NCBI RefSeq assembly: GCF_035989285.1
Contig: NZ_CP108513.1
Span: 2,604,001 to 2,668,000, forward strand
Direction of reading: 5' to 3'
Length of the DNA stretch: 64,000 bases
Source of the DNA: Streptomyces sp. NBC_01235
GTDB lineage: Bacteria > Actinomycetota > Actinomycetes > Streptomycetales > Streptomycetaceae
Position numbers and translations under genes: made by a program
Shown here: one piece after another, positions 1 to 64,000 of the stretch
Numbering within the stretch: the stretch's first letter is position 1
How the letters are laid out: every line of letters starts with the position of its first letter
The notes under the pieces: generated by a model
What the model was told of the DNA's origin: nothing
Seen by the model: only the letters and a program-made list of their open reading frames with translations
The model's database searches: none

Positions 1-282
1 CCGCGCCTCACCGATCACGACGGCTACGACTGGCATGTGCACTACTTCGCGCCCGGCGCCTCCGTCGCCGACCATCTGGCGGCCGACTGCGGGATGGCGC
101 TGGCGTTCTTCGTGGTGGCCGGGGAGCAGGAGCGGCTGCGGCGCTGTGAGGCCCCGGACTGCCGACGCGCCTTCGTCGACCTCTCCCGCAACCGGTCCCG
201 TCGGTACTGCGACAGCCGTACCTGCGGCAACCGCCTCCACGTGGCCGCCTACCGGGCGCGCCGCAAGGAGGCCGCGGGGTGA
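1..282 (+). CDS. CGNR zinc finger protein (5' end outside window)
   Basis: The reading frame is open from base 1 to a TGA at 280-282, so the start lies to the left of the window. The visible 93 residues hold a C-terminal zinc-finger-like module: C-x4-C, then about 15 basic residues, then Y-C-D-S-R-x-C-G-N-R, followed by a basic tail. This is the CGNR zinc finger found at the C-terminus of ABATE-domain proteins in actinobacteria, which are thought to be DNA-binding regulators of stress responses. The N-terminal ABATE domain would be upstream and cannot be checked. A strong hairpin overlaps the stop codon. The family call rests on the CGNR motif and is firm; the biological role is unknown. Confidence 0.85.
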   Translation, partial: PRLTDHDGYDWHVHYFAPGASVADHLAADCGMALAFFVVAGEQERLRRCEAPDCRRAFVDLSRNRSRRYCDSRTCGNRLHVAAYRARRKEAAG

Positions 283-304
283 GGAGCCCCTGCAGGGGCT
301 CCTC
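281..304 (+). terminator. hairpin terminator after CGNR gene
   Basis: A perfect 24-nt palindrome: 10-bp arms GAGGAGCCCC and GGGGCTCCTC around TGCA. It begins inside the stop codon of the CGNR gene. There is no U-run, which is usual for Streptomyces terminators. It may also serve the small gene on the opposite strand that ends at 379. Confidence 0.7.
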
Positions 305-378
305 GAGGGCTCGGGGGCTCGGGGTGCCTCGATGCCGACGCGGCCCCGGCGGGTGACGCCGGGGACCGCGGGTACGGC

Positions 379-531
379 TCAGAGCAGCAGCAGGTCGTGC
401 AGCGAAGCCATGAGCAGCAGACACCCGATCACCGCTAGGAAGATCATCAGCGGTGGCTGGGAAAGGGCGAAGAGGCACCCGCGCGGCTCGTCCTTGGGCG
501 GCGCGGCGTCGCTCTGTGTCGTGTCCAGCAT
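379..531 (-). CDS. small single-pass membrane protein
   Basis: This reading frame of 50 codons starts at ATG (529-531). The N-terminal half is polar (TTQSDAAPPKDEPRG). The C-terminal half is one hydrophobic segment, roughly residues 26-48, ending in a run of leucines. The layout suggests a small membrane protein with a cytoplasmic N-terminus. No family is recognised. The start is uncertain, because an upstream in-frame GTG at 582 would add 17 residues and the ribosome binding site before 531 is weak. It is called because the composition is that of a real transmembrane peptide and no other good frame covers the stretch. Confidence 0.5.
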   Translation of the reverse strand: MLDTTQSDAAPPKDEPRGCLFALSQPPLMIFLAVIGCLLLMASLHDLLLL

Positions 532-755
532 CTCGCGGGCGATGATGACGCAGGTGACACCCCTGGCGCGATCAACACGCACGGATTGAGCGGGAGTTCG
601 CCGGATTCCGTGACGTCGGTTTCAGGCCGTGATCACTTCCGCGCGCGGGCAGGCCGACTGTGTCGTTTCAACGCGAGACCCGGTCACGGCCGCAGGCCAT
701 GGCCTCCGTCATATGCGGGACCCCCGCAGGTGCGGCCCCGTCTCCGGCGCGTGCC

Positions 756-1202
756 TCATATGCCGTGCTTCTTGAGGATGGCCTCGATGTCGCTGAAGTC
801 GTCGGATCCGCCGGTCGCCCGGGGTGCGGGCGCGGGACGGGACGCCGGGCGGGAGCCCTGGCCCAGGGACGGCGCCGAGGCCGCGGGAGCGACTGCCCCG
901 GACTGCGCGGAGCGGTTCGCCGCCTTGCGCTCCTTGCGGGTGCCGCCGCGGCGGCGCTCCACGGCACGGGTGGTGGCGAACAGGGCCCAGGCGCCGCCGA
1001 GCACGGCGAAGCCCGCCCAGGCCGTGGGGCTGAAGGCGGTGTCGGCGACCCATTCGACGACGCCGGTCATCACCAGGCCGAGCGGCACCAAGGCGTAGGC
1101 CGCGATGCGGGCGGCCGCCAGGAAGCGCTTGCGGTAGGCCGTGACCACCGCGATGCCCAGGCCGGCCGCGGCGACGGCGGAACAGACTGTCTCGGCGATC
1201 AT
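756..1202 (-). CDS. conserved membrane protein with disordered tail
   Basis: A 148-residue protein starting at ATG (1200-1202) behind a clear GGAGG site. It has three or four hydrophobic segments, roughly residues 5-20, 30-50 and 58-80. A basic stretch follows (VERRRGGTRKERK), then an Ala/Pro/Ser-rich linker and a short acidic C-terminal end (GGSDDFSDIEAILKKHGI). This end looks like a short conserved helix that may bind a partner. The family is not recognised. The upstream gene is divergent, so it is transcribed alone. Confidence 0.65.
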   Translation of the reverse strand: MIAETVCSAVAAAGLGIAVVTAYRKRFLAAARIAAYALVPLGLVMTGVVEWVADTAFSPTAWAGFAVLGGAWALFATTRAVERRRGGTRKERKAANRSAQSGAVAPAASAPSLGQGSRPASRPAPAPRATGGSDDFSDIEAILKKHGI

Positions 1203-1488
1203 CCGGTCCTCCAGGCGTGACTCACTTTGGCAAGGCTCAGACCGACTCGGCACCACGGCCGACGGGCCGGCGCTTCGTCCCTTCCATCCTGCACCCGCGC
1301 ACCGCTCACGGGCCACGCTCCGGCCGGACATCAGGGACATCTCCGGGTCGACTCCTCCGCAGGTGCCGCACGCCGTCCTCCCTCGGCGCCTCCCTCGGGG
1401 CCTCCCCCGGGGTCGAGCGGGATCTCCGTGGCGGGCGGTCGGAGATCCGGATTGGGGCGGTCGGGCGGGCGCCTGGGAGACTGGCGTC

Positions 1489-2019
1489 ATGAGCGACTCG
1501 TCCCCCACCTCCTCCCCCGCCCGTGCCGCCGTCGTCCTCGACGTCTGGTGCGAGCTGCAGTGCCCGGACTGCCACGGCGCCCTCGACGACCTGCGCGCCC
1601 TGCGCGAGCGCTACGGCGACCGGCTGGAGCTGCGGTTGCGGCACTTCCCGCTGGAGAAGCACCAGCACGCCTTCGCCGCCGCGCAGGCCGCCGAGGAGGC
1701 CCTGGAGCAGGGGCAGGGGTGGCCGTACGTCGAGGCCGTGCTGGGCCGGGTGGCGGAGCTGGACCGTAAGGGGGAACCCTTCCTGGTCGAGGTCGCCGGT
1801 GAACTCGGGCTGGACGCCGAGGAGTTCGACACCGCCCTGATCGACGGCCGGCACATCCTGATCGTGGACGCCGACCAGGCCGAGGGCAAGGCGATCGGCG
1901 TCACCGGGACCCCGACGTACGTCATCGGCGGTGAGCGTCTCGACGGCGGCAAGAGCCAGGAGGGGCTGCGGGAGCGGATCGAGGAGATCGCCGACCGACT
2001 GCTGGCCGAGCAGGCGTGA
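1489..2019 (+). CDS. DsbA-family thioredoxin-fold oxidoreductase
   Basis: A 176-residue protein with a thioredoxin fold of the DsbA/FrnE type. The redox motif C-P-D-C sits near residues 24-27 (WCELQCPDCH). The cis-proline loop is GVTGTPTYVIGG near the C-terminus, and a helical insertion lies between them, as in DsbA. There is no signal peptide, so it should act in the cytoplasm as a disulfide oxidoreductase or isomerase; the substrate is unknown. The start is the ATG at 1489, preceded by GGGAGA. It is monocistronic and convergent with the acetyltransferase gene at 2072. The family is sure, the physiological role is not. Confidence 0.85.
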   Translation: MSDSSPTSSPARAAVVLDVWCELQCPDCHGALDDLRALRERYGDRLELRLRHFPLEKHQHAFAAAQAAEEALEQGQGWPYVEAVLGRVAELDRKGEPFLVEVAGELGLDAEEFDTALIDGRHILIVDADQAEGKAIGVTGTPTYVIGGERLDGGKSQEGLRERIEEIADRLLAEQA

Positions 2020-2033
2020 GAGCCGCTCCGCGC

Positions 2034-2078
2034 AGATCAGCTGAGACCAGATCGGCTGAGACCAGGTCGGTTCAGAGC
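2034..2078. repeat. 15-bp imperfect tandem repeat
   Basis: Three copies of a 15-bp unit (consensus AGATCGGCTGAGACC) lie at 2034-2048, 2049-2063 and 2064-2078, the third being diverged. They fill the short gap between the convergent DsbA-like and acetyltransferase genes and run into the stop codon of the latter at 2072-2074. No hairpin as strong as a typical terminator is seen. Confidence 0.7.
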
Positions 2079-2896
2079 AGGTTCTTGTACATCGAGTAGC
2101 TCACCGGCACATAGCCCAGCGACTCGTACAGCCGCTCGGCCGGGGTGTTGTCGGCGAAGACGTTGAGGCCCATGACCCTCTTGCCGGCCGCGATCGCCTG
2201 GGCCTCGGCCAGCAGCATCAGGGATCGGCCGTGGCCCCGGCCGCGGAAGGCCTCGTCGGCCTCGACGTCGAACACGAACGCCTTGTCGTCGACGTACGAC
2301 ACCCAGAGGGTGCCGACCCGGGTGCCGTCGTGCTCCAGGACGCTGAACAGCATGTTCTCCGTCGCCAGGCCCTGCGGCAGCAGCAGTTCGTGGTCCCTCC
2401 GCGACTTGGCCCACGCCTCGTCCTCGGGCACCCCGCGCTCCCACCAGTCCCGGGCGTACTCCGCGATGCCGCGCTCGAACCAGGCCTCGTACTCGGCCTC
2501 CGTCATCGGCCTGCCCCGGCTGCCCTCGGGCAGCCGGGGAGCGGTGGCGCCGAGGGGCTTCTCCATGCCGCGGTTGCGGTGGACGTAGCCGAGTGCCGTC
2601 GCCAGCCGCAGCGCGGTCTCCGCCTCGGCGGGCACCCTGACGTCGATCCGCTTGCAACCCCAGCCGCGGGCCACCTCCTCGGCGGCCAGCGCGGCCACCG
2701 TGCCCCGGCCGCGCCCGCGGTCCGGTTCCTCGATGCGCAGGTCTTCGATCTGAGCGACGCCGGGCCCGAAGGAGGGGGACGTCGACAGGTGGACAGCTCC
2801 GACGGGACGGCTGTTCACGCACACCTGGTAGTGGCGCGACAGTGCCCCGTCGGCTGCGCGCTGAAGCGGCTCGGTCGGCCGCAGAGTCGTGGTCAT
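2072..2896 (-). CDS. tandem GNAT N-acetyltransferase
   Basis: A 274-residue protein with two acetyltransferase (GNAT) halves. The N-terminal half carries an acetyl-CoA loop near residue 78 (DRGRGRGTVAAL). The C-terminal half carries a second one near residue 212 (FRGRGHGRSLML), followed by GLNVFADNTPAERLYESLGY, the typical last part of a GNAT fold. The start chosen is the ATG at 2894-2896. The product probably acetylates a small amine or a protein N-terminus; the substrate cannot be told. Two GNAT domains in one chain occur in actinobacteria (the mycothiol synthase type is one example), but nothing here shows that function. Confidence 0.8.
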   Translation of the reverse strand: MTTTLRPTEPLQRAADGALSRHYQVCVNSRPVGAVHLSTSPSFGPGVAQIEDLRIEEPDRGRGRGTVAALAAEEVARGWGCKRIDVRVPAEAETALRLATALGYVHRNRGMEKPLGATAPRLPEGSRGRPMTEAEYEAWFERGIAEYARDWWERGVPEDEAWAKSRRDHELLLPQGLATENMLFSVLEHDGTRVGTLWVSYVDDKAFVFDVEADEAFRGRGHGRSLMLLAEAQAIAAGKRVMGLNVFADNTPAERLYESLGYVPVSYSMYKNLL

Positions 2897-2970
2897 CAGG
2901 GGCTTTCTACCCGCCGCGAGGAGCCACGTCAGCCTGTTTTCCGGGGCTTGCAGGTCCGGCGGTCCGGGCC

Positions 2971-3792
2971 TTACGGGTCGAGGTCGTCCCCGGCCCGCTC
3001 GGCGAAGATCCGCATCGCCTTGGCGGTCACCGGTCCCGGCGTGCCCGGCAGCTCGCGGTCGTCGACGCGGTGGACGGCCTGGACGTCGCGCAGGGTGGAG
3101 GTGAGGAAGACCTCGTCCGCCCGCCCCAGGACGTCCAGCGGGAGGTCGGTCTCCTTGGCGCCGGTCCACTCGACGGTCAGCTCGCGTGTGATGCCCGCGA
3201 GGCAGCCGGAGGCGAGCGGCGGGGTGTGGATCTCGCCGTCCAGGACGACGAAGACGTTGGACCCGGTGCCCTCGCAGAGCTGCCCGACCGTGTTGGCGAA
3301 CAGCGCCTCGGTGGCGCCGTGTTGGTGGGCACGGGCCAGCGCGACGACGTTCTCGGCGTACGAGGTCGTCTTCAGGCCGGTGAGCGCGCCGCGTTCGTTG
3401 CGGGTCCAGGGGACCGTGACGACGGCCGTGGAATCGGCGCGTCGGGCGGTCTCGCCGAGGGCGACGACCAGGGTGGGCCCGTGTTCGCCGCGGTCGGAGC
3501 CGAGGGGGCCGTGGCCTCCGGTGTAGGTGATGCGCAGCCGGCCGAGCGGCATCGGGTTGGCCTCGAGTACGGCGGCGCAGCCGCGGCGCACCTCGTCGTG
3601 GTCGGGGTCGGGCAGACCGAGGCCGCGCGCGGAGCGGGTCAGCCGGTCGAGGTGGCGGGTGAGCGCGAACGTCGTGCCGTCCACCGCCTTCACCGTCTCG
3701 AAGACGCCGTCGCCCACGGTCAGCCCGTGATCGAAGACGGAGACACGGGCGGCCTCGCTGTCCCGCAGCCCGCCGTCGAGCCAGATCTTCAC
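2971..3792 (-). CDS. pabC: aminodeoxychorismate lyase / class IV aminotransferase
   Basis: A 273-residue PLP enzyme of fold type IV. It opens with the usual KIWLDGG strand and has the DHGLTVGDGVFETVKA segment. A lysine (TYTGG to LKTTSYAENVVALARA) and EALFANTVGQLCEGTGSNVF lie near the middle. Directly after pabB, with one base between the pabB stop and this GTG start, it should convert 4-amino-4-deoxychorismate to 4-aminobenzoate and pyruvate for folate synthesis. Branched-chain or D-amino-acid aminotransferases share the fold, but the coupling to pabB supports the lyase call. No pabA is seen in the window. Confidence 0.88.
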   Translation of the reverse strand: MKIWLDGGLRDSEAARVSVFDHGLTVGDGVFETVKAVDGTTFALTRHLDRLTRSARGLGLPDPDHDEVRRGCAAVLEANPMPLGRLRITYTGGHGPLGSDRGEHGPTLVVALGETARRADSTAVVTVPWTRNERGALTGLKTTSYAENVVALARAHQHGATEALFANTVGQLCEGTGSNVFVVLDGEIHTPPLASGCLAGITRELTVEWTGAKETDLPLDVLGRADEVFLTSTLRDVQAVHRVDDRELPGTPGPVTAKAMRIFAERAGDDLDP

Positions 3793-3793
3793 G

Positions 3794-4858
3794 TCAGTCC
3801 CTCTCCCTCGGTCCCGTAGCTCCCGTGACCTCGTACGCTCCCGACGCTACCGCGAGCAGTCGGGACGCCTTCAGCTCGGTCTCCTCCCACTCGGCCTCGG
3901 GGTCGGATCCCCAGGTGATGCCCGCGCCGGTGCCGAAGCGCAGTACGGCCGGGCCGTCGGCGGCGCGGTCGATCCAGAAGGTGCGGATGCCGACGGCCAG
4001 CTCGCCCCTGCCCCGGTCGGCGTCGACCCAGCCGATGCCGCCGCAGTACGGGCCGCGGGGTGCCGTCTCCAGCGCGTCGATGATCCTCAGGGCACTCGAC
4101 TTCGGTGCCCCGGTGACCGAGCCGGGCGGGAAGGCGGCGCCGAGCAGCTCGGGCCAGCCGGCGCCGTCGCGCAGCTCGCCGCGGACCGTCGACACGAGGT
4201 GGACCAGGCCCGGGTGCTTCTCCACGGCACACAGGTCGGGGACGCTCACGCTGCCCGTGGCGCAGACCCGCCCGATGTCGTTGCGCACCAGGTCCACGAT
4301 CATCACGTTCTCGGCGTAGTCCTTCTCCAGGAGGTCGGCCTCGGTGCGCCCGGTGCCCTTGATCGGCCCTGACTCGACGACCCGGCCGTCGCGGCGCAGG
4401 AAGAGCTCGGGGGAGGCGGTGGCCGTCTCTATGCCGTGCACGGGCAGGCGAATCGTTCCTGCGTACGGCGCCGGGTTGCCCCGGGCCAGCAGGGAGGTGA
4501 GCGCGTCCACGTCGGCGTCGGCCGCCACCGGCGCGGTCAGGACACGGCAGAGATTGGCCTGGTACACCTCGCCGGCCGCGATGTGCTCGCGGATGCGGCG
4601 CACGCCTGCCGTGTACGCGGTGCGGTCGAGGGAGGACGTCCAGTCACCGGCCGCCGGCCCCCGCCATGCCCCCGGCACCGGAGCGGGCACGGGCTCCTCA
4701 CGGACGTCGGAGAAGCGTGCGCAGACCAGACGGCCTTCGAAGTCGGCGCAGACGGCCCAGAAACCGGCGGAGTCCAGAGCCGCGGGATCACTGGTGACGT
4801 CGAGCAGGCCGGTGGCGACGCGGGCGCCGAAACGGGCGAGAGGAGGGAGGTCGAGCAC
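3794..4858 (-). CDS. pabB: aminodeoxychorismate synthase component I
   Basis: A 354-residue chorismate-binding enzyme of the TrpE/PabB family. The PIKGTGRT motif has the lysine typical of PabB where TrpE has alanine. It is followed by EKDYAENVMIVDLVRNDIGR and later by GSVTGAPKSSALRII, the two chorismate/Mg binding stretches. The chain is shorter than many PabB proteins because the N-terminal region is reduced. It aminates chorismate using ammonia delivered by a separate glutaminase. The start is GTG (4856-4858). It forms a two-gene operon with pabC downstream. Confidence 0.9.
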   Translation of the reverse strand: MLDLPPLARFGARVATGLLDVTSDPAALDSAGFWAVCADFEGRLVCARFSDVREEPVPAPVPGAWRGPAAGDWTSSLDRTAYTAGVRRIREHIAAGEVYQANLCRVLTAPVAADADVDALTSLLARGNPAPYAGTIRLPVHGIETATASPELFLRRDGRVVESGPIKGTGRTEADLLEKDYAENVMIVDLVRNDIGRVCATGSVSVPDLCAVEKHPGLVHLVSTVRGELRDGAGWPELLGAAFPPGSVTGAPKSSALRIIDALETAPRGPYCGGIGWVDADRGRGELAVGIRTFWIDRAADGPAVLRFGTGAGITWGSDPEAEWEETELKASRLLAVASGAYEVTGATGPRERD

Positions 4859-4978
4859 GCTGTCGAGTCTATGGCGGGTCTCCCGGGACCGGGCCGGGGC
4901 ATGTCCCGCATGTCCCGCCCGGGGGGCCTGACCAGGTCTGCGAGGGGACGCAGCGCAGCACGCTGCACAAACGCGTTT

Positions 4979-5006
4979 TTGTACTGGCCCGGGAATCCGC
5001 TAGAGT
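4979..5006 (+). promoter_or_regulatory. promoter of the tRNA cluster
   Basis: A -35 box TTGTAC (4979-4984) and a -10 box TAGAGT (5001-5006) are separated by 16 bp, about 40 bp before the first tRNA. This resembles a housekeeping (HrdB-type) promoter and is the only good candidate upstream of the tRNA genes. Confidence 0.65.
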
Positions 5007-5047
5007 TCACCTCGTCGCCGGGACGCGAGAGCCGACCGAAACGACAA

Positions 5048-5120
5048 GCGGACGTAGCTCAGTTGGTAGAGCGCAACCTTGCCAAGGTTGAGGTCGCGAG
5101 TTCGAGCCTCGTCGTCCGCT
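5048..5120 (+). tRNA. tRNA-Gly (GCC)
   Basis: A 73-nt cloverleaf. The acceptor arms are GCGGACG and CGTCCGC with discriminator T. The anticodon stem is CAACC/GGTTG with loop TTGCCAA, giving anticodon GCC. The T loop is TTCGAGC. The 3' CCA is not encoded. Confidence 0.97.
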
Positions 5121-5158
5121 CGAAGGAAGAAGGGGTCTTCCCGGTCCCCTACACTCCT

Positions 5159-5229
5159 GGTGGAGTGGCCGAGAGGCGAGGCAACGGCCTGCAAAGCCGT
5201 CTACACGGGTTCAAATCCCGTCTCCACCT
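5159..5229 (+). tRNA. tRNA-Cys (GCA)
   Basis: A 71-nt cloverleaf. The acceptor arms are GGTGGAG and CTCCACC with discriminator T. The anticodon stem is ACGGC/GCCGT with loop CTGCAAA, giving anticodon GCA. The T arm is CGGGTTCAAATCCCG. CCA is not encoded. Confidence 0.97.
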
Positions 5230-5233
5230 CCAA

Positions 5234-5305
5234 GGACGATTAGCTCAGCGGGAGAGCGCTTCCCTGACACGGAAGAGGTCACTGGTTCAATCCCAGTATC
5301 GTCCA
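5234..5305 (+). tRNA. tRNA-Val (GAC), copy 1
   Basis: A 72-nt cloverleaf. The acceptor arms are GGACGAT and ATCGTCC with discriminator A. The anticodon stem is CTTCC/GGAAG with loop CTGACAC, giving anticodon GAC. It starts four bases after tRNA-Cys. CCA is not encoded. Confidence 0.97.
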
Positions 5306-5331
5306 CTGGATCTGCTCGAAGATCCGAACCC

Positions 5332-5403
5332 GCGCGATTAGCTCAGCGGGAGAGCGCTTCCCTGACACGGAAGAGGTCACTGGTTCAATCCCAGTATCGC
5401 GCA
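5332..5403 (+). tRNA. tRNA-Val (GAC), copy 2 with variant acceptor stem
   Basis: The body is the same as copy 1 between the acceptor arms. The acceptor stem is GCGCGAT with ATCGCGC instead of GGACGAT with ATCGTCC. The second and third base pairs are both changed on both strands, so pairing is kept. The anticodon is GAC and the discriminator A. Confidence 0.96.
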
Positions 5404-5422
5404 CGCAGCACCACACCCTCCC

Positions 5423-5494
5423 GGACGATTAGCTCAGCGGGAGAGCGCTTCCCTGACACGGAAGAGGTCACTGGTTCAATCCCAGTATCGTCCA
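5423..5494 (+). tRNA. tRNA-Val (GAC), copy 3
   Basis: Identical to copy 1 over 72 nt, including acceptor arms GGACGAT and ATCGTCC and anticodon GAC. It is the last gene of the cluster, followed by a strong hairpin. Confidence 0.97.
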
Positions 5495-5500
5495 CACGCC

Positions 5501-5536
5501 GAGAGCCCCCGGCCGCCTTCGCGGTCGGGGGCTCTT
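5501..5536. terminator. terminator between tRNA cluster and zinc-ribbon gene
   Basis: A 15-bp stem with one G-U pair: arms AGAGCCCCCGGCCGC and GCGGTCGGGGGCTCT around a CTTC loop. It lies between tRNA-Val copy 3 and the convergent gene ending at 5549 and can act for both strands. Confidence 0.85.
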
Positions 5537-5548
5537 CCGTGTGCCCGT

Positions 5549-5848
5549 TCAGCTGGAGAACAGCATGTGGCCGAAGCTCTTGTGGCGCTGATGGCCGCCG
5601 TAGTGACCGCCGTGGCCTCCGTGACCGCCGTGCGGGGCACCCCAGGCGGGAGCGGCCGGGGCCGCCGGGTACGCCTGCGGGGCGCCCGGGGGCGGCGGCG
5701 CCGGCTGGGACCACTGGGACTCCACGCGGGTCAGCGCCTCCAGCTCGCCGTAGTCGAGGAAGATCCCGCGGCAGTTGCTGCACTGTTCGATCTGGACGCC
5801 GTTGCGGTTGTACGTGTGCATCTGAGCATGACACTTGGGGCACTGCAT
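5549..5848 (-). CDS. TFIIB-type zinc ribbon protein
   Basis: A 99-residue protein with an N-terminal zinc ribbon: C-P-K-C at residues 3-6 and C-S-N-C around 23-26, then RGIFLDYGELEAL, which matches the zf-TFIIB family of small bacterial proteins. The rest is Pro/Ala-rich followed by a Gly/His-rich stretch (GGHGGHGGHYGGHQRH), which may bind metal. The start is ATG (5846-5848); an upstream in-frame GTG at 5905 would add 19 residues, so the N-terminus is not certain. Function unknown; zinc binding is inferred from the four cysteines. Confidence 0.8.
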   Translation of the reverse strand: MQCPKCHAQMHTYNRNGVQIEQCSNCRGIFLDYGELEALTRVESQWSQPAPPPPGAPQAYPAAPAAPAWGAPHGGHGGHGGHYGGHQRHKSFGHMLFSS

Positions 5849-5929
5849 GGTTCGGCTCAACTCCTCGCCGGTCGGTCCTGTTTCGTGTACCGCCAGGACA
5901 GACACTGTCCGGCCGCGGTCGGTTGCACC

Positions 5930-6865
5930 CTACTTCGCGAGACCGGCCGCCAACTGCGGGGGTTCGGAACCCATTCGGGCACACGCGTCGACCAGGCACT
6001 GCTCGACCTCGTCCAGCGACCGCTCGTGCGCCACCGACTTCGTGACAGCCCGTGCCGCGGTCTGGACGGTGAGTGCGCGTGCGGGGACGTCGAGGGCGGG
6101 CCAGGGGTCGCCGGATCCGGGGACGGCGGGGCCGGACCCGGCACGGTAGGCGGTCAGGAAGCGGGTCCACTCGTCGGGCGGCAGCAGACCGCAGGCGTAC
6201 CAGGCGGCGGGGCGGGCGAGGTCCCAGGCCGGGACGCCGACCCCGAGATCGTCGACGTCGATCAGGCGCCAGGGACCGTCGGGAGCGGGATGGCGGACGA
6301 GTTGGCCGAGGTGGAGGTCGCCGTGGCAGAGGCTGGTGACGTCCGGCATGGGTGCCTCGGCGCGGGCCCAGGCGGGCAGCGCGCGCCAGGCGTTCAGGAC
6401 GGGGGCGACGGCGGGATGCGGTCCGGCGGCCCGCAGCCGGGTCACGGCGTGGGCGGCCTTGGCGGGGCCGCGCATCGGCGGCAGACCGGTCGGGGCGGGG
6501 GCGCGGTGGAGACGAGCGAGCAGGGTGCCCGCGGCCTCCCAGGGGGCCGCCTCCGGGTCGTCCGGGTCCACCGGGGTGCCGTACGGCCAGAACGTGACGA
6601 GTCTGCCGTGGAGGGGGGCCGGGGTCGCAGCCAGCGGAGCGAGGAGGACGTCGGGGAGACCGGCGGCCGCGGCGAGGCGGGGGGTGAGGTCGTCCGGGTC
6701 GGTGTCGGGGGCGTGCGCCTTCGCGACCGTCCCCGCGTGCCGGACGACGGTGGCGTCGGGACGGTCGGCGAGGGTGGCCGCGCCGCACGGGCAGGCGGAG
6801 CCGGCTTCGTGAGCCTGCGCTCTGGCTCGGAAGGTGAGCTCGGTGAGCAGGGGGTGGGCGGTCAC
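5930..6865 (-). CDS. aminoglycoside phosphotransferase-family kinase
   Basis: A 311-residue protein of the APH/choline-kinase fold. The catalytic loop is SLCHGDLHLGQLV and the metal-binding motif is LIDVDDLGVGVPAWDLA, spaced about 20 residues apart as usual. The start is GTG (6863-6865) with AGGGAG upstream. The family phosphorylates aminoglycosides, choline, homoserine or other hydroxyl compounds; nothing here points to one substrate, and most chromosomal members in Streptomyces have no known resistance role. The gene stands alone between a zinc-ribbon gene and a small membrane protein gene on the same strand. Confidence 0.85.
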   Translation of the reverse strand: MTAHPLLTELTFRARAQAHEAGSACPCGAATLADRPDATVVRHAGTVAKAHAPDTDPDDLTPRLAAAAGLPDVLLAPLAATPAPLHGRLVTFWPYGTPVDPDDPEAAPWEAAGTLLARLHRAPAPTGLPPMRGPAKAAHAVTRLRAAGPHPAVAPVLNAWRALPAWARAEAPMPDVTSLCHGDLHLGQLVRHPAPDGPWRLIDVDDLGVGVPAWDLARPAAWYACGLLPPDEWTRFLTAYRAGSGPAVPGSGDPWPALDVPARALTVQTAARAVTKSVAHERSLDEVEQCLVDACARMGSEPPQLAAGLAK

Positions 6866-7070
6866 GGGGCTCCCTGAGCGACGGCGTGCGGTCTCCTCGC
6901 GAGGGTACGCAGGTGAGACCGCCGGGTGGCCCTCCGGCCGGGAAAAGCAATGCAGGCGCAGCTCCCCAGCTGCGCCTGCATCATTTGCCGTCCGCCGCAC
7001 CCCCGTCCCCACGGGGTTTCATGGGTGGATGTCCCCGCCCGGACCGCTCTTCCGGGCCTGGGGTCGCCGC

Positions 7071-7265
7071 TCAGCGCCCCAGCATCACTCCCACGGACGA
7101 CGCCTGTGTGGCCACTGTCTCCCAGCCGTCGAAGACGACGAGGAGCAGGACCGCCAGAGGAAGGGCCATCAGCGTCGCCACCAGGGGGTGGCGGCGACCC
7201 GTGCGGCGGGGGCGCGTGGTGCGTCCCTGCGTGCGGAGCATCGTCCGCGATGCCGTGTGGGCCAT
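7071..7265 (-). CDS. small membrane protein
   Basis: A 64-residue product starting at ATG (7263-7265) with AGGAGAGG seven bases upstream, which makes the start credible. A basic N-terminus (TMLRTQGRTTRPRRTGRRH) is followed by one transmembrane segment (about residues 28-45) and a short outside tail ending VGVMLGR. No family recognised. Confidence 0.65.
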   Translation of the reverse strand: MAHTASRTMLRTQGRTTRPRRTGRRHPLVATLMALPLAVLLLVVFDGWETVATQASSVGVMLGR

Positions 7266-7864
7266 GGTCCCTCTCCTGACCTGATCAGTTGTCGTTGGCA
7301 GCGGCGAGTGTCTGACCTCGGGGGACGAGTGCTGCACCCGCCGCTTGACCTCAAATCTAGGCGGGCGGCGGCCGCCGGACGTCATGCCCTCGTACCGATT
7401 GCCGGGCCTCCCGGAGGATGAGCCGTGACCTGCGGAGTACTCCCCTGGGTGGAGACGGGGTCCTAGGTCTCGGGGTCTTCCCGGAGGGGTGTCCGGTCCG
7501 GGCCCGGTTCCGGGCTCTCCGCGGGGACTCCATGGTGACTTCGCTCACTTCCCCCACCCCCCGCCGTACCTCCGTCTCCCCCCGGCGGCCCGCCCTGCCG
7601 GCCGCCGGCCCATGGGTCCGTGTCGTGTCGCCGACGTCGACGGCCGTCTCCGCGCGGTCGCCTCTCACGGGTTCAATCCCCCTTCTGCGTCAGGTGGTTG
7701 AGGTCACAGAACCGTCAAAACGCGCCTGTCCGCAGGCCCCCTGACCACCCTTCAAGTCTCCCACCGGGCACTGACAATCGATCGGGACGAGAGGGCGCGG
7801 CCTCTGCGCGCGAGCGGCCGTGGAAACGTAAGCTGTGCCACGTCACACGGACCGGGCAGCGGGG
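7266..7864. other. 600-bp intergenic region, no gene seen
   Basis: This lies between two divergent genes and must hold both promoters. No frame has convincing codon use. A 10-bp palindrome GGAGTACTCC is at 7434-7443. TTGACC occurs at 7346-7351 without a good -10 partner. No RNA gene was recognised. Confidence 0.5.
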
Positions 7865-9253
7865 ATGAACATGGCGATGATGCGCCTGAGGCGCGAGGAC
7901 CCGCGCGTCGTCGGCTCGTTCAGGCTTCACCGACGGCTCGGCGCGGGCGGGATGGGCGTCGTCTACCTGGGCTCCGACAAGAAGGGGCAGCGGGTCGCGC
8001 TGAAGGTGATCCGGCCCGATCTGGCGGAGGACCAGGAGTTCCGGTCGCGGTTCGCGCGCGAGGTGTCGGCCGCCCGGCGGATCCGGGGCGGGTGCACGGC
8101 GCGGCTGGTCGCGGCGGATCTGGACGCCGACCGGCCGTGGTTCGCCACGCAGTACGTGCCCGGGCCCTCGCTCCACGACAAGGTCAACGACGAGGGGCCG
8201 CTCGGTGCCGCCGAGCTCGCCTCGATCGGGGCCGCGCTGTCGGAGGGGCTCGTCGCGGTGCACGAGGCCGGGGTCGTGCACCGGGACCTGAAGCCCTCCA
8301 ACATCCTGCTCTCCCCCAAGGGCCCGCGGATCATCGACTTCGGCATCGCCTGGGCGACGGGCGCCTCCACGCTGACGCACGTCGGCACGGCGGTCGGCTC
8401 CCCCGGGTTCCTCGCGCCGGAGCAGGTGCGGGGGGCCCTGGTCACCCCGGCCACCGACGTGTTCTCGCTCGGCGCCACGCTCGCGTACGCCTCGACGGCC
8501 GACTCGCCCTTCGGGCACGGCAGTTCCGAGGTGATGCTGTACCGCGTGGTGCACGAGGAGCCGCACCTGCACGGCGTTCCGGACGCGCTGGCCCCGCTGG
8601 TGCGGGCCTGTCTGGCGAAGGACCCCGAGGAGCGGCCCAGCACTCTCGACCTCTCCCTGCGGCTGAAGGAGATCGCGACCCGGGAGTTCCAGGGCCTGGC
8701 GGACGCGCGTCCTCCGGTGCCGCGGGCTGCCGAGGCGGACCGTCCCACGGGACGGCTCTCCGACCTCGGTCACCCGGAGCGCACGCTGCGCCAGCCGGGC
8801 GGGCCGGGTACTCCCCCGCCGCGGAACGGGGTGCCGTCCTCGCGCGGTGCGGTTCCTTCGCGGGGCGGGGCTCCCGCTCGCGGGGGCAGCGCCTCGCGCG
8901 GTGGTGGCGGTGACCGCGCCTCGTCGTCGCGGTCCGGGGCCCGGCCGGCTCCCGCCTCCCGCAACACCCGTCCCGGCAGCGGCAGCCGTCCGGCGCCCCG
9001 CGGCGGGGCCGGGCGGCAGGGGCCGAGGACCACGGGGACCGGGCGGCGGCCCGCCAACCCGCGCCTGCTGCGTCAGCGGCTGTTCGTCTTCGTCGTGGTG
9101 ACCCTGCTCGTCGCGCTCGGCATCGCCGTCGTCCAGGGCTGCCAGGGCCCGGCGCGCGGGCTCGGCGGGGACAACGGCGTCGTACGGCAGGAACAGCCGA
9201 ACGAGCAGCATGTCCGGCCGGAGCAGGGCGTCGGCGGTCCGCTGGGGGACTGA
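7865..9253 (+). CDS. membrane-anchored Ser/Thr protein kinase
   Basis: A 462-residue Hanks-type kinase. It has the glycine loop GAGGMG (26-31), the ATP lysine in ALKVI (K47), the catalytic loop HRDLKPSN (139-146), DFG (158-160) and an APE motif. The kinase domain ends near residue 280. A Ser/Gly/Arg/Pro-rich linker of about 120 residues follows, then one transmembrane helix (about 405-425) and only about 35 residues outside, with no PASTA or other sensor domain. So the kinase is cytoplasmic with a minimal external part. The start may be ATG 7865 or 7871. The 3' end is seven bases from the convergent methyltransferase gene. Confidence 0.93.
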   Translation: MNMAMMRLRREDPRVVGSFRLHRRLGAGGMGVVYLGSDKKGQRVALKVIRPDLAEDQEFRSRFAREVSAARRIRGGCTARLVAADLDADRPWFATQYVPGPSLHDKVNDEGPLGAAELASIGAALSEGLVAVHEAGVVHRDLKPSNILLSPKGPRIIDFGIAWATGASTLTHVGTAVGSPGFLAPEQVRGALVTPATDVFSLGATLAYASTADSPFGHGSSEVMLYRVVHEEPHLHGVPDALAPLVRACLAKDPEERPSTLDLSLRLKEIATREFQGLADARPPVPRAAEADRPTGRLSDLGHPERTLRQPGGPGTPPPRNGVPSSRGAVPSRGGAPARGGSASRGGGGDRASSSRSGARPAPASRNTRPGSGSRPAPRGGAGRQGPRTTGTGRRPANPRLLRQRLFVFVVVTLLVALGIAVVQGCQGPARGLGGDNGVVRQEQPNEQHVRPEQGVGGPLGD

Positions 9254-9260
9254 CCCCGGC

Positions 9261-10079
9261 CTACGCCTGCGGGCGGCCCGTCGCCACCGCGTAGAAGGCG
9301 ACCGCCGCAGCCGCGCCCACGTTGAGCGAGTCGACGCCGTGGGACATGGGGATGCGGACCCATTCGTCGGCGGCGACCAGGGCCTGGGTGGAGAGGCCGT
9401 CGCCCTCCGCGCCCAGCATGAGGGCGACCCTGTCCATCTTGTGCGGGGCGGCCTCGTCGAGGCTTCGGGCCTTCTCGTCGGGGGTGAGGGCGAGGAGGGT
9501 GAAGCCGGCCTCGCGGACCGAGTCCAGGCCCTTGGGCCAGGTGTCCAGGCGGGCGTACGGGACGGAGAAGACCGCGCCCATGGAGACCTTCACGCTGCGG
9601 CGGTAGAGCGGATCGGCGCAGTCCGGTGAGAGCAGGACCGCGTCCATGCCGAGGGCGGCGGACGAGCGGAAGATCGCGCCGATGTTGGTGTGATCGTTGA
9701 CCGACTCCATGACGACGACCCGGCGGGCGGTCTGCAGGAGTTCGGCGGCGGCGGGCAGCGGCTTGCGCTGCATCGAGGCCAGCGCGCCGCGGTGGACGTG
9801 GTAGCCGGTGACGCGTTCCGCGAGCTCCGGGCTGATGGCGTAGACCGGTGCCGGGAGCTCGTCGATGACGTCGCGCATGACGTCGACCCACTTCGCGGAG
9901 AGCAGCATCGAGCGCATCTCGTACCCGGCGCCCTTGGCCCGGCGGATGACCTTCTCGCCCTCCGCGATGAACAGGCCCTCGGCGGGCTCGCGCCTGCGGC
10001 GCAACTCGACGTCGGTCAGGCCGGTGTAGTCGCGCAGGCGCGGGTCGTCGGGGTCCTCAACGGTGATGAGATCGGCCAC
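9261..10079 (-). CDS. TrmH/SpoU-family RNA 2'-O-methyltransferase
   Basis: A 272-residue SPOUT methyltransferase. All three family motifs are visible: motif 1 NDHTNIGAIFRSSAALG, motif 2 MLGAEGDGL and motif 3 IPMSHGVDSLNVGAAAAV, which form the trefoil knot that binds S-adenosylmethionine. An N-terminal substrate-binding domain (GLFIAEGEKVIRRA) precedes it. The target could be rRNA or tRNA and cannot be told from sequence. In actinobacteria, relatives of this family include the thiostrepton-resistance 23S rRNA methyltransferases, but no antibiotic cluster is near. The start is GTG (10077-10079). Confidence 0.92.
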   Translation of the reverse strand: MADLITVEDPDDPRLRDYTGLTDVELRRRREPAEGLFIAEGEKVIRRAKGAGYEMRSMLLSAKWVDVMRDVIDELPAPVYAISPELAERVTGYHVHRGALASMQRKPLPAAAELLQTARRVVVMESVNDHTNIGAIFRSSAALGMDAVLLSPDCADPLYRRSVKVSMGAVFSVPYARLDTWPKGLDSVREAGFTLLALTPDEKARSLDEAAPHKMDRVALMLGAEGDGLSTQALVAADEWVRIPMSHGVDSLNVGAAAAVAFYAVATGRPQA

Positions 10080-10142
10080 AGGGTGATACTGCCTTGTCCT
10101 GGGTGTGGTGCCAACGGCTCGGAGCGGTTGTGTTACCCGCGG

Positions 10143-11375
10143 TTACTCGGACGTCCGGGGGCCGACGGTCACGACCGGGCCGATGACGATGACCGCCGGC
10201 GGCCTGACCTCCTGGGCGCGGACCGTCTCGGCGACCGTCGCGAGGGTCGCGTCGACGCGGCGCTGGGCGGCCGTGGTGCCCTCCTGGACCAGGGCGACCG
10301 GGGTGTCGGGCGACTTGCCGTGAGCGACGAGCGTCTCGGCGATCTTCCCGATCTTGTCGACGCCCATGAGGATCACCAGCGTGCCGGTGAGCTTCGCCAG
10401 GGACGGCCAGTCGACCAGGGAACGTTCGTCGTCGGGGGCGACATGGCCGCTGACCACGGTGAACTCGTGCGCAACGCCCCGGTGCGTGACCGGGATACCG
10501 GCCGCACCCGGCACCGAGATCGAGCTGGAGATGCCCGGGACGACCGTGCAGGCGATCCCGGCCTCGGCGAGGGCCTGGAGCTCCTCCATGCCACGGCCGA
10601 AGACATACGGGTCGCCGCCCTTGAGACGGACGACCGACTTGCCCTGCTTGGCGTGCTCGATCAGCGCGTTGTTGATGGCCTCCTGGGCCATGTACCGGCC
10701 GTAGGGGATCTTCGCCGCGTCGATCACCTCGACGTGCGGCGGGAGTTCGGCGAGGAGGTCGCGCGGGCCGAGCCGGTCGGCGATCACGACGTCCGCCTCG
10801 GCGAGGAGGCGGCGGCCGCGGACCGTGATCAGGTCCGGGTCGCCGGGGCCGCCGCCGACGAGGGCGACGCCGGCGGTGCGGGTGCGGTGGTGGGGGGCGA
10901 CGAGGGTGCCGTCGCGCAGGCCCTCGACGACCGCGTCACGGATGGCCGCGGTGTGGCGGGGGTCGCGGCCACGGGCGTCCGTGGTGAGGACGGCGACCGT
11001 GACACCCTCGCTGTGGCCGGTCGCCGGGGTCCAGGCGGTGGCCTGGTCGGCGTCGTCCGAGCGGACGCACCAGACACGGTGGCGCTCCGCTTCGGAGGAG
11101 GCTCGGGAGTTCGCCTCGGCGTCGCTGGTGGCGATGAGGGCGTACCAGGCGTCGGCCAGGTCGCCTTCGGCGTAGGGGCGCCTGTGCCAGGTGATCTCGG
11201 CCGCGTCGGCCATCGCCTCGACGGAGGGGGTCGCCTCCGGGGACACGAGGTGGATGTCGGCGCCTGCCGCGATCAGGGAGGGGAGGCGGCGCTGGGCCAC
11301 CTGGCCGCCGCCGAGGACGACGACCCTGCGGCCGGTGAGGCGGAGGCCTACGGGGTAGGCGGGGTGTTCGGCCAT
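10143..11375 (-). CDS. cobA: uroporphyrinogen-III C-methyltransferase with siroheme dehydrogenase-like domain
   Basis: A 410-residue protein built like CysG without the middle part. Residues 1 to about 150 are a Rossmann domain (VVVLGGGQVAQRR), like the precorrin-2 dehydrogenase end of CysG. Residues about 165-400 are the SAM-dependent methyltransferase: VALVGGGPGDPDLITVRG, then RLKGGDPYVFGRG and VVPGISSSISVPGAAGIP. It methylates uroporphyrinogen III at C2 and C7 to precorrin-2, the branch point for siroheme and cobalamin. It lies upstream of nothing on its strand but downstream of the BluB-CobT fusion and cobL, so it belongs to a corrinoid cluster. Confidence 0.92.
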   Translation of the reverse strand: MAEHPAYPVGLRLTGRRVVVLGGGQVAQRRLPSLIAAGADIHLVSPEATPSVEAMADAAEITWHRRPYAEGDLADAWYALIATSDAEANSRASSEAERHRVWCVRSDDADQATAWTPATGHSEGVTVAVLTTDARGRDPRHTAAIRDAVVEGLRDGTLVAPHHRTRTAGVALVGGGPGDPDLITVRGRRLLAEADVVIADRLGPRDLLAELPPHVEVIDAAKIPYGRYMAQEAINNALIEHAKQGKSVVRLKGGDPYVFGRGMEELQALAEAGIACTVVPGISSSISVPGAAGIPVTHRGVAHEFTVVSGHVAPDDERSLVDWPSLAKLTGTLVILMGVDKIGKIAETLVAHGKSPDTPVALVQEGTTAAQRRVDATLATVAETVRAQEVRPPAVIVIGPVVTVGPRTSE

Positions 11376-11531
11376 GAGGTGCGGCTCCTCGTGCGAGCAA
11401 GGGTGGGCGCTGCGGCTCTGGAGCGGCCCTGACGTGCGGATTTTAGAGATGGGCTCAGGGTACGGCGGGGCCGGGGGGCCGCGCAGGGGCGCAGGCCCGC
11501 CGGCGCGTGCCCGCCGACCCCCGAGTGGGTC

Positions 11532-14500
11532 CTACTTCTCGGTGACGCCCGCCGAGTCGAACGTCGCCACCTCGTGCATGGCGCGGGCCGTGCTCTGGAC
11601 CAAGGGGAGGGCCAGGAGGGCGCCCGTGCCCTCGCCGAGACGGAGGTCGAGGTCGACCAGGGGGCGCAGGCCCAGCTTGTTCAGGGCGGCCACGTGACCT
11701 GGTTCAGCGCTGCGGTGGCCCGCGATGCAGGCCGCGAGGACCTCGGGGGCGATCGCGCGGGCGACCAGGGCGGCGGCGCCGGCGCTGACGCCGTCCAGGA
11801 TCACCGGCGTACGCAGGGACGCGCCACCGAGGAGGAGACCGACCATCGCCGCGTGTTCGAAGCCGCCGATCGCGGCCAGGACGCCGATGGGGTCGGCCGG
11901 GTCCGGCTGGTGGAGGTCCAGGGCGCGGCGGACGACCTCGGTCTTGCGGGCGAGGGTCTCGTCGTTGATGCCGGTGCCGCGGCCGGTGACCTCGGCCGGG
12001 TCGGCGCCCGTGAAGACGGAGATGAGAGCGGCGGACGCCGTCGTGTTCGCGATGCCCATCTCGCCCGTCAGCAGCGCCTTGTTGCCGGCCGCCACCAGGT
12101 CGCGGGCCGTCTCGATGCCCACCTCGATGGCCTGCTTGGCCTCCTCGCGGGTCATCGCGGGGCCGGTGGTCATGTCGGACGTGCCCGCGCGGACCTTGCG
12201 GGGCAGCAGACCGGGGGTCGCCGGGAGGTCGGCGGCCACGCCCACGTCCACGACGCAGACCTCGGCGCCCACCTGGGTCGCGAAGGCGTTGCAGACCGCG
12301 CCGCCGCCGAGGAAGTTGGCGACCATCTGGGCCGTCACCTCCTGCGGCCAGGGGGTGACGCCCTGGGCGTGCACGCCGTGGTCGCCGGCGAAGATCGCGA
12401 CGGCCGCGGGCTCCGGGATCGGCGGCGGGCACTGCCGGGACAGGCCGGACAGCTGCGCGGAGATGATCTCCAGCATGCCGAGCGCGCCGGCCGGCTTGGT
12501 CATGCGCTTCTGCCGCTCCCAGGCCTCGCCGAGCGCCTTGGCGTCCAGCGGGCGGACGCTGGCGACGGTCTCGGCGAGCAGGTCGTGCGGGTCCTCGCCG
12601 GGCAGCGCGCGACGGCCGTACGTCTCCTCGTGGACGACCCACGACAGCGGACGGCGCTTGGCCCAGCCCGCCTGCATCAGCTCGGGCTCGTCCGGGAACT
12701 CGTCGACATACCCGACGCACAGGTAGGCGACCACTTCGAGGTGCTCGGGCAGGCCGAGCGCGCGGACCATCTCACGCTCGTCGAAGAAGCTGACCCAGCC
12801 GACGCCGAGGCCCTCGGCTCGGGCGGCGAGCCAGAGGTTCTCGACCGCGAGCGCGGAGGAGTACGGCGCCATCTGCGGCTGCGTGTGCCGGCCCAGGGTG
12901 TGGCGGCCGCCGCGGGTCGGGTCGGCGGTGACGACGATGTTCACCGGCGTGTCGAGGATCGCCTCGATCTTCAGTTCCTTGAACTGCTTCGCCCGGCCCT
13001 TGGGCAGGGACTTCGCGTACGCGTCGCGCTGACGCGTCGCCAGTTCGTGCATCGCGCGCCGGGTGTCGGCGGAGCGGATGACGACGAAGTCCCAGGGCTG
13101 CGAGTGGCCGACCGAGGGCGCGGTGTGGGCGGCCTCCAGGACGCGCAGCAGCACCTCGTGCGGGATCGGGTCGCTGCGGAAGCCGTTGCGGATGTCCCGG
13201 CGCTCGCGCATGACCTTCAGAACGGCCTCGCGCTCGGCGTCGTCGTACGCGGGTGCGGCGGGGCCGGTGGACTCTCGAACTTCTTCCACTGCGGCCGGGC
13301 TCTCTTCCTGGTCGGCGGCCCTGGTGTCCAGGTCCTCCGGGCTCTGTGCGACATCGGGGTCGATGATGTCGGTCGCATGCTCCGTGTCCGGGGTCGCCGG
13401 GACGGGAGCGGGGTCGGCACCGCGCGGCGCGGGAACCGTGACGGCGGGGGGAACAACGGCGGCTTCGACGGCCGGCGGCTGTTCCGCCGCCGTCTCCGGA
13501 GCCGGCACCTCCTCGGGGGCCTCCGCCATCTCGGGAGCCGGCACCGCCTCGGGGGTCGGCTGCTCCTCCGTGGGGAGCACGAGGGCGTGCGGCGGGGTCG
13601 GGGCGAGGTGCGGAGTGGTGGGCACCGTGCCCTCGACCGGCACGAACTGGCCCAGGGGCTCGTCCGGCTGGACCGCCAGGGGCTGCTCCGGCCGGACGTC
13701 CACGGGGACGGCCGCCACGGGGAGGGGGGTGGCGTCCACGGGGGGCGCGGAGGGCTCGGGGGACGCGAGGGGCTCGGGGGACGCGAGGGGCTCCGGGGGT
13801 GCCTCGACGGGCGACTCCGCCGTCTCCGTCACAGGCCCCGGCTCCGGCTGCGGCTCCGCGTGGGTTGCGGCGGGGGCGGGTTCCGGCTGGGCGACGGGGA
13901 GCGCAGCCTCGGGCTCCGTCGGCGAGACCGTCCCCGGGGCGAGGGTGTCCGGGATGTGAGATACCTGGTCCGCGATTTGGGCGGCCGGGGCGGGGGGCTC
14001 GTTGGCGGCCTCCGCTTCCGGCTCGTGCTCCTGCTGAGGTGCCGGCTCGGACTCCTGCTCCTGCTCCTGCTGAGGTGCCTGCTCGGGCGCCTGTTGGGCG
14101 GTCGGGTCGGCGGGAGCCTCGGAGGCGTCGGTGAACTGCGCGTCCTCGGGGGCGGCGACGACCTCAGGTTCGGGCGCGGATGCCTCGACCGCAGCGGCGG
14201 ACGCGTCCTGCACGGGTACCGCCGGTTCCGCCGGTTCGGCCGGCGCCTCGGGGGTCACGAGCGCCACAGGCTCGGGATCCTGAGCGGCTTCGGGCTCTGG
14301 AGTGGACTCGGGAGCCCCGACCGGGTCCGGAACGGGGGCCTCGAAAGCGGCCTGCGGTACGACGACGACGTCGGCGACCGGAACCGCCTCCGCCACGGGC
14401 GCCTCTGGAGCCTCCTGGACCTCGGGCGCCACAAGGGCCTGAGCCGCCGTGGGGCCGGCGTTCGCGTCGGCCTCCTGAGACTGAAGCTGAGGCTGAGTCA

Positions 14501-15746
14501 CCTCGGCAGGGATCGCCTCCGCGACCTCGACCGCCTCGGCGACGGGCGCCTCCACGGGGTTCGCCTCAGCGACCGCCACCGGCTCGGCCGCCTCTACCGC
14601 TTCGACCGCCTCGGCCACGACCGGCTCGGCCACGTCGGCCACGTCGGCCACGTCGGCCACGTCGGCCACGACAGGCTCGGCGACGACAGGCTCGGCCACA
14701 ACCGGCTCAGCCGCCTGCGCGGCTTCGGGTGCGTCGGCCGGGTCCTCCGTGGCCTCCGGCGCCTGCGCCGCGTCCACCCGCTGTCCGACGACGGCCGGCG
14801 CAGCGGGGGCGTCCGGCGTCCGGTCGTCGCCGGGGAAGGGGACCTCGGCCGCGTGCTGCCCGGACTCGACAGCCGCGTCGGCGGGAACCTGCGCGGCCTC
14901 CGCCATCATCGCGGCACCGAGCAGCTGACCGGGGTCGACGACCCCGTACGTTTCGGCGCCGTGGCCGCCCTCACCGGCCGCGGCGGCTTCCACAACCGCG
15001 GGCATCGCACCGGCGGGTCCGGCGGCGTGCGCGGCCGCGGCGTGCTGTGCGGCCTGGGCGGCGTACGCGTCGCCCTCCTCCTGCGGGACGGTCGCGGCGA
15101 TCGCCTCGGTCGCCACACGGGCCACGACCGCCTGGGCCGCGCCCACCGGCTCGGCCTGCTGCGCTTCCGTGACCGCCGCCGGAACAACCGTTTCCGCAGT
15201 CGTCACCCCGGAAGCGACCGGCCCCTGAGCGGGAGCCTGGGCCGTGGCCTGCGCGGCGTCCCAGGGCGACGCGCCCTGCGGGGGCATCTCGCGCAGGTGC
15301 GGGACGTCGAGGTACTCGGGACCGGACGCGGGCGGGCCGGGCTGTCGTACCGGCGCGCCCGCGGGGCCGCGGTCGGCGAGGGAGCGGACCGGGCTGGCGG
15401 AGGTGTCGGGGATCGGCGGGCCGAGGTGCAGGGGGCGGCGCGGGGCCGCCTGGGGCGTCGACGGGCCGGGCAGGCGGACGGCGCTGAGGTCGACCGAACC
15501 GCTGTCGCGGCCGGACATCTCGTGCGGGCCCGGCTCGTGCACGGTCTCGACCACCGGTTCCGGCGCGGGCGGCGCCACCTCGTTGCCCCACGCGCTCTGG
15601 GCACCCGGCAGCAGCAACAGGTCTTCGTCCTCGGCGGTGGTCTCGGAGAGGTAGGTGTAGGCACCGTGCGCGGGGGCGCCCGGCTGCTCCACCATGCCTG
15701 CGTTCTCCGGCAGCCCCTCGCCCGGGACCTGGCCGGTGTCGGTCAT
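11532..15746 (-). CDS. cobT: BluB-CobT fusion with long disordered N-terminus
   Basis: A 1404-residue protein starting at ATG (15744-15746) after GAGGGG. Residues 1 to about 830 are low-complexity, rich in Ala, Pro, Glu and Val, with short repeats. Residues about 834-1050 are a flavin reductase-fold domain of the BluB type (RRDIRNGF, AAHTAPSVGHSQPWDFV, GVGWVSFFDE), which makes 5,6-dimethylbenzimidazole from FMNH2. Residues about 1060-1404 are CobT, with FAGDHGVHAQGVTPWP, GEMGIANTTASAAL and the catalytic Glu in RLGEGTGA. CobT transfers phosphoribose to dimethylbenzimidazole. Both steps of lower-ligand supply thus sit in one chain. The family calls are sure; the role of the long N-terminus is unknown. 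Confidence 0.93.
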   Translation of the reverse strand: MTDTGQVPGEGLPENAGMVEQPGAPAHGAYTYLSETTAEDEDLLLLPGAQSAWGNEVAPPAPEPVVETVHEPGPHEMSGRDSGSVDLSAVRLPGPSTPQAAPRRPLHLGPPIPDTSASPVRSLADRGPAGAPVRQPGPPASGPEYLDVPHLREMPPQGASPWDAAQATAQAPAQGPVASGVTTAETVVPAAVTEAQQAEPVGAAQAVVARVATEAIAATVPQEEGDAYAAQAAQHAAAAHAAGPAGAMPAVVEAAAAGEGGHGAETYGVVDPGQLLGAAMMAEAAQVPADAAVESGQHAAEVPFPGDDRTPDAPAAPAVVGQRVDAAQAPEATEDPADAPEAAQAAEPVVAEPVVAEPVVADVADVADVADVAEPVVAEAVEAVEAAEPVAVAEANPVEAPVAEAVEVAEAIPAEVTQPQLQSQEADANAGPTAAQALVAPEVQEAPEAPVAEAVPVADVVVVPQAAFEAPVPDPVGAPESTPEPEAAQDPEPVALVTPEAPAEPAEPAVPVQDASAAAVEASAPEPEVVAAPEDAQFTDASEAPADPTAQQAPEQAPQQEQEQESEPAPQQEHEPEAEAANEPPAPAAQIADQVSHIPDTLAPGTVSPTEPEAALPVAQPEPAPAATHAEPQPEPGPVTETAESPVEAPPEPLASPEPLASPEPSAPPVDATPLPVAAVPVDVRPEQPLAVQPDEPLGQFVPVEGTVPTTPHLAPTPPHALVLPTEEQPTPEAVPAPEMAEAPEEVPAPETAAEQPPAVEAAVVPPAVTVPAPRGADPAPVPATPDTEHATDIIDPDVAQSPEDLDTRAADQEESPAAVEEVRESTGPAAPAYDDAEREAVLKVMRERRDIRNGFRSDPIPHEVLLRVLEAAHTAPSVGHSQPWDFVVIRSADTRRAMHELATRQRDAYAKSLPKGRAKQFKELKIEAILDTPVNIVVTADPTRGGRHTLGRHTQPQMAPYSSALAVENLWLAARAEGLGVGWVSFFDEREMVRALGLPEHLEVVAYLCVGYVDEFPDEPELMQAGWAKRRPLSWVVHEETYGRRALPGEDPHDLLAETVASVRPLDAKALGEAWERQKRMTKPAGALGMLEIISAQLSGLSRQCPPPIPEPAAVAIFAGDHGVHAQGVTPWPQEVTAQMVANFLGGGAVCNAFATQVGAEVCVVDVGVAADLPATPGLLPRKVRAGTSDMTTGPAMTREEAKQAIEVGIETARDLVAAGNKALLTGEMGIANTTASAALISVFTGADPAEVTGRGTGINDETLARKTEVVRRALDLHQPDPADPIGVLAAIGGFEHAAMVGLLLGGASLRTPVILDGVSAGAAALVARAIAPEVLAACIAGHRSAEPGHVAALNKLGLRPLVDLDLRLGEGTGALLALPLVQSTARAMHEVATFDSAGVTEK
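13749..14666. repeat. short in-frame tandem repeats inside the cobT N-terminal region
   Basis: Two blocks are easily read. At 14631-14666 a 9-bp unit (CACGTCGGC) occurs four times and encodes repeated Val-Ala-Asp. At about 13749-13790 an 18-bp unit is repeated and encodes PEPLAS. Further Glu-Pro-Val-Val-Ala repeats follow the first block. Unit lengths are multiples of three, so slippage changes length without breaking the frame. Confidence 0.7.
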
Positions 15747-16183
15747 GCGTACCCCTCGCCCATCGGTTAGTGCTTCTACGGCCGACTCACCCGGAGCGGC
15801 GCACCGACCGCCCCGTAGTGAAGAACGAGCGTCCGTGCCCAGCGGCACGAACGACCCGCCCGAAAAAGCGACAAAGCCATTCAGTGGCATTGTCCCGGCC
15901 GTCGTCGCGTCGCGACAGCTTGATCCGCGACGCTCCGCTGTGGACTGCGCCACGTTGCGCGCCCACCCCGTTCTGCCGTACCACACCCTCCCCAAAAGGG
16001 ATGCGTTTTCCGGACATTGACCGACGAAGCGCCGGGTGAACGGAAGCGGTACGACGATCGGCCAGCCTACCGCGCGCGGTACGACAACAGGATCACGGGG
16101 CGGGCGGACCGGGTCACGTTCGACGGTCCGGCAACGCCCACCCGTCGACCGACCGCCACCCCTCAGCGAGGCTCCCCCAGTGC
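15747..16183. other. 437-bp region upstream of cobT, no gene seen
   Basis: This is the gap between cobL and cobT, both on the minus strand, and should contain the cobT promoter. No ORF with convincing codon use is seen. A GCCACTG string (minus strand, near 15886-15892) recalls the cobalamin riboswitch B12 box, but the other conserved parts of that riboswitch were not found. Confidence 0.45.
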
Positions 16184-16204
16184 TTAACGCCTGGGGGCAC
16201 CCCC
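16171..16204. repeat. dispersed palindromic repeat, copy 1 (end of cobL)
   Basis: Arms CCCCCAG (16174-16180) and CTGGGGG (16191-16197), followed at once by a second small palindrome GGGGG-CA-CCCCC. The element covers the TAA stop of cobL (16184-16186) and probably acts as its terminator. Related copies lie at 40213-40251 and 52581-52617. Confidence 0.65.
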
Positions 16205-17416
16205 ATCGCGCCGCAGGATTTCTCCGGTGAGCAGGAACGCGACACTCCGTTCCGTCTCCGTCCAGGCCCGGGTGTCGAGTTCGACGGACTGGACGAGGGC
16301 GCACTCGACGCGGTAGCCGTGCTCGGACAGGTCACGGCCCACGCGTTCGGCCGCGTCACGGGTCGCCGCGTGGGTGACGATGCGCTGGGGGCGGCGGTCG
16401 GCGACCGCGGAGACCACGGCCGCTCCCCCGCCGCCGACCCGGACGACGTCCGGTTCGGGCAGGTTCTCCAGGACGTGTGGGGCGGTGCCGTGGACGATCT
16501 GCAACTGGACGCCGTGGCGCCGCGAGGAGGCGTCGGTACGGCCGCACGCGTCCAGGTCACGGTCGACGGCGATGACGGCGGCGCCCGCCCGCGCGGCCTC
16601 GGTCGCGAAGGCGCCGCTGCCGCAGCCGATGTCCCAGACGAGGTCGCCGACCCGCGGGCCGAGCCGGGCGAGTTGGGCGGCGCGCAGCAGCTCCGCCTCC
16701 CCCTCGCCGAGTCCGCCGCCGTACGCCTCGGCGGGCAGGGCCCAGCCGCGCGGGCCGGCGTCCGGGGCGCGGCCGGCGATCCAGCCGCTGTCACCGGAGA
16801 CGACCGGCCCGGTGGGACCGCCGATGACGATGACGACGTTGGGGTCGCGCCAGGTGTGGTCGGCGGCCTTGTCGGAGGTGACGACGCTGACCTGTTCGCG
16901 GGTGGTGCCGAGTTCCTCGCAGACCACGAAGGTGCGGTGCACGCCCTCCATGAGCAGGCCGAGCTCGGCGGGGCCGGCTCCCGGGGAGGTGAGGACGGCG
17001 ACCTTGGTGTGGGCGCGACACACGTTCACCGCGCGTCGCAGGGTGCGGCGGTGTGCGACGACCACCTGGGCGTCGTCCCAGGGCATCCCGGCCCGGGCGA
17101 AGGCGGCGGCGACGGCGGAGACGGCCGGGACGACCTCGACCTCCAGGCCGAAGTCGGGTGCGCGCAGGGTGCGTACGACGCCGAAGAAACCCGGGTCGCC
17201 GTCGGCGAGGACGACCGCGGTGCCGCGGTGGCCGGCGATGCGGCGGGCGGCGAGGGTGACGCTGCCGAGCCGGATGCGTTCCGCGGTGGGCGGTACCTCG
17301 GGCAGCGCCAGGTGGTGGGCGGCACCGGCCACCAGCGTGGCGGCGCCCAGGGCCGAACGGGCCGCGGCGGTCAGTGGCGAGCCGTCCCAGCCGATCACCG
17401 TGACGCGGTCGGCCAT
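16184..17416 (-). CDS. cobL: precorrin-6Y C5,15-methyltransferase (decarboxylating)
   Basis: A 410-residue two-domain enzyme. The N-terminal half (to about 200) is a tetrapyrrole methylase of the CbiE type (VTVIGWDGSPL, VLADGDPGFFG, VVPAVSAVAAAFARAG). The C-terminal half (about 235-400) is a Rossmann methyltransferase of the CbiT type (VWDIGCGSGAFATEAARAG). Together they methylate C5 and C15 of the corrin ring and remove the acetate side chain on ring C, as in aerobic CobL. The start is ATG (17414-17416). The stop is embedded in a palindromic repeat. It is upstream of cobT on the same strand. Confidence 0.92.
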   Translation of the reverse strand: MADRVTVIGWDGSPLTAAARSALGAATLVAGAAHHLALPEVPPTAERIRLGSVTLAARRIAGHRGTAVVLADGDPGFFGVVRTLRAPDFGLEVEVVPAVSAVAAAFARAGMPWDDAQVVVAHRRTLRRAVNVCRAHTKVAVLTSPGAGPAELGLLMEGVHRTFVVCEELGTTREQVSVVTSDKAADHTWRDPNVVIVIGGPTGPVVSGDSGWIAGRAPDAGPRGWALPAEAYGGGLGEGEAELLRAAQLARLGPRVGDLVWDIGCGSGAFATEAARAGAAVIAVDRDLDACGRTDASSRRHGVQLQIVHGTAPHVLENLPEPDVVRVGGGGAAVVSAVADRRPQRIVTHAATRDAAERVGRDLSEHGYRVECALVQSVELDTRAWTETERSVAFLLTGEILRRDGGAPRR

Positions 17417-17512
17417 CGTCGTCAGTCTCCCCCGGGGTTCACGCAGGCAGCAGGCTCCGTGAGGGTACCTGGTCGGCGGGGCCGGGCGGCGGTACCGGCA
17501 CCGGCTCCGGGG

Positions 17513-18151
17513 TCAGTTCCAGTCGGTGTACGACGGATAACCGCCGCTCTCCGCGAAGTGCTCCCCAGGGCCCTCCAGGTCCTCCGGGAGGAGGCTCCAC
17601 ACGATGTAGTCGGTGCGCACCTCGGTCCACGTACCGTCCTCGGCGCGGGCGCGCGCTATGCAGGCGCCGCGCAGCACGCCCTCGCTGATACAGCCGATCT
17701 TCTGCGCGACCTGCTGGGAGGCGGTGTTGTCGGCGGCCGTGCGCAGCTCGATGCGCTCGAACTTCTGGTCGGTGAGCAGCCACTGTGCGGTGGCCAGCGC
17801 CGCCTCGGAGGCGTAGCCCTCGCCGCGCGCCCAGGGGGCGATGATGTACGACAGCTCGGTGGAGCGGACGTGCCAGTTGGTCTTGGCCAGTTGGATGACG
17901 CCGACCAGGCGCTGGGTGAGGAACTCGGTGACGGCGAGGTCGAGGCCGCGGCCCGCGGTGCGTTCGGTGGGCGCGGACTCGGTGATCCAACGGCGGGCGG
18001 CGGCCTCGCTGTAGGGCTGGGGCACGGCGGTCCAGGCCCCCACCTGCTCGTCGTTCATCATGTCGGCCAGGGCGGGTACGTCGTCCTCGTCGAGGGAACG
18101 CAGCACCAACCGCTCCGTGCTGATGGAGATGGTGGGGAAGGTGCTCGTCAT
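17513..18151 (-). CDS. RimJ/RimL-type GNAT acetyltransferase
   Basis: A 212-residue protein with TERLVLRSLDEDD at the N-terminus, which is the usual opening of the RimJ/RimL group. The acetyl-CoA binding part is ELSYIIAPWARGEGYASEAA, followed by ELRTAADNTASQQVAQKIGC. Such enzymes acetylate protein N-termini or small amines, and the target here is unknown. The start is ATG (18149-18151) with GGAG nine bases upstream. It stands alone between cobL and metQ. Confidence 0.85.
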   Translation of the reverse strand: MTSTFPTISISTERLVLRSLDEDDVPALADMMNDEQVGAWTAVPQPYSEAAARRWITESAPTERTAGRGLDLAVTEFLTQRLVGVIQLAKTNWHVRSTELSYIIAPWARGEGYASEAALATAQWLLTDQKFERIELRTAADNTASQQVAQKIGCISEGVLRGACIARARAEDGTWTEVRTDYIVWSLLPEDLEGPGEHFAESGGYPSYTDWN

Positions 18152-18325
18152 GAAGCCGCTCCGTAGCCTTCGAAACCGTCAGGGCCCGACCTGCTGGGCC
18201 GTCAGGGCCTGCTGAACTGCCCAGCATGCAGCATGTGAGCACCGAACCGCACCACGGGGCCCACCCCAAGTGAAGGAGTGGACCCGGTGGTTGCGCAGGT
18301 GTCGGCCCCCGGTCGGTCAGCGGGC

Positions 18326-19159
18326 TCAGAAGGACGCGATGACGGAGCCGGCGTACTTGTCCTCGATGAACTTCTTGACCTCGGCGGAGGTGAGGAGCCC
18401 CGCGAGCTTCTTGACGCGCGGGTCGCTCTCGTCGCCCTTCTTGACGGCGAGGAAGTTGCCGTAGGGGTTGTCCTTGGCGGACTCCAGGACGAGGGCGTCC
18501 GAGGCGGGCTTCAGGTCGGCCTCGATGGCGTAGTTGCCGTTGACGACGGCCGCGTCCACGTCGTCCAGGGAGCGCGGGGTCTGGGCCGCCTCCAGTTCCT
18601 TGAACGTGAGCTTCTTCGGGTTCGCGGTGATGTCCGACGGGGTCGCGTCGTTGCCCACGCCGTCCTTGAGGGTGATGAGCCCGTTCGCGGCGAGCAGCTT
18701 GAGGGCGCGGGCCTCGTTGACGCTGTCGTTCGGGACGGCGATCGTCGCACCGCTCTTCAGGGCGTCGGCGCTCTTGACCTTGTGGGAGTAGAGGCCGAGC
18801 GGCTCCAGGTGGACCGTGACGACGGGCACGATGTGGGTGCCGTTCTTCTTGTTGAAGTCGTCGAGGTACGGCTGGTTCTGGAAGTAGTTGGCGTCCACCG
18901 AGCCGTCCTCCGTCGCCGTGTTCGGCGTGACGTAGTCGGTGAACTCCTTGACCTCCAGGTCGAGGCCCGCCTTCTTCGCCAGGTTGTCCTTGACGAAGTT
19001 CAGGATCTCGGCGTGCGGGGTCGGGCTCGCGGCGACGACCAGCGGTCCGCTGGTGTCGGAGGCGGAGTCGGAGCCCTTGTCCGAGCCGCAGGCGCTGAGT
19101 CCGAGGGTGAGGGCTCCGGCGGCGAGGACGGCGGTGGTGATCTTGGCAGAGTTACGCAC
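18326..19159 (-). CDS. metQ: methionine ABC transporter substrate-binding lipoprotein
   Basis: A 277-residue NlpA/MetQ-family lipoprotein. The signal peptide ends in the lipobox L-S-A-C with the lipidated cysteine at about residue 24. It then shows VVAASPTPHAEILNFVKDNL, EFTDYVTPNTA, ANYFQNQPYLDDFNK and GNYAIEADLKP, all typical of methionine binding proteins. The start is GTG (19157-19159) after AGGAAAGG. As the third gene of metN-metI-metQ it delivers L- or D-methionine to the permease on the outer face of the membrane. Confidence 0.94.
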   Translation of the reverse strand: MRNSAKITTAVLAAGALTLGLSACGSDKGSDSASDTSGPLVVAASPTPHAEILNFVKDNLAKKAGLDLEVKEFTDYVTPNTATEDGSVDANYFQNQPYLDDFNKKNGTHIVPVVTVHLEPLGLYSHKVKSADALKSGATIAVPNDSVNEARALKLLAANGLITLKDGVGNDATPSDITANPKKLTFKELEAAQTPRSLDDVDAAVVNGNYAIEADLKPASDALVLESAKDNPYGNFLAVKKGDESDPRVKKLAGLLTSAEVKKFIEDKYAGSVIASF

Positions 19160-19236
19160 GAAAAGTGCCTTTCCTGAGGGTGGTGCGACCCCGCGTGGGG
19201 TGGGCGGGGGGGGTGTGGGTGGGGTGGCCCCTGCGG

Positions 19237-19983
19237 CTAGGCGAGCTTGCCGACGTCCGCGGCCGCCGGCTCCTTCGCCTTCAGCAGGCGGAGCCTGGGC
19301 GCGGGGCCCGAGCGGCCGCCGCGGCGGTGCAGGGAGCGGGCCGCGTAGTCGCCGGCGACCTGGATGAGGGAGATGACGACGGCGAGGATCGCCACCGTGA
19401 TCCACATCAGCTCGGTCTCGAAGCGCTGGTAGCCGTAGCGGATGGCGATGTCGCCGAGGCCGCCGGCGCCGACCGTGCCGGCCATGGCGGAGTAGCCGAT
19501 GAGGGCGACGATCGTGGTCGTGGTGCTGGCGATGAGGGAGGGCAGGGACTCCGGGACGAGGACCTTGCGCACGATCGTCCAGGTGTTGCCGCCCATCGCC
19601 TGGACGGCCTCGACGAGCCCGCCGTCCACTTCGCGGACGGCCGTCTCGACCAGGCGCGCGAAGAACGGGATGGCGCCGACGGCGAGCGGCACGATCGCGG
19701 CCTCGCGGCCGATGGTCGTTCCGGTGATCGTGCGCGTGAAGTTCATCAGCGCGACCATCAGGATGATGAACGGCATCGAGCGGGCGACGTTCACGACCTG
19801 CCCGAGCACCCTGTTGGCCACGATGTTCTGCAGCAGGCCGCCCCGGTCGGTCAGCACGAGGAGGACGCCGAGCGGGAGACCGCCGACGACGGCGATGAGC
19901 GTGGACCAGCCGACCATGTAGAGGGTGTCCCAACAGGCCTGGGACAGCAGGGGCTGCATCGCGGACCAATCGGTCCAGGTCAC
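19237..19983 (-). CDS. metI: methionine ABC transporter permease
   Basis: A 248-residue membrane protein with about five transmembrane segments and the permease coupling loop EAVQAMGGNTWTIVRKVLVPESLPS (EAA motif). The C-terminus is a basic cytoplasmic tail. The start GTG (19981-19983) overlaps the metN stop by four bases (GTGA), so the two are translationally coupled. It forms the membrane channel of the MetNIQ importer. Confidence 0.95.
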   Translation of the reverse strand: MTWTDWSAMQPLLSQACWDTLYMVGWSTLIAVVGGLPLGVLLVLTDRGGLLQNIVANRVLGQVVNVARSMPFIILMVALMNFTRTITGTTIGREAAIVPLAVGAIPFFARLVETAVREVDGGLVEAVQAMGGNTWTIVRKVLVPESLPSLIASTTTTIVALIGYSAMAGTVGAGGLGDIAIRYGYQRFETELMWITVAILAVVISLIQVAGDYAARSLHRRGGRSGPAPRLRLLKAKEPAAADVGKLA

Positions 19984-21038
19984 TTGGCACCTTCCTTCAG
20001 CAGAACGGGCTCCTGCGCCGCGTGGTCCACGACGTCGATCTGCAGGCCCTGTTCGCGCAGGAAGCCGATCGGCACGACGTTGTCCTCGTAGCGGCCGGGC
20101 AGTTCGATGCGCATGCGGCCGACCTGGAGACCGCCGACGGTGTCGATGGCGGCGCCGAGGATCGAGATGTCGATGTTGTAGGTGCGCGACAGCTGGGAGA
20201 TGACGGGCTGCGTCGCGGCCTCACCGTGGAACGTGACGTCGATGACGGTGCGGTCGTCGCCGGTCGCCTCGCCGCCCACCGGGAAGAGGGCGGCGGCCAG
20301 TTCGGAGCCGGGGGTGGCGAGCAGCTCGCTGACCGTTCCGGACTCGACGACCTGGCCGTTCTCCATGAGCGCGGCGGAGTCGCAGATCGACTTCACCACG
20401 TCCATCTCGTGGGTGATGAGCAGGACGGTCAGGCCCAGCTGCCGGTTCAGGTCGCGCAGCAGCTGGAGGATGGAGCGGGTGGTCTCCGGGTCGAGGGCGC
20501 TGGTGGCCTCGTCGGAGAGCAGCACCTTGGGGTCGCCGGCGAGGGCGCGGGCGATGCCGACGCGCTGCTTCTGACCGCCGGAGAGTTGGGCGGGGAAGGA
20601 CTTGGCCTTGTCGGCGAGACCGACCAGGTCGAGCAGCTCCAGCGCCTTGCGGGAACGTTCCTTCCCCGAGACTCCGAGGATCTCCAGGGGCAGTTCGACG
20701 TTGTCCTGCACGGTCCGCGAGGACAGCAGGTTGAAGTGCTGGAAGACCATGCCGATCCGGCTGCGCGCCTGGCGCAGCTCCTTGCCGGCGCGGGGTCCGC
20801 GCCCGGCGAGCGCGGTGAGGTCCTGTCCGGCGACGGTGACCGTGCCGGCCGTGGGGCGCTCCAGGAGGTTGATGCAGCGGATCAGCGAGGACTTGCCGGC
20901 GCCGGACTGGCCGATGACGCCGTACACCTCGCCTTCGCGGACGTGCAGGTCGACGCCGTCGAGGGCGGTGACCTCACGGCCGCGCGAGCGGTAGACCTTG
21001 GTGAGGCCCGTGGTGGTGATCACGTGGATTTCCGTCAC
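19980..21038 (-). CDS. metN: methionine ABC transporter ATP-binding protein
   Basis: A 352-residue ABC ATPase. It has Walker A GQSGAGKSS, Q-loop VFQHFNLL, signature LSGGQKQR, Walker B VLLSDEATSALD and the switch His in LLITHEMD. After the ATPase, from about residue 260, lies the C-terminal NIL/C2 domain (VIDVTFHGEAATQPVISQLS), which in E. coli MetN binds methionine and inhibits transport when methionine is high. The start is taken as GTG 21036-21038; another GTG at 21023 is possible and would give a start VITTTGLTKVY. It is the first large gene of the metNIQ operon. Confidence 0.94.
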   Translation of the reverse strand: MTEIHVITTTGLTKVYRSRGREVTALDGVDLHVREGEVYGVIGQSGAGKSSLIRCINLLERPTAGTVTVAGQDLTALAGRGPRAGKELRQARSRIGMVFQHFNLLSSRTVQDNVELPLEILGVSGKERSRKALELLDLVGLADKAKSFPAQLSGGQKQRVGIARALAGDPKVLLSDEATSALDPETTRSILQLLRDLNRQLGLTVLLITHEMDVVKSICDSAALMENGQVVESGTVSELLATPGSELAAALFPVGGEATGDDRTVIDVTFHGEAATQPVISQLSRTYNIDISILGAAIDTVGGLQVGRMRIELPGRYEDNVVPIGFLREQGLQIDVVDHAAQEPVLLKEGAK

Positions 21039-21240
21039 TGTCGAGTGCGCGGGCGTGGGTGTGCCCGGGCGCACGGGTGCAGGCTGTCAGGGACGCGACA
21101 CGGTTCTCGCTGTGGCGGGGAACCGGGGAGAAACATGTGCGCGGGGCGCGGCGTGTGTCATGTACGGCAGACATGCGGCGTACGGACATGCCACGTCGTC
21201 TCGCTTCGGGGCGCGAGCTCGGGGGTGGTGCGGGGGCCCT

Positions 21241-21327
21241 CTAGAAGGCGCACATTCGACACATACAACGAGCACCGGGCGTCATGGTCGCCTCGGTCGC
21301 AAGGGTGCGGCTGCTCGTCGTGGTCAT
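21241..21327 (-). CDS. putative Met/Cys-rich leader peptide of metNIQ
   Basis: A 28-codon frame, too short to be called by length. It starts at ATG (21325-21327) and stops at TAG (21241-21243). The peptide begins MTTTSSRTLATEATM and ends RCMCRMCAF. The last nine residues hold three Cys and two Met codons, an unlikely concentration in this genome. A good promoter ends five bases before the ATG, so the transcript would begin at or near the AUG (leaderless). It lies about 200 bp before metN on the same strand. By analogy with polycysteine leader peptides of sulfur genes in other actinobacteria, ribosome stalling at scarce Cys- or Met-tRNA could control metNIQ. This is inference; translation is not shown. 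Confidence 0.55.
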   Translation of the reverse strand: MTTTSSRTLATEATMTPGARCMCRMCAF

Positions 21328-21332
21328 GAGCA

Positions 21333-21362
21333 TCAGTAAAGCAGACGTACGGTCCTGACCAA
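21333..21362 (-). promoter_or_regulatory. putative promoter of the metNIQ leader
   Basis: Read on the minus strand: -35 TTGGTC (21357-21362), 18-bp spacer, -10 TACTGA (21333-21338). The start point predicted from the -10 falls at or next to the ATG at 21327. Confidence 0.45.
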
Positions 21363-21368
21363 GACCTC

Positions 21369-21389
21369 GCTGTCCGGATACTGGACAGC
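21369..21389. promoter_or_regulatory. inverted repeat upstream of the metNIQ promoter
   Basis: Perfect 7-bp arms GCTGTCC (21369-21375) and GGACAGC (21383-21389) with a 7-bp spacer. It sits just upstream of the -35 box of the metNIQ leader promoter and could be an operator or activator site. No regulator can be named. Confidence 0.5.
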
Positions 21390-21629
21390 CGTGGACACTT
21401 CTCGGACGGCCCTCAGCCGCGCACGGAGCTCTCCGCTCCCCCGTCGGTGACCAGCGCCGACACGGCGGAGAGGCCCGTCACCGACGAGGTCGGCCTAGAG
21501 CTCGTGGGCCCGGTGGGTTGTGGCCAACGCCACCGTCGCCCTCCCGGCGGCGCGACCGGCCGGGCGGCCGTGCGGCTCGCCCCCGGGGCCGACCAAGGGG
21601 TGGCGATTACGCCGTAATAAGGTCGCTGC

Positions 21630-21989
21630 ATGCTTGATGCCCTGACGCTGGTGACCGGCGTCGCCGCGTTGCTGCTCGCCGCCTGGTGCGGCTGGGCCGC
21701 CTACCGTGACCAGCCGACGAAGGACTGGCACTTCATCGGGATGGCCGTGGTCTCGCTGCTGGCCACGGTGCAGCTGGTGATCGGCATCGTGCAGTTGGCG
21801 CGGGGCGAGAAACCGGAGCAGGGTACGACGATCTTCGTGGCGTATCTGCTGGGCGCGTTCGCGTGCGTGCCGACGGCGGGGTTCATGTCGCTGGCCGAGC
21901 GGACCCGCTGGGGTTCGGTGACGGTCGCCGCGGGCGGCGTGGTGCTCGCCGTGCTGGAGGTGCGGCTCTATGACATCTGGGGAGGCTGA
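21630..21989 (+). CDS. four-helix membrane protein
   Basis: A 119-residue protein with four hydrophobic segments (about residues 3-22, 34-56, 68-86, 95-113) joined by short loops; a DQPTKDWHF segment lies between the first two. Function not recognised. It is followed after one base by a second membrane-protein gene on the same strand, so the two form an operon and may form one complex. Confidence 0.7.
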   Translation: MLDALTLVTGVAALLLAAWCGWAAYRDQPTKDWHFIGMAVVSLLATVQLVIGIVQLARGEKPEQGTTIFVAYLLGAFACVPTAGFMSLAERTRWGSVTVAAGGVVLAVLEVRLYDIWGG

Positions 21990-21990
21990 G

Positions 21991-22416
21991 ATGGCGGCGG
22001 TGCAGGAGAAGCCGGCCCGGCTCATCGGCGGGCCCGGGATGCTGCTGGTGTGGTTCTACGGCGTGATGGTGGTCGGGGCCGTCTCGCGGTCGGTCTACCA
22101 GATCGCGACGGAGTTCGACCGGGCGCCGCTGTCGTACACGCTGTCGGCGGTGGCGGGCGTGGTGTACGGGTTCATCACCTACTCACTGGTGCGGGGTGGC
22201 GAGACAGCCCGGAGGGCGGCGCAGGTCTGCTGCGCCGCCGAGCTCACGGGCGTACTGATCGTCGGCACCTGGACCCTGATCGAGCCGTCCGCCTTCCACG
22301 ACTCGACCGTGTGGTCGGACTACGGAATGGGGTACGTGTTCATCCCCGTGCTACTGCCGTTGTCCGCCCTGTACTGGCTGCGGAAGTCCCGTACCGCCAC
22401 CACGGCTACGCAGTAG
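21991..22416 (+). CDS. four-helix membrane protein, partner of 21630 gene
   Basis: A 141-residue membrane protein with about four hydrophobic segments. The start is ATG 21991 because a strong GGGGAGG lies five bases before it; an upstream ATG at 21970 has no site and overlaps the previous gene. The C-terminus (WLRKSRTATTATQ) is basic and cytoplasmic. No family is recognised. Its 3' end overlaps the convergent acetyltransferase gene by 11 bp. Confidence 0.7.
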   Translation: MAAVQEKPARLIGGPGMLLVWFYGVMVVGAVSRSVYQIATEFDRAPLSYTLSAVAGVVYGFITYSLVRGGETARRAAQVCCAAELTGVLIVGTWTLIEPSAFHDSTVWSDYGMGYVFIPVLLPLSALYWLRKSRTATTATQ

Positions 22417-22903
22417 CCGCGTACTCCCCCGCCTGCTTCTCCAGGACGATCATCAGCACGCCGTCCGTGCCCTGGGAGGTGCCGACCGTCTCGTAGCCGA
22501 CGCGGCGGTAGAGGCGGAGGTTGCCCTCGCTGCGGTGGCCGGTGAAGAGGCGGAACTTCTTGGCGCCGCGTTCCCCGGCGAGCGCCGACTCCGCCGCGCG
22601 CAGCAGTCTCGCGCCGATGCCGTGGCCCTGGAGCCGGGGGTGGACGCAGAGCTTGCCGATGGCGGCGGCGCCGTCCTCGGTGAGGCTGCCGCGTACGGAG
22701 CCGACCACCTCGTCGCCCAGGCGTGCCACGAAGACGCAGTCGGTGACGAGCTCCTGCCGGACCGAGTCGAGGCTCTGGACGAGCGGGGCGATTCGGTAGT
22801 TGCCGTACAGCGCGGCTTCACTCTGGAAGCACAGGTACTGCAGCCTGAAGATCTGCTCGACATCCTGCTCGGTCGCCACCGAGATGGTCACGCTCATGCC
22901 CAT
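22406..22903 (-). CDS. GNAT acetyltransferase
   Basis: A 165-residue single-domain acetyltransferase. It has KLCVHPRLQGHGIGARLL (acetyl-CoA loop) and LFTGHRSEGNLRLYRRVGYE, the classical C-terminal part. The start chosen is ATG 22901-22903, nine bases after GGGAGG; a later ATG at 22897 is also possible. Substrate unknown. Confidence 0.85.
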   Translation of the reverse strand: MGMSVTISVATEQDVEQIFRLQYLCFQSEAALYGNYRIAPLVQSLDSVRQELVTDCVFVARLGDEVVGSVRGSLTEDGAAAIGKLCVHPRLQGHGIGARLLRAAESALAGERGAKKFRLFTGHRSEGNLRLYRRVGYETVGTSQGTDGVLMIVLEKQAGEYAATA

Positions 22904-22948
22904 GTGCGCACGCCTCCCGCTCACCTGATCGCCTGTGGTCCTTCACTC

Positions 22949-23455
22949 CTATCCCCGCACTTCGTGAGCCGCAACCTCCGGCGTCAGCAAACGCCGCAGA
23001 CATCCCAGACATCTGGAACGTTCCGGTCCGAGACTGCCCTGTGAGATACCCAACTCCCCCGCGATCTCCCGGTAGGTGAGGTCCTCGGGCGAGAGGAGCG
23101 CCTGGAGGAGGCGGGAGCAGCGGCCGGGGAGGCGGTGCACGGCCTCGCGCAGGGCACGGTGGCGGGCGGCGGTGAGGGCGAGCTGTTCGGGGCCGCGGTC
23201 GGTGTCGTCGGCCGGGTCGCTCTCGTACGGCCGCTCACGGCGGCTCGTACGGCGGGTGCGGCGGACCTCGGCGCGGACGGCCCTGCGCAGCCAGCCCTGC
23301 GGGTCGAGGGGTGGGCCGGCGGTGGCGAGGTGCTCCAGGAGGCGGAGCCAGACCGCCTGTTCCAGGTCGCCGGGTTCGGCGCCGGTGGCGTGGGCCTCGG
23401 CGGAGGCCTCCGCGGTGAGCAGCGGGCGCAGGGCGGCGAGCAAGTCGTGCGTCAT
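22949..23455 (-). CDS. sigma-70-like / ECF-type regulator
   Basis: A 168-residue protein with the layout of a short sigma factor. The N-terminal part has a region-2-like stretch (DLEQAVWLRLLEHLATAGPPLDPQGWLRRAVRAEVRR). The C-terminal part has a helix-turn-helix of region 4 (LLSPEDLTYREIAGELGISQGSLGPERSRCLGCLRRLL). Cysteines in the last helix are typical of a Streptomyces group of such proteins. The start is ATG 23453-23455. No anti-sigma gene is adjacent, so activity control is unknown. Confidence 0.75.
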   Translation of the reverse strand: MTHDLLAALRPLLTAEASAEAHATGAEPGDLEQAVWLRLLEHLATAGPPLDPQGWLRRAVRAEVRRTRRTSRRERPYESDPADDTDRGPEQLALTAARHRALREAVHRLPGRCSRLLQALLSPEDLTYREIAGELGISQGSLGPERSRCLGCLRRLLTPEVAAHEVRG

Positions 23456-23522
23456 ATGCCACACGATGCGGCCGCCCGGGCGGGTGGTTGCCGGGGCGGC
23501 CGACTGTCACTCCAACGGGGAC

Positions 23523-24713
23523 TCAGCCGTTGACGAAGTCCGCGCGGGCGAGTAGGCCCGTGTCCGCGTTGTCGGTGAAGACACCGTCGATGCCGGTCGC
23601 GAAGTAGGTGCGGTAGGCGCCGAAGACGTCGCCGTACGCGTCCGCGCCCGTGCCCTTGCGGAAGTTCGCGGGCAGGAAGGGGTTCTCGTTGCGCATGGTG
23701 TACGGGTGCAGGATCAGGCCGACCGCGTGGGCGTCCTTCACCAGGGTGGTCGGGGTGGTGAGGTTGCCGGCCGCGTCCTTCGGAATGACCAGGTCGAGGG
23801 TGGGGCCGATGCCCTGGGCGTAGCCGGCGATCTCCCTGAGCCCGGCCCGGGTGATCAGGTCGGCGACCGTGCGCGCATCGCCCGCCTCGACGAAGTCCCA
23901 GGGGCGGGTGTTCGCGGCGGACAGCAGGACCACGAGGGGGTTGTCGACCAGCTTGTTCAGGCGCTGGATGCTGGTCGGCTCGAAGGACTGCAGGATGACC
24001 GGCGAGTTCTTCTTGTCCTTGCCGTACTTGTGCAGCAGCTTGGCGACCCGCTCCTCCAGGCCCAGGCCGAGCCCCCGGAAGTAGGTGGGGTGCTTGGTCT
24101 CGGGGTAGATCCAGACCTGCTTGCCGCGCTTGCGGGTCTGCTCGTCCTGCCACTTCAGGACTTCCTCGAAGGTGGGGATCTCCCAGCGGCCGTTGTAGAG
24201 CGTGTTGTGCGGGCGGTTGGCCGGGATGCGCTCGATCGCGCGCAGGGTCTTCAGCTCGGCGAGCGTGAAGTCCTCGGTGAACCAGCCGGTCGTGGAGACG
24301 CCGTCGAGCACCTTCGTCGTCCTGCGGCCGGCGAACTCGGGATGGTCGGCGACGTCCGTCGTGCCGCCGATCTCCGGCTCGTGCCGGCAGACCAGGTGGC
24401 CGTCCTTGGTGGGGACGAGGTCGCCCGCCTCGACGACGTCGGCGCCCAGGTCGAGGGCGAGCTGGTAGGAGCCGAAGGTGTGCTCGGGGCGGTAGCCGCT
24501 GGCGCCGCGGTGACCGATGATCGTCGGCACGGGCAGGCTCTTCAGGCCACCGCCGTGGCCGCCGCCGGTCCGCGCCTCGGCGGCTCTCGCGGTGCCCGAC
24601 AGGCCGAGGACGCCTGCGGTGGCGCCGAGCACGGCCGCGCCCAGGAGCGCCCGCCGTCCGGTTCCGCCGCCGCTCGCCTGCTGGTTCGACTCCTGCGTGT
24701 CCTGCGCTGCCAT
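23523..24713 (-). CDS. glpQ: secreted glycerophosphodiester phosphodiesterase
   Basis: A 396-residue enzyme with a Tat signal: TGRRALLGAAVLGATAGV, cleaved after about residue 45 (ARA). The catalytic start is IIGHRGASGYRPEHT, followed by PTKDGHLVCRHEPEIGGTTDVA. This is the GlpQ type, which hydrolyses glycerophosphodiesters to glycerol-3-phosphate and an alcohol, using Ca or Mg, and so helps phosphate or carbon supply. The metal site normally reads E-x-D, but here it reads E-A-G-D. The start is ATG 24711-24713 after AGGAGG. The gene is monocistronic. Confidence 0.9.
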   Translation of the reverse strand: MAAQDTQESNQQASGGGTGRRALLGAAVLGATAGVLGLSGTARAAEARTGGGHGGGLKSLPVPTIIGHRGASGYRPEHTFGSYQLALDLGADVVEAGDLVPTKDGHLVCRHEPEIGGTTDVADHPEFAGRRTTKVLDGVSTTGWFTEDFTLAELKTLRAIERIPANRPHNTLYNGRWEIPTFEEVLKWQDEQTRKRGKQVWIYPETKHPTYFRGLGLGLEERVAKLLHKYGKDKKNSPVILQSFEPTSIQRLNKLVDNPLVVLLSAANTRPWDFVEAGDARTVADLITRAGLREIAGYAQGIGPTLDLVIPKDAAGNLTTPTTLVKDAHAVGLILHPYTMRNENPFLPANFRKGTGADAYGDVFGAYRTYFATGIDGVFTDNADTGLLARADFVNG

Positions 24714-24901
24714 GAGGGGCCTCCTGACCGTCGGCTCGTTCGTGCGGGCCGATCGTAGGGGCGTGGACATGACCGTCGGGAGACCTCGGTCCTAACGCGC
24801 GGGTGACGGTGGATGGCGTGTGGCGTACGACGACCTGACGGGCCGTCGGACGGGGGATTGGGCGGGGGCGACCGGGGAACGCGGTCAGTGACGGCCGGCG
24901 C

Positions 24902-25138
24902 TCAGTACCGGCTGCGGTCGTCCCGGTCGCGCAGCGCGCCGAGCGTTCCGGGGGCGGCGAAGCGGTTCGACAGGCGCACCCTGCCGCGGGCCTCGCGCAG
25001 GTCGAGGTTCGCCCTCGCCTCGACGCGGGCCGAGTCGGGGCCCTCGGGGAAGCGACGGCGGTCCCTGCGCACCAGGACCGTCACGGAGGCGGCGAGTACG
25101 AGCGGCAGCAGTACGGCGAAGGCTACGGCGATACCCAT
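24902..25138 (-). CDS. small membrane-anchored protein
   Basis: A 78-residue protein with one N-terminal transmembrane segment (residues 3-23, AVAFAVLLPLVLAASVTVLV), then a highly charged cytoplasmic tail rich in Arg, Asp and Glu. The start is ATG 25136-25138 behind GGGGGAG. No family known. It is divergent from the acyltransferase gene. Confidence 0.7.
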   Translation of the reverse strand: MGIAVAFAVLLPLVLAASVTVLVRRDRRRFPEGPDSARVEARANLDLREARGRVRLSNRFAAPGTLGALRDRDDRSRY

Positions 25139-25333
25139 GACTCCCCCGGTTTCACAGCGTTGTTCACATCATTCCGCCCAGGTGACGGGCGGGAAACGGC
25201 TGGGCCGTCCAGGTAAACGTACGTCAACAGTGCGTAAGACCTGGGTGACCCGATGTGCGTCACCCCCGGGGCGACGAGTATCGTCCTCACCTGCACAGAC
25301 TCATACCGTTTTCCCTTGGCATCGGAGGGCTCG

Positions 25334-26005
25334 TTGTCCCGCTTCGCGCTCATCAAGGCAGTGTTCGGACCGGTCATGCGCCTGATGTTCCGCCCCCGGG
25401 TCGAGGGCGCGGAGCACATCCCTGGCGACGGCCCCGTCATCCTGGCCGGCAACCACCTCACGTTCATCGACTCGATGATCCTGCCGATCGTGTGCGACCG
25501 GCAGGTCTTCTTCATCGGCAAGGACGAGTACGTCACCGGCAAGACCCTCAAGGGCCGGCTCATGGCCTGGTTCTTCACCGGGGTCGGCATGATCCCGGTG
25601 GACCGCGACGGCGGCCGCGGTGGCGTGGCCGCGCTGATGACCGGTCGGCGGGTGCTGGAGGAGGGGAAGGTCTTCGGGATCTACCCCGAGGGGACGCGGT
25701 CGCCCGACGGCCGTCTGTACCGGGGGCGCACCGGCATCGCGCGTCTGACGTTGATGACGGGGGCGCCTGTCGTTCCCTTCGCGATGATCGGCACGGACAA
25801 GTTGCAGCCGGGCGGGGCGGGGATGCCCCGGCCCGGCCGGGTCACCGTTCGGTTCGGTGAGGCGATGGAGTTCTCGCGGTACGACGGGATGGACCGGGAC
25901 CGGTATGTGCTGCGCGCTGTGACGGACTCTGTGATGACCGAGGTCATGCGGTTGTCCGGGCAGGAGTACGTCGACATGTACGCCACCAAGGCGAAGGCCG
26001 CGTAG
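25334..26005 (+). CDS. 1-acyl-glycerol-3-phosphate acyltransferase (PlsC family)
   Basis: A 223-residue acyltransferase. The catalytic H-x4-D motif is GNHLTFID and the glycerophosphate-binding motif is YPEGTRS; VPVVPFAMIG-like strands follow (APVVPFAMIGTDKL). The start is TTG at 25334, four bases after GGAGGG. Upstream in-frame ATG and GTG codons would add a hydrophilic stretch without a site. It should make phosphatidic acid from lysophosphatidic acid at the inner membrane. Streptomyces carry several paralogues, so the exact substrate is open. Confidence 0.87.
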   Translation: MSRFALIKAVFGPVMRLMFRPRVEGAEHIPGDGPVILAGNHLTFIDSMILPIVCDRQVFFIGKDEYVTGKTLKGRLMAWFFTGVGMIPVDRDGGRGGVAALMTGRRVLEEGKVFGIYPEGTRSPDGRLYRGRTGIARLTLMTGAPVVPFAMIGTDKLQPGGAGMPRPGRVTVRFGEAMEFSRYDGMDRDRYVLRAVTDSVMTEVMRLSGQEYVDMYATKAKAA

Positions 26006-26097
26006 CCCCTCCGGGGGCGGCCGTTCTTCGGGGGCGGGTGCCTTGTGTCTGGTCGCGCCCACGCGGTGGAGCCGCAGATCGACACGGCCCCGCGCCC

Positions 26098-27621
26098 CTA
26101 ACGTCCGTCGTCCAACCGTTGCCCGCGAAGCATGAACCACGCTGCTGCCGCCGTCGCGAGCAGCACGATCGCGCCTGCGCCCGCTGCCAGCGTCAGGCCG
26201 TCCACGAAGGCCGCACGAGCCGAGGACAGAAGTTCCTGAGCCGCTTTCGTCGGCAGGTGACCCGCCGCCTCCTCCGCGCCGCCCAGTGATTCGCGGGCCC
26301 CCTGCGGTGTGCCCGCCGGGGCGGGGAAGCCCCGGTACACGCCCGTCACGATCGAGCCGAGTACGGCGATGCCCAGGGCCGCGCCCAGTTCGTACGCGGT
26401 TTCGGAGACCGCGGAGGCCGCGCCCGCCTGGTCCTTCGGTACCGAGCTCAGGACGACGTCGGCCGTCACCGTGAAGGAGAAGCCGGCGCCCACGCCGACC
26501 ACCAGCAGGGCTGCTCCCAGCACGGGGTAGCCGGTGGACTGGGTGATCGTCGTCAGGGCGGCCAGGGCCAGGCCGATCGCCGCGAGGCCGCCGGAGACGA
26601 CGGCCCGTACCGAGAAGCGGCGGGCCGCGCGGCCCGCGATCAGGCCGGCCGCCACCGCGCCGATCGCGGCGGGCAGTTCGGCCAGCCCGGCCTCGAACGG
26701 GCGCCTGCCCTGGACGAGTTGCAGGTACTGGGAGAGGAAGAACACCAGGCCGGACAGGCCCAGGATGGTCAGCAGGTCGGCCAGGACCGCGCCGCTGAAG
26801 CCGCGGTTGCGGAACAGGCGCATGTCCAGCAGGGGCGCCGGGAGGGTCAGCTGGCGGCGGACGAAGCCGTACAGCGCTGCCGCGCCCAGCGGACCCGTGC
26901 CGAGCGAGGCCCAGGTGAGGCCGTGCGTGGCGGCCTCCTTGACGGCGTAGACGATGCCGATCACGCCGACCAGGGAGAGGACCACGCTCACCAGGTCCCA
27001 CGGGCCCGGGTTCGGGGTGCGGGACTCGGGGAGCGTCCTGATGCCGACGAGGACCAGGGCGACCATCACGGGCAGGTTGATGAGGAAGACCGAGCCCCAC
27101 CAGAAGTGTTCGAGGAGGAAGCCGCCCACGACGGGCCCGACCGCGGTGCCCGCGGAGGCCGTCGCGCCCCAGATGCCCACCGCCAGGCTGCGTTCGCGCG
27201 GGTCGTGGAAGAGGTTGCGGATCAGGGCGAGGGTGGCGGGCATGAGGGTCGCGCCGGCCACGCCGAGCAGGGCGCGGGCCGCGATCATCGTCTCCGGGGT
27301 CTTCGCGTAGGCGTTGAGGACCGATATCAGGCCGAAGGCCGTGGCGCCGACGAGCAGGATCCGCTTGCGGCCGATGCGGTCGCCGAGGCTGCCCATCGAG
27401 ACGAGCAGGCCGGCGATGACGAAGGAGTAGACGTCGCCGATCCAGAGGAGCTGGGTGCCGGACGGCTTGAGATCCTCGCTGATGTAGGGGGTCGCGAGAC
27501 CGAGGACGGTCGCGTCGACGGCCACCAGCAGCACGGCGAGCACGAGGACGGAGAGCGCGAGCCAACGGTCCGGACGCTTCACCGCCTCGGTCGTGGTCGC
27601 CGGCTGCAGGGTGCTGGTCAT
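26098..27621 (-). CDS. MFS drug transporter of the DHA2 (14-helix) type
   Basis: A 507-residue transporter with about 14 transmembrane segments. It has the family motif A loop GSLGDRIGRKRIL and the motif C-like segment GATASAGTAVGPVVGG characteristic of drug/proton antiporters. The start ATG (27619-27621) overlaps the stop of the upstream TetR gene by four bases (ATGA), so the two are co-translated. With its repressor it forms a self-regulated export unit; the exported compound is unknown. Confidence 0.92.
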   Translation of the reverse strand: MTSTLQPATTTEAVKRPDRWLALSVLVLAVLLVAVDATVLGLATPYISEDLKPSGTQLLWIGDVYSFVIAGLLVSMGSLGDRIGRKRILLVGATAFGLISVLNAYAKTPETMIAARALLGVAGATLMPATLALIRNLFHDPRERSLAVGIWGATASAGTAVGPVVGGFLLEHFWWGSVFLINLPVMVALVLVGIRTLPESRTPNPGPWDLVSVVLSLVGVIGIVYAVKEAATHGLTWASLGTGPLGAAALYGFVRRQLTLPAPLLDMRLFRNRGFSGAVLADLLTILGLSGLVFFLSQYLQLVQGRRPFEAGLAELPAAIGAVAAGLIAGRAARRFSVRAVVSGGLAAIGLALAALTTITQSTGYPVLGAALLVVGVGAGFSFTVTADVVLSSVPKDQAGAASAVSETAYELGAALGIAVLGSIVTGVYRGFPAPAGTPQGARESLGGAEEAAGHLPTKAAQELLSSARAAFVDGLTLAAGAGAIVLLATAAAAWFMLRGQRLDDGR

Positions 27622-28184
27622 GATTCCTCTCTCTGTTGTGCCGGATGCCGCAGTACGCCGCCGAGCAGCAGCTCGACGATCATGTGCTGGAAGTCCTTGG
27701 GCGCGCCCTTCCCGCACTGCACCATCCAGGCGCCGGAGGCCAGCAGGCCGAAGAGCGCCTCGCTGAGCCAGGCGGGCGTGAGGTCGATGCGGAACTCGCC
27801 GTCGAGCTGGCCACGCCGGAACAGCGCGCAGATGCGCTCGTCGATCCGGGTCCAGCCCTGGTTCTGTTCCTCGCCCTCGAACAGCTGGTTCTCGGTGTAG
27901 AGGAAGGCGAGCAGGCCGGCGGCGGACTCGATCTCGCCGACCAGACGGCGTACGGCGTCGCCCGCCGGGCCCTCGTCCAGCCGGGCCGCCTCCAGGGCGT
28001 TCTCGCACTCCGCGATGCCGAGGGCCTCCAGGGCGCGGACGAGCGCGTCGCGCCCGGCGAAGTGCCGGTGCAGCGTGGCCCGGCTGATCCCGGCCGCCTT
28101 GGCGACCTCGTCCATCGTCGCGGTGGACTTGCGGGCCAGCAGGGCGGCAGCGCTGCGGAGAACGTGGTCACGGTCGACGGCCAT
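27618..28184 (-). CDS. TetR-family transcriptional repressor
   Basis: A 188-residue regulator. The N-terminal helix-turn-helix reads ATMDEVAKAAGISRATLHRHFAGRDAL, then an all-helical ligand-binding domain. The start is ATG 28182-28184; an upstream ATG at 28211 lies inside a perfect inverted repeat and would move translation into the operator. It is the first gene of an operon with the MFS transporter, which it probably represses together with itself. Confidence 0.9.
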   Translation of the reverse strand: MAVDRDHVLRSAAALLARKSTATMDEVAKAAGISRATLHRHFAGRDALVRALEALGIAECENALEAARLDEGPAGDAVRRLVGEIESAAGLLAFLYTENQLFEGEEQNQGWTRIDERICALFRRGQLDGEFRIDLTPAWLSEALFGLLASGAWMVQCGKGAPKDFQHMIVELLLGGVLRHPAQQREES

Positions 28185-28202
28185 GAGACAACCATAGCCC
28201 GT

Positions 28203-28222
28203 GTGAGACATTCATGTCTCAC
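28203..28222. promoter_or_regulatory. TetR-type operator upstream of TetR-MFS operon
   Basis: Perfect 8-bp inverted arms GTGAGACA and TGTCTCAC separated by TTCA. A third half-site TGAGACA occurs at 28184-28190, at the start codon. The location just upstream of the TetR gene and the symmetry fit an autoregulatory operator. Confidence 0.75.
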
Positions 28223-28242
28223 TCTGGGGGCGCGTGACTCAC

Positions 28243-28296
28243 TGGCGTCGGCCGTCAGGGGTTTCTCAGTGGCGTCGGCCGTCAGGGGTTTCTCAG
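28243..28296. repeat. 27-bp perfect tandem duplication
   Basis: Two identical 27-bp copies (28243-28269 and 28270-28296), each starting TGGCGTCGGCCGTCAGGGG. The second copy contains the stop codon of the aldo/keto reductase gene (28293-28295). It looks like a recent slippage duplication at the 3' end of that gene. Confidence 0.85.
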
Positions 28297-29264
28297 TGCC
28301 AGGGCAGGCTGCCGCGCCGCTCCCAGTACGTCCGCGGGTCCTCCGTCAGCGCGGACAGCCGGTCGAGCTGGTCGTCGTCGAGGTCCACGACCGCCGCGTG
28401 CAGGTTGGAGGCGAGCTGGGTGACGGTCACGGCGCCGGAGAGAACCACGCCGGCCCAGGGTTGGCGCAGGATCAGGGCGAGGGCGACCGCGTCGCAGCCG
28501 AGAGAGGTCTCTCCCGCGACGGCCTTCAGGGCGTCCGGCGCGTACGGCTCCGCGAGGCGGCCGTTGGCCATGCCCTCCTTGACGATCACCGTGAGTCCGG
28601 CGTCGTGGGCCTCGGCGAGGGCGGGGCCGGCCGAGGTCTCCAGGGCGTTGTACGTCGACTGGACGGTACGGAAGAGGGGCTCGCCGTCGACCGTCACGGC
28701 GAGGGCGGCTCGGATGGCGTCGGCCTGGGCGGGGCCGCTGGTGGAGAAGCCGACGGTGAGGCCCCGGGCGGCGGCTTCGGCCAGTTTCGCATGGAGTTCC
28801 TTGTCGGTGAGGGCCGGGCTGTCCGGAGTCACCGAGTGGATCTGGTAGAGGTCGAGCCGGCCGCCGAGGAGTTCGCCCGTCTCGGCTCGCTGCCGTTCGT
28901 ACGTCGCGAGGCTGTGGTCCTTGACCTCGTGCTTCTCCGCGTCCGTGGACCAGTCGGCGGTGTAGGTGTAGCCCCACTTGCTGCCCACGACGATGTCGTC
29001 GACGTCGGGCCTGGCCTTCAGCCAGTCGGCGAGGAACTCCTCGGAGCGGCCGTAGGAGCGGGCCGCGTCGAAGTAGCGGACACCCTGGGCGTAGGCGGCG
29101 TCGAGGAGTTCGTGGGCGCGGGCGCGCAGCGTCTCGACGCTGCGGTCCTCTCCCAGGTCGTGGTCGCGGCCGAGGTTGATGTAGCCGGGGCGGCCGACGG
29201 CGGCGAGACCGAGTCCTAGGTGGCAGGTGGGGGTTGTCGCTGAGGCCAGTCGGGCGAAGGGCAT
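28293..29264 (-). CDS. aldo/keto reductase
   Basis: A 323-residue TIM-barrel oxidoreductase. It has GVRYFDAARSYGRSEEFLADWL with the catalytic Asp and Tyr, then VVGSKWGY with Lys, and YQIHS with His, completing the D-Y-K-H tetrad. NADPH is the usual cofactor. The substrate is unknown. The start is ATG 29262-29264 with GGAG upstream. Its stop lies in a tandem repeat. It stands alone next to argH, without visible link to arginine synthesis. Confidence 0.87.
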   Translation of the reverse strand: MPFARLASATTPTCHLGLGLAAVGRPGYINLGRDHDLGEDRSVETLRARAHELLDAAYAQGVRYFDAARSYGRSEEFLADWLKARPDVDDIVVGSKWGYTYTADWSTDAEKHEVKDHSLATYERQRAETGELLGGRLDLYQIHSVTPDSPALTDKELHAKLAEAAARGLTVGFSTSGPAQADAIRAALAVTVDGEPLFRTVQSTYNALETSAGPALAEAHDAGLTVIVKEGMANGRLAEPYAPDALKAVAGETSLGCDAVALALILRQPWAGVVLSGAVTVTQLASNLHAAVVDLDDDQLDRLSALTEDPRTYWERRGSLPWH

Positions 29265-29408
29265 CGCGGGCTCCGTTCGGTCGGCTCCGGTGCGGCGTGC
29301 GACCAACGTAACCCGCGATGACCTTCGGCGAGGACAGGGCGCCCGAGAGCTCGGGATGTACGGCTCTTCGGCGGGTGCGGGAGCGTTGTGGCTCTTCGCG
29401 CCGTTCCC

Positions 29409-29426
29409 GCGCCCCGTTCGGGGCGC
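29409..29426. terminator. hairpin after argH
   Basis: Perfect 8-bp arms GCGCCCCG and CGGGGCGC around TT, placed 6 bp beyond the argH stop on the minus strand. It is likely the terminator of the argG-argH operon. Confidence 0.7.
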
Positions 29427-29431
29427 TGCCC

Positions 29432-32109
<2,678 letters not shown>

Positions 32110-32142
32110 GGTTCCTCCTCGCAGTGCGTTCACCGACCTTCC

Positions 32143-32173
32143 TGCATGAGTATGCAGAGTTATGCATGATTCG
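32143..32173 (-). promoter_or_regulatory. ARG boxes upstream of argG
   Basis: An AT-rich stretch in GC-rich DNA holding overlapping symmetric sites TGCATGAGTATGCA and GAGTTATGCATGATTC. These match the Streptomyces ArgR-binding pattern (variants of CATGCATAACT...). Position 34-64 bases before the argG start is consistent with ArgR repression. Confidence 0.75.
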
Positions 32174-32334
32174 TCAATCCGGCACGATGGGGCCGCCCGC
32201 CCGGCTCGCTGCCCGGTTCCCGGCCCGGAGAACTTTTTGAAGGTGCTTTGAACAACGGCAACCGCTTACCCGTACTTCACACCGACGCTGGCGCCGCGTT
32301 TGTCAACCACTCCTGACCCAAGTGAGGCATCCCC

Positions 32335-33210
32335 ATGTCCAGGGCTCTTCCCAAGTACAACAAGCGTCGCGTGGCGATCATCGGCGGCGCCGCCGCTCTG
32401 GCCCTGACCGGTGCGGTGGTCGTGAACCAGGCCCTCGCCGGGGAGTCGTCCAACAGCGGCAGCACGACCAACGCCAAGACCCTCGCCAGCCCCGGCACCA
32501 TCACGTGCCCGGACGTGGCCTCGCAGCTGCCCGCGATCCCCGCCACCGCGCAGGCCGAGGTCGACCGCAACCTGGCCCTGCTCCAGACGCAGATCGACGA
32601 GGCCAACAAGCGGCTCGTCGACACGGTGGGCCAGGGCGGTGCGAACTTCGTGCAGAACGCGATCCTCGGCCCGCTGAAGGACAAGCGCGTGTCCACGATC
32701 GACCGCATCGCCATCTCGATCGGCCGCAAGGGCACCAAGCCGCAGGGCCTCGACGCGCTCGCACCGTGCACCCTCAACGCCGGCGGCGTCGCCGACACCG
32801 GCTCCGAGGCGGGCGCCGGCGCGGAAGCGGGCGCGGGCGACGCGGCCGAGGCGACGCCGAGCGAAGCGGCCACCACGCCGGCCGCCGGGGACGCCGCGGC
32901 GGGCGACGCGGCCGGCGTCGGCACGATCAGCTGCCCGGACGTCGCCTCGCAGCTGCCCGCGATCCCCGCCACCGCGCAGGCCGAGGTCGACCGCAACCTG
33001 GCCCTGCTCCAGACGCAGATCGACGAGGCCAACACCCGGCTCCAGAACACGGTCGGCCAGGGTGGTGCCAACTTCGTGCAGAACGCGATCCTCGGCCCGC
33101 TGAAGGACAAGCGCGTGTCCACGATCGACCGCATCGCCATCTCGATCGGCCGCAAGGGCACCAAGCCGCAGGGCCTCGACGCCCTGGCCGCCTGCACGTT
33201 GAACAAGTGA
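32335..33210 (+). CDS. secreted protein with two near-identical repeat domains
   Basis: A 291-residue protein. Residues 1-36 form a Sec signal (KRRVAIIGGAAALALTGAVVV, cleaved near ALA). Then come two copies of a domain of about 90 residues (58-148 and 200-290), each starting C-P-D-V-A-S and ending C-T-L-N, so each may form one disulfide between its end cysteines. A 50-residue Ala/Glu/Gly-rich linker joins them. The copies differ at only a few positions. Each has ILGPLKDKRVSTIDRIAISIG. The family is not recognised. It is preceded by no close gene and probably transcribed alone. Function unknown. Confidence 0.8.
   Translation: MSRALPKYNKRRVAIIGGAAALALTGAVVVNQALAGESSNSGSTTNAKTLASPGTITCPDVASQLPAIPATAQAEVDRNLALLQTQIDEANKRLVDTVGQGGANFVQNAILGPLKDKRVSTIDRIAISIGRKGTKPQGLDALAPCTLNAGGVADTGSEAGAGAEAGAGDAAEATPSEAATTPAAGDAAAGDAAGVGTISCPDVASQLPAIPATAQAEVDRNLALLQTQIDEANTRLQNTVGQGGANFVQNAILGPLKDKRVSTIDRIAISIGRKGTKPQGLDALAACTLNK
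32506..33201. repeat. 270-bp direct duplication inside the secreted protein gene
   Basis: Bases 32506-32775 and 32932-33201 are aligned without gaps at an offset of 426 bp. Most of the length is identical, including silent positions; the main differences cluster in two short stretches. The near identity of third positions suggests a recent duplication or continuing gene conversion. Confidence 0.88.
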
Positions 33211-33369
33211 CGTGACAGGCACGGTGGCCGCCCCGAGAAGCGCCGGCCGGGGCGGCCGCTGTGGCGTACGCGCCCGCACCCGCACCCCACCGCGGGTGCC
33301 CGCGCATCCACAAAGAGAATCGCGTATTTCCTTAGACAGGCGAAAGGTTTTCCCGGATCATCGTCAGAC

Positions 33370-33951
33370 ATGGGAAAGACCTACGAGTGCATCGACGGAC
33401 GGCTCCGTAAGTTCATCGAGGAGCAGCCCCTGTTCTTCACCGCGACCGCACCCCTGTCCGGCGACGGGACGGTCAACCTCTCCCCCAAGGGCCTCAAGGG
33501 CTCGTTCGCCGTGCTCGACGAGCACACCGTGGCCTACCTCGACTTCGCCGGCTCCAACGCGGAGACCATCGCGCACCTGAGGGAGAACGGCCGGATCACG
33601 CTGATGTGGTGCGCCTTCCAGGGACCGCCCAACATCGTGCGGGTGCACGGCCGCGGCGAGCCCGTCTTCCGTGACGACCCCCGCTTCCGGGAGCTCCTCG
33701 CCCACTTCGCCGACATCGACCCGACCCCGCACGGGCTGCGCGCGATCATCGTCGTGCACGCCGAACTCGTCCGGGACACCTGCGGGTTCGCGGTGCCCTT
33801 CATGACGTACGACGAGGACCGCCCGCTGCACGCGCAGCGGTTCGCGCGGGAGGACGACGCGTCGCTCAACGCGTACTTCGCACACAAGGAGCACGTCGCC
33901 ACGAGCCTGGACGGGCTGCCCGGACTGCCATTGCCGCTTCGTCCGATTTGA
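33370..33951 (+). CDS. PPOX-class flavin/F420-binding protein
   Basis: A 193-residue protein of the pyridoxamine phosphate oxidase-like split beta-barrel group. It shows FFTATAPLSGDGTVNLSPKG, AYLDFAGSNAETIAHLRENGRI and MWCAFQGPPNIVRVHGRG, typical of the PPOX domain. Members bind FMN or F420 and reduce small molecules; the substrate is unknown. The start is ATG 33370; the ribosome site is weak. It lies before a haem peroxidase gene, separated by 140 bp. Confidence 0.85.
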   Translation: MGKTYECIDGRLRKFIEEQPLFFTATAPLSGDGTVNLSPKGLKGSFAVLDEHTVAYLDFAGSNAETIAHLRENGRITLMWCAFQGPPNIVRVHGRGEPVFRDDPRFRELLAHFADIDPTPHGLRAIIVVHAELVRDTCGFAVPFMTYDEDRPLHAQRFAREDDASLNAYFAHKEHVATSLDGLPGLPLPLRPI

Positions 33952-34047
33952 CGCACATATGCTCTATGTAAAGACAGTCAATTATTGGGCCTCTTGGGGC
34001 ATTTGACGGAATTCACCCTTCCGCGATCCTCGTCCCCTAGCGTGGGC

Positions 34048-34077
34048 TCACACGTGCGCGCTCTCGCGCAGGTGTGA
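34048..34077 (+). promoter_or_regulatory. inverted repeat upstream of haem peroxidase gene
   Basis: A 30-nt inverted repeat with arms TCACACGTGCGCG and CGCGCAGGTGTGA around CTCT; one pair is mismatched. It ends 15 bp before the peroxidase start. It could be a leader hairpin or a regulator binding site. A TAGCGT -10-like box (34039-34044) lies just upstream. Confidence 0.5.
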
Positions 34078-34092
34078 ACACATGGGGGATTC

Positions 34093-35793
34093 ATGTTCCG
34101 ACCCGCACGCGAACCACAGAGCAAACGCCATGTCCGCTCCTCCTTCTACGTCGTCGGCGAGGGCATCCTCGCCGAGTCCCGGGACGGCCGGCCGGCGGAG
34201 CCGCTGACCGCCTCGACCGTGGCGGACCTGCGCAAGTTCCGCTTCTCCCGGCTCGGCCCCCACTCCAGGCCGGCCCAGCAGCTCGACCGGAACGCCCGCA
34301 CCGAACTGGCCAGGGCGATGACGGACCCCGAGCGGGACCAGCCCGACCAGCCGGGAGTCCCGTCGGGGTTCACCTACCTCGGCCAGTTCGTGGACCACGA
34401 CCTCACGCTGGACGCCACCGCGGTGCGCCTGGAGGACGAGATCACCGTCCGCCAGCTCCTGCAGGGGCGCTCTCCGGCCCTCGACCTCGACTCCCTCTAC
34501 GGCCTCGGGCCCGACCACCGCTTCGACCGCCGCTTCTACGAGGACGACGGGATCAGGCTGAAGACCGGGACGACCCAGGGTGTGCCGAACGACCCCTCCA
34601 TCGTGGGCCGGCCCCCCGCCGGGTTCGACCTGCCCCGGGCGGGCTCGGGCTCGCTGAAGTCCGAGCGGCGCCGGGCACTGATCCCGGACCCGCGCAACGA
34701 CGAGAACCTGATCGTCGCCCAGATCCACACCGCCTTCATCCGGTTCCACAACCGGGTGGTGGCCGACCTCGTCGGCAAGGGCGTGTCGAGCGCGGTCCTG
34801 TTCGAGTCGGCGCGCGAGACGGTCGTCAAGCACTATCAGTGGATGCTGCGCCACGACTTCCTGCGCAGGATCGTCGACCCCGAGATCGTCGAGGACGTGT
34901 TCGACAACGGCCGCCGGGTGTTCGAGCCGGCGCCCGGTGAGCACGACCTGCCGACCATGCCGATCGAGTTCTCCGTCGGCGCCTACCGGCTGGGCCACAG
35001 CATGGTCCGGGGCCGCTACAACTGGAACCGGGTCTTCGACCAGGGCCGCGGCACGTTGGAGCTGCTGTTCCGGTTCAGCGGCACCAGTGGCATCCTCTCC
35101 CCGCCTCCCGCCGACCCGGCGGACCCGGAGGCGGGCGATTTCGAGCGCCTGCCCACCAACTGGATCGCCGACTTCCGGCGGCTGTTCGCCTTCCAGGAGG
35201 CGGTACCGGAACGGCCCGAACTCCAGGTGCCCGAGGCCCAGTTCAACCTCGCCAAGCGCATCGACACCCTGCTCGTCAATCCGCTCGCCAACCTGCCGCT
35301 CGGTTCCTTCGGCGGCCGAGGCCGGCCGGCGCCCCCGGAGATCGAGCTGAACCTCGCCTTCCGCAACCTCACCCGAGCCTCGATGCTGCGGCTCGCGACG
35401 GGACAGCAGATGGCCGAGTACTTCATCGACCGGAAGGTCGACGTGGAGCCGCTCACCAAGGCCGACTTCACGCAGGGCGGCGGGGCGCAGCTCTCGTCCG
35501 AGCTCGCGGACGCGGTCGCCAAGCACGCCCCGCTGTGGTTCTACGTCCTGCGCGAGTCCGAGGTGAAGGGCGGCGGGAAGCTGACCGGCGTCGGCGGCCG
35601 CATCGTCGCCGAGGTGTTCCACCGGGCCATGGAGGGCAGCCGGCACTCGATCGTGCGCGATCCCTTCTGGCGTCCCTTCCTCAGCCCGGTCGAGGACCGC
35701 AACGCGAACGACGTCTTCGAGATGACCGACCTGCTGCTGTACGCCTTCGAGGGCCGGGCGGACCAGCTCAACCCGCTGGGTCCGGTGACCTGA
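34093..35793 (+). CDS. haem peroxidase of the animal peroxidase superfamily
   Basis: A 566-residue protein. The distal histidine is H102 in GQFVDHDLTLD, the proximal histidine is H302 in YRLGHSMVRG, and the catalytic arginine region is DPRNDENLIVAQIHTAFIRFHN. This matches bacterial members of the peroxidasin-cyclooxygenase superfamily. There is no signal peptide. Such enzymes use hydrogen peroxide to oxidise halides or organic compounds; the natural substrate here is unknown. The start is ATG 34093. It may form a stress-response pair with the PPOX gene before it, though an operon is not shown. Confidence 0.9.
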   Translation: MFRPAREPQSKRHVRSSFYVVGEGILAESRDGRPAEPLTASTVADLRKFRFSRLGPHSRPAQQLDRNARTELARAMTDPERDQPDQPGVPSGFTYLGQFVDHDLTLDATAVRLEDEITVRQLLQGRSPALDLDSLYGLGPDHRFDRRFYEDDGIRLKTGTTQGVPNDPSIVGRPPAGFDLPRAGSGSLKSERRRALIPDPRNDENLIVAQIHTAFIRFHNRVVADLVGKGVSSAVLFESARETVVKHYQWMLRHDFLRRIVDPEIVEDVFDNGRRVFEPAPGEHDLPTMPIEFSVGAYRLGHSMVRGRYNWNRVFDQGRGTLELLFRFSGTSGILSPPPADPADPEAGDFERLPTNWIADFRRLFAFQEAVPERPELQVPEAQFNLAKRIDTLLVNPLANLPLGSFGGRGRPAPPEIELNLAFRNLTRASMLRLATGQQMAEYFIDRKVDVEPLTKADFTQGGGAQLSSELADAVAKHAPLWFYVLRESEVKGGGKLTGVGGRIVAEVFHRAMEGSRHSIVRDPFWRPFLSPVEDRNANDVFEMTDLLLYAFEGRADQLNPLGPVT

Positions 35794-35888
35794 CCGGCCG
35801 GCGGGACAGGTCCTGGGGGAGGCGGCGCCCCGCACGGTCGGCCCACTCCGGGGTGCCGGTGCCGCCTCCCCCCTCTAGCGTCTGGATC

Positions 35889-36620
35889 ATGCGCCCTCGT
35901 GTCGTCCCTCGTGTGGCCCCTCGTGTCCCCGCCACCGCCCTCGTCTGCGCCTCCCTCCTCCTGCTCGGTGCGGCTCCGGGTACCGGCGCCCACCCGCCGC
36001 TGCCCGCGCGGATGGCGGACACCGGCGGCGGCACGCAGTTGATCACCGCCGTGGCCCGGGAGGCCGACGCCACCTCGGGCACGCTCACCTGGTGGGACCT
36101 GCGGGACGGGCGGTGGGCGGCGGCCGGTTCCACACCGGCCCGGTTCGGCGCGAACGGCCTGGTCGAGGGGGCCTCGCGACGGCAGGGCACGAACACGACG
36201 CCCACCGGCCTGTACGGCCTCCCGTTCGCCTTCGGCGTCCAGCCGGCGCCGAGCGGGACGTCGTACCCGTACCGTCCCGTGCGCCGGGACTCCTGGTGGT
36301 GTCAGGACAACGACTCCCGTGCCTACAACCGGTGGACCGAGCCACGGCCGGCCGACTGCCGCGCCGCCGAGTCCGAGCACCTGGTCACGTACCGGACGCA
36401 GTACGCGTACGCACTGGTCATCGGGTTCAACTACGGCGAGCCGGTGCGGGGGCGCGGTGCGGGGATCTTCCTGCATGTCGACGGGCGCGGGGCGACGGCC
36501 GGTTGTGTGTCGGTGCCGGTGGGGGCGATGCGCCGGATACTGGCGTGGGCCCGGCCGTGGGAGCGGCCGCACATCGCGATCGGCACGGCCGACGGCCCGA
36601 CGGCGATCAGCCGGTATTGA
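35889..36620 (+). CDS. secreted L,D-transpeptidase (YkuD-like)
   Basis: A 243-residue protein with a signal peptide (about residues 1-36, RVAPRVPATALVCASLLLLGAAPGTGA). The catalytic motif is FLHVDGRGATAGCVSVP with the nucleophile at about C206 and the His upstream, as in the YkuD family. It should form or edit 3-3 peptide cross-links in the wall, or attach proteins to peptidoglycan. The start is ATG 35889. It lies directly before the flavocytochrome operon but with a 158-bp gap, so co-transcription is uncertain. Confidence 0.85.
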   Translation: MRPRVVPRVAPRVPATALVCASLLLLGAAPGTGAHPPLPARMADTGGGTQLITAVAREADATSGTLTWWDLRDGRWAAAGSTPARFGANGLVEGASRRQGTNTTPTGLYGLPFAFGVQPAPSGTSYPYRPVRRDSWWCQDNDSRAYNRWTEPRPADCRAAESEHLVTYRTQYAYALVIGFNYGEPVRGRGAGIFLHVDGRGATAGCVSVPVGAMRRILAWARPWERPHIAIGTADGPTAISRY

Positions 36621-36778
36621 GCGACCGCACCCCCAAAGGACGTGCACGCGGCCCGGGCAGGGGTTATCGGCGGTCACTTCGGGTTTCGACCGTACTGGAC
36701 GGTCTCGGTGAACGGCTGAACACTCCGCGGCTGCGGCCCGTATCTGTGGGTCAAGGGTCAAGTCCCCACGGAGGAACC

Positions 36779-38161
36779 GTGACCACCACGATCGCAGGCG
36801 GACGTGCCGCCCGCCGCCAGACGATGCGCCGCATCCGCCCGCGCCGATCCCCGGCCGTCCCGTTGCTGCTCGCCGTATGGGCGGGCGCGGCGGGCGTGCT
36901 GTGGCTGTGGTGGGCCAACACGCCGAACATCGCGGACACCAACAGCAAGATCCTCAACGCGGGACGCATCACCGGCCTGCTCGCCGGGTACCTGATGGCA
37001 CTCGTCGTGCTCCAGATGGCACGGGTGCCGGCGCTGGAGCGGCGGGTGGGCTCGGACCGGGTCGCACGCTGGCACGCGATGAGCGGCCGGTACACGCTCT
37101 GCCTGGTCTTCGCGCACGTTTTCCTCACCATGTGGGGGTACGCGCTACAGGCCGGCAAGTCGCTCGGCGACATCGTCCAGCAGACGATCGACTCCGTCAA
37201 CCAGCTGCCGGACATGGGCAAGGCCGCCATCGGCACCGGCTTGTTCCTGCTCATCGGCCTGGTGTCGGTCGGTCCGGTGCGGCGCCGGATGCCGTACGAC
37301 ACCTGGTACCACATCCACCTGTTGACGTACGGGGCCGTGTTCCTGACGTTCTGGCACCAGATCACCACCGGCAACGACTTCGCGATCGAGCCGACCGCGA
37401 AGACCGCCTGGTACGTGCTGTACGGGTCGGTCACCGCGCTGGTCGTCTGGTACCGCATCGTCACCCCGCTGCGGCTGAACCTGCGACACCGCCTGTACGT
37501 CGAGGCGGTCATCGAGGAGACGCCCGGCATCGTGTCCGTCCTGATCGGTGGGCGCAAGCTGCACCGGATGGGCGCGGAGGCCGGCCAGTTCTTCCGGTGG
37601 CGGTTCCTGGCGCCCGGGATGCGGTTCAGCTCCCACCCGTACTCGCTGTCCGCGGCGCCCCGCCCGGAGCTGATGCGGATCACCGTCAAGGCGATCGGCG
37701 ACCACAGCGCGGCGCTGCGTGAGCTGCGGCCCGGCACGAAGGTGTGGGCCGAGGGCCCGTACGGCGCGATGACGGCGTCCCGGCGCAGCCGCGGCAAGGT
37801 GCTGCTGGTGGCCGGCGGGGTCGGCATCACACCGATGCGGGCGCTGTTCGAGACGCTGCCGGGCGCGGCCGGTGACATCACCCTCCTCTACCGGGCCAAC
37901 AGCACCCAGGACCTGGCGCTGTGGGACGAGCTGGCGAAGATCGCCGACGAGCGCGGGGCGCGGCTGATGTACGCCGTCAACAGCCCCGACGGGGAGCGCC
38001 CCGACATCTCGGCGGAGTCCCTGCAGCGGAAGATCCCCGACATCGACAGCCACGACGTCTTCATGTGCGGACCGAACGGCTTCGCCCAAGGGGTGTACGA
38101 GGCACTGCGCGGCGCCGGGGTCCCCGCCCGCCGTATCCATCACGAGTCGTTCGAGATGTGA
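36779..38161 (+). CDS. ferric-reductase-like membrane flavocytochrome
   Basis: A 460-residue protein. Residues about 25-225 hold six transmembrane segments with histidine pairs (RWHAMSGRYTLCLVFAHVF and YHIHLLTYGAVFLTFWHQ) fit for b-type haem. Residues about 235-460 are a ferredoxin-NADP reductase-like cytoplasmic part: FAD motif SSHPYSLS, NAD(P) motif VAGGVGITPMRAL, and MCGPNGF at the end. The start is GTG 36779 after GGAGG. The next two genes encode an FMN-binding protein and ApbE, so this protein likely passes electrons from NAD(P)H across the membrane to covalently bound flavins outside. Confidence 0.9.
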   Translation: MTTTIAGGRAARRQTMRRIRPRRSPAVPLLLAVWAGAAGVLWLWWANTPNIADTNSKILNAGRITGLLAGYLMALVVLQMARVPALERRVGSDRVARWHAMSGRYTLCLVFAHVFLTMWGYALQAGKSLGDIVQQTIDSVNQLPDMGKAAIGTGLFLLIGLVSVGPVRRRMPYDTWYHIHLLTYGAVFLTFWHQITTGNDFAIEPTAKTAWYVLYGSVTALVVWYRIVTPLRLNLRHRLYVEAVIEETPGIVSVLIGGRKLHRMGAEAGQFFRWRFLAPGMRFSSHPYSLSAAPRPELMRITVKAIGDHSAALRELRPGTKVWAEGPYGAMTASRRSRGKVLLVAGGVGITPMRALFETLPGAAGDITLLYRANSTQDLALWDELAKIADERGARLMYAVNSPDGERPDISAESLQRKIPDIDSHDVFMCGPNGFAQGVYEALRGAGVPARRIHHESFEM

Positions 38162-38217
38162 GCGACCCGCACTTACGGGAACCTCGCCACCAACGGGAAT
38201 CAGGAGCTCAGGAAGAG

Positions 38218-39345
38218 ATGAGGAAGAGCCACCCTCTTCGGCGCGTCGTGCTGGCCACCGCCGCCACCGTGTCCGGGATCGTGCTGCTGCTGTCGCTGAA
38301 GCCGTCCTCCGACCCGGCCTCCGCGCAGGCGGCGGGCTCGGGTTCGGGCGCGACGGCGCAGGAAGCGGCCCAGGGCGGGGCCGGGGCACCCGTGACGGGG
38401 ACGATGACCGGGGACGCGGTCACCACGCAGTACGGCAACGTCCAGGTCCGCATCACCGTCGTCAACAACAAGATCACCAAGGCGGAGGCCGTCCAGGCGC
38501 CCAAGGGCGGCACCAGCGACCAGAAGACCGCGCTGGCCGTCCCGAAGCTCAACGCCGACGTGGTCGCCAAGCAGAGCCCGGACATCGACACCGTGTCGGG
38601 CGCCACGTACACCAGCGAGGGCTACAAGAAGTCCCTGCAGTCGGCGATCGACAAGGCGAACGCGAGCGCGGGGGCCTCCCAGGGGTCCGGGTCCGGCAGC
38701 GCGCAGGCCTCCGGCACCTTCACCGGGGACGCGGTCCAGACGCAGTACGGCAACGTCCAGGTGCGGATCACCGTCGCGGGCGGGAAGATCACCAAGGCGG
38801 AGGCCGTACAGGCGCCCAAGGGCGGCACCAGCGACCAGAAGACCGAACTGTCCGTGCCCAAGCTCAACCAGGAGGCGGTCGCGGCCGGCAGCGCGGACAT
38901 CGACTCGGTGTCCAGCGCCACCTACACCAGCGAGGGCTACAAGAAGTCCCTGCAGTCGGCGCTGGACAAGGCGAAGGCGGGCGCGGGTTCGTCGTCCGGG
39001 TCGGGGTCGTCCGGGTCGGGGTCGTCCGGATCGGGGTCGTCCGGATCGGGCTCCTCCTCGGGCGCCGCTCAGGCCAAGACCGTCACCGGCAGCGTCCAGC
39101 AGACGCAGTACGGTCCGGTCCAGGTCCGGATCACCGTCGCCGGTGGGAAGATCACCAAGGCGGAGGCCGTCCAGGCACCCTCGGGCGGGACCAGCTCCCA
39201 GAAGACCGAACTGTCCGTGCCCAAGCTCAACCAGGAGGCGGTCGCGGCCGGCAGCGCGGACATCGACTCGGTGTCCGGCGCCACCTACACCAGCGAGGGC
39301 TACAAGAAGTCACTGCAGTCGGCGCTGGACCAGGCTGGTGGCTGA
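38218..39345 (+). CDS. triple FMN-binding-domain protein
   Basis: A 375-residue exported protein. A single N-terminal hydrophobic segment (about 9-26) acts as signal or anchor. Three FMN-binding domains follow (about 60-142, 166-248, 289-371). Each has Q-Y-G-x-V-Q-V-R-I-T and ends in an ApbE recognition motif D-[TS]-V-S-[GS]-A-T, giving flavinylation threonines T130, T235 and T356. The middle motif has Ser instead of Gly (VSSAT). Between domains 2 and 3 is a Gly/Ser linker (SGSGSSGSGSS repeats). With ApbE next door, each domain may carry covalent FMN and act as an extracytosolic electron carrier. The start is ATG 38218. Confidence 0.92.
   Translation: MRKSHPLRRVVLATAATVSGIVLLLSLKPSSDPASAQAAGSGSGATAQEAAQGGAGAPVTGTMTGDAVTTQYGNVQVRITVVNNKITKAEAVQAPKGGTSDQKTALAVPKLNADVVAKQSPDIDTVSGATYTSEGYKKSLQSAIDKANASAGASQGSGSGSAQASGTFTGDAVQTQYGNVQVRITVAGGKITKAEAVQAPKGGTSDQKTELSVPKLNQEAVAAGSADIDSVSSATYTSEGYKKSLQSALDKAKAGAGSSSGSGSSGSGSSGSGSSGSGSSSGAAQAKTVTGSVQQTQYGPVQVRITVAGGKITKAEAVQAPSGGTSSQKTELSVPKLNQEAVAAGSADIDSVSGATYTSEGYKKSLQSALDQAGG
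38995..39054. repeat. 15-bp tandem repeat encoding the Ser/Gly linker
   Basis: Four copies of a 15-bp unit (TCCGGGTCGGGGTCG and variants) at 38995-39009, 39010-39024, 39025-39039 and 39040-39054. They encode a repeated S-G-S-G-S unit of the linker between domains 2 and 3. Unit length is a multiple of three, so linker length can vary without frameshift. Confidence 0.8.
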
Positions 39346-40138
39346 GACGGTGGCCGAGTCGGCGCAGGCTCCCGCCGTGGTGCGGCACGCGGAAGAGGTC
39401 ATGGGGACCGTCTTCTCCTTCGACATCCGCGGCGGGGAGGCCGGGGCGGTGCGGGCGGCGCTGGAGGAGGCGATCGCCTCGCTGCACCGGGTGAACGAGG
39501 TGTTCAGCACCTATCGCGAGGACAGCCAGGTCTCCCGGCTGGTGCGAGGCGAGCTGACCGTCGAGGAGTGCGATCCCGAGGTGGCCGAGGTGCTGGAGCT
39601 GGGCGCCGAGGCGGAGCGGGTGAGCGACGGCTGGTTCAGCATGCGCTACCAGGGCCGGCTCGACCCGACCGGCATCGTGAAGGGCTGGGCCGCCGAGCGC
39701 GCGGCCCGGCTGGTCGCGGCGGCGGGAGTGAGCGGAGTCAGCGTCAACGGCGGTGGGGACGTGCAGTTGCTGGGCGTGCCCGGGCCGGAGCGGCCGTGGC
39801 GGGTCGGGGTGTCCGATCCCCTGCGGCCGGGCGGGCTGGCGGCGGTGGTGTCGGCGGCCGGGGCGGACGAGCTGGCGGTGGCGACGTCCGGGACGGCGGA
39901 GCGGGGCGCGCATATCGTCGACCCGCGCACGGGCCGCTCCGCGGTGACGGATCTTGTGGCCGTCACGGTGGTCTCCCCCCGTCTGACCTGGGCGGACTGC
40001 TGGGCGACGGCCGCGTTCGCGATGGGCTCGCGGGAGGCGCTGGCATGGCTGGAGTCGCTGCCCGACGTGGAGGCACTGCTCATCACCGCGGGCGACGAGG
40101 TGCGGTGCACCGGCGGGTTGGCGAGACGGCTCGGCTGA
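39338..40138 (+). CDS. apbE: FAD:protein FMN transferase
   Basis: A 266-residue ApbE-family enzyme. It shows VMGTVFSFDI, STYREDSQVSRL, LDPTGIVKGWAAERAA (flavin and metal binding), VNGGGDVQLLG, VATSGTAERGAHIVDP and TWADCWATAAFA with the Mg-binding Asp near 220. It transfers FMN from FAD to a Thr or Ser of target proteins; the FMN-binding protein directly upstream has three target motifs. The start is GTG 39338, overlapping the previous stop by 8 bases; a GTG at 39350 is an alternative. No signal peptide is seen, so flavin transfer may take place before export, or the enzyme starts further upstream. Confidence 0.9.
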   Translation: MAETVAESAQAPAVVRHAEEVMGTVFSFDIRGGEAGAVRAALEEAIASLHRVNEVFSTYREDSQVSRLVRGELTVEECDPEVAEVLELGAEAERVSDGWFSMRYQGRLDPTGIVKGWAAERAARLVAAAGVSGVSVNGGGDVQLLGVPGPERPWRVGVSDPLRPGGLAAVVSAAGADELAVATSGTAERGAHIVDPRTGRSAVTDLVAVTVVSPRLTWADCWATAAFAMGSREALAWLESLPDVEALLITAGDEVRCTGGLARRLG

Positions 40139-40212
40139 GCTGCGACCGGCCGGGGGGTGGGTGGCGCAGCCCGGCGCTGACCGAACGCCGCCTTCTGTGG
40201 GTCGGGAGCCGC

Positions 40213-40251
40213 CCTGGGGGTACCACCCAGGCCCTTGAGCACTGGGGGAGG
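40213..40251. repeat. dispersed palindromic repeat, copy 2
   Basis: This is the reverse complement of the copy at 16171-16204, with the same layout: CCCCCAG arm, AA-containing loop, CCTGGG, then a second small palindrome ending in CCCCC. It lies in the intergenic gap between apbE and argR. Confidence 0.6.
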
Positions 40252-40298
40252 CACGACGGCCCACAGCCACGAGGGCGGCTGATGGAGCGCGCGTGACT

Positions 40299-40326
40299 GC
40301 AGCTCCCCAGGGGTGCGGGGAACTGC
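40299..40326. terminator. bidirectional hairpin between apbE and argR
   Basis: Arms GCAGCTCCCC and GGGGAACTGC with one mismatch, loop AGGGGTGC. It sits between two convergent genes and is the likely terminator of both. The sequence around it resembles an intergenic repeat seen in many Streptomyces chromosomes (from memory, not searched). Confidence 0.65.
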
Positions 40327-40377
40327 GCGGCCGGCCCCCACCGACCCGCAGTCGGCGATCACCCTCGGCCGCCCCTC

Positions 40378-40923
40378 TCAGTGACCGTTCTGAGCCAGCC
40401 GCAGCAGATGGTCCGCCAGCGCCTGTCCACCCGTCGGCTCCCGGCTGATCAGCAGCAACGTGTCGTCACCGGCGATGGTCCCCAGGATGTCGTGCAGCTC
40501 GGCCTGGTCGATCGCCGAGGCCAGGAACTGCGCGGCCCCCGGCGGGGTGCGCAGGACCACGAGGTTGGCGGAAGCCTCCGCGGAGATCAGCAGCTCCTGC
40601 GACAGCCGCCGCATCCGCTCCTCCTTCGCCGACTCCCCCAGCGGCACCCGAGGGGTCCGGAAACCCCCCTCACTGGGCACCGCGTAGATCAGGTCGCCGT
40701 CGTTGTTGCGGATCTTCACCGCGTTCAGCTCGTCCAGGTCCCGCGACAGCGTCGCCTGGGTGACGCTCAGCCCGTCGTCGGCCAGCAGCTTCGCCAACTG
40801 GCTCTGCGACCGCACCGGTTGCCGGTTGAGGATGTCCACGATCCGGCGGTGACGCGCGGTGCGGGTCTGCGGCACGGCGGGCCCGTTGACCCCGGCCTGC
40901 TCATGGTCCTGCGCCTGACTCAT
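40378..40923 (-). CDS. argR: arginine repressor
   Basis: A 181-residue ArgR/AhrC-family repressor. The winged helix-turn-helix lies at about 23-95 ([37 protein letters not shown]). The C-terminal hexamerisation and arginine-binding domain ends with [17 protein letters not shown]. It binds arginine and then ARG boxes such as those at 32143 and 45251, repressing arginine synthesis. The start is ATG 40921-40923, seven bases after the argD stop, so it is the last gene of the operon it probably regulates. Confidence 0.96.
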
Positions 40924-40930
40924 CGTCGTC

Positions 40931-42124
40931 TCATTCTCCGGATCCGTCCCCGTTGGCTGCGTCGAGGATGCCGGGCAGCGCCTCGAGGAACGCCTCCACC
41001 TCGTCGTCGCCGAGGTTCAGCGGCGGCATCAGCCGGACGACGTCGGGGGCGGGCACGTTCACCAGGAATCCGGCCTCCTGAGCCGCCGCGCGCACCTGGG
41101 GCGCGAGGGGCTCGGTGAGCACGATACCCAGGAGGAGGCCCGCTCCCCGGACATAATCGATCAACGGGTGGCCCGCACCCTCGATTCCGTCCCGCAACTT
41201 CTCGCTCTGCCGTTTGACGTTCTCCAGCAACCCCTCGTTCTCGATGGTGTCGAGCACGGCGAGTCCGGCGGCGCAGGCGACCGGGTTGCCGCCGAAGGTG
41301 GTGCCGTGGTGGCCGGGCTGGAGCAGCTCGGCGGCCCGGCCGAAGGCGACGGTCGCGCCCAGCGGCAGCCCGCCGCCGAGGCCCTTGGCCAGCGTCACGA
41401 CGTCGGGCAGGACGCCCTCGTGGGCCTGGTACTCGAACCAGTGCCCGGTGCGGCCGATGCCGGTCTGCACCTCGTCCAGGACCAGCAGCGCGCCGGTCGC
41501 GGCGGTGATCGCGCGGGCGGCCTTGAGGTAGCCGACGGGCGGCACGACGACGCCGAGCTCGCCCTGGACGGGCTCGAGGATGACGAGCGCCGTGTCCTCG
41601 GTGACCGCGGCGGCCAGCGCCTGGGCGTCGCCGAACGGCACATGGGTGACCTCTCCGGGCAGCGGCAGGAACGGGTCCCGCTTGCCGGGCTGGCCGGTGA
41701 GCGCGAGGGCTCCCATGGTCCGGCCGTGGAAGGCGCCCTCGGTGGCGACGACGTGCGTCCGGCCGGTCAGCCGGCCGATCTTGAAGGCGGCCTCGTTGGC
41801 CTCGGCGCCCGAGTTGCAGAAGAAGACCCTGCCGTCCCGGCCGAAGTGCTGGAGCAGCCGTTCGGCGAGCGTGACGGTCGGCTCCGCCATGAAGAAGTTG
41901 GAGATGTGGCCGAGGGAGCCGATCTGCCGGCTCACGGCGTCGACGACGGCCGGGTGGGCGTGCCCGAGCGCGTTGACGGCGATGCCGCCGACGAAGTCGA
42001 GGTACTCCTTGCCGTCGGCGTCCCAGACCCGGCTGCCCGCGCCGCGCACCAGGGGCAGCAGTGGGGTGCCGTAGTTGTTCATGAGCGCGGTCTGCCACCG
42101 CGCGGTCAGTTCCTGGTTGCTCAT
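40931..42124 (-). CDS. argD: acetylornithine aminotransferase
   Basis: A 397-residue class III PLP aminotransferase. The PLP lysine lies in [15 protein letters not shown]. Supporting motifs are [14 protein letters not shown] and [14 protein letters not shown]. It converts N-acetylglutamate semialdehyde to N2-acetylornithine. The ATG start overlaps the argB stop by four bases, showing tight coupling. Typical family length. Confidence 0.96.
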
Positions 42125-43025
42125 GACGACTCCCCCATTGGCTCGTCGGGCACGACCATCGTGCCGATGCCCTCGTCGGTGAAGATCTCCAGCAGGATCG
42201 AGTGCTGGACCCGGCCGTCGATGACCCGGGCCGTGTTCACGCCCCCTCGCACGGCGTGCAGGCAGCCCTCCATCTTCGGGACCATGCCGGAGCTCAACTC
42301 CGGCAGCAGCTTCTCCAGTTGGGAAGCGGTGAGGCGGCTGATCACCTCGTCGGAGTTGGGCCAGTCCTCGTAGAGGCCCTCGACGTCCGTGAGGACCATG
42401 AGGGTTTCGGCGCCCAGAGCAGCAGCGAGTGCCGCAGCCGCCGTATCAGCATTGACGTTGTAGACATGTCCGTCGTCCTGGCTGCGGGCGATCGAGGAGA
42501 CGACCGGGATGCGGCCGTCGGCGAGCAGTGCCTCGATGGCACCCGTGTCGATCGCGGTGATCTCGCCCACCCGCCCGATGTCGATCAACTCGCCGTCGAT
42601 CTCGGGCTGGTGCCGGGTGGCGGTGATGGTGTGCGCGTCCTCGCCGGTCAGCCCGACCGCGAGCGGGCCGTGCTGGTTGAGCAGCCCGACCAGTTCGCGC
42701 TGGACCTGCCCGGCGAGCACCATCCGTACGACGTCCATGGCGTCCTCGGTGGTGACGCGCAGGCCGGCCTTGAACTCGCTGACGATGCCGTGCCGGTCGA
42801 GCGCGGCGCTGATCTGCGGGCCGCCGCCGTGCACGACGACGGGCTTGAGGCCGGCGTGGTGCAGGAAGACGACGTCCTGCGCGAACGCGGCCTTCAGATC
42901 CTCGTCGATCATGGCGTTGCCGCCGAACTTGATGACGACCGTCTTGCCGTTGTGCCGGGTCAGCCAGGGCAGCGCCTCGATGAGGATCTGGGCCTTGGGG
43001 AGCGCGGTGTGTTTGCGAGTAGTGC

Positions 43026-43029
<4 letters not shown>
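42121..43029 (-). CDS. argB: acetylglutamate kinase
   Basis: A 302-residue amino acid kinase. It has [10 protein letters not shown] at the N-terminus, [10 protein letters not shown], and TGDxx-type nucleotide-binding [12 protein letters not shown]. It phosphorylates N-acetylglutamate. The N-terminal helix ([14 protein letters not shown]) is the type seen in arginine-inhibited, hexameric forms, so feedback inhibition is likely. The start ATG 43027-43029 overlaps the argJ stop. Confidence 0.96.
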
Positions 43030-45275
<2,246 letters not shown>

Positions 45276-45283
<8 letters not shown>

Positions 45284-48014
45284 TCCGCTCTGGGCCGGTG
45301 AGTGCCGTGGCACGCCGTCGGCGGACCGCGGTGTACGTGCCGAGCGCGATCACGGCCACGAGTGACATACCCCCGACCACCGCACCCAACCGCAGCCCCG
45401 GCGGGTGGAACGTACAGGTGACACTGGTCGCGGAGCCGTCGAGAGACACCGCGATCAGCCCGTAGTACTCACCGGCGGGTACGGCGATGTCGTCGTCCAC
45501 CGCGCAGCGCCAGCCGGCGATCCGGGGGGCCGCGACGACGGCGGTTCCCAGGGTGCCGGCCGGGATCTCGGCGCGGATGGTGTCGTCGTCCACGGTCACC
45601 TTGGTGGCGCCGGTGGCCTTGAGCCGTTCGGTGGCGGCGCGCAGCCGGGCGGTGTCCAGGCAGCCGACCGCGCCGTCCGGGACGGTGCTCGGCCGGTCGG
45701 GGGACAGCTCGATCCGCACGCTCCCGGAAGCCGGGACCGTACCGAGCGGCTCCATGGCGGCGATCTTGGAGACGGGATCGGACCGGAACCGTCCGGTCGG
45801 ACCGCCCGCGGAGTCACCGGTGAGCCGCGCGGTGCCCGCGAAGTGCGGCGCCCACAAGTACACCTCGCTGCCGGCCGCGCACTCGGCCGTGATCGTCGGC
45901 CTTGCCTCGGCGGTCCGCCGGTCGAGAGCATCGAGGCGCACGCCCGGCGTGTCGCCCTTGCCGCGCTCGGGCGCCGTCCCGGCGGGGGTGCGCACCGTCA
46001 GGCGGGGCACCGTGTAGACACGGGCGCCCAGCAGCAGCTCCTGGTTGCGGTACGGCGAAGGCCCGAAGGCGGAGACGGCCGTGTGCGCGGAGGTGCCCGG
46101 CGGTCGCACCGTGACCAGGGGCGGCACGTCCTGGCGGGACACGGTCACGCCGCTGCCGTCCTGCGGGAACCAGTTCTGGTGCGGGTCCGCCGGGGAGTGC
46201 ACCCGGGCGCCGACGGAGAAGATCACGTCGGTGACGGCGTTGTCCAGGCTCTGCAGGCTGCGGCCCCCCGAGGTCCAGCCGCCCCCGAGGGCGGTGAGCG
46301 TGCGGAACAGCACGTCGGAGGTGTGGCTGCTGTAGTACTGGGCGCCCTGGCCGCCCACCAGCAGCGGGTCGTTGCCCACGGTCTGCTCCCGGCCCGGGTC
46401 GGTGCGGTACCGAGGCCAGCCGTCGGCCTGCGCGACCGCCTCCGCCTGCTGCTCCTGCCGGTCCCCCCAGGGCGCGTAGTCGTCCATGTGCCCGAGCCGC
46501 AGCCGGGTGGCCACGGCGGAGGTGGCGGTCGCCTCGCCGAGCTGCGTACCGATGAGCAGCACCACGGCGAGAACGGCCGGCACGGTGCGGCGCCCGTTGC
46601 CGACGGGACGCACGGGCCGCATGGGACGCCCGCCGTCCGTGCGGCCGAGCAGGGCCAGCCCGCCCAGCGCGCCCACGGCGGCGACCAGGAGCACCGGCCA
46701 GGCGACGGAGCGCACCAGATCGCTCCGGCTCGCCATGCCGACGATCACCGCGTACAGCGCGCCCGCCGCGCACAGCGCGCGCCGGTCGGGCGGGCCGTAC
46801 GAGAGCGAGGTCCACGCCGCGATCACCAGCAGCGCGCACAGCACGAAGGCCTCGCGGTACGAACTGCCCTGCGGCGGGGTGAAGGCGTGCCAGAACAGCT
46901 GGGTCGGGCCCCACTGCATCGACAGCGTCATCGCGGCCACCAGCAGCGTCCACGCGGCGCGCACCCGCCCGGGAGCCGCCCGGTGGAAGGGCAGGGCCAG
47001 GGCCAGCAGCAGCGCCGTGGTACCCACGTAGAGGGCGGGCGATCCGAAGCTGTACGTCGTCGGCAGCAGGCGGGCCAGCAGGTCCTGTGTCGGCACCGGC
47101 GTGAAGTCCCTGAATCGGCCCGGCGAGGCGTGGGTGGTGCCGAAGTACACGACCGTCACCAGCGGTGCGGCCAGCCCCGTACCGAGGGCGACGGTCGTAC
47201 CGGCGCGGCCCGCCGCGGCGAGGACCTGCCGACGCGGGAGACCGGACAGGTACAGCCGCAGCAGCAGGACGAGTCCGGCGGCGAGGGTGGCCATGTACGC
47301 CGTGTAGAAGTTGGCGATCCAGGCCGCCGCGACGACCGCCACACCGAGGAACGGCCGCCGTCCGGTGAGCGCCCTTTCGCCGACCAGGCACAGCAGCGGC
47401 AGGGCGATGAGGCCGTCGAGCCACATGAGGTTGTACACGGCGCTCGCCACGGTCCAGCCGCACAGGGCGTACGACGTTCCCAGCAGTCCCGCCGCCCACC
47501 AGCGCCCTGGGCCCAGGCGCAGCAGCAGCCAGGCCATGGCGGCGCCCGCGCACGCCACCTTCAGCACGGTGATCACATACACCGCGAGGTCGATCCCGTC
47601 CCGCGGGAACACGGCCACGAGCAGGGCGAACGGGCTGGTGAGATAGGTGCCGAGGTCGGGGAGGAAACTGGCGCCGTATCCGGACTGCCAGTTGACGAGG
47701 AGCCCGCCGTCGGCCCGTCCGTGCAGCAGGTCCCACAGGTGGGCGTGGAACGGCACGTACTGGTTGCCCAGGTCGTTGACGCTCCGGGTGCGGGGGCCGA
47801 AGGGGTAGCTGCGGGCGACGGCGTCGGCGGCGCAGAAGGCGGTGACGGTGATCACCGCCGCGAGCAGGGCGGCGGCCTGCCGCGGCTCGGTCGTCGGGCG
47901 GGGCAGCCGGAGCCACGCCGGGCGGCGGGGTGCCCGGCCCGACGGGGGGTTCCCCGGCGGCGGTGCCGGGGCCGGGTCCGAGGGGACGTCCTGGTGCAGG
48001 GTCGAGCGATCCAC
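45276..48014 (-). CDS. YfhO-family multi-pass membrane protein
   Basis: A 912-residue protein. About 12 or more transmembrane segments occupy residues 45-510, followed by a large extracytoplasmic part and one more helix near the C-terminus (about 880-900). The segment NDLGNQYVPFHAHLWDLL and LVNWQSGYGASF with FLPDLGTYLTSPF are typical of YfhO. YfhO proteins have a GT-C-like glycosyltransferase fold and add sugars to lipoteichoic acid in Firmicutes; the acceptor here is unknown. The start is GTG 48012-48014. The gene is upstream of argC but ends at its ARG boxes, so a separate promoter is likely. Confidence 0.85.
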
Positions 48015-48167
48015 GTCGGACAGGCCCCCCGGAGAAGCGGCACGGGCCGGCGTTCTCCCGGGGACACCTCCCCCGCACCGGCGTTGATTCGCCGACTTAG
48101 ACGGCCGGCCCTTCCGGTTGGTTGGGTGTCCCCGGGCGAACAGAAGTGGTCCCGTAGGTGAACCGGC

Positions 48168-50657
48168 CTACCGCTGTTCGATCCGCAGGAAGGTGATCGA
48201 GTTCGCCGGGAAGGTGTAGGTGAACTTGCCGGCGACTCCGGTGAAGGTGGAGGTCACCGGCGCGACCGGGGTCGCGGTCTCGGTGTTGACCGCGTCCGGC
48301 GCGGCGGCCAGCGTGGTCACCTTCGCCCTGGACGCGACCTTGGCGCCGCCGAGGTCGATCGCCGTACGGGCTTCCGTGGACTGGGCGTTGACGACCTTCA
48401 CGATCAGGTCGCCGGTCTTCTTGTCCAAGGTGGCGACCTGGCGGAACGGCTCGGCCGGCTTGTCGTCGGTGAAGCTGCCCCACTCCTGGCCGTCGAGGTA
48501 GAGGGTGACCTGGCGGCCGCGCACATGGACGTCGACGTCGTAGGCGCGGCCCGTCTCCACGCTCCCCGCCTTGGAGATCAGCGTCGACTTGCCGCCGTCC
48601 ACGGCCTGTTCGACGGCGGACTGGGTGTTGTTCCAGCCGCCCAGGTTCCACCAGTAGTAGTTGCCGGTGTCCTTGACGCCGAAGGCGACGAGGAAGCCCT
48701 CCTTGCCGGACTTCTTGGTGGCCTTCACATGCAGGTCGTAGTCGTGCCAGTTCGGGTCACCGGCCGAGACCATGGTGTTCTCGGCGGCGGTGTCGGTCTG
48801 CACGTACTGCCCGTCCTGGAGCGACCAGCTGCCGCCACCGGTGTGCGTCCACTTCGTGGCGTCGCCGGAGAAGTCGTCGCTCAGCAGCGGGGAGCCGTCC
48901 GCGTCGGTCACCTTCACGTCGTCGTACGCCGCGCCGGTCGCCCAGGTCGACAGGCCGACGGCGCCGGTGATCGGGCCCTGGAGGGACGGTGTCCCGGTGG
49001 CGGTCGACGGCACGACGCGGTCGCCGACGTTGGTCATGAACAGCTTCTGGACCTCGTAGTTGGCCGAGTTCCAGGAGGCGTGGTTGTTGAACCACACGAG
49101 GTCCGGGCGCCACTGGACGTAGTCCTCGTTGGCGAACAGCGGGGCGTAGGAGGCGAGTTCGACGACGTCCGCGTTGCGTTCCAGGCCGGTCATGAACGCG
49201 GCTTCGGAGAGGCCGTTCTTGAAGGCGTTGCCCTGGGAGGCGTATTCGCCGAGGAAGACCTTGGGGCCGCTGCGGTCGTAGGAGTCGTAGCGGCTGTTGT
49301 TCTGCAGGAACCACTGCGGGCTGTTGTAGTAGTGCTCGTCGACCATGTCGACCTTGGCGTCCTTGTTGAGCTGCCAGGCCGTGTCGAAGGTCGAACCGGC
49401 GTCGTCCGGGCCGGAGTTGGAGATGACGGTGACGTCCGGGTACTTGGCCTCGATCGCGGCGCGGAACTGCTTGAAGCGGGCGAAGAACTCAAGCGGGAGG
49501 TTCTCCTCGTTGCCGACCTCGAGGTGGGTGAGGTGGAAGGGCCTGGGGTGGCCCATCTGCGCGCGCTTCTTGCCCCAGGTCGAGGTGACCGGGCCGTTGG
49601 CGAACTCGATGAGGTCCAGGGTGTCCTGGATGTGGCGCTGGAGCAGTGCGTCGTCGACCACGGCCTTGTTCTGGCCGCAGCCGGTCACCAGGGCGGGGAC
49701 CACGGGCAGCGGCATCGCGCCGATGTCCTCGGCGAAGCGGAAGTACTCGTAGTAGCCGAGGCCGTAACTCTGGTTGTAGCCCCAGAAGTTGGAGTTGGTG
49801 GCGCGCTCCTCTACGGGCCCGATGGTGTCCTTCCACTGGTAGGAGCGGGCACGCTGATAGCCGGAGGCCTCGCTGTAGTCCTGCATGGAGCCGGTGTTGA
49901 CCAGGCAGCCGCCGGGGAAGCGCACGAAGCCCGGGTGCAGGGCGGCGACCTTCTGGGCGAGGTCCTTGCGCAGGCCGTTGGGCTCGCTCCTGTAGGTGTC
50001 ACGGGGGAACAGGGACACCATGTCGAGGGCGGTCGCCGCCGAGGAGGCCACGCCCAGACGGCCGTTGCTGCTGGTCCGGGTGGCGGTGAAGGTGGCCTTG
50101 TACTTCGTCCAGCCGCCCGCCTTCACGGCCACCGTACGGGCGGTGGCCAGGGCGCCGTCGGCGTCCTGCAGCGAGACCGTCAAGGTGGCGCCGCTCCCGG
50201 CGCGGGCCCACACCGAGAAGTCGTACTTCTTGCCCTGCTCGACCCGGACACCGGTGTTGTAGCCGGCGTTGGTCACGGACGAACCGGCGCCCAGGGAGAG
50301 GTAGTTGCGGTTGCGGTCGCCCAGGCGGCCCGAGTCGTCCAGGACCTGCGCCGTGCCGTCGACCGTCCAGGAGGTCAGCGGGGTGTACGACCGGTTGTCG
50401 ACGGTGGAGTACTCGAAGGATCGGTTCTGCACGAGCTCGGCGTACAGGCCGCCGTCGGCCGCCCGGTTGATGTCCTCGAAGAAGACGCCGTACATCGTGT
50501 CGTCGATCTTCGCGCCCTTGGCGGTGGGGTCGACGGTGATGGCGTAGTCGGTCACGGCCTCGGCGTGCGCGGGTGCGGGGACGAGGACGGTGGCCGCCAG
50601 GAGGGCGGTCGCGGTGAGACCGATTCTCCAACGGGTGCGGGTGGTGCTGCGTGACAT
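48168..50657 (-). CDS. secreted alpha-L-arabinofuranosidase (GH51)
   Basis: An 829-residue enzyme with a signal peptide (about 1-32, ending AHA). The GH51 acid/base is Glu at about 383 (THLEVGNEEN) and the nucleophile is Glu at about 471 (VFLGEYASQG). An N-terminal carbohydrate-binding-like segment (about 90-215) and a concanavalin-like segment inserted after the barrel (about 570-720, DDFSGDATKWTHTGGG) suggest polymer binding. It should release arabinose from arabinan or arabinoxylan outside the cell. The start is ATG 50655-50657. A near-perfect palindrome sits 42-57 bases upstream. Confidence 0.92.
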   Translation of the reverse strand: MSRSTTRTRWRIGLTATALLAATVLVPAPAHAEAVTDYAITVDPTAKGAKIDDTMYGVFFEDINRAADGGLYAELVQNRSFEYSTVDNRSYTPLTSWTVDGTAQVLDDSGRLGDRNRNYLSLGAGSSVTNAGYNTGVRVEQGKKYDFSVWARAGSGATLTVSLQDADGALATARTVAVKAGGWTKYKATFTATRTSSNGRLGVASSAATALDMVSLFPRDTYRSEPNGLRKDLAQKVAALHPGFVRFPGGCLVNTGSMQDYSEASGYQRARSYQWKDTIGPVEERATNSNFWGYNQSYGLGYYEYFRFAEDIGAMPLPVVPALVTGCGQNKAVVDDALLQRHIQDTLDLIEFANGPVTSTWGKKRAQMGHPRPFHLTHLEVGNEENLPLEFFARFKQFRAAIEAKYPDVTVISNSGPDDAGSTFDTAWQLNKDAKVDMVDEHYYNSPQWFLQNNSRYDSYDRSGPKVFLGEYASQGNAFKNGLSEAAFMTGLERNADVVELASYAPLFANEDYVQWRPDLVWFNNHASWNSANYEVQKLFMTNVGDRVVPSTATGTPSLQGPITGAVGLSTWATGAAYDDVKVTDADGSPLLSDDFSGDATKWTHTGGGSWSLQDGQYVQTDTAAENTMVSAGDPNWHDYDLHVKATKKSGKEGFLVAFGVKDTGNYYWWNLGGWNNTQSAVEQAVDGGKSTLISKAGSVETGRAYDVDVHVRGRQVTLYLDGQEWGSFTDDKPAEPFRQVATLDKKTGDLIVKVVNAQSTEARTAIDLGGAKVASRAKVTTLAAAPDAVNTETATPVAPVTSTFTGVAGKFTYTFPANSITFLRIEQR

Positions 50658-50698
50658 GAGTAACTCCGCGGCTCAGAGGTGCGAGTTGTATGCCAGTT

Positions 50699-50714
50699 GT
50701 TCGATATATCGGAC
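50699..50714. promoter_or_regulatory. palindrome upstream of GH51 gene
   Basis: A 16-bp palindrome with one mismatch, centred on the perfect CGATATATCG, in the promoter region of the arabinofuranosidase. Such AT-centred palindromes are bound by sugar-responsive LacI or GntR regulators. No regulator gene is adjacent. Confidence 0.55.
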
Positions 50715-50805
50715 GATGATCAGCACTTCGAACGGCAAGATAGGGAGGGGGCCCAGGCGCGTCAATGGGGCGTGCAGCAACGGATGTGACGGAGGGCGGC
50801 ACCGG

Positions 50806-51249
50806 ATGGGCGAGTTCCGGCCAGTGCCGGACGTACTGGCGTACCTCGCGGGGAGCTGGCATGTGGAGCGGTCGGTGCGGGACCGGGCCGGCGGGGACGA
50901 GGGCCGCTTCGACGGGATCACCAGGTTCAGCCCGTTGAAGAGGAGTGGGCTGCTGCACGAGGAGTCCGGCACGTTCGTCTGGCTCGGCGTCGCCCGGCCC
51001 GCCGAGCGCACCCTGCGCTTCCTGCCGGGGCCGACGCCCGGCACCGCGGACGTCCGGTTCGCCGACGGCCGCCCCTTCCACGACCTGGACCTGACGAGCG
51101 GACGGCACGTGGCCGACCACCCCTGCTCCGCGGACCTCTACCGGGGCGAGTTCACCGTCCGGGACGCGGACCACTGGCGGACGGTCTGGCGCGTGGCCGG
51201 CCCGGCCAAGGACCTGCTGCTCACCACCGACTACGCGCGGGTGGGCTGA
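50806..51249 (+). CDS. DUF6314 family protein
   Basis: A 147-residue single-domain protein: YLAGSWHVERSVRD, GRFDGITRFSP, LLHEESGTFVWLGV, then R-x-L-R-F and ADHPCSADLYRGEF, ending WRVAGPAKDLLLTTDYAR. This is a lipocalin-like beta-barrel pattern found in the uncharacterised DUF6314 family. Function unknown. The start is ATG 50806 with GGAGGG upstream. It overlaps the convergent gene at 51231 by 19 bp. Confidence 0.75.
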   Translation: MGEFRPVPDVLAYLAGSWHVERSVRDRAGGDEGRFDGITRFSPLKRSGLLHEESGTFVWLGVARPAERTLRFLPGPTPGTADVRFADGRPFHDLDLTSGRHVADHPCSADLYRGEFTVRDADHWRTVWRVAGPAKDLLLTTDYARVG

Positions 51250-51824
51250 GCCGGGGCCCCTTCGAGACGCAGGTTCCAGCGACCGGCCCGGCCGGTGACG
51301 GTCGTCGTGGACAGCGGGCGCACATCGATGTTCCAGTACGTCGAAGGGGGCGCCTTGAGCACGTACACCAGGGCGGCGCGGATCACGCTCGGCTCGGCGA
51401 CGGCGACGACGCGTCCGCCGTCCTCCACCGGCCGCGTGTCGAGCCAGCCGCCGACCCGTGAGATGAACGCCAGCAGCGATTCGCCGCCGTGCGGGGTGGC
51501 GAGCGGGTCGGCGAGCCAGCTGTCCACGGCCCCCGGCTCACGGGCCATCGCCTCGCCCAGCGTGAACCCGCGCCAGCGGCCCATGTCGCAGTCCCGCAGC
51601 GCGAGCTGCACGAGCGGGGCGTAGCCGAGCGCGTCCCCGGTGGCGCGGCTGCGCGGGGTCGGCGAGCAGTAGCGCAGCTCGGCCGCCGCGAGCGGCAGCA
51701 GATCGGCGGCCGCGCCCAGCACCTCGCTCCAGCCCGCCTGGTCCAGCGGCCGGTCGTCCTCGAAGCGTTCCGCGAGCAGCGAGGAGCTGCGAGCGGCGGC
51801 GACGAACGTGACCCGAAGTGGCAT
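51231..51824 (-). CDS. histidine-phosphatase-like protein without catalytic histidines
   Basis: A 197-residue protein with the histidine phosphatase fold. It keeps the second-half pattern YCSPTPRSRATGDALG and DMGRWRGFTLGEAM. The first motif, normally R-H-G, reads VTFVAAARSSSL, and the second catalytic His in the late strand reads VVAVAEPSVIRAAL. Both catalytic His residues are therefore missing, so a phosphatase reaction is unlikely and a binding or regulatory role is more plausible. The start ATG 51822-51824 has no clear ribosome site. Confidence 0.7.
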   Translation of the reverse strand: MPLRVTFVAAARSSSLLAERFEDDRPLDQAGWSEVLGAAADLLPLAAAELRYCSPTPRSRATGDALGYAPLVQLALRDCDMGRWRGFTLGEAMAREPGAVDSWLADPLATPHGGESLLAFISRVGGWLDTRPVEDGGRVVAVAEPSVIRAALVYVLKAPPSTYWNIDVRPLSTTTVTGRAGRWNLRLEGAPAQPTRA

Positions 51825-51921
51825 GCGGTGATGGTGAGCCGCGCAACTACGCAGGTCAAGGGATGTCGGCCGACGGATCCGGGAATTCTTACCGGCGAGT
51901 TGGGCCCTGCCGGACAAGTCG

Positions 51922-52356
51922 CTAGAAAACGAGCGCCATCCACTGGTCCGGCTTCTCCAGCGCGGCGAAGCCGACCTGTTCGTACACCCCGTGCGCGTCG
52001 TGCGTGGCCAGCAGGACGCGGCGCAGCCCGTGCGGCCGCAGGTGGTCGCGTACGGCGGCGACGAGAGCGGTGCCGATGCCCTTGCCCCGCGCCGCCGGGT
52101 CCACGTACACGTCGCACAGCCACGCGAAGGTCGCGAGGTCCGTGACGACCCGCGCGTAGGCGACCTGCTCCCCCGATGCCGTGTCGTAGACGCCGAAGTT
52201 CAGCGAACCGGCGATCGCCCGGTCCTGCTTCGCCCGCTCGCGCCCGATCGCCCAGTACGCGTCCGTGGACAGCCAGCGGTGCACCCGCTCGGCATCGACA
52301 CGGGCGGGGTCGGCGGAGATCTCGTAGCCCTCGGCGAGGAGCGGGGTGTCGTTCAT
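51922..52356 (-). CDS. GNAT acetyltransferase
   Basis: A 144-residue acetyltransferase: AYARVVTDLATFAWLCDVYVDPAARGKGIGTALV, with the acetyl-CoA loop in ARGKGIGTAL, and HGVYEQVGFAALEKPDQWM at the end. The layout fits the group of small GNAT enzymes with DVYV motif. The substrate is unknown. It is followed closely by the MocR gene on the same strand. Confidence 0.85.
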   Translation of the reverse strand: MNDTPLLAEGYEISADPARVDAERVHRWLSTDAYWAIGRERAKQDRAIAGSLNFGVYDTASGEQVAYARVVTDLATFAWLCDVYVDPAARGKGIGTALVAAVRDHLRPHGLRRVLLATHDAHGVYEQVGFAALEKPDQWMALVF

Positions 52357-52374
52357 GCGGGGATCCTCACAACA

Positions 52375-53866
52375 TCACGGGCGCCGTGTCGAACCGTTTC
52401 CGGGAAACACCTCGTCGCACGCCGCCCGCAGCCGCCGTACCCCCTCCGCGATCTCCTCCGTCCCGGCGACGGCCGCGAAGCTCAACCGCACGTGGGCGGC
52501 CGGGGGTTCGGCGCTGAAGTAGGGACGGCCCGGGGTGAGTGCGACGCCCGCCCGCAGGGCGGCGGAGGTGAACGCGCTCTCTCCTTGGGAGCCGAAAGCC
52601 TGGGAGGTGCCTCCCGTCCCGTCGGGCAGCCGCAGCCACAGGTGGTAGCCGCCGGACGGGATGTGCGGGAGGGCGAGTTCGGGCAGCCGCAGCCGCAGCG
52701 CGGAGGTCATCGCGTCCCGCCGGGCCCGCAACTCGGCGGCGACGGTCCGCAGATGACGTGGCCAGGCGGGCGAGCCGACGAGTTCGAGCGCCGCCTCCTG
52801 GAGCGGGCGGGGCACGAAGAAGGTGTCGACGACCTGGATGGCCCGCAGCCGTTCCAGGACCGGGCCGCGGGCGGCCAGGGCGCTGACCCGGAAGCTCGGG
52901 GAGGTCGCCTTGGTGAGCGAGCCGACGTGGACGACGACGCCGTCGGGGTCGTCGGCGGCGAGCGGGCGGGGCAGCGGTCCGGCGTCCTCGTGCGCGAGCC
53001 GCCGCACGAAGTCGTCCTCGACGACGAACGCGCCCGCCTCCCGCGCGATGCGCAGCACCTCCGCGCGCCGGCCGGCGGCGAGGACGGCGCCGGTCGGGTT
53101 CTGGAACAGCGGCTGGCAGACGAACACCCGGGCGCCGGTCGCCCGGAACGCGTCGGCGAGCAGCTCCGGCTTCACGCCGTCCGGATCGACCGGGACCGGG
53201 ACCGGTCGCAGTCCCGCCGATCGGGCGATGGCGAGCATGCCGGGGTAGGTGGGCGACTCGACGAGCACCGGCGCGCCGGGCGGGGCGAGGGCGCGCAGGG
53301 CGGTGGTGAGGGCGGCCTGGCCGCCCGCGCCGACCAGTACCTCGGCCGCGGTGACGGAGCCGCCGATGGTCCGCGCGAACCACTCGCGCAGCTCCGGCAG
53401 CCCTTCCATGGGCGGGCGTCCCCAGGCTCCGGGCCGCCGCCCGGCTCGCGCCAGGGCCGCGGCCATCGCCCGCTCCGGCTGGAGCGAGGGGTGCAGATAG
53501 CCGCCGTTGAACTCGACCACGCCGGGCGGCGGGGCGGCCAGCGACACCGTGACACCGGAGGCGTCCACGGAGCGGGGGACGAGGTCGGAGGCGCCGTCCG
53601 CGCTGAGCGCGACCTCCTGCCAGGAGGTGTCGCCGGCCGGGGTGGCGGTCGTCCGCGACGGCCGGGCCCGGAAGGCGCCCGCGCCGGGCCGGGTGACCAC
53701 CAGCCCCTCGGCGGCGAGCTGCGCCAGCGCTCGCGAGACCGTCACGGGGCTCACCCGGAACCGTTCGACCAGGGCCCGGCTCGACGGGAGCTTTCCACCG
53801 GGAGAGTAGCGGTCGAACTCCCGACGTAGCTGATCCGCCAGCTCACCCACACTGCTACGCTCTTGC

Positions 53867-53868
<2 letters not shown>
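52375..53868 (-). CDS. MocR-type regulator (GntR HTH plus aminotransferase-like domain)
   Basis: A 497-residue protein. Residues about 1-75 are a GntR winged helix (GKLPSSRALVERFRVSPVTVSRALAQLAAEGLV). The rest is a fold-I PLP domain with the PLP lysine in VVHVGSLTKATSP. MocR proteins use PLP as effector and often regulate a neighbouring gene, here the divergent EamA transporter whose ATG overlaps this gene's ATG. Residues near 418-432 carry GTGGTSQAFGSQGES, an extra stretch that is unlike the rest and maps to a repeat (52581-52617). The start is ATG 53866-53868. Confidence 0.9.
52581..52617. repeat. palindromic element inserted in the MocR gene (copy 3)
   Basis: Two hairpins in tandem: CTCC-TTG-GGAG, then GGGAGG-TG-CCTCCC, separated by CCGAAAGCCT. 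The layout matches the two intergenic copies at 16171 and 40213. It encodes the extra residues GTGGTSQAFGSQGE between strands of the aminotransferase domain and keeps the frame. Confidence 0.5.
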
Positions 53869-54805
<937 letters not shown>

Positions 54806-54886
54806 ATCCGAAGTACCTAGACTCGACAGAGCAGGGACTCGACGACATGTACCGCTGCTCCCGCAGACGGTGAGGAGGCCCCACAG

Positions 54887-55090
54887 ATGCGCGCAACCAC
54901 GGGCGACCAGCTTGTCCAGCACGGCAGGGTGGTCGGGCAACACGACAAGATCGGCGAGATCGTCGAAGTACTGGGCCAGGGAGGCAACCCTCCGTACCGC
55001 GTCCGCTTCGAGGACGGGCACGTGGGCGTATGTTCGCCCGGCCCCGACACGGAGATCCGCCACAGGACGGCCGAGGAAAAGCGACGGTAG
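54887..55090 (+). CDS. DUF1918 small protein
   Basis: A 67-residue basic beta-rich protein: ATTGDQLVQHGRVVGQHDKIGEIVEV, then GNPPYRVRFEDGHVGVCSPGPDTEI. This is the DUF1918 pattern found across actinobacteria. Function unknown. The start is ATG 54887 with GAGGAGG upstream. Confidence 0.85.
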   Translation: MRATTGDQLVQHGRVVGQHDKIGEIVEVLGQGGNPPYRVRFEDGHVGVCSPGPDTEIRHRTAEEKRR

Positions 55091-55103
55091 GGCAGACCCG
55101 GAA

Positions 55104-56363
55104 TCAGCGCGGGGGCTCCGCCGGCTGTTGGTAGTGGTCGGCGACCACCCGCGCCATCGCCCCGATGCGGTCCGTCTTCACGTCCGTGGCGGCGAAGAAG
55201 ACATGGCCGCGCACCTCCGGGTGGGCGGCGGCCAGATCGAGATGGTCCGAGAGTTCGGCCGGGTCCTGCCATGCGGCGGGCTGCGCCGGGTCGCCCGCCC
55301 GGTACAGGGCCTCGCCGATGTAGAGCCGTGTGCGGCTGCCCTTGGCCACCTCCGCCCACCAGGGCACGAGCTTGGCATAGTCGGCGGCCGACAGGCCGAT
55401 GTTCCAGTACACCTGCGGGACGACGTAGTCGAGCCAGCCCTCCCGCACCCACTTGCGGGTGTCGGCGTGGATGTCGTCGTAGGACTGCAGCGCCCGTGTG
55501 TCGGAGCCACGTGAGTCGGTGGAGGCGTTGCGCCACACCCCGAAGGGGCTGATCCCGAACTGTGTGCCGGGCCGCGTGGCCTTGATCCGGGCGGCCGTCT
55601 CCAGCACCAGTTTGTCGATGTTGTCGCGCCGCCAGGCGGCCCGGCCGGCGAAGTCGCCGCCGTAGGCGTCGTACGCGGCCTCGTCGTCGAAGGTCTGGCC
55701 GGCCACCGGGTACGGGTAGAAGTAGTCGTCGAAGTGCACGGCGTCCACCGGGTACTTCTTCACCGCGTCGAGGATCGCGTCCTCGACGAAGGCGCGGACC
55801 TCGGGCAGGCCGGGGTTGTAGTAGAGCTTCCCGCCGAACGGCACCACCCAGTCCGGGTGCCTGCGCGCGGGGTGGGAGGCGGCCAGCTTCGTGGGGTCGT
55901 CGTGGGTCGCGACCCGGTACGGGTTGAACCAGGCGTGCAGTTGCAGGCCGCGCGCGTGGGCCTCAGTGACGGCCGTGCCCAGCGGGTCCCAGCCCGGCGC
56001 CTTGCCCTGGGTGCCGGTGAGGACCTGCGACCACGGCTCGTACGGCGAGGGCCACAGCGCGTCGGCCGTCGGCCGCACCTGGAGGACGACCGTGTTGAGC
56101 CGCCTGCGCACCGCCAGGTCGAGCCAGGCGATCAGCTCCGCGCGCTGCGCGGCGGCGGTCAGTCCGGTGCGGGACGGCCAGTCGCGGTTGGTGACGGTCG
56201 CCAGCCACATCCCGCGCATCTCGGCCGTCGCCCGGCGCTCCCCCTCGACCGTGGCCGTCCCCCGCCTCTCCCCCACGGGAGCGGCAGCCGCACCCGTCGT
56301 GGTGAACGCCGACAGCGCTGCCAGCGCGAACGCCCGCCGGGTCAGTCGCCCCATCACACACAT
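55104..56363 (-). CDS. GH10-like (GHL10) secreted glycoside hydrolase
   Basis: A 419-residue protein with an N-terminal signal of twin-arginine look (TRRAFALAALSAF). The catalytic barrel shows MRGMWLATVTNRDWPS, NTVVLQVRPTADALWPS, LQLHAWFNPYRVA, YPVDAVHFDDYFYPYP and YVVPQVYWNIGLS. This is the bacterial GHL10 family (PF02638), acting on cell-surface or environmental polysaccharide. The start is taken as ATG 56361-56363 because GGAG lies eight bases before it; ATG 56354 is an alternative. Substrate unknown. Confidence 0.85.
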   Translation of the reverse strand: MCVMGRLTRRAFALAALSAFTTTGAAAAPVGERRGTATVEGERRATAEMRGMWLATVTNRDWPSRTGLTAAAQRAELIAWLDLAVRRRLNTVVLQVRPTADALWPSPYEPWSQVLTGTQGKAPGWDPLGTAVTEAHARGLQLHAWFNPYRVATHDDPTKLAASHPARRHPDWVVPFGGKLYYNPGLPEVRAFVEDAILDAVKKYPVDAVHFDDYFYPYPVAGQTFDDEAAYDAYGGDFAGRAAWRRDNIDKLVLETAARIKATRPGTQFGISPFGVWRNASTDSRGSDTRALQSYDDIHADTRKWVREGWLDYVVPQVYWNIGLSAADYAKLVPWWAEVAKGSRTRLYIGEALYRAGDPAQPAAWQDPAELSDHLDLAAAHPEVRGHVFFAATDVKTDRIGAMARVVADHYQQPAEPPR

Positions 56364-56544
56364 CCCCACATACTCCGCGGATCCGTTCGGTCACGGATCG
56401 TTTCCGGCCCCAGCATGCCCCCACCCCGGCGATCGATCATCGATACTTGCTAGTAACGTGCACGTTCGGAGCAGGCCGACCGGACCGACCGGAACCCGGC
56501 AGACCTGTCACAGCAATCAGAGACAGTGCGGCGAAAGGGACGAT

Positions 56545-57417
56545 GTGACGGGCACCCCAGCGGGAGACATCTCACGGGTCGGCGTGGTGGGCTGCGGCCA
56601 GATGGGGGCGGGCATCGCCGAGGTCTGCGCCCGCGCCGGACTCGACGTCATGGTCGCCGAGACCACCGGCGAAGCCCTGGAGATCGGCCGCACCCGGCTG
56701 TACAACTCCCTGGCCAAGGCCGCCGAGCGCGGCAAGATCTCCGAGGAGGAGCGGGACGCGACGCTTGCGCGCCTCAGCTTCACCACGGACCTCGGCGAGT
56801 TCGCCGACCGCGATCTGGTCGTCGAGGCCGTCGTCGAGAACGAGCAGGTCAAGACCGAGATCTTCCAGGTCCTCGACCAGGTGGTGACCCGCCCTGACGC
56901 GATCCTCGCCTCCAACACCTCCTCCATCCCGCTGGTGAAGCTGGCGGTCGCCACCTCGCGGCCCGACCAGGTCGTCGGCATCCACTTCTTCAACCCCGCC
57001 CCGGTGCAGAAGCTCGTCGAGCTGATCCCGGCGCTGACCACCTCCGAGGGCACGCTCGGCCGCGCCCAGCTGTTCGCCGAGAAGCTGCTGGGCAAGCACG
57101 CGATCCGCGCGCAGGACCGCTCCGGCTTCGTCGTCAACGCGCTGCTGATCCCCTACCTGCTCTCCGCGATCCGGATGTTCGAGACGGGCATCGCCAGCCG
57201 CGAGGACATCGACAACGGCATGGAGATGGGCTGCGCCCACCCGATGGGCCCGCTGAAGCTGTCCGACCTGATCGGCCTGGACACGGTCGCCTCGGTCGCG
57301 CAGAGCATGTACGACGAGTACAAGGAGCCGCTGTACGCCGCTCCCCCGCTGCTCCAGCGCATGGTGGACGCGGGCCGGCTGGGCCGCAAGACCGGCTCGG
57401 GCTTCTACACGTACTGA
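56545..57417 (+). CDS. 3-hydroxybutyryl-CoA dehydrogenase
   Basis: A 290-residue NAD-dependent enzyme. It has RVGVVGCGQMGAGIAEVCARAG (dinucleotide fold), SNTSSIPLVKLA, HFFNPAPVQKLVELI and the C-terminal helix domain ending GRKTGSGFYTY. It oxidises 3-hydroxyacyl-CoA in fatty acid degradation or polyketide precursor metabolism. The start is GTG 56545 after AAAGGGA. It stands alone. Confidence 0.92.
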   Translation: MTGTPAGDISRVGVVGCGQMGAGIAEVCARAGLDVMVAETTGEALEIGRTRLYNSLAKAAERGKISEEERDATLARLSFTTDLGEFADRDLVVEAVVENEQVKTEIFQVLDQVVTRPDAILASNTSSIPLVKLAVATSRPDQVVGIHFFNPAPVQKLVELIPALTTSEGTLGRAQLFAEKLLGKHAIRAQDRSGFVVNALLIPYLLSAIRMFETGIASREDIDNGMEMGCAHPMGPLKLSDLIGLDTVASVAQSMYDEYKEPLYAAPPLLQRMVDAGRLGRKTGSGFYTY

Positions 57418-57600
57418 TGACCCACCGTGTTCGTTACGGGCCCGGCGCTCTTCGGAGTGCCGGGCCCGCGGCATTCACACACCGTGTGCGGGACGGGCCC
57501 GCATATGCCCCACGCACACGCTCCCCGTCGGCCCACCAGGCGAGTTGACTCATCATGCCCATGCAAGGGGTGTGAGACGACTACGGAAAGGAGCGGACAC

Positions 57601-57858
57601 GTGACCGCCGATCCCGAGCATCCCGTCGTCCATGGAGAACTCGCAGAGTTACGGCGCCGGATCGACGTGGCGTACGCCCGCGTCGAGGGCGGGCTGGCCC
57701 TGCTGACGCACCGCACCGAGGAGTCCGCCAAGGAGATCGACGAACTGAGCACCCGTATCGTGACGTTGGAGCACGCGCGCTGGCCGCTGCCGGCCATCGC
57801 CGCTCTCACCGCCGTCGGCGCACTGATCGTGACGGTCTGGCAGACGCTGGCCCGCTAG
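57601..57858 (+). CDS. small coiled-coil membrane protein
   Basis: An 85-residue protein. A heptad-rich helix (about residues 10-55, HGELAELRRRIDVAYARVEGGLALLTHRTEESAKEIDELSTRIVTLEHA, here cut into its parts) precedes one transmembrane segment near the C-terminus (PAIAALTAVGALIVTVW). The start is GTG 57601 with AAAGGAG upstream. It overlaps the 3' end of the convergent NUDIX gene. Function unknown. Confidence 0.75.
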   Translation: MTADPEHPVVHGELAELRRRIDVAYARVEGGLALLTHRTEESAKEIDELSTRIVTLEHARWPLPAIAALTAVGALIVTVWQTLAR

Positions 57859-58408
57859 GGCCTGTCCGGCCCTGACCCTCAGCGAGCCTCAGGTGGTGCA
57901 GCAGCATCAACGCGGCCGCCATGTTGGCGGCCGGGACCTCCCCCCGGGCGACCAGGTCGGGAACGAGCTTGAGGGGAACCCACTCCCGGCGGTCCGACTC
58001 GAAGTCGTCCACCGGGTGTCCCACGTACTCGCCCTCGTCCGACCAGTAGATGTGGTGGACCGCGTCGGTGAGCCCGTTGGACGGCTCCACGCTCATCAGG
58101 TGGTGCAGCGGCCCCGGTCGCCAGCCGGTCTCCTCCTCGAGTTCCCGGGCGGCCGCGCGGGCGATGTCCTCGCCGTCCTCGACCACGCCCGCCGCGAGCT
58201 CCCACCCCCAGCTGTCGGTGATGAAGCGGTGGCGCCACAGCAGCAGGACCTCGTTGGCCTGGTTCACGACCGTCGCCACCGCGACGGGCCTCAGCCGTAT
58301 GAGGAAATGGTCGAGATGCCGGCCGTCCGGCAGCTCCACATCTGCCAGGTTGACGCTGAACCAGCGGTTTTCATACACAGTCTGTTCGTTCTGTTTCGTC
58401 CACTGCAC
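57806..58408 (-). CDS. NUDIX hydrolase
   Basis: A 200-residue protein. The NUDIX box runs from GVVEDGEDIARAAARE to LEEETGW, matching G-x5-E-x7-R-E-x2-E-E-x-G-U. Before it lies WELAAGV, typical of ADP-ribose/NDP-sugar pyrophosphatases. The C-terminus is basic (SARPSRSVRRRR). It likely hydrolyses a nucleoside diphosphate-linked compound. The start is GTG 58406-58408 with GGAAGG upstream. Its last 53 bp overlap the convergent small gene. Confidence 0.85.
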   Translation of the reverse strand: MQWTKQNEQTVYENRWFSVNLADVELPDGRHLDHFLIRLRPVAVATVVNQANEVLLLWRHRFITDSWGWELAAGVVEDGEDIARAAARELEEETGWRPGPLHHLMSVEPSNGLTDAVHHIYWSDEGEYVGHPVDDFESDRREWVPLKLVPDLVARGEVPAANMAAALMLLHHLRLAEGQGRTGPSGPASARPSRSVRRRR

Positions 58409-58518
58409 GGTTCTGCCACCTTCCGTCGAGTGAGTGGCAATATCGCAGCAGGAACTGTGCAGCGTCGGCGGAGACGCCGGTGTTGGTGTCTGTCGTCGGA
58501 TACCCCGTGACGCCCCGC

Positions 58519-59859
58519 CTACAGCGGTACGCGCAGGGCCCCGTCGATGAGTTCGGCGGCCTCGGCGGTGCCCGCGCAACCGCTGCGCGCCAGCTGTTCG
58601 CGCACCGCCCGGAGTCTGTCGCGCAGGCGCTGGGACTCCATTCCCCGCGCCTGTTCGGCCATCCGCACCGCCGTGACCACGGCCTTGTCGGTGTTGCCCT
58701 GGCGCAGTTCGATCGTGCTGAGCATGGCGAGCCGGTGCACCCGCCCCCGGTCGTGCGCCGGGTTGTCGACGGCCGCCGCGGCATGCTCGGCGGCGGCCGC
58801 GAGGTCGCCGAGGCTGAGCAGCGCCTCCGCCACCTGGACGTTGACCAGGCCCGGCTGGACATAGCCGGTCTCGTCGGGCTCGTGTCCGCGCCGGATGCGT
58901 TCGGCGGCCGTCTCCGCCCGCCGGATGCATGACAGGGCGCTCGTGCCGTCGCCGAGGTGGGCGTACGCCTTGGCCTGCATCGCGTACAGGTCGGAGGCGA
59001 GGGCGGGCGTGATGTGCTTTCCCGCGGCCCGCAACGCGGCCTCCGCGAAGGCGACGGCCTGCCGGTACTCCCGCATGAACAGCGACTGGTTGACGAGGAG
59101 GGCGATGACGTACGCCCCAAGTCCCCGGTCCCCACTGGCCTTTGCCAGCCGCAGCGCCTGGTGGAAGTACCGCTGGGCGAGGCCGTGCGCGTCGGAGTCG
59201 TACGCGCAGATCCCGGCGACGGCGACCAACCCGCCGGTGGACCGGTGCAGTTGACGGCCCGTCTCGTCGGTGTAGCTCCCCCTCAGTAACGGGGCGGCCT
59301 CCGCGTTCAGGAAGCCGACGATCCGGCTGCGGGTCGCGATGCCGCCGGCCTTGCGGTACATCTGCTCGTAGTGGGTGCGGGCGGCACGCAGCATCTCGAT
59401 GTCGGCGGAGGTGACGCGATGCCGGCCGCCGCGGGAGACGTCCACGTCCTCCGGCGGGTTCTCCCACTCCCACACCGGCATCACGGCCGGCGTGCCGGTG
59501 ACGGCGGGCGCGCCCAGGATGTGCGGGCGCTGCTGCTCGTCGGAGCGCCACAGGGCGGTGGCCCGCTCGACGAACCCGGAGAGCGAGGTGCCGTGCGGGG
59601 TGGACGGCTCGCCCGGCACGCCGAGGCCGATGTCGTCCAGGGTGACCGGCCGGTGCAGACGCGTGGCGAGCACCTCGCAGATCAGGTCGGGCACCTGGCC
59701 CCTCGGCCGCTGGCCCTTCAGCCACCGGGCCACCGCCGTGTGCTCGTACCGCAGGGCGAGTCCGCGCGCCCGTCCGGCCTGGTTGACGTGGGCGGCGAGG
59801 CCCGCGTGCGAGATGCCCGCCTCGTCCAGGATCGCGTCGAGCAGAGTGTTGGGCTGCAT
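58519..59859 (-). CDS. NsdA-like regulator with N-terminal DNA-binding and TPR-like part
   Basis: A 446-residue protein. The N-terminal domain (LLDAILDEAGISHAGLAAHVNQAGRARGLALRYEHTAVARWL, with the recognition helix between) is the type found in Streptomyces NsdA, a negative regulator of antibiotic production and sporulation. The rest consists of TPR-like helical repeats (GLAQRYFHQALRLAKASGDRGL, AYAHLGDGTSALSCIRRAE). No DNA-binding partner or effector is shown. The start is ATG 59857-59859. It lies between the NUDIX gene and pheT on the same strand. Confidence 0.8.
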   Translation of the reverse strand: MQPNTLLDAILDEAGISHAGLAAHVNQAGRARGLALRYEHTAVARWLKGQRPRGQVPDLICEVLATRLHRPVTLDDIGLGVPGEPSTPHGTSLSGFVERATALWRSDEQQRPHILGAPAVTGTPAVMPVWEWENPPEDVDVSRGGRHRVTSADIEMLRAARTHYEQMYRKAGGIATRSRIVGFLNAEAAPLLRGSYTDETGRQLHRSTGGLVAVAGICAYDSDAHGLAQRYFHQALRLAKASGDRGLGAYVIALLVNQSLFMREYRQAVAFAEAALRAAGKHITPALASDLYAMQAKAYAHLGDGTSALSCIRRAETAAERIRRGHEPDETGYVQPGLVNVQVAEALLSLGDLAAAAEHAAAAVDNPAHDRGRVHRLAMLSTIELRQGNTDKAVVTAVRMAEQARGMESQRLRDRLRAVREQLARSGCAGTAEAAELIDGALRVPL

Positions 59860-60422
59860 GGGTGGCCCCCCGGTACCTCGGTGCCGTCAGAGTAGTGGCT
59901 CCGTCTTCACACGGGGTGTGAACGGAGTACGCGCATTCGCAGGGTGTGCGCGCTGTCGCGGAGCGTTTCCGGCCGGTTGACTGGAATGCCTCGCAAGAGG
60001 TTCGCCGGGCCGTCGGCTCCCCCTCATAAAGCGGCGGTCCGGCGTTGCGGCAACGGTCACAGGTGAGGTGTCGGCTGCGGGTCGTGGGTGGTTCGCCCAC
60101 GCCCTTGGGTACTCCGGCACCGTCCGTTCTGTGGTGCCAGCAGGGGGACGTCGTGGGTCGGTCTGGCCGCCGTGTGACGGAGAAGTGCCGTCGGTACCGC
60201 CCGCAGGATCGGCTGGGCCGTGACCGGGTGATCCCGTATGGCCTTTTTCGTAGGTGATCGCCAGAGCGCCCCAGGCCATGGGCAACCCCAGTGAGAGGGC
60301 CCGCCGCAACGGCCGCCTGATGCCGAACACGGTCGTTGGCCCGCCGTCCAAGGCCACACAGCACAGATCGGACCGGCCCCGAAAGGCCGGTCCGATCTGT
60401 CGAGCCTCAGCTCCCCCCACGC
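59860..60422. other. 563-bp gap between NsdA-like gene and pheT
   Basis: Both neighbours are on the minus strand. The right end holds the pheT terminator (60363-60400). The rest shows no convincing frame or RNA gene and should contain the promoter of the NsdA-like gene. Confidence 0.5.
60363..60400 (-). terminator. terminator of pheS-pheT
   Basis: A perfect 16-bp stem: arms ACAGATCGGACCGGCC and GGCCGGTCCGATCTGT around a 6-nt loop. It starts 23 bases after the pheT stop. A very strong hairpin without a U-run. Confidence 0.9.
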
Positions 60423-62944
60423 CTAGCCGCGAAGAACAGCCCCGGTCCGCTCGCCCGCAAGAGCAACAGCGGCATCCCGCGCCGCCGAAGCCTCGTCGAC
60501 GGTCAGCGTCCGGTCCCCCGCGCGGAAGCGCAACGCGTACGCCAGCGACTTCCGCCCGTCACCGAGCTGCTCCGCGTTCTCATACACGTCGAACAGCCGG
60601 ATCCCCTCCAGCAGTTCACCCGCACCCTCGCGCAGCGCGGCCTCGACCTCGGCGTGCGGCACGAACTGGTCCACGACGAGGGCGACGTCCTGCGTGGCGA
60701 CGGGGAAGGTGGAGATGCTCGGCGCCTGCGGGGTGTCGTCACCGACCGCCTCCAGGACGTCCAGGTTCAGCTCCATCGCGGAGGTCCGCGCGGGCAGCCC
60801 CAGCGCCTTCAGCACCCGCGGGTGCAGCTCACCGGCATGGCCGACGACCCGCTCCGCGCCGCCGACGACAACGACCAGTTCGGCGCAGCGACCCGGGTGC
60901 CACGGCCCGTACTGACCCTTGCGGACGATCAGCTCGGCGCCGGCCTCACGGGCGACGGCGCGCGCCGACTCGATCGCGTCGGCCCAGTCCGCCGGACGGC
61001 CCTTGCCCCACCAGCCGGCCTGCTCGCGGGCGCCCGCGAGGACGGCGGCGACATGGCGCGGCTGCTCGGGGAGCACGGCGTCGAGCGACGCCAGCTCCTC
61101 GTCGGTGGGACGGCGGTCGACGGACAGATGACCGGCGACGCCCTGCTCCTCGCGCGGGAGGAAGACCAGCCCCGTCTCGAACAGCGCCAGGTCGTGGCTG
61201 CCCCGCCCGTCGTTGCGCCGCAGGGCACCGAGCAGGCCCGGCAGCAGCGACGTACGGAGCGCGGGCTCCTCGTCGTTGAGCGGGTTGGTCAGCTTGACGA
61301 CGCGGCGGGCCGGGTCGTCGGCGCCCAGACCGAGCTGGTCGAAGACCTGCTCGCTGATGAACGGGTAGTTCGGCGCCTCGACGTATCCGGCACCGGCCAG
61401 GGCGCGGCCGACGCGACGGTGCAGGCGCTGGCGGTGGGTGAGGCCCCGGCCCGAGGGGAGCTTGGGCAGCGTGGAGGGCAGGTTCTCGTAGCCCTCCAGC
61501 CGGATGACCTCCTCCGCGAGGTCGTTGACCTCGACGAGGTCGGGCCGCCAGGACGGGACGGTGACGATGAGCTCGTCCTGCCCGTACACGTCGCAGCCGA
61601 TCTCCTGGAGGCGGCGGACGACGATCTCCCGGCCGTACTCCACGCCCGCGACCTTGTCCGGGTGGTCGGCCGGGACACTGATCGTGTGCGGGGCGGACGG
61701 GGCGATGATCTCCGTGACGCCCGCGTCGGCCGTACCGCCCGCGAGCAGCACCAGCAGGTCGACCGTGCGCTGCGCGGCGGCCGCGGCGGCGGCCGGGTCG
61801 ACACCGCGCTCGAAGCGGCGGGACGCCTCCGAGGACAGCTTGTGGCGACGGGCCGTACGCGCGATCGACACCGCGTTGAAGTGCGCGGCCTCGATGACCA
61901 CGTCCGTCGTGGAGTTCCCGCCGTTCTCGGCGGCATCGTGGTCGGCGATCTCGGTGTTGGCGCCGCCCATGACGCCCGCGAGGCCGATCGGACCGCGGTC
62001 GTCGGTGATGACGAGGTCCTCGGCGTGCAGCTTGCGAGTCGCCCCGTCAAGGGTGACGATCTGCTCGCCCTCCCCGGCCCGGCGCACGCCGATGGTGCCC
62101 TGGACCAGGCTGCGGTCGTAGGCGTGCAGCGGCTGGCCGAGCTCCATCATCACGTAGTTGGTGATGTCGACGGCGAGCGAGATCGGGCGCATGCCGACCT
62201 TCTGCAGCCGGCGCTTCAGCCAGATCGGGGAGCGCGCCTCGGGGCTCAGACCGGTGACGGTGCGGGCGGTGAAGCGGTCGCAGCCCATCGGGTCCGAGAC
62301 CTGCACCGGGTAGCCGAAGGCGTTCGGCGCCGGTACGTCGATCAGGGCGGGGTCGCGCAGCGGCAGGCCGTAGGCGATGGCGGTCTCGCGGGCGACGCCG
62401 CGGATGGACAGGCAGTCGCCGCGGTTGGCGGTGACGGCGATGTCCAGGACCTCGTCGACCAGTTCGAGCAGCTCGATGGCGTCCTTGCCGACCTCGGTCT
62501 CCGGCGGCAGCACGATGATGCCGTGGCTGCCGTCGTCGCCCATGCCCAGCTCGTCGCCGGAGCAGATCATGCCGTGGGACGTCTTGCCGTACGTCTTGCG
62601 CGCGGCGATGGCGAAGTTGCCGGGGAGGACCGCGCCCGGGAGCACGACCACGACCTTGTCGCCGACGGCGAAGTTGCGGGCGCCGCAGACGATCTCCTGC
62701 GGCTCACCGGTGCCGTTGGCGGTGCCGACGTCGACCGTGCAGAAGCGGATCGGCTTCTTGAAGCCCTCCAGCTCCTCGATGGTCAGCACCTGCCCGACGA
62801 CCAGCGGGCCCTTGAGGTCGGCGCCGAGCTGCTCGACGGTCTCGACCTCGAGGCCTGCGGAAACGAGCTTGGCCTGCACGTCACGGCCGGTCTCGGTGGC
62901 CGGCAGGTCGACGTACTCCCGCAGCCAGGAAAGCGGGATCCGCA

Positions 62945-62945
<1 letters not shown>
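60423..62945 (-). CDS. pheT: phenylalanyl-tRNA synthetase beta subunit
   Basis: An 840-residue subunit. It has the N-terminal tRNA-binding (EMAP-like) domain about residues 40-150, the B3/4 editing domain, the B5 domain, the catalytic-like core and the C-terminal FDX-ACB anticodon-binding domain ([20 protein letters not shown]). PheT with PheS forms the alpha2-beta2 enzyme that charges tRNA-Phe; the editing domain removes mischarged tyrosine. The start ATG 62943-62945 overlaps the pheS stop by one base (TGATG), a sign of tight coupling. Confidence 0.96.

Positions 62946-64000
<1,055 letters not shown>

Follow-up and report, generated by a model that had tools for sequence, protein, structure and literature searches.

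Results

Locus organization and conservation

In Streptomyces sp. NBC_01235 (NZ_CP108513.1), three same-strand genes (g1–g3) lie at positions 36779–40138 (+) of the window, the whole 64,000-nucleotide stretch analysed here, downstream of a promoter-like element:

36717..36743, + strand: promoter-like element TGAACA-N16-CGTAT, ECF-sigma type, conserved upstream of g1
36779..38161, + strand: g1, flavocytochrome, 460 aa, GTG start (PF01794 and PF00175)
38218..39345, + strand: g2, triple FMN-binding protein, 375 aa, ATG start (PF04205 three times, hydrophobic segment 10–28)
38401..38657, + strand: FMN domain 1 repeat, SGAT at residues 127–130, T130 (repeat comparison, motif)
38716..38972, + strand: FMN domain 2 repeat, SSAT variant at residues 232–235, T235 (repeat comparison, motif)
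39079..39335, + strand: FMN domain 3 repeat, SGAT at residues 353–356, T356 (repeat comparison, motif)
39338..40138, + strand: g3, compact, leaderless ApbE FAD:protein FMN transferase, 266 aa, GTG start (PF02424)

A gap of 56 nt separates g1 from g2, and the first 8 nt of g3 lie within g2. Whole-protein Pfam E-values (3.6e-18 for g1, 2.5e-29 for g2, 1.1e-47 for g3) put the assignments beyond chance; families and coordinates together confirm the three-gene operon proposed in an earlier note on this DNA. g1 joins a ferric-reductase-type membrane domain to a C-terminal NAD(P)H-binding domain (PF01794, 66.2 bits; PF00175, 40 bits), with PF08022 just short of its cut-off (21.5 against 22 bits). Its membrane histidines H99, H113, H180 and H193 are invariant in 61/61 flavocytochromes of other actinomycetes and 81/81 of Streptomyces (window included), and are predicted to form two haem-binding sites, as in MsrQ-like proteins. 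g3 matches PF02424 (163.2 bits) as profile parts 1–74 and 125–266.

The earlier note had staked its reading on conserved linkage, which is what we observe: the three genes stand together in 76/76 untruncated Streptomyces loci, the remaining 4 of 80 ending within 0.6 kb after g1. Outside Streptomyces, linkage is found in 51/60 actinomycete loci, each being one good flavocytochrome match per genome hand-picked among the matches listed, a figure thus conditional on flavocytochrome presence; four of the nine unlinked cases are contig ends and five, uncut, are without one or both partners. The expected co-occurrence of profiles also holds, with ApbE present in all 79 sampled FMN_bind-bearing Streptomyces genomes (79/79). 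MsrQ-like clusters, in which a PF01794 protein, often with a C-terminal NAD-binding domain, accompanies an FMN-binding protein and apbE, are described as broadly conserved in Actinobacteria (Meheust et al. 2021, PMC8238504), and an FMN_bind protein and apbE adjoin the flavocytochrome gene both in the window and in relatives. Judged by its sequence, the operon is a complete MsrQ-like flavinylation module, of a kind already known.

The triple FMN protein

g2 consists of an N-terminal signal anchor and FMN-binding domains joined by Ser/Gly-rich linkers; PF04205 scores 102.2 bits in three stretches, so that g2 has more than one FMN_bind domain, as expected of a multi-flavinylated protein. DUF6174 and HutF_N also exceed their cut-offs, without any single stretch passing alone, and we take both matches as repeat effects. 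Membership of NqrC was rejected (best 36.9 bits against a cut-off of 455; TIGR01938, 35.8 against 144). The only PDB match at E 0.001 is 8P2A (E 9.7e-38), domain 2 of SaFMN3 from Streptomyces azureus. The biochemistry, treated as open in the earlier note, has thus been begun on a triple-FMN homologue: SaFMN3 was purified, one domain was crystallised and three covalent FMN were detected by ESI-MS; its potential is -184 mV, and it is reactive towards O2 (PMC10339131).

SaFMN3 and g2 share three FMN_bind domains, flexible linkers, a predicted N-terminal anchor, the acceptor Thr and equivalents of Tyr14, Ser42 and Thr74. By analogy with SaFMN3, g2 is predicted to carry covalent FMN on T130, T356 and, less certainly, T235. 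These are exactly the threonines named in the earlier note, which had given each domain an ApbE motif; against the consensus Dxx[S/T]GA[S/T] (PMC10339131), domains 1 and 3 read SGAT, and domain 2 departs from both consensus and SaFMN3 with SSAT (S for G). Across 162 domains from 73 loci, the pocket equivalents of Tyr14 and Ser42 are present in 162/162, and the flavin acceptor is T in 154, the other 8 having S. A further difference from SaFMN3 is that the position of Ile45 of its domain 2 is Lys in all three window domains; as Ile45 stacks on the flavin, potential and O2 reactivity may differ here.

The DNA repeat is 257 nt long and occurs three times; compared with the central copy, the flanking copies show 84 and 90% identity. 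At the protein level the domains share 79% (D1–D2), 73% (D1–D3) and 88% (D2–D3) identity, so that 'nearly identical', as they had been called, is too strong. Orthologous domains of the seven nearest relatives (L008–L014) are 85–98% identical to those of the window, mostly exceeding the 73–88% found within the window protein (domain 3 of L014, at 0.85, is the exception). The triplication therefore predates this close clade, and on this comparison we rejected a recent repeat expansion in this strain. The domain comparison covered 73 of 81 loci, the other eight having cut or frame-broken domains; in three Streptomyces drafts a frame break or an interruption disrupts the FMN gene. At L061, a protein elsewhere has two identical FMN domains.

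A predicted leaderless ApbE beside a signal-bearing partner

g3 has no N-terminal hydrophobic segment and so does not resemble a secreted-lipoprotein ApbE; the N-termini of two close homologues from the protein database begin in the same manner. Scoring all candidate starts of each copy, we found no leader (hydrophobic window of at least 1.6) in any possible N-terminal extension of 52 ApbE copies from 51 actinomycete loci, the highest window reaching 1.16. Five leader-bearing controls (E. coli, Hymenobacter, Bacteroides, Spirosoma and Paracoccus) gave 1.63–3.02, the weakest, Paracoccus at 1.63, lying close to the threshold. None of the four ApbEs found with PF02424 in this genome has a leader, the three besides g3 being judged by eye. 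The actinomycete enzyme is accordingly predicted to be leaderless. The six compact ApbEs compared, a diverse set, all retain HxxDPxTG and, further along, the D and the T. In Rahnella, a leaderless ApbE of the known cytosolic type stands beside flavocytochrome c.

An export signal is seen in 58/59 FMN proteins of other actinomycetes (55/59 by a stricter criterion). A twin arginine occurs in 79/79 FMN-B and 43/43 FMN-A N-termini of the Streptomyces loci (FMN-B N-termini were found in 79/81 loci; the 85 N-terminus rows include six FMN-A reads). Class-wide, the 58 signals of other actinomycetes divide into 27 with RR, 16 with KR and 15 with neither, which does not carry strict Tat dependence; also against a uniform Tat signal, the residue preceding RR is hydrophobic, and in this genome one FMN paralogue reads RH and that at 8.36 Mb is without RR. 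This pairing of a leaderless ApbE with a signal-bearing FMN protein is what is new here, and the earlier note had remarked on neither the missing leader nor the promoter and upstream block described below; the passages of PMC8238504 on these clusters contain nothing on leaderless ApbE, the promoter or the block.

Promoter and neighbourhood

TGAAC[AG]-N16-CGTA[TC] precedes g1 in 81/81 loci, always with a 16-nt spacer, and in the CGTAT form in 69/81; the motif has 33 matches across the whole genome. The CGTAT form was found in 0/48 regions upstream of fcA. In the S. coelicolor sigma-E table, the sco6178 promoter has the same TGAAC-N17-CGTATA form, and the motif suggests an ECF-type sigma factor for g1. 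Control of the window operon by OsdR or an iron box was considered and rejected, no site being found upstream of g1: the best OsdR-like score there is 0.98 against 13.1–18.6 for known sites, and the best iron-box-like site has 10 mismatches of 19.

Among the 76 loci, the window's among them, for which 5.5 kb or more of upstream sequence was available, 45 have a complete hk-rr/fcA-fmnA sister block upstream and 31 lack it altogether. Three-domain FMN proteins occur in 16/27 loci without the block versus 1/45 with it (Fisher p 4e-8; 72 loci tested). Parsimony over these 72 loci gives 10 changes for the block and only 3 for the three-domain state, so much of the association is kinship, and a trade-off keeping 'always three flavins per locus' (three, or two plus one with the block) was set aside. 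The neighbours of the cassette in the 60 other actinomycete loci include just two families seen in more than three loci: a sensor kinase and a response regulator (family named by eye), each in 13. Two genes upstream of the operon, the window contains a haem-peroxidase gene; since it is full-length in only 5/80 relatives, a functional link was rejected.

Discussion

Gene content, linkage, the four histidines, the missing leader and the conserved promoter are read directly from the DNA, and around them we consider the following model likely as a whole. Cytosolic NAD(P)H would give its electrons to the flavocytochrome's flavin, two haems would carry them across the membrane, and they would then reach FMN covalently bound to the three domains, which would be tethered outside and joined by flexible linkers. 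The FMN groups would in turn reduce a diffusible acceptor (O2, Fe(III) or quinones) rather than a dedicated partner enzyme, with the FMN domains loaded inside before export and the operon under an ECF/envelope-stress-type promoter. The route from NAD(P)H to external FMN, already suggested in the earlier note, is supported by the invariant histidines, the N-terminal hydrophobic segment of g2 and the linkage; of that note's overall interpretation, route and linkage stand and the recent expansion falls. Three covalent FMN, a potential of -184 mV and O2 reactivity would be carried over from the literature on the homologue.

The order of loading departs from the textbook. A leaderless ApbE and a signal-bearing FMN protein together imply that flavinylation in actinomycetes probably precedes export. 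A compact cytosolic ApbE would use cytosolic FAD to attach FMN to the domains, and the loaded protein would then cross the membrane, Tat being a first guess, and stay anchored. That actinomycete surface flavins generally are attached inside in this way, the flavoprotein then leaving, probably folded, by Tat or a Tat-like route, we propose tentatively, at slightly under even odds. In Listeria, an ApbE-like enzyme also attaches FMN to an extracytosolic protein (FmnB/PplA, PMC9973259), but there FmnB acts outside, using FAD that the cell exports, whereas the window ApbE has no leader; the cytosolic ApbE of Klebsiella likewise has no signal peptide, but it flavinylates a soluble fumarate reductase (PMC12052999), whereas the substrate in the window carries an export signal. 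The same module could instead be flavinylated outside, the leaderless enzyme leaving non-classically or piggy-backing on the FMN protein. Most characterised ApbEs are described as secreted lipoproteins (PMC12052999), the SaFMN3 paper assumes flavin transferases that act outside (PMC10339131) and leaders are visible in the five control ApbEs; yet with 52/52 actinomycete copies and all four ApbEs of this genome leaderless, we regard external loading as improbable.

For the terminal acceptor we favour a diffusible one. A NOX-like oxidase, with formation of H2O2 from O2 at the outer FMNs as its main activity and signalling, competition or wall chemistry as its purpose, is possible, if on the unlikely side: reduced SaFMN3 is reoxidised by O2, no neighbour family besides the two-component pair recurs in more than three of 60 loci, and a haem peroxidase lies nearby in the window, but the rate is slow (1.2 per s), the reduced oxygen species were unquantified (PMC10339131) and the peroxidase is rarely full-length in relatives. 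Surface ferric reduction for iron assimilation, with Fe(III) or ferric siderophores as substrates, a role which the PF01794 family itself would suit, seems unlikely. It gains from VIT-type genes that adjoin the cassette on one Microbacterium and one Leuconostoc plasmid and at two actinomycete loci, L164 and L166, and from the 153 VIT1-bearing MsrQ-like clusters reported in PMC8238504, and is weakened by the VIT search itself: in tblastn with two VIT proteins, neither the window nor any of the 80 Streptomyces loci gave a match, leaving the operon without the gene that marks VIT-coupled iron assimilation, and L164 and L166 were the only matches in 60 other loci; the poor iron-box match upstream of g1 also argues against it.

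We hold it equally unlikely that the operon is an overflow valve, passing surplus electrons to quinones or redox-active metabolites during hypoxia or dormancy. In 3/4 distant copies examined, the sister block is surrounded by Usp, CBS, PPDK or GAF-kinase genes, a set that resembles the OsdR regulon as given in PMC5069765, and OsdR-like sites scoring 16.0 and 15.4 occur elsewhere in this genome's sister-block copy. This evidence concerns the sister block rather than the window operon, however, and the best fcA-rr site (10.4) and the g1 region (0.98) fall below the known OsdR sites, whereas an unrelated window site reaches 14.1, so that such scores arise elsewhere too. Methionine-sulfoxide repair, in which the flavocytochrome would serve an MsrP-like enzyme via the FMN protein, draws on the reported homology of MsrQ to these PF01794 proteins (PMC8238504); with no partner enzyme recurring beside the cassette in 60 loci, we think it very improbable.

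If inside loading is correct, it would remove the need for FAD export and reverse the order of export first and flavinylation second, and the usual picture, in which both transferase and FAD are exported, would fail for actinomycetes. The supply of surface flavins in this phylum would then become a directly testable question. Regulation could be approached through the conserved ECF-type promoter and through the sister block with its all-or-none occurrence, and proteins that differ in domain number provide natural comparisons for the purpose of a multi-flavin chain.

Conservation and distribution of the operon

The operon is real, well conserved and of a described kind, for which a characterised homologue exists. 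It lies in a genome assembled as a single contig (11.09 Mb) and is formed by three genes:

36779–38161, g1, flavocytochrome
38218–39345, g2, FMN protein with three FMN_bind domains (375 aa)
39338–40138, g3, ApbE (266 aa)

A gap of 56 nt separates g1 from g2, and g2 and g3 overlap by 8 nt. The acceptor threonines proposed in the earlier note, T130, T235 and T356, are borne out at those positions of the g2 protein. At the Streptomyces loci found with g1, an FMN gene match comes next in 80/80 and apbE is present in 76/80, the remaining four being sequences that end at most 0.6 kb past g1. Three drafts (L024, L055 and L080) have an FMN gene that is apparently frame-broken or interrupted. Among 60 loci from other actinomycetes, 55 carry the FMN gene and 51 both partners; nine have no apbE, four of them cut by a contig end (L109, L123, L147 and L152) and five with no contig end to account for the absence (L117, L119, L131, L145 and L151). 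Sampled Streptomyces genomes contained FMN_bind in 106/199 cases and ApbE in 86/150, and the flavinylation system is therefore patchy across the genus. In genomes with handles up to G149, ApbE is present in all 79 that bear FMN_bind, and seven have ApbE without it.

Upstream of the operon lie a YkuD L,D-transpeptidase gene (35889–36620), in relatives often directly upstream of the operon or of its sister block (below), and, two genes away, an animal-haem-peroxidase family gene (PF03098, 34093–35793) with full-length homologues at 5/80 relatives' loci. Downstream are genes that we take, from sequence, to be argR, argD, argB and argJ.

Haem ligands, FMN pocket and domain number

Flavocytochrome histidines 99/113 (spacing 14) and 180/193 (spacing 13) are invariant in 61/61 and 81/81 proteins, whose flavin and NAD motifs are conserved for the most part. 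By the histidine spacing rule for two transmembrane haems, this four-histidine arrangement is the pattern predicted for such a pair. Two haem sites are likewise predicted for MsrQ-like proteins, which occur in a known class of flavinylation gene clusters (PMC8238504). The FMN-pocket residues match those in the crystal of domain 2 of SaFMN3, the triple-FMN homologue of Streptomyces azureus: equivalents of Tyr14 and Ser42 occur in 162/162 domains, with Thr as acceptor in 154 and Ser in the other 8. In SaFMN3-D2, Ile45 makes a stacking contact with the flavin (PMC10339131); its equivalent is Lys in 123/162 domains, including all three of the window.

A 257-nt sequence is repeated in g2, where the two outer copies share 84 and 90% identity with the middle copy, and the encoded domains have pairwise protein identities of 0.79, 0.73 and 0.88. 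Because orthologous domains in the seven nearest relatives (L008–L014) are mostly more alike (0.85–0.98) than domains within the window protein, the triplication must predate that clade. Whole FMN domains number two at 53 loci, three at 18 and one at 2 (73/81 loci counted). In the 53 two-domain proteins, within-protein likeness exceeds cross-species likeness by 0.044 on average (above zero in 46/53), which amounts to mild homogenisation between domains.

Promoter, sister block and electron acceptor

The element TGAAC[AG]-N16-CGTA[TC], with an invariant spacer, precedes g1 in 81/81 loci. The sigma-E table of PMC6767563 includes a promoter of the same form, and by analogy sigma-E may be the factor for g1; the main text of that paper contains none of the SCO156x–157x tags looked for. 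Directly upstream of the operon in 45/76 loci is a sister block of divergent sensor kinase and response regulator genes together with fcA, which encodes another flavocytochrome, and fmnA, which encodes an FMN protein with one domain; all four genes are missing there in 31/76, window included. The host carries this block ~7 Mb away among PPDK, GAF-kinase, CBS and Usp genes. Three of the four distant copies examined have neighbours of the Usp, CBS or GAF-kinase kinds, and the copy at L167 has none. A gene set resembling these surroundings appears in the OsdR regulon of S. coelicolor (PMC5069765). Two more flavocytochrome–FMN pairs lie in the host genome: the pair at 5.08 Mb lacks apbE, and the one at 8.37 Mb has both apbE and a kinase–regulator pair of its own.

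By a neighbour count that rests on crude gene calling, only sensor kinase and response regulator (13 loci each) adjoin the cassette in more than 3/60 loci. VIT-family matches occur in 2/60 other actinomycete loci (L164 and L166, cassette also present), in 0/80 Streptomyces loci and not in the window. VIT genes also accompany the cassette on two plasmids: among plasmid-borne FMN–ApbE cassettes (L179, S. decoyicus; L180, Microbacterium pNx66; L181, Leuconostoc), they adjoin L180 and L181, and a two-component system adjoins L179 and L180. SaFMN3 reacts with O2 (PMC10339131). We favour a diffusible acceptor, making no choice among O2, iron and quinones.

Export and the site of flavin attachment

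FMN proteins carry an N-terminal hydrophobic signal in 58/59 matches (55/59 by a stricter measure). At Streptomyces loci twin arginines are invariant at the N-termini of g2-type proteins (79/79) and fmnA products (43/43), with nearby basic positions varying (position 2 is K or R, and position 5 is K, N or R). They are not invariant across the class, and two host paralogues lack them. That Tat is the export route is our guess.

In the window ApbE, 21 residues precede the conserved MGT motif, with no hydrophobic segment; a like start is seen in two close homologues from the protein database. Taking a leader as mean hydropathy of at least 1.6 in a 12-residue window over any possible N-terminal extension, we found that at 51 other actinomycete loci none of the 52 copies has one, whichever possible start is taken (highest 1.16). 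Controls scored 2.68 (E. coli), 3.02 (Hymenobacter), 2.79 (Bacteroides), 2.09 (Spirosoma) and 1.63 (Paracoccus); ApbEs of Rahnella, adjoining flavocytochrome c, and Leuconostoc scored 0.49 and 0.36. Since the other three host ApbEs also have no leader by eye, no exported ApbE is evident among the PF02424 matches of this genome. Pfam profile positions 75–124 are unmatched in the window and 8.37 Mb copies, and nearly the whole profile is matched in those at 7.97 and 10.63 Mb. A membrane-protein gene (by eye) follows the 7.97 Mb copy (locus L101), where no FMN_bind match was found.

A 2025 review gives secreted ApbE as the rule, with cytosolic ApbE serving a soluble substrate (PMC12052999), the SaFMN3 study places flavin transferases outside the cell (PMC10339131), and a Listeria study sets cytosolic cofactor loading followed by Tat against Sec export with folding outside (PMC9973259). 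The literature searched, as far as accessible, holds no statement pairing leaderless ApbE with exported substrates in actinomycete clusters. What merits experiment in this system is the coupling of an exported substrate to an ApbE without a leader.
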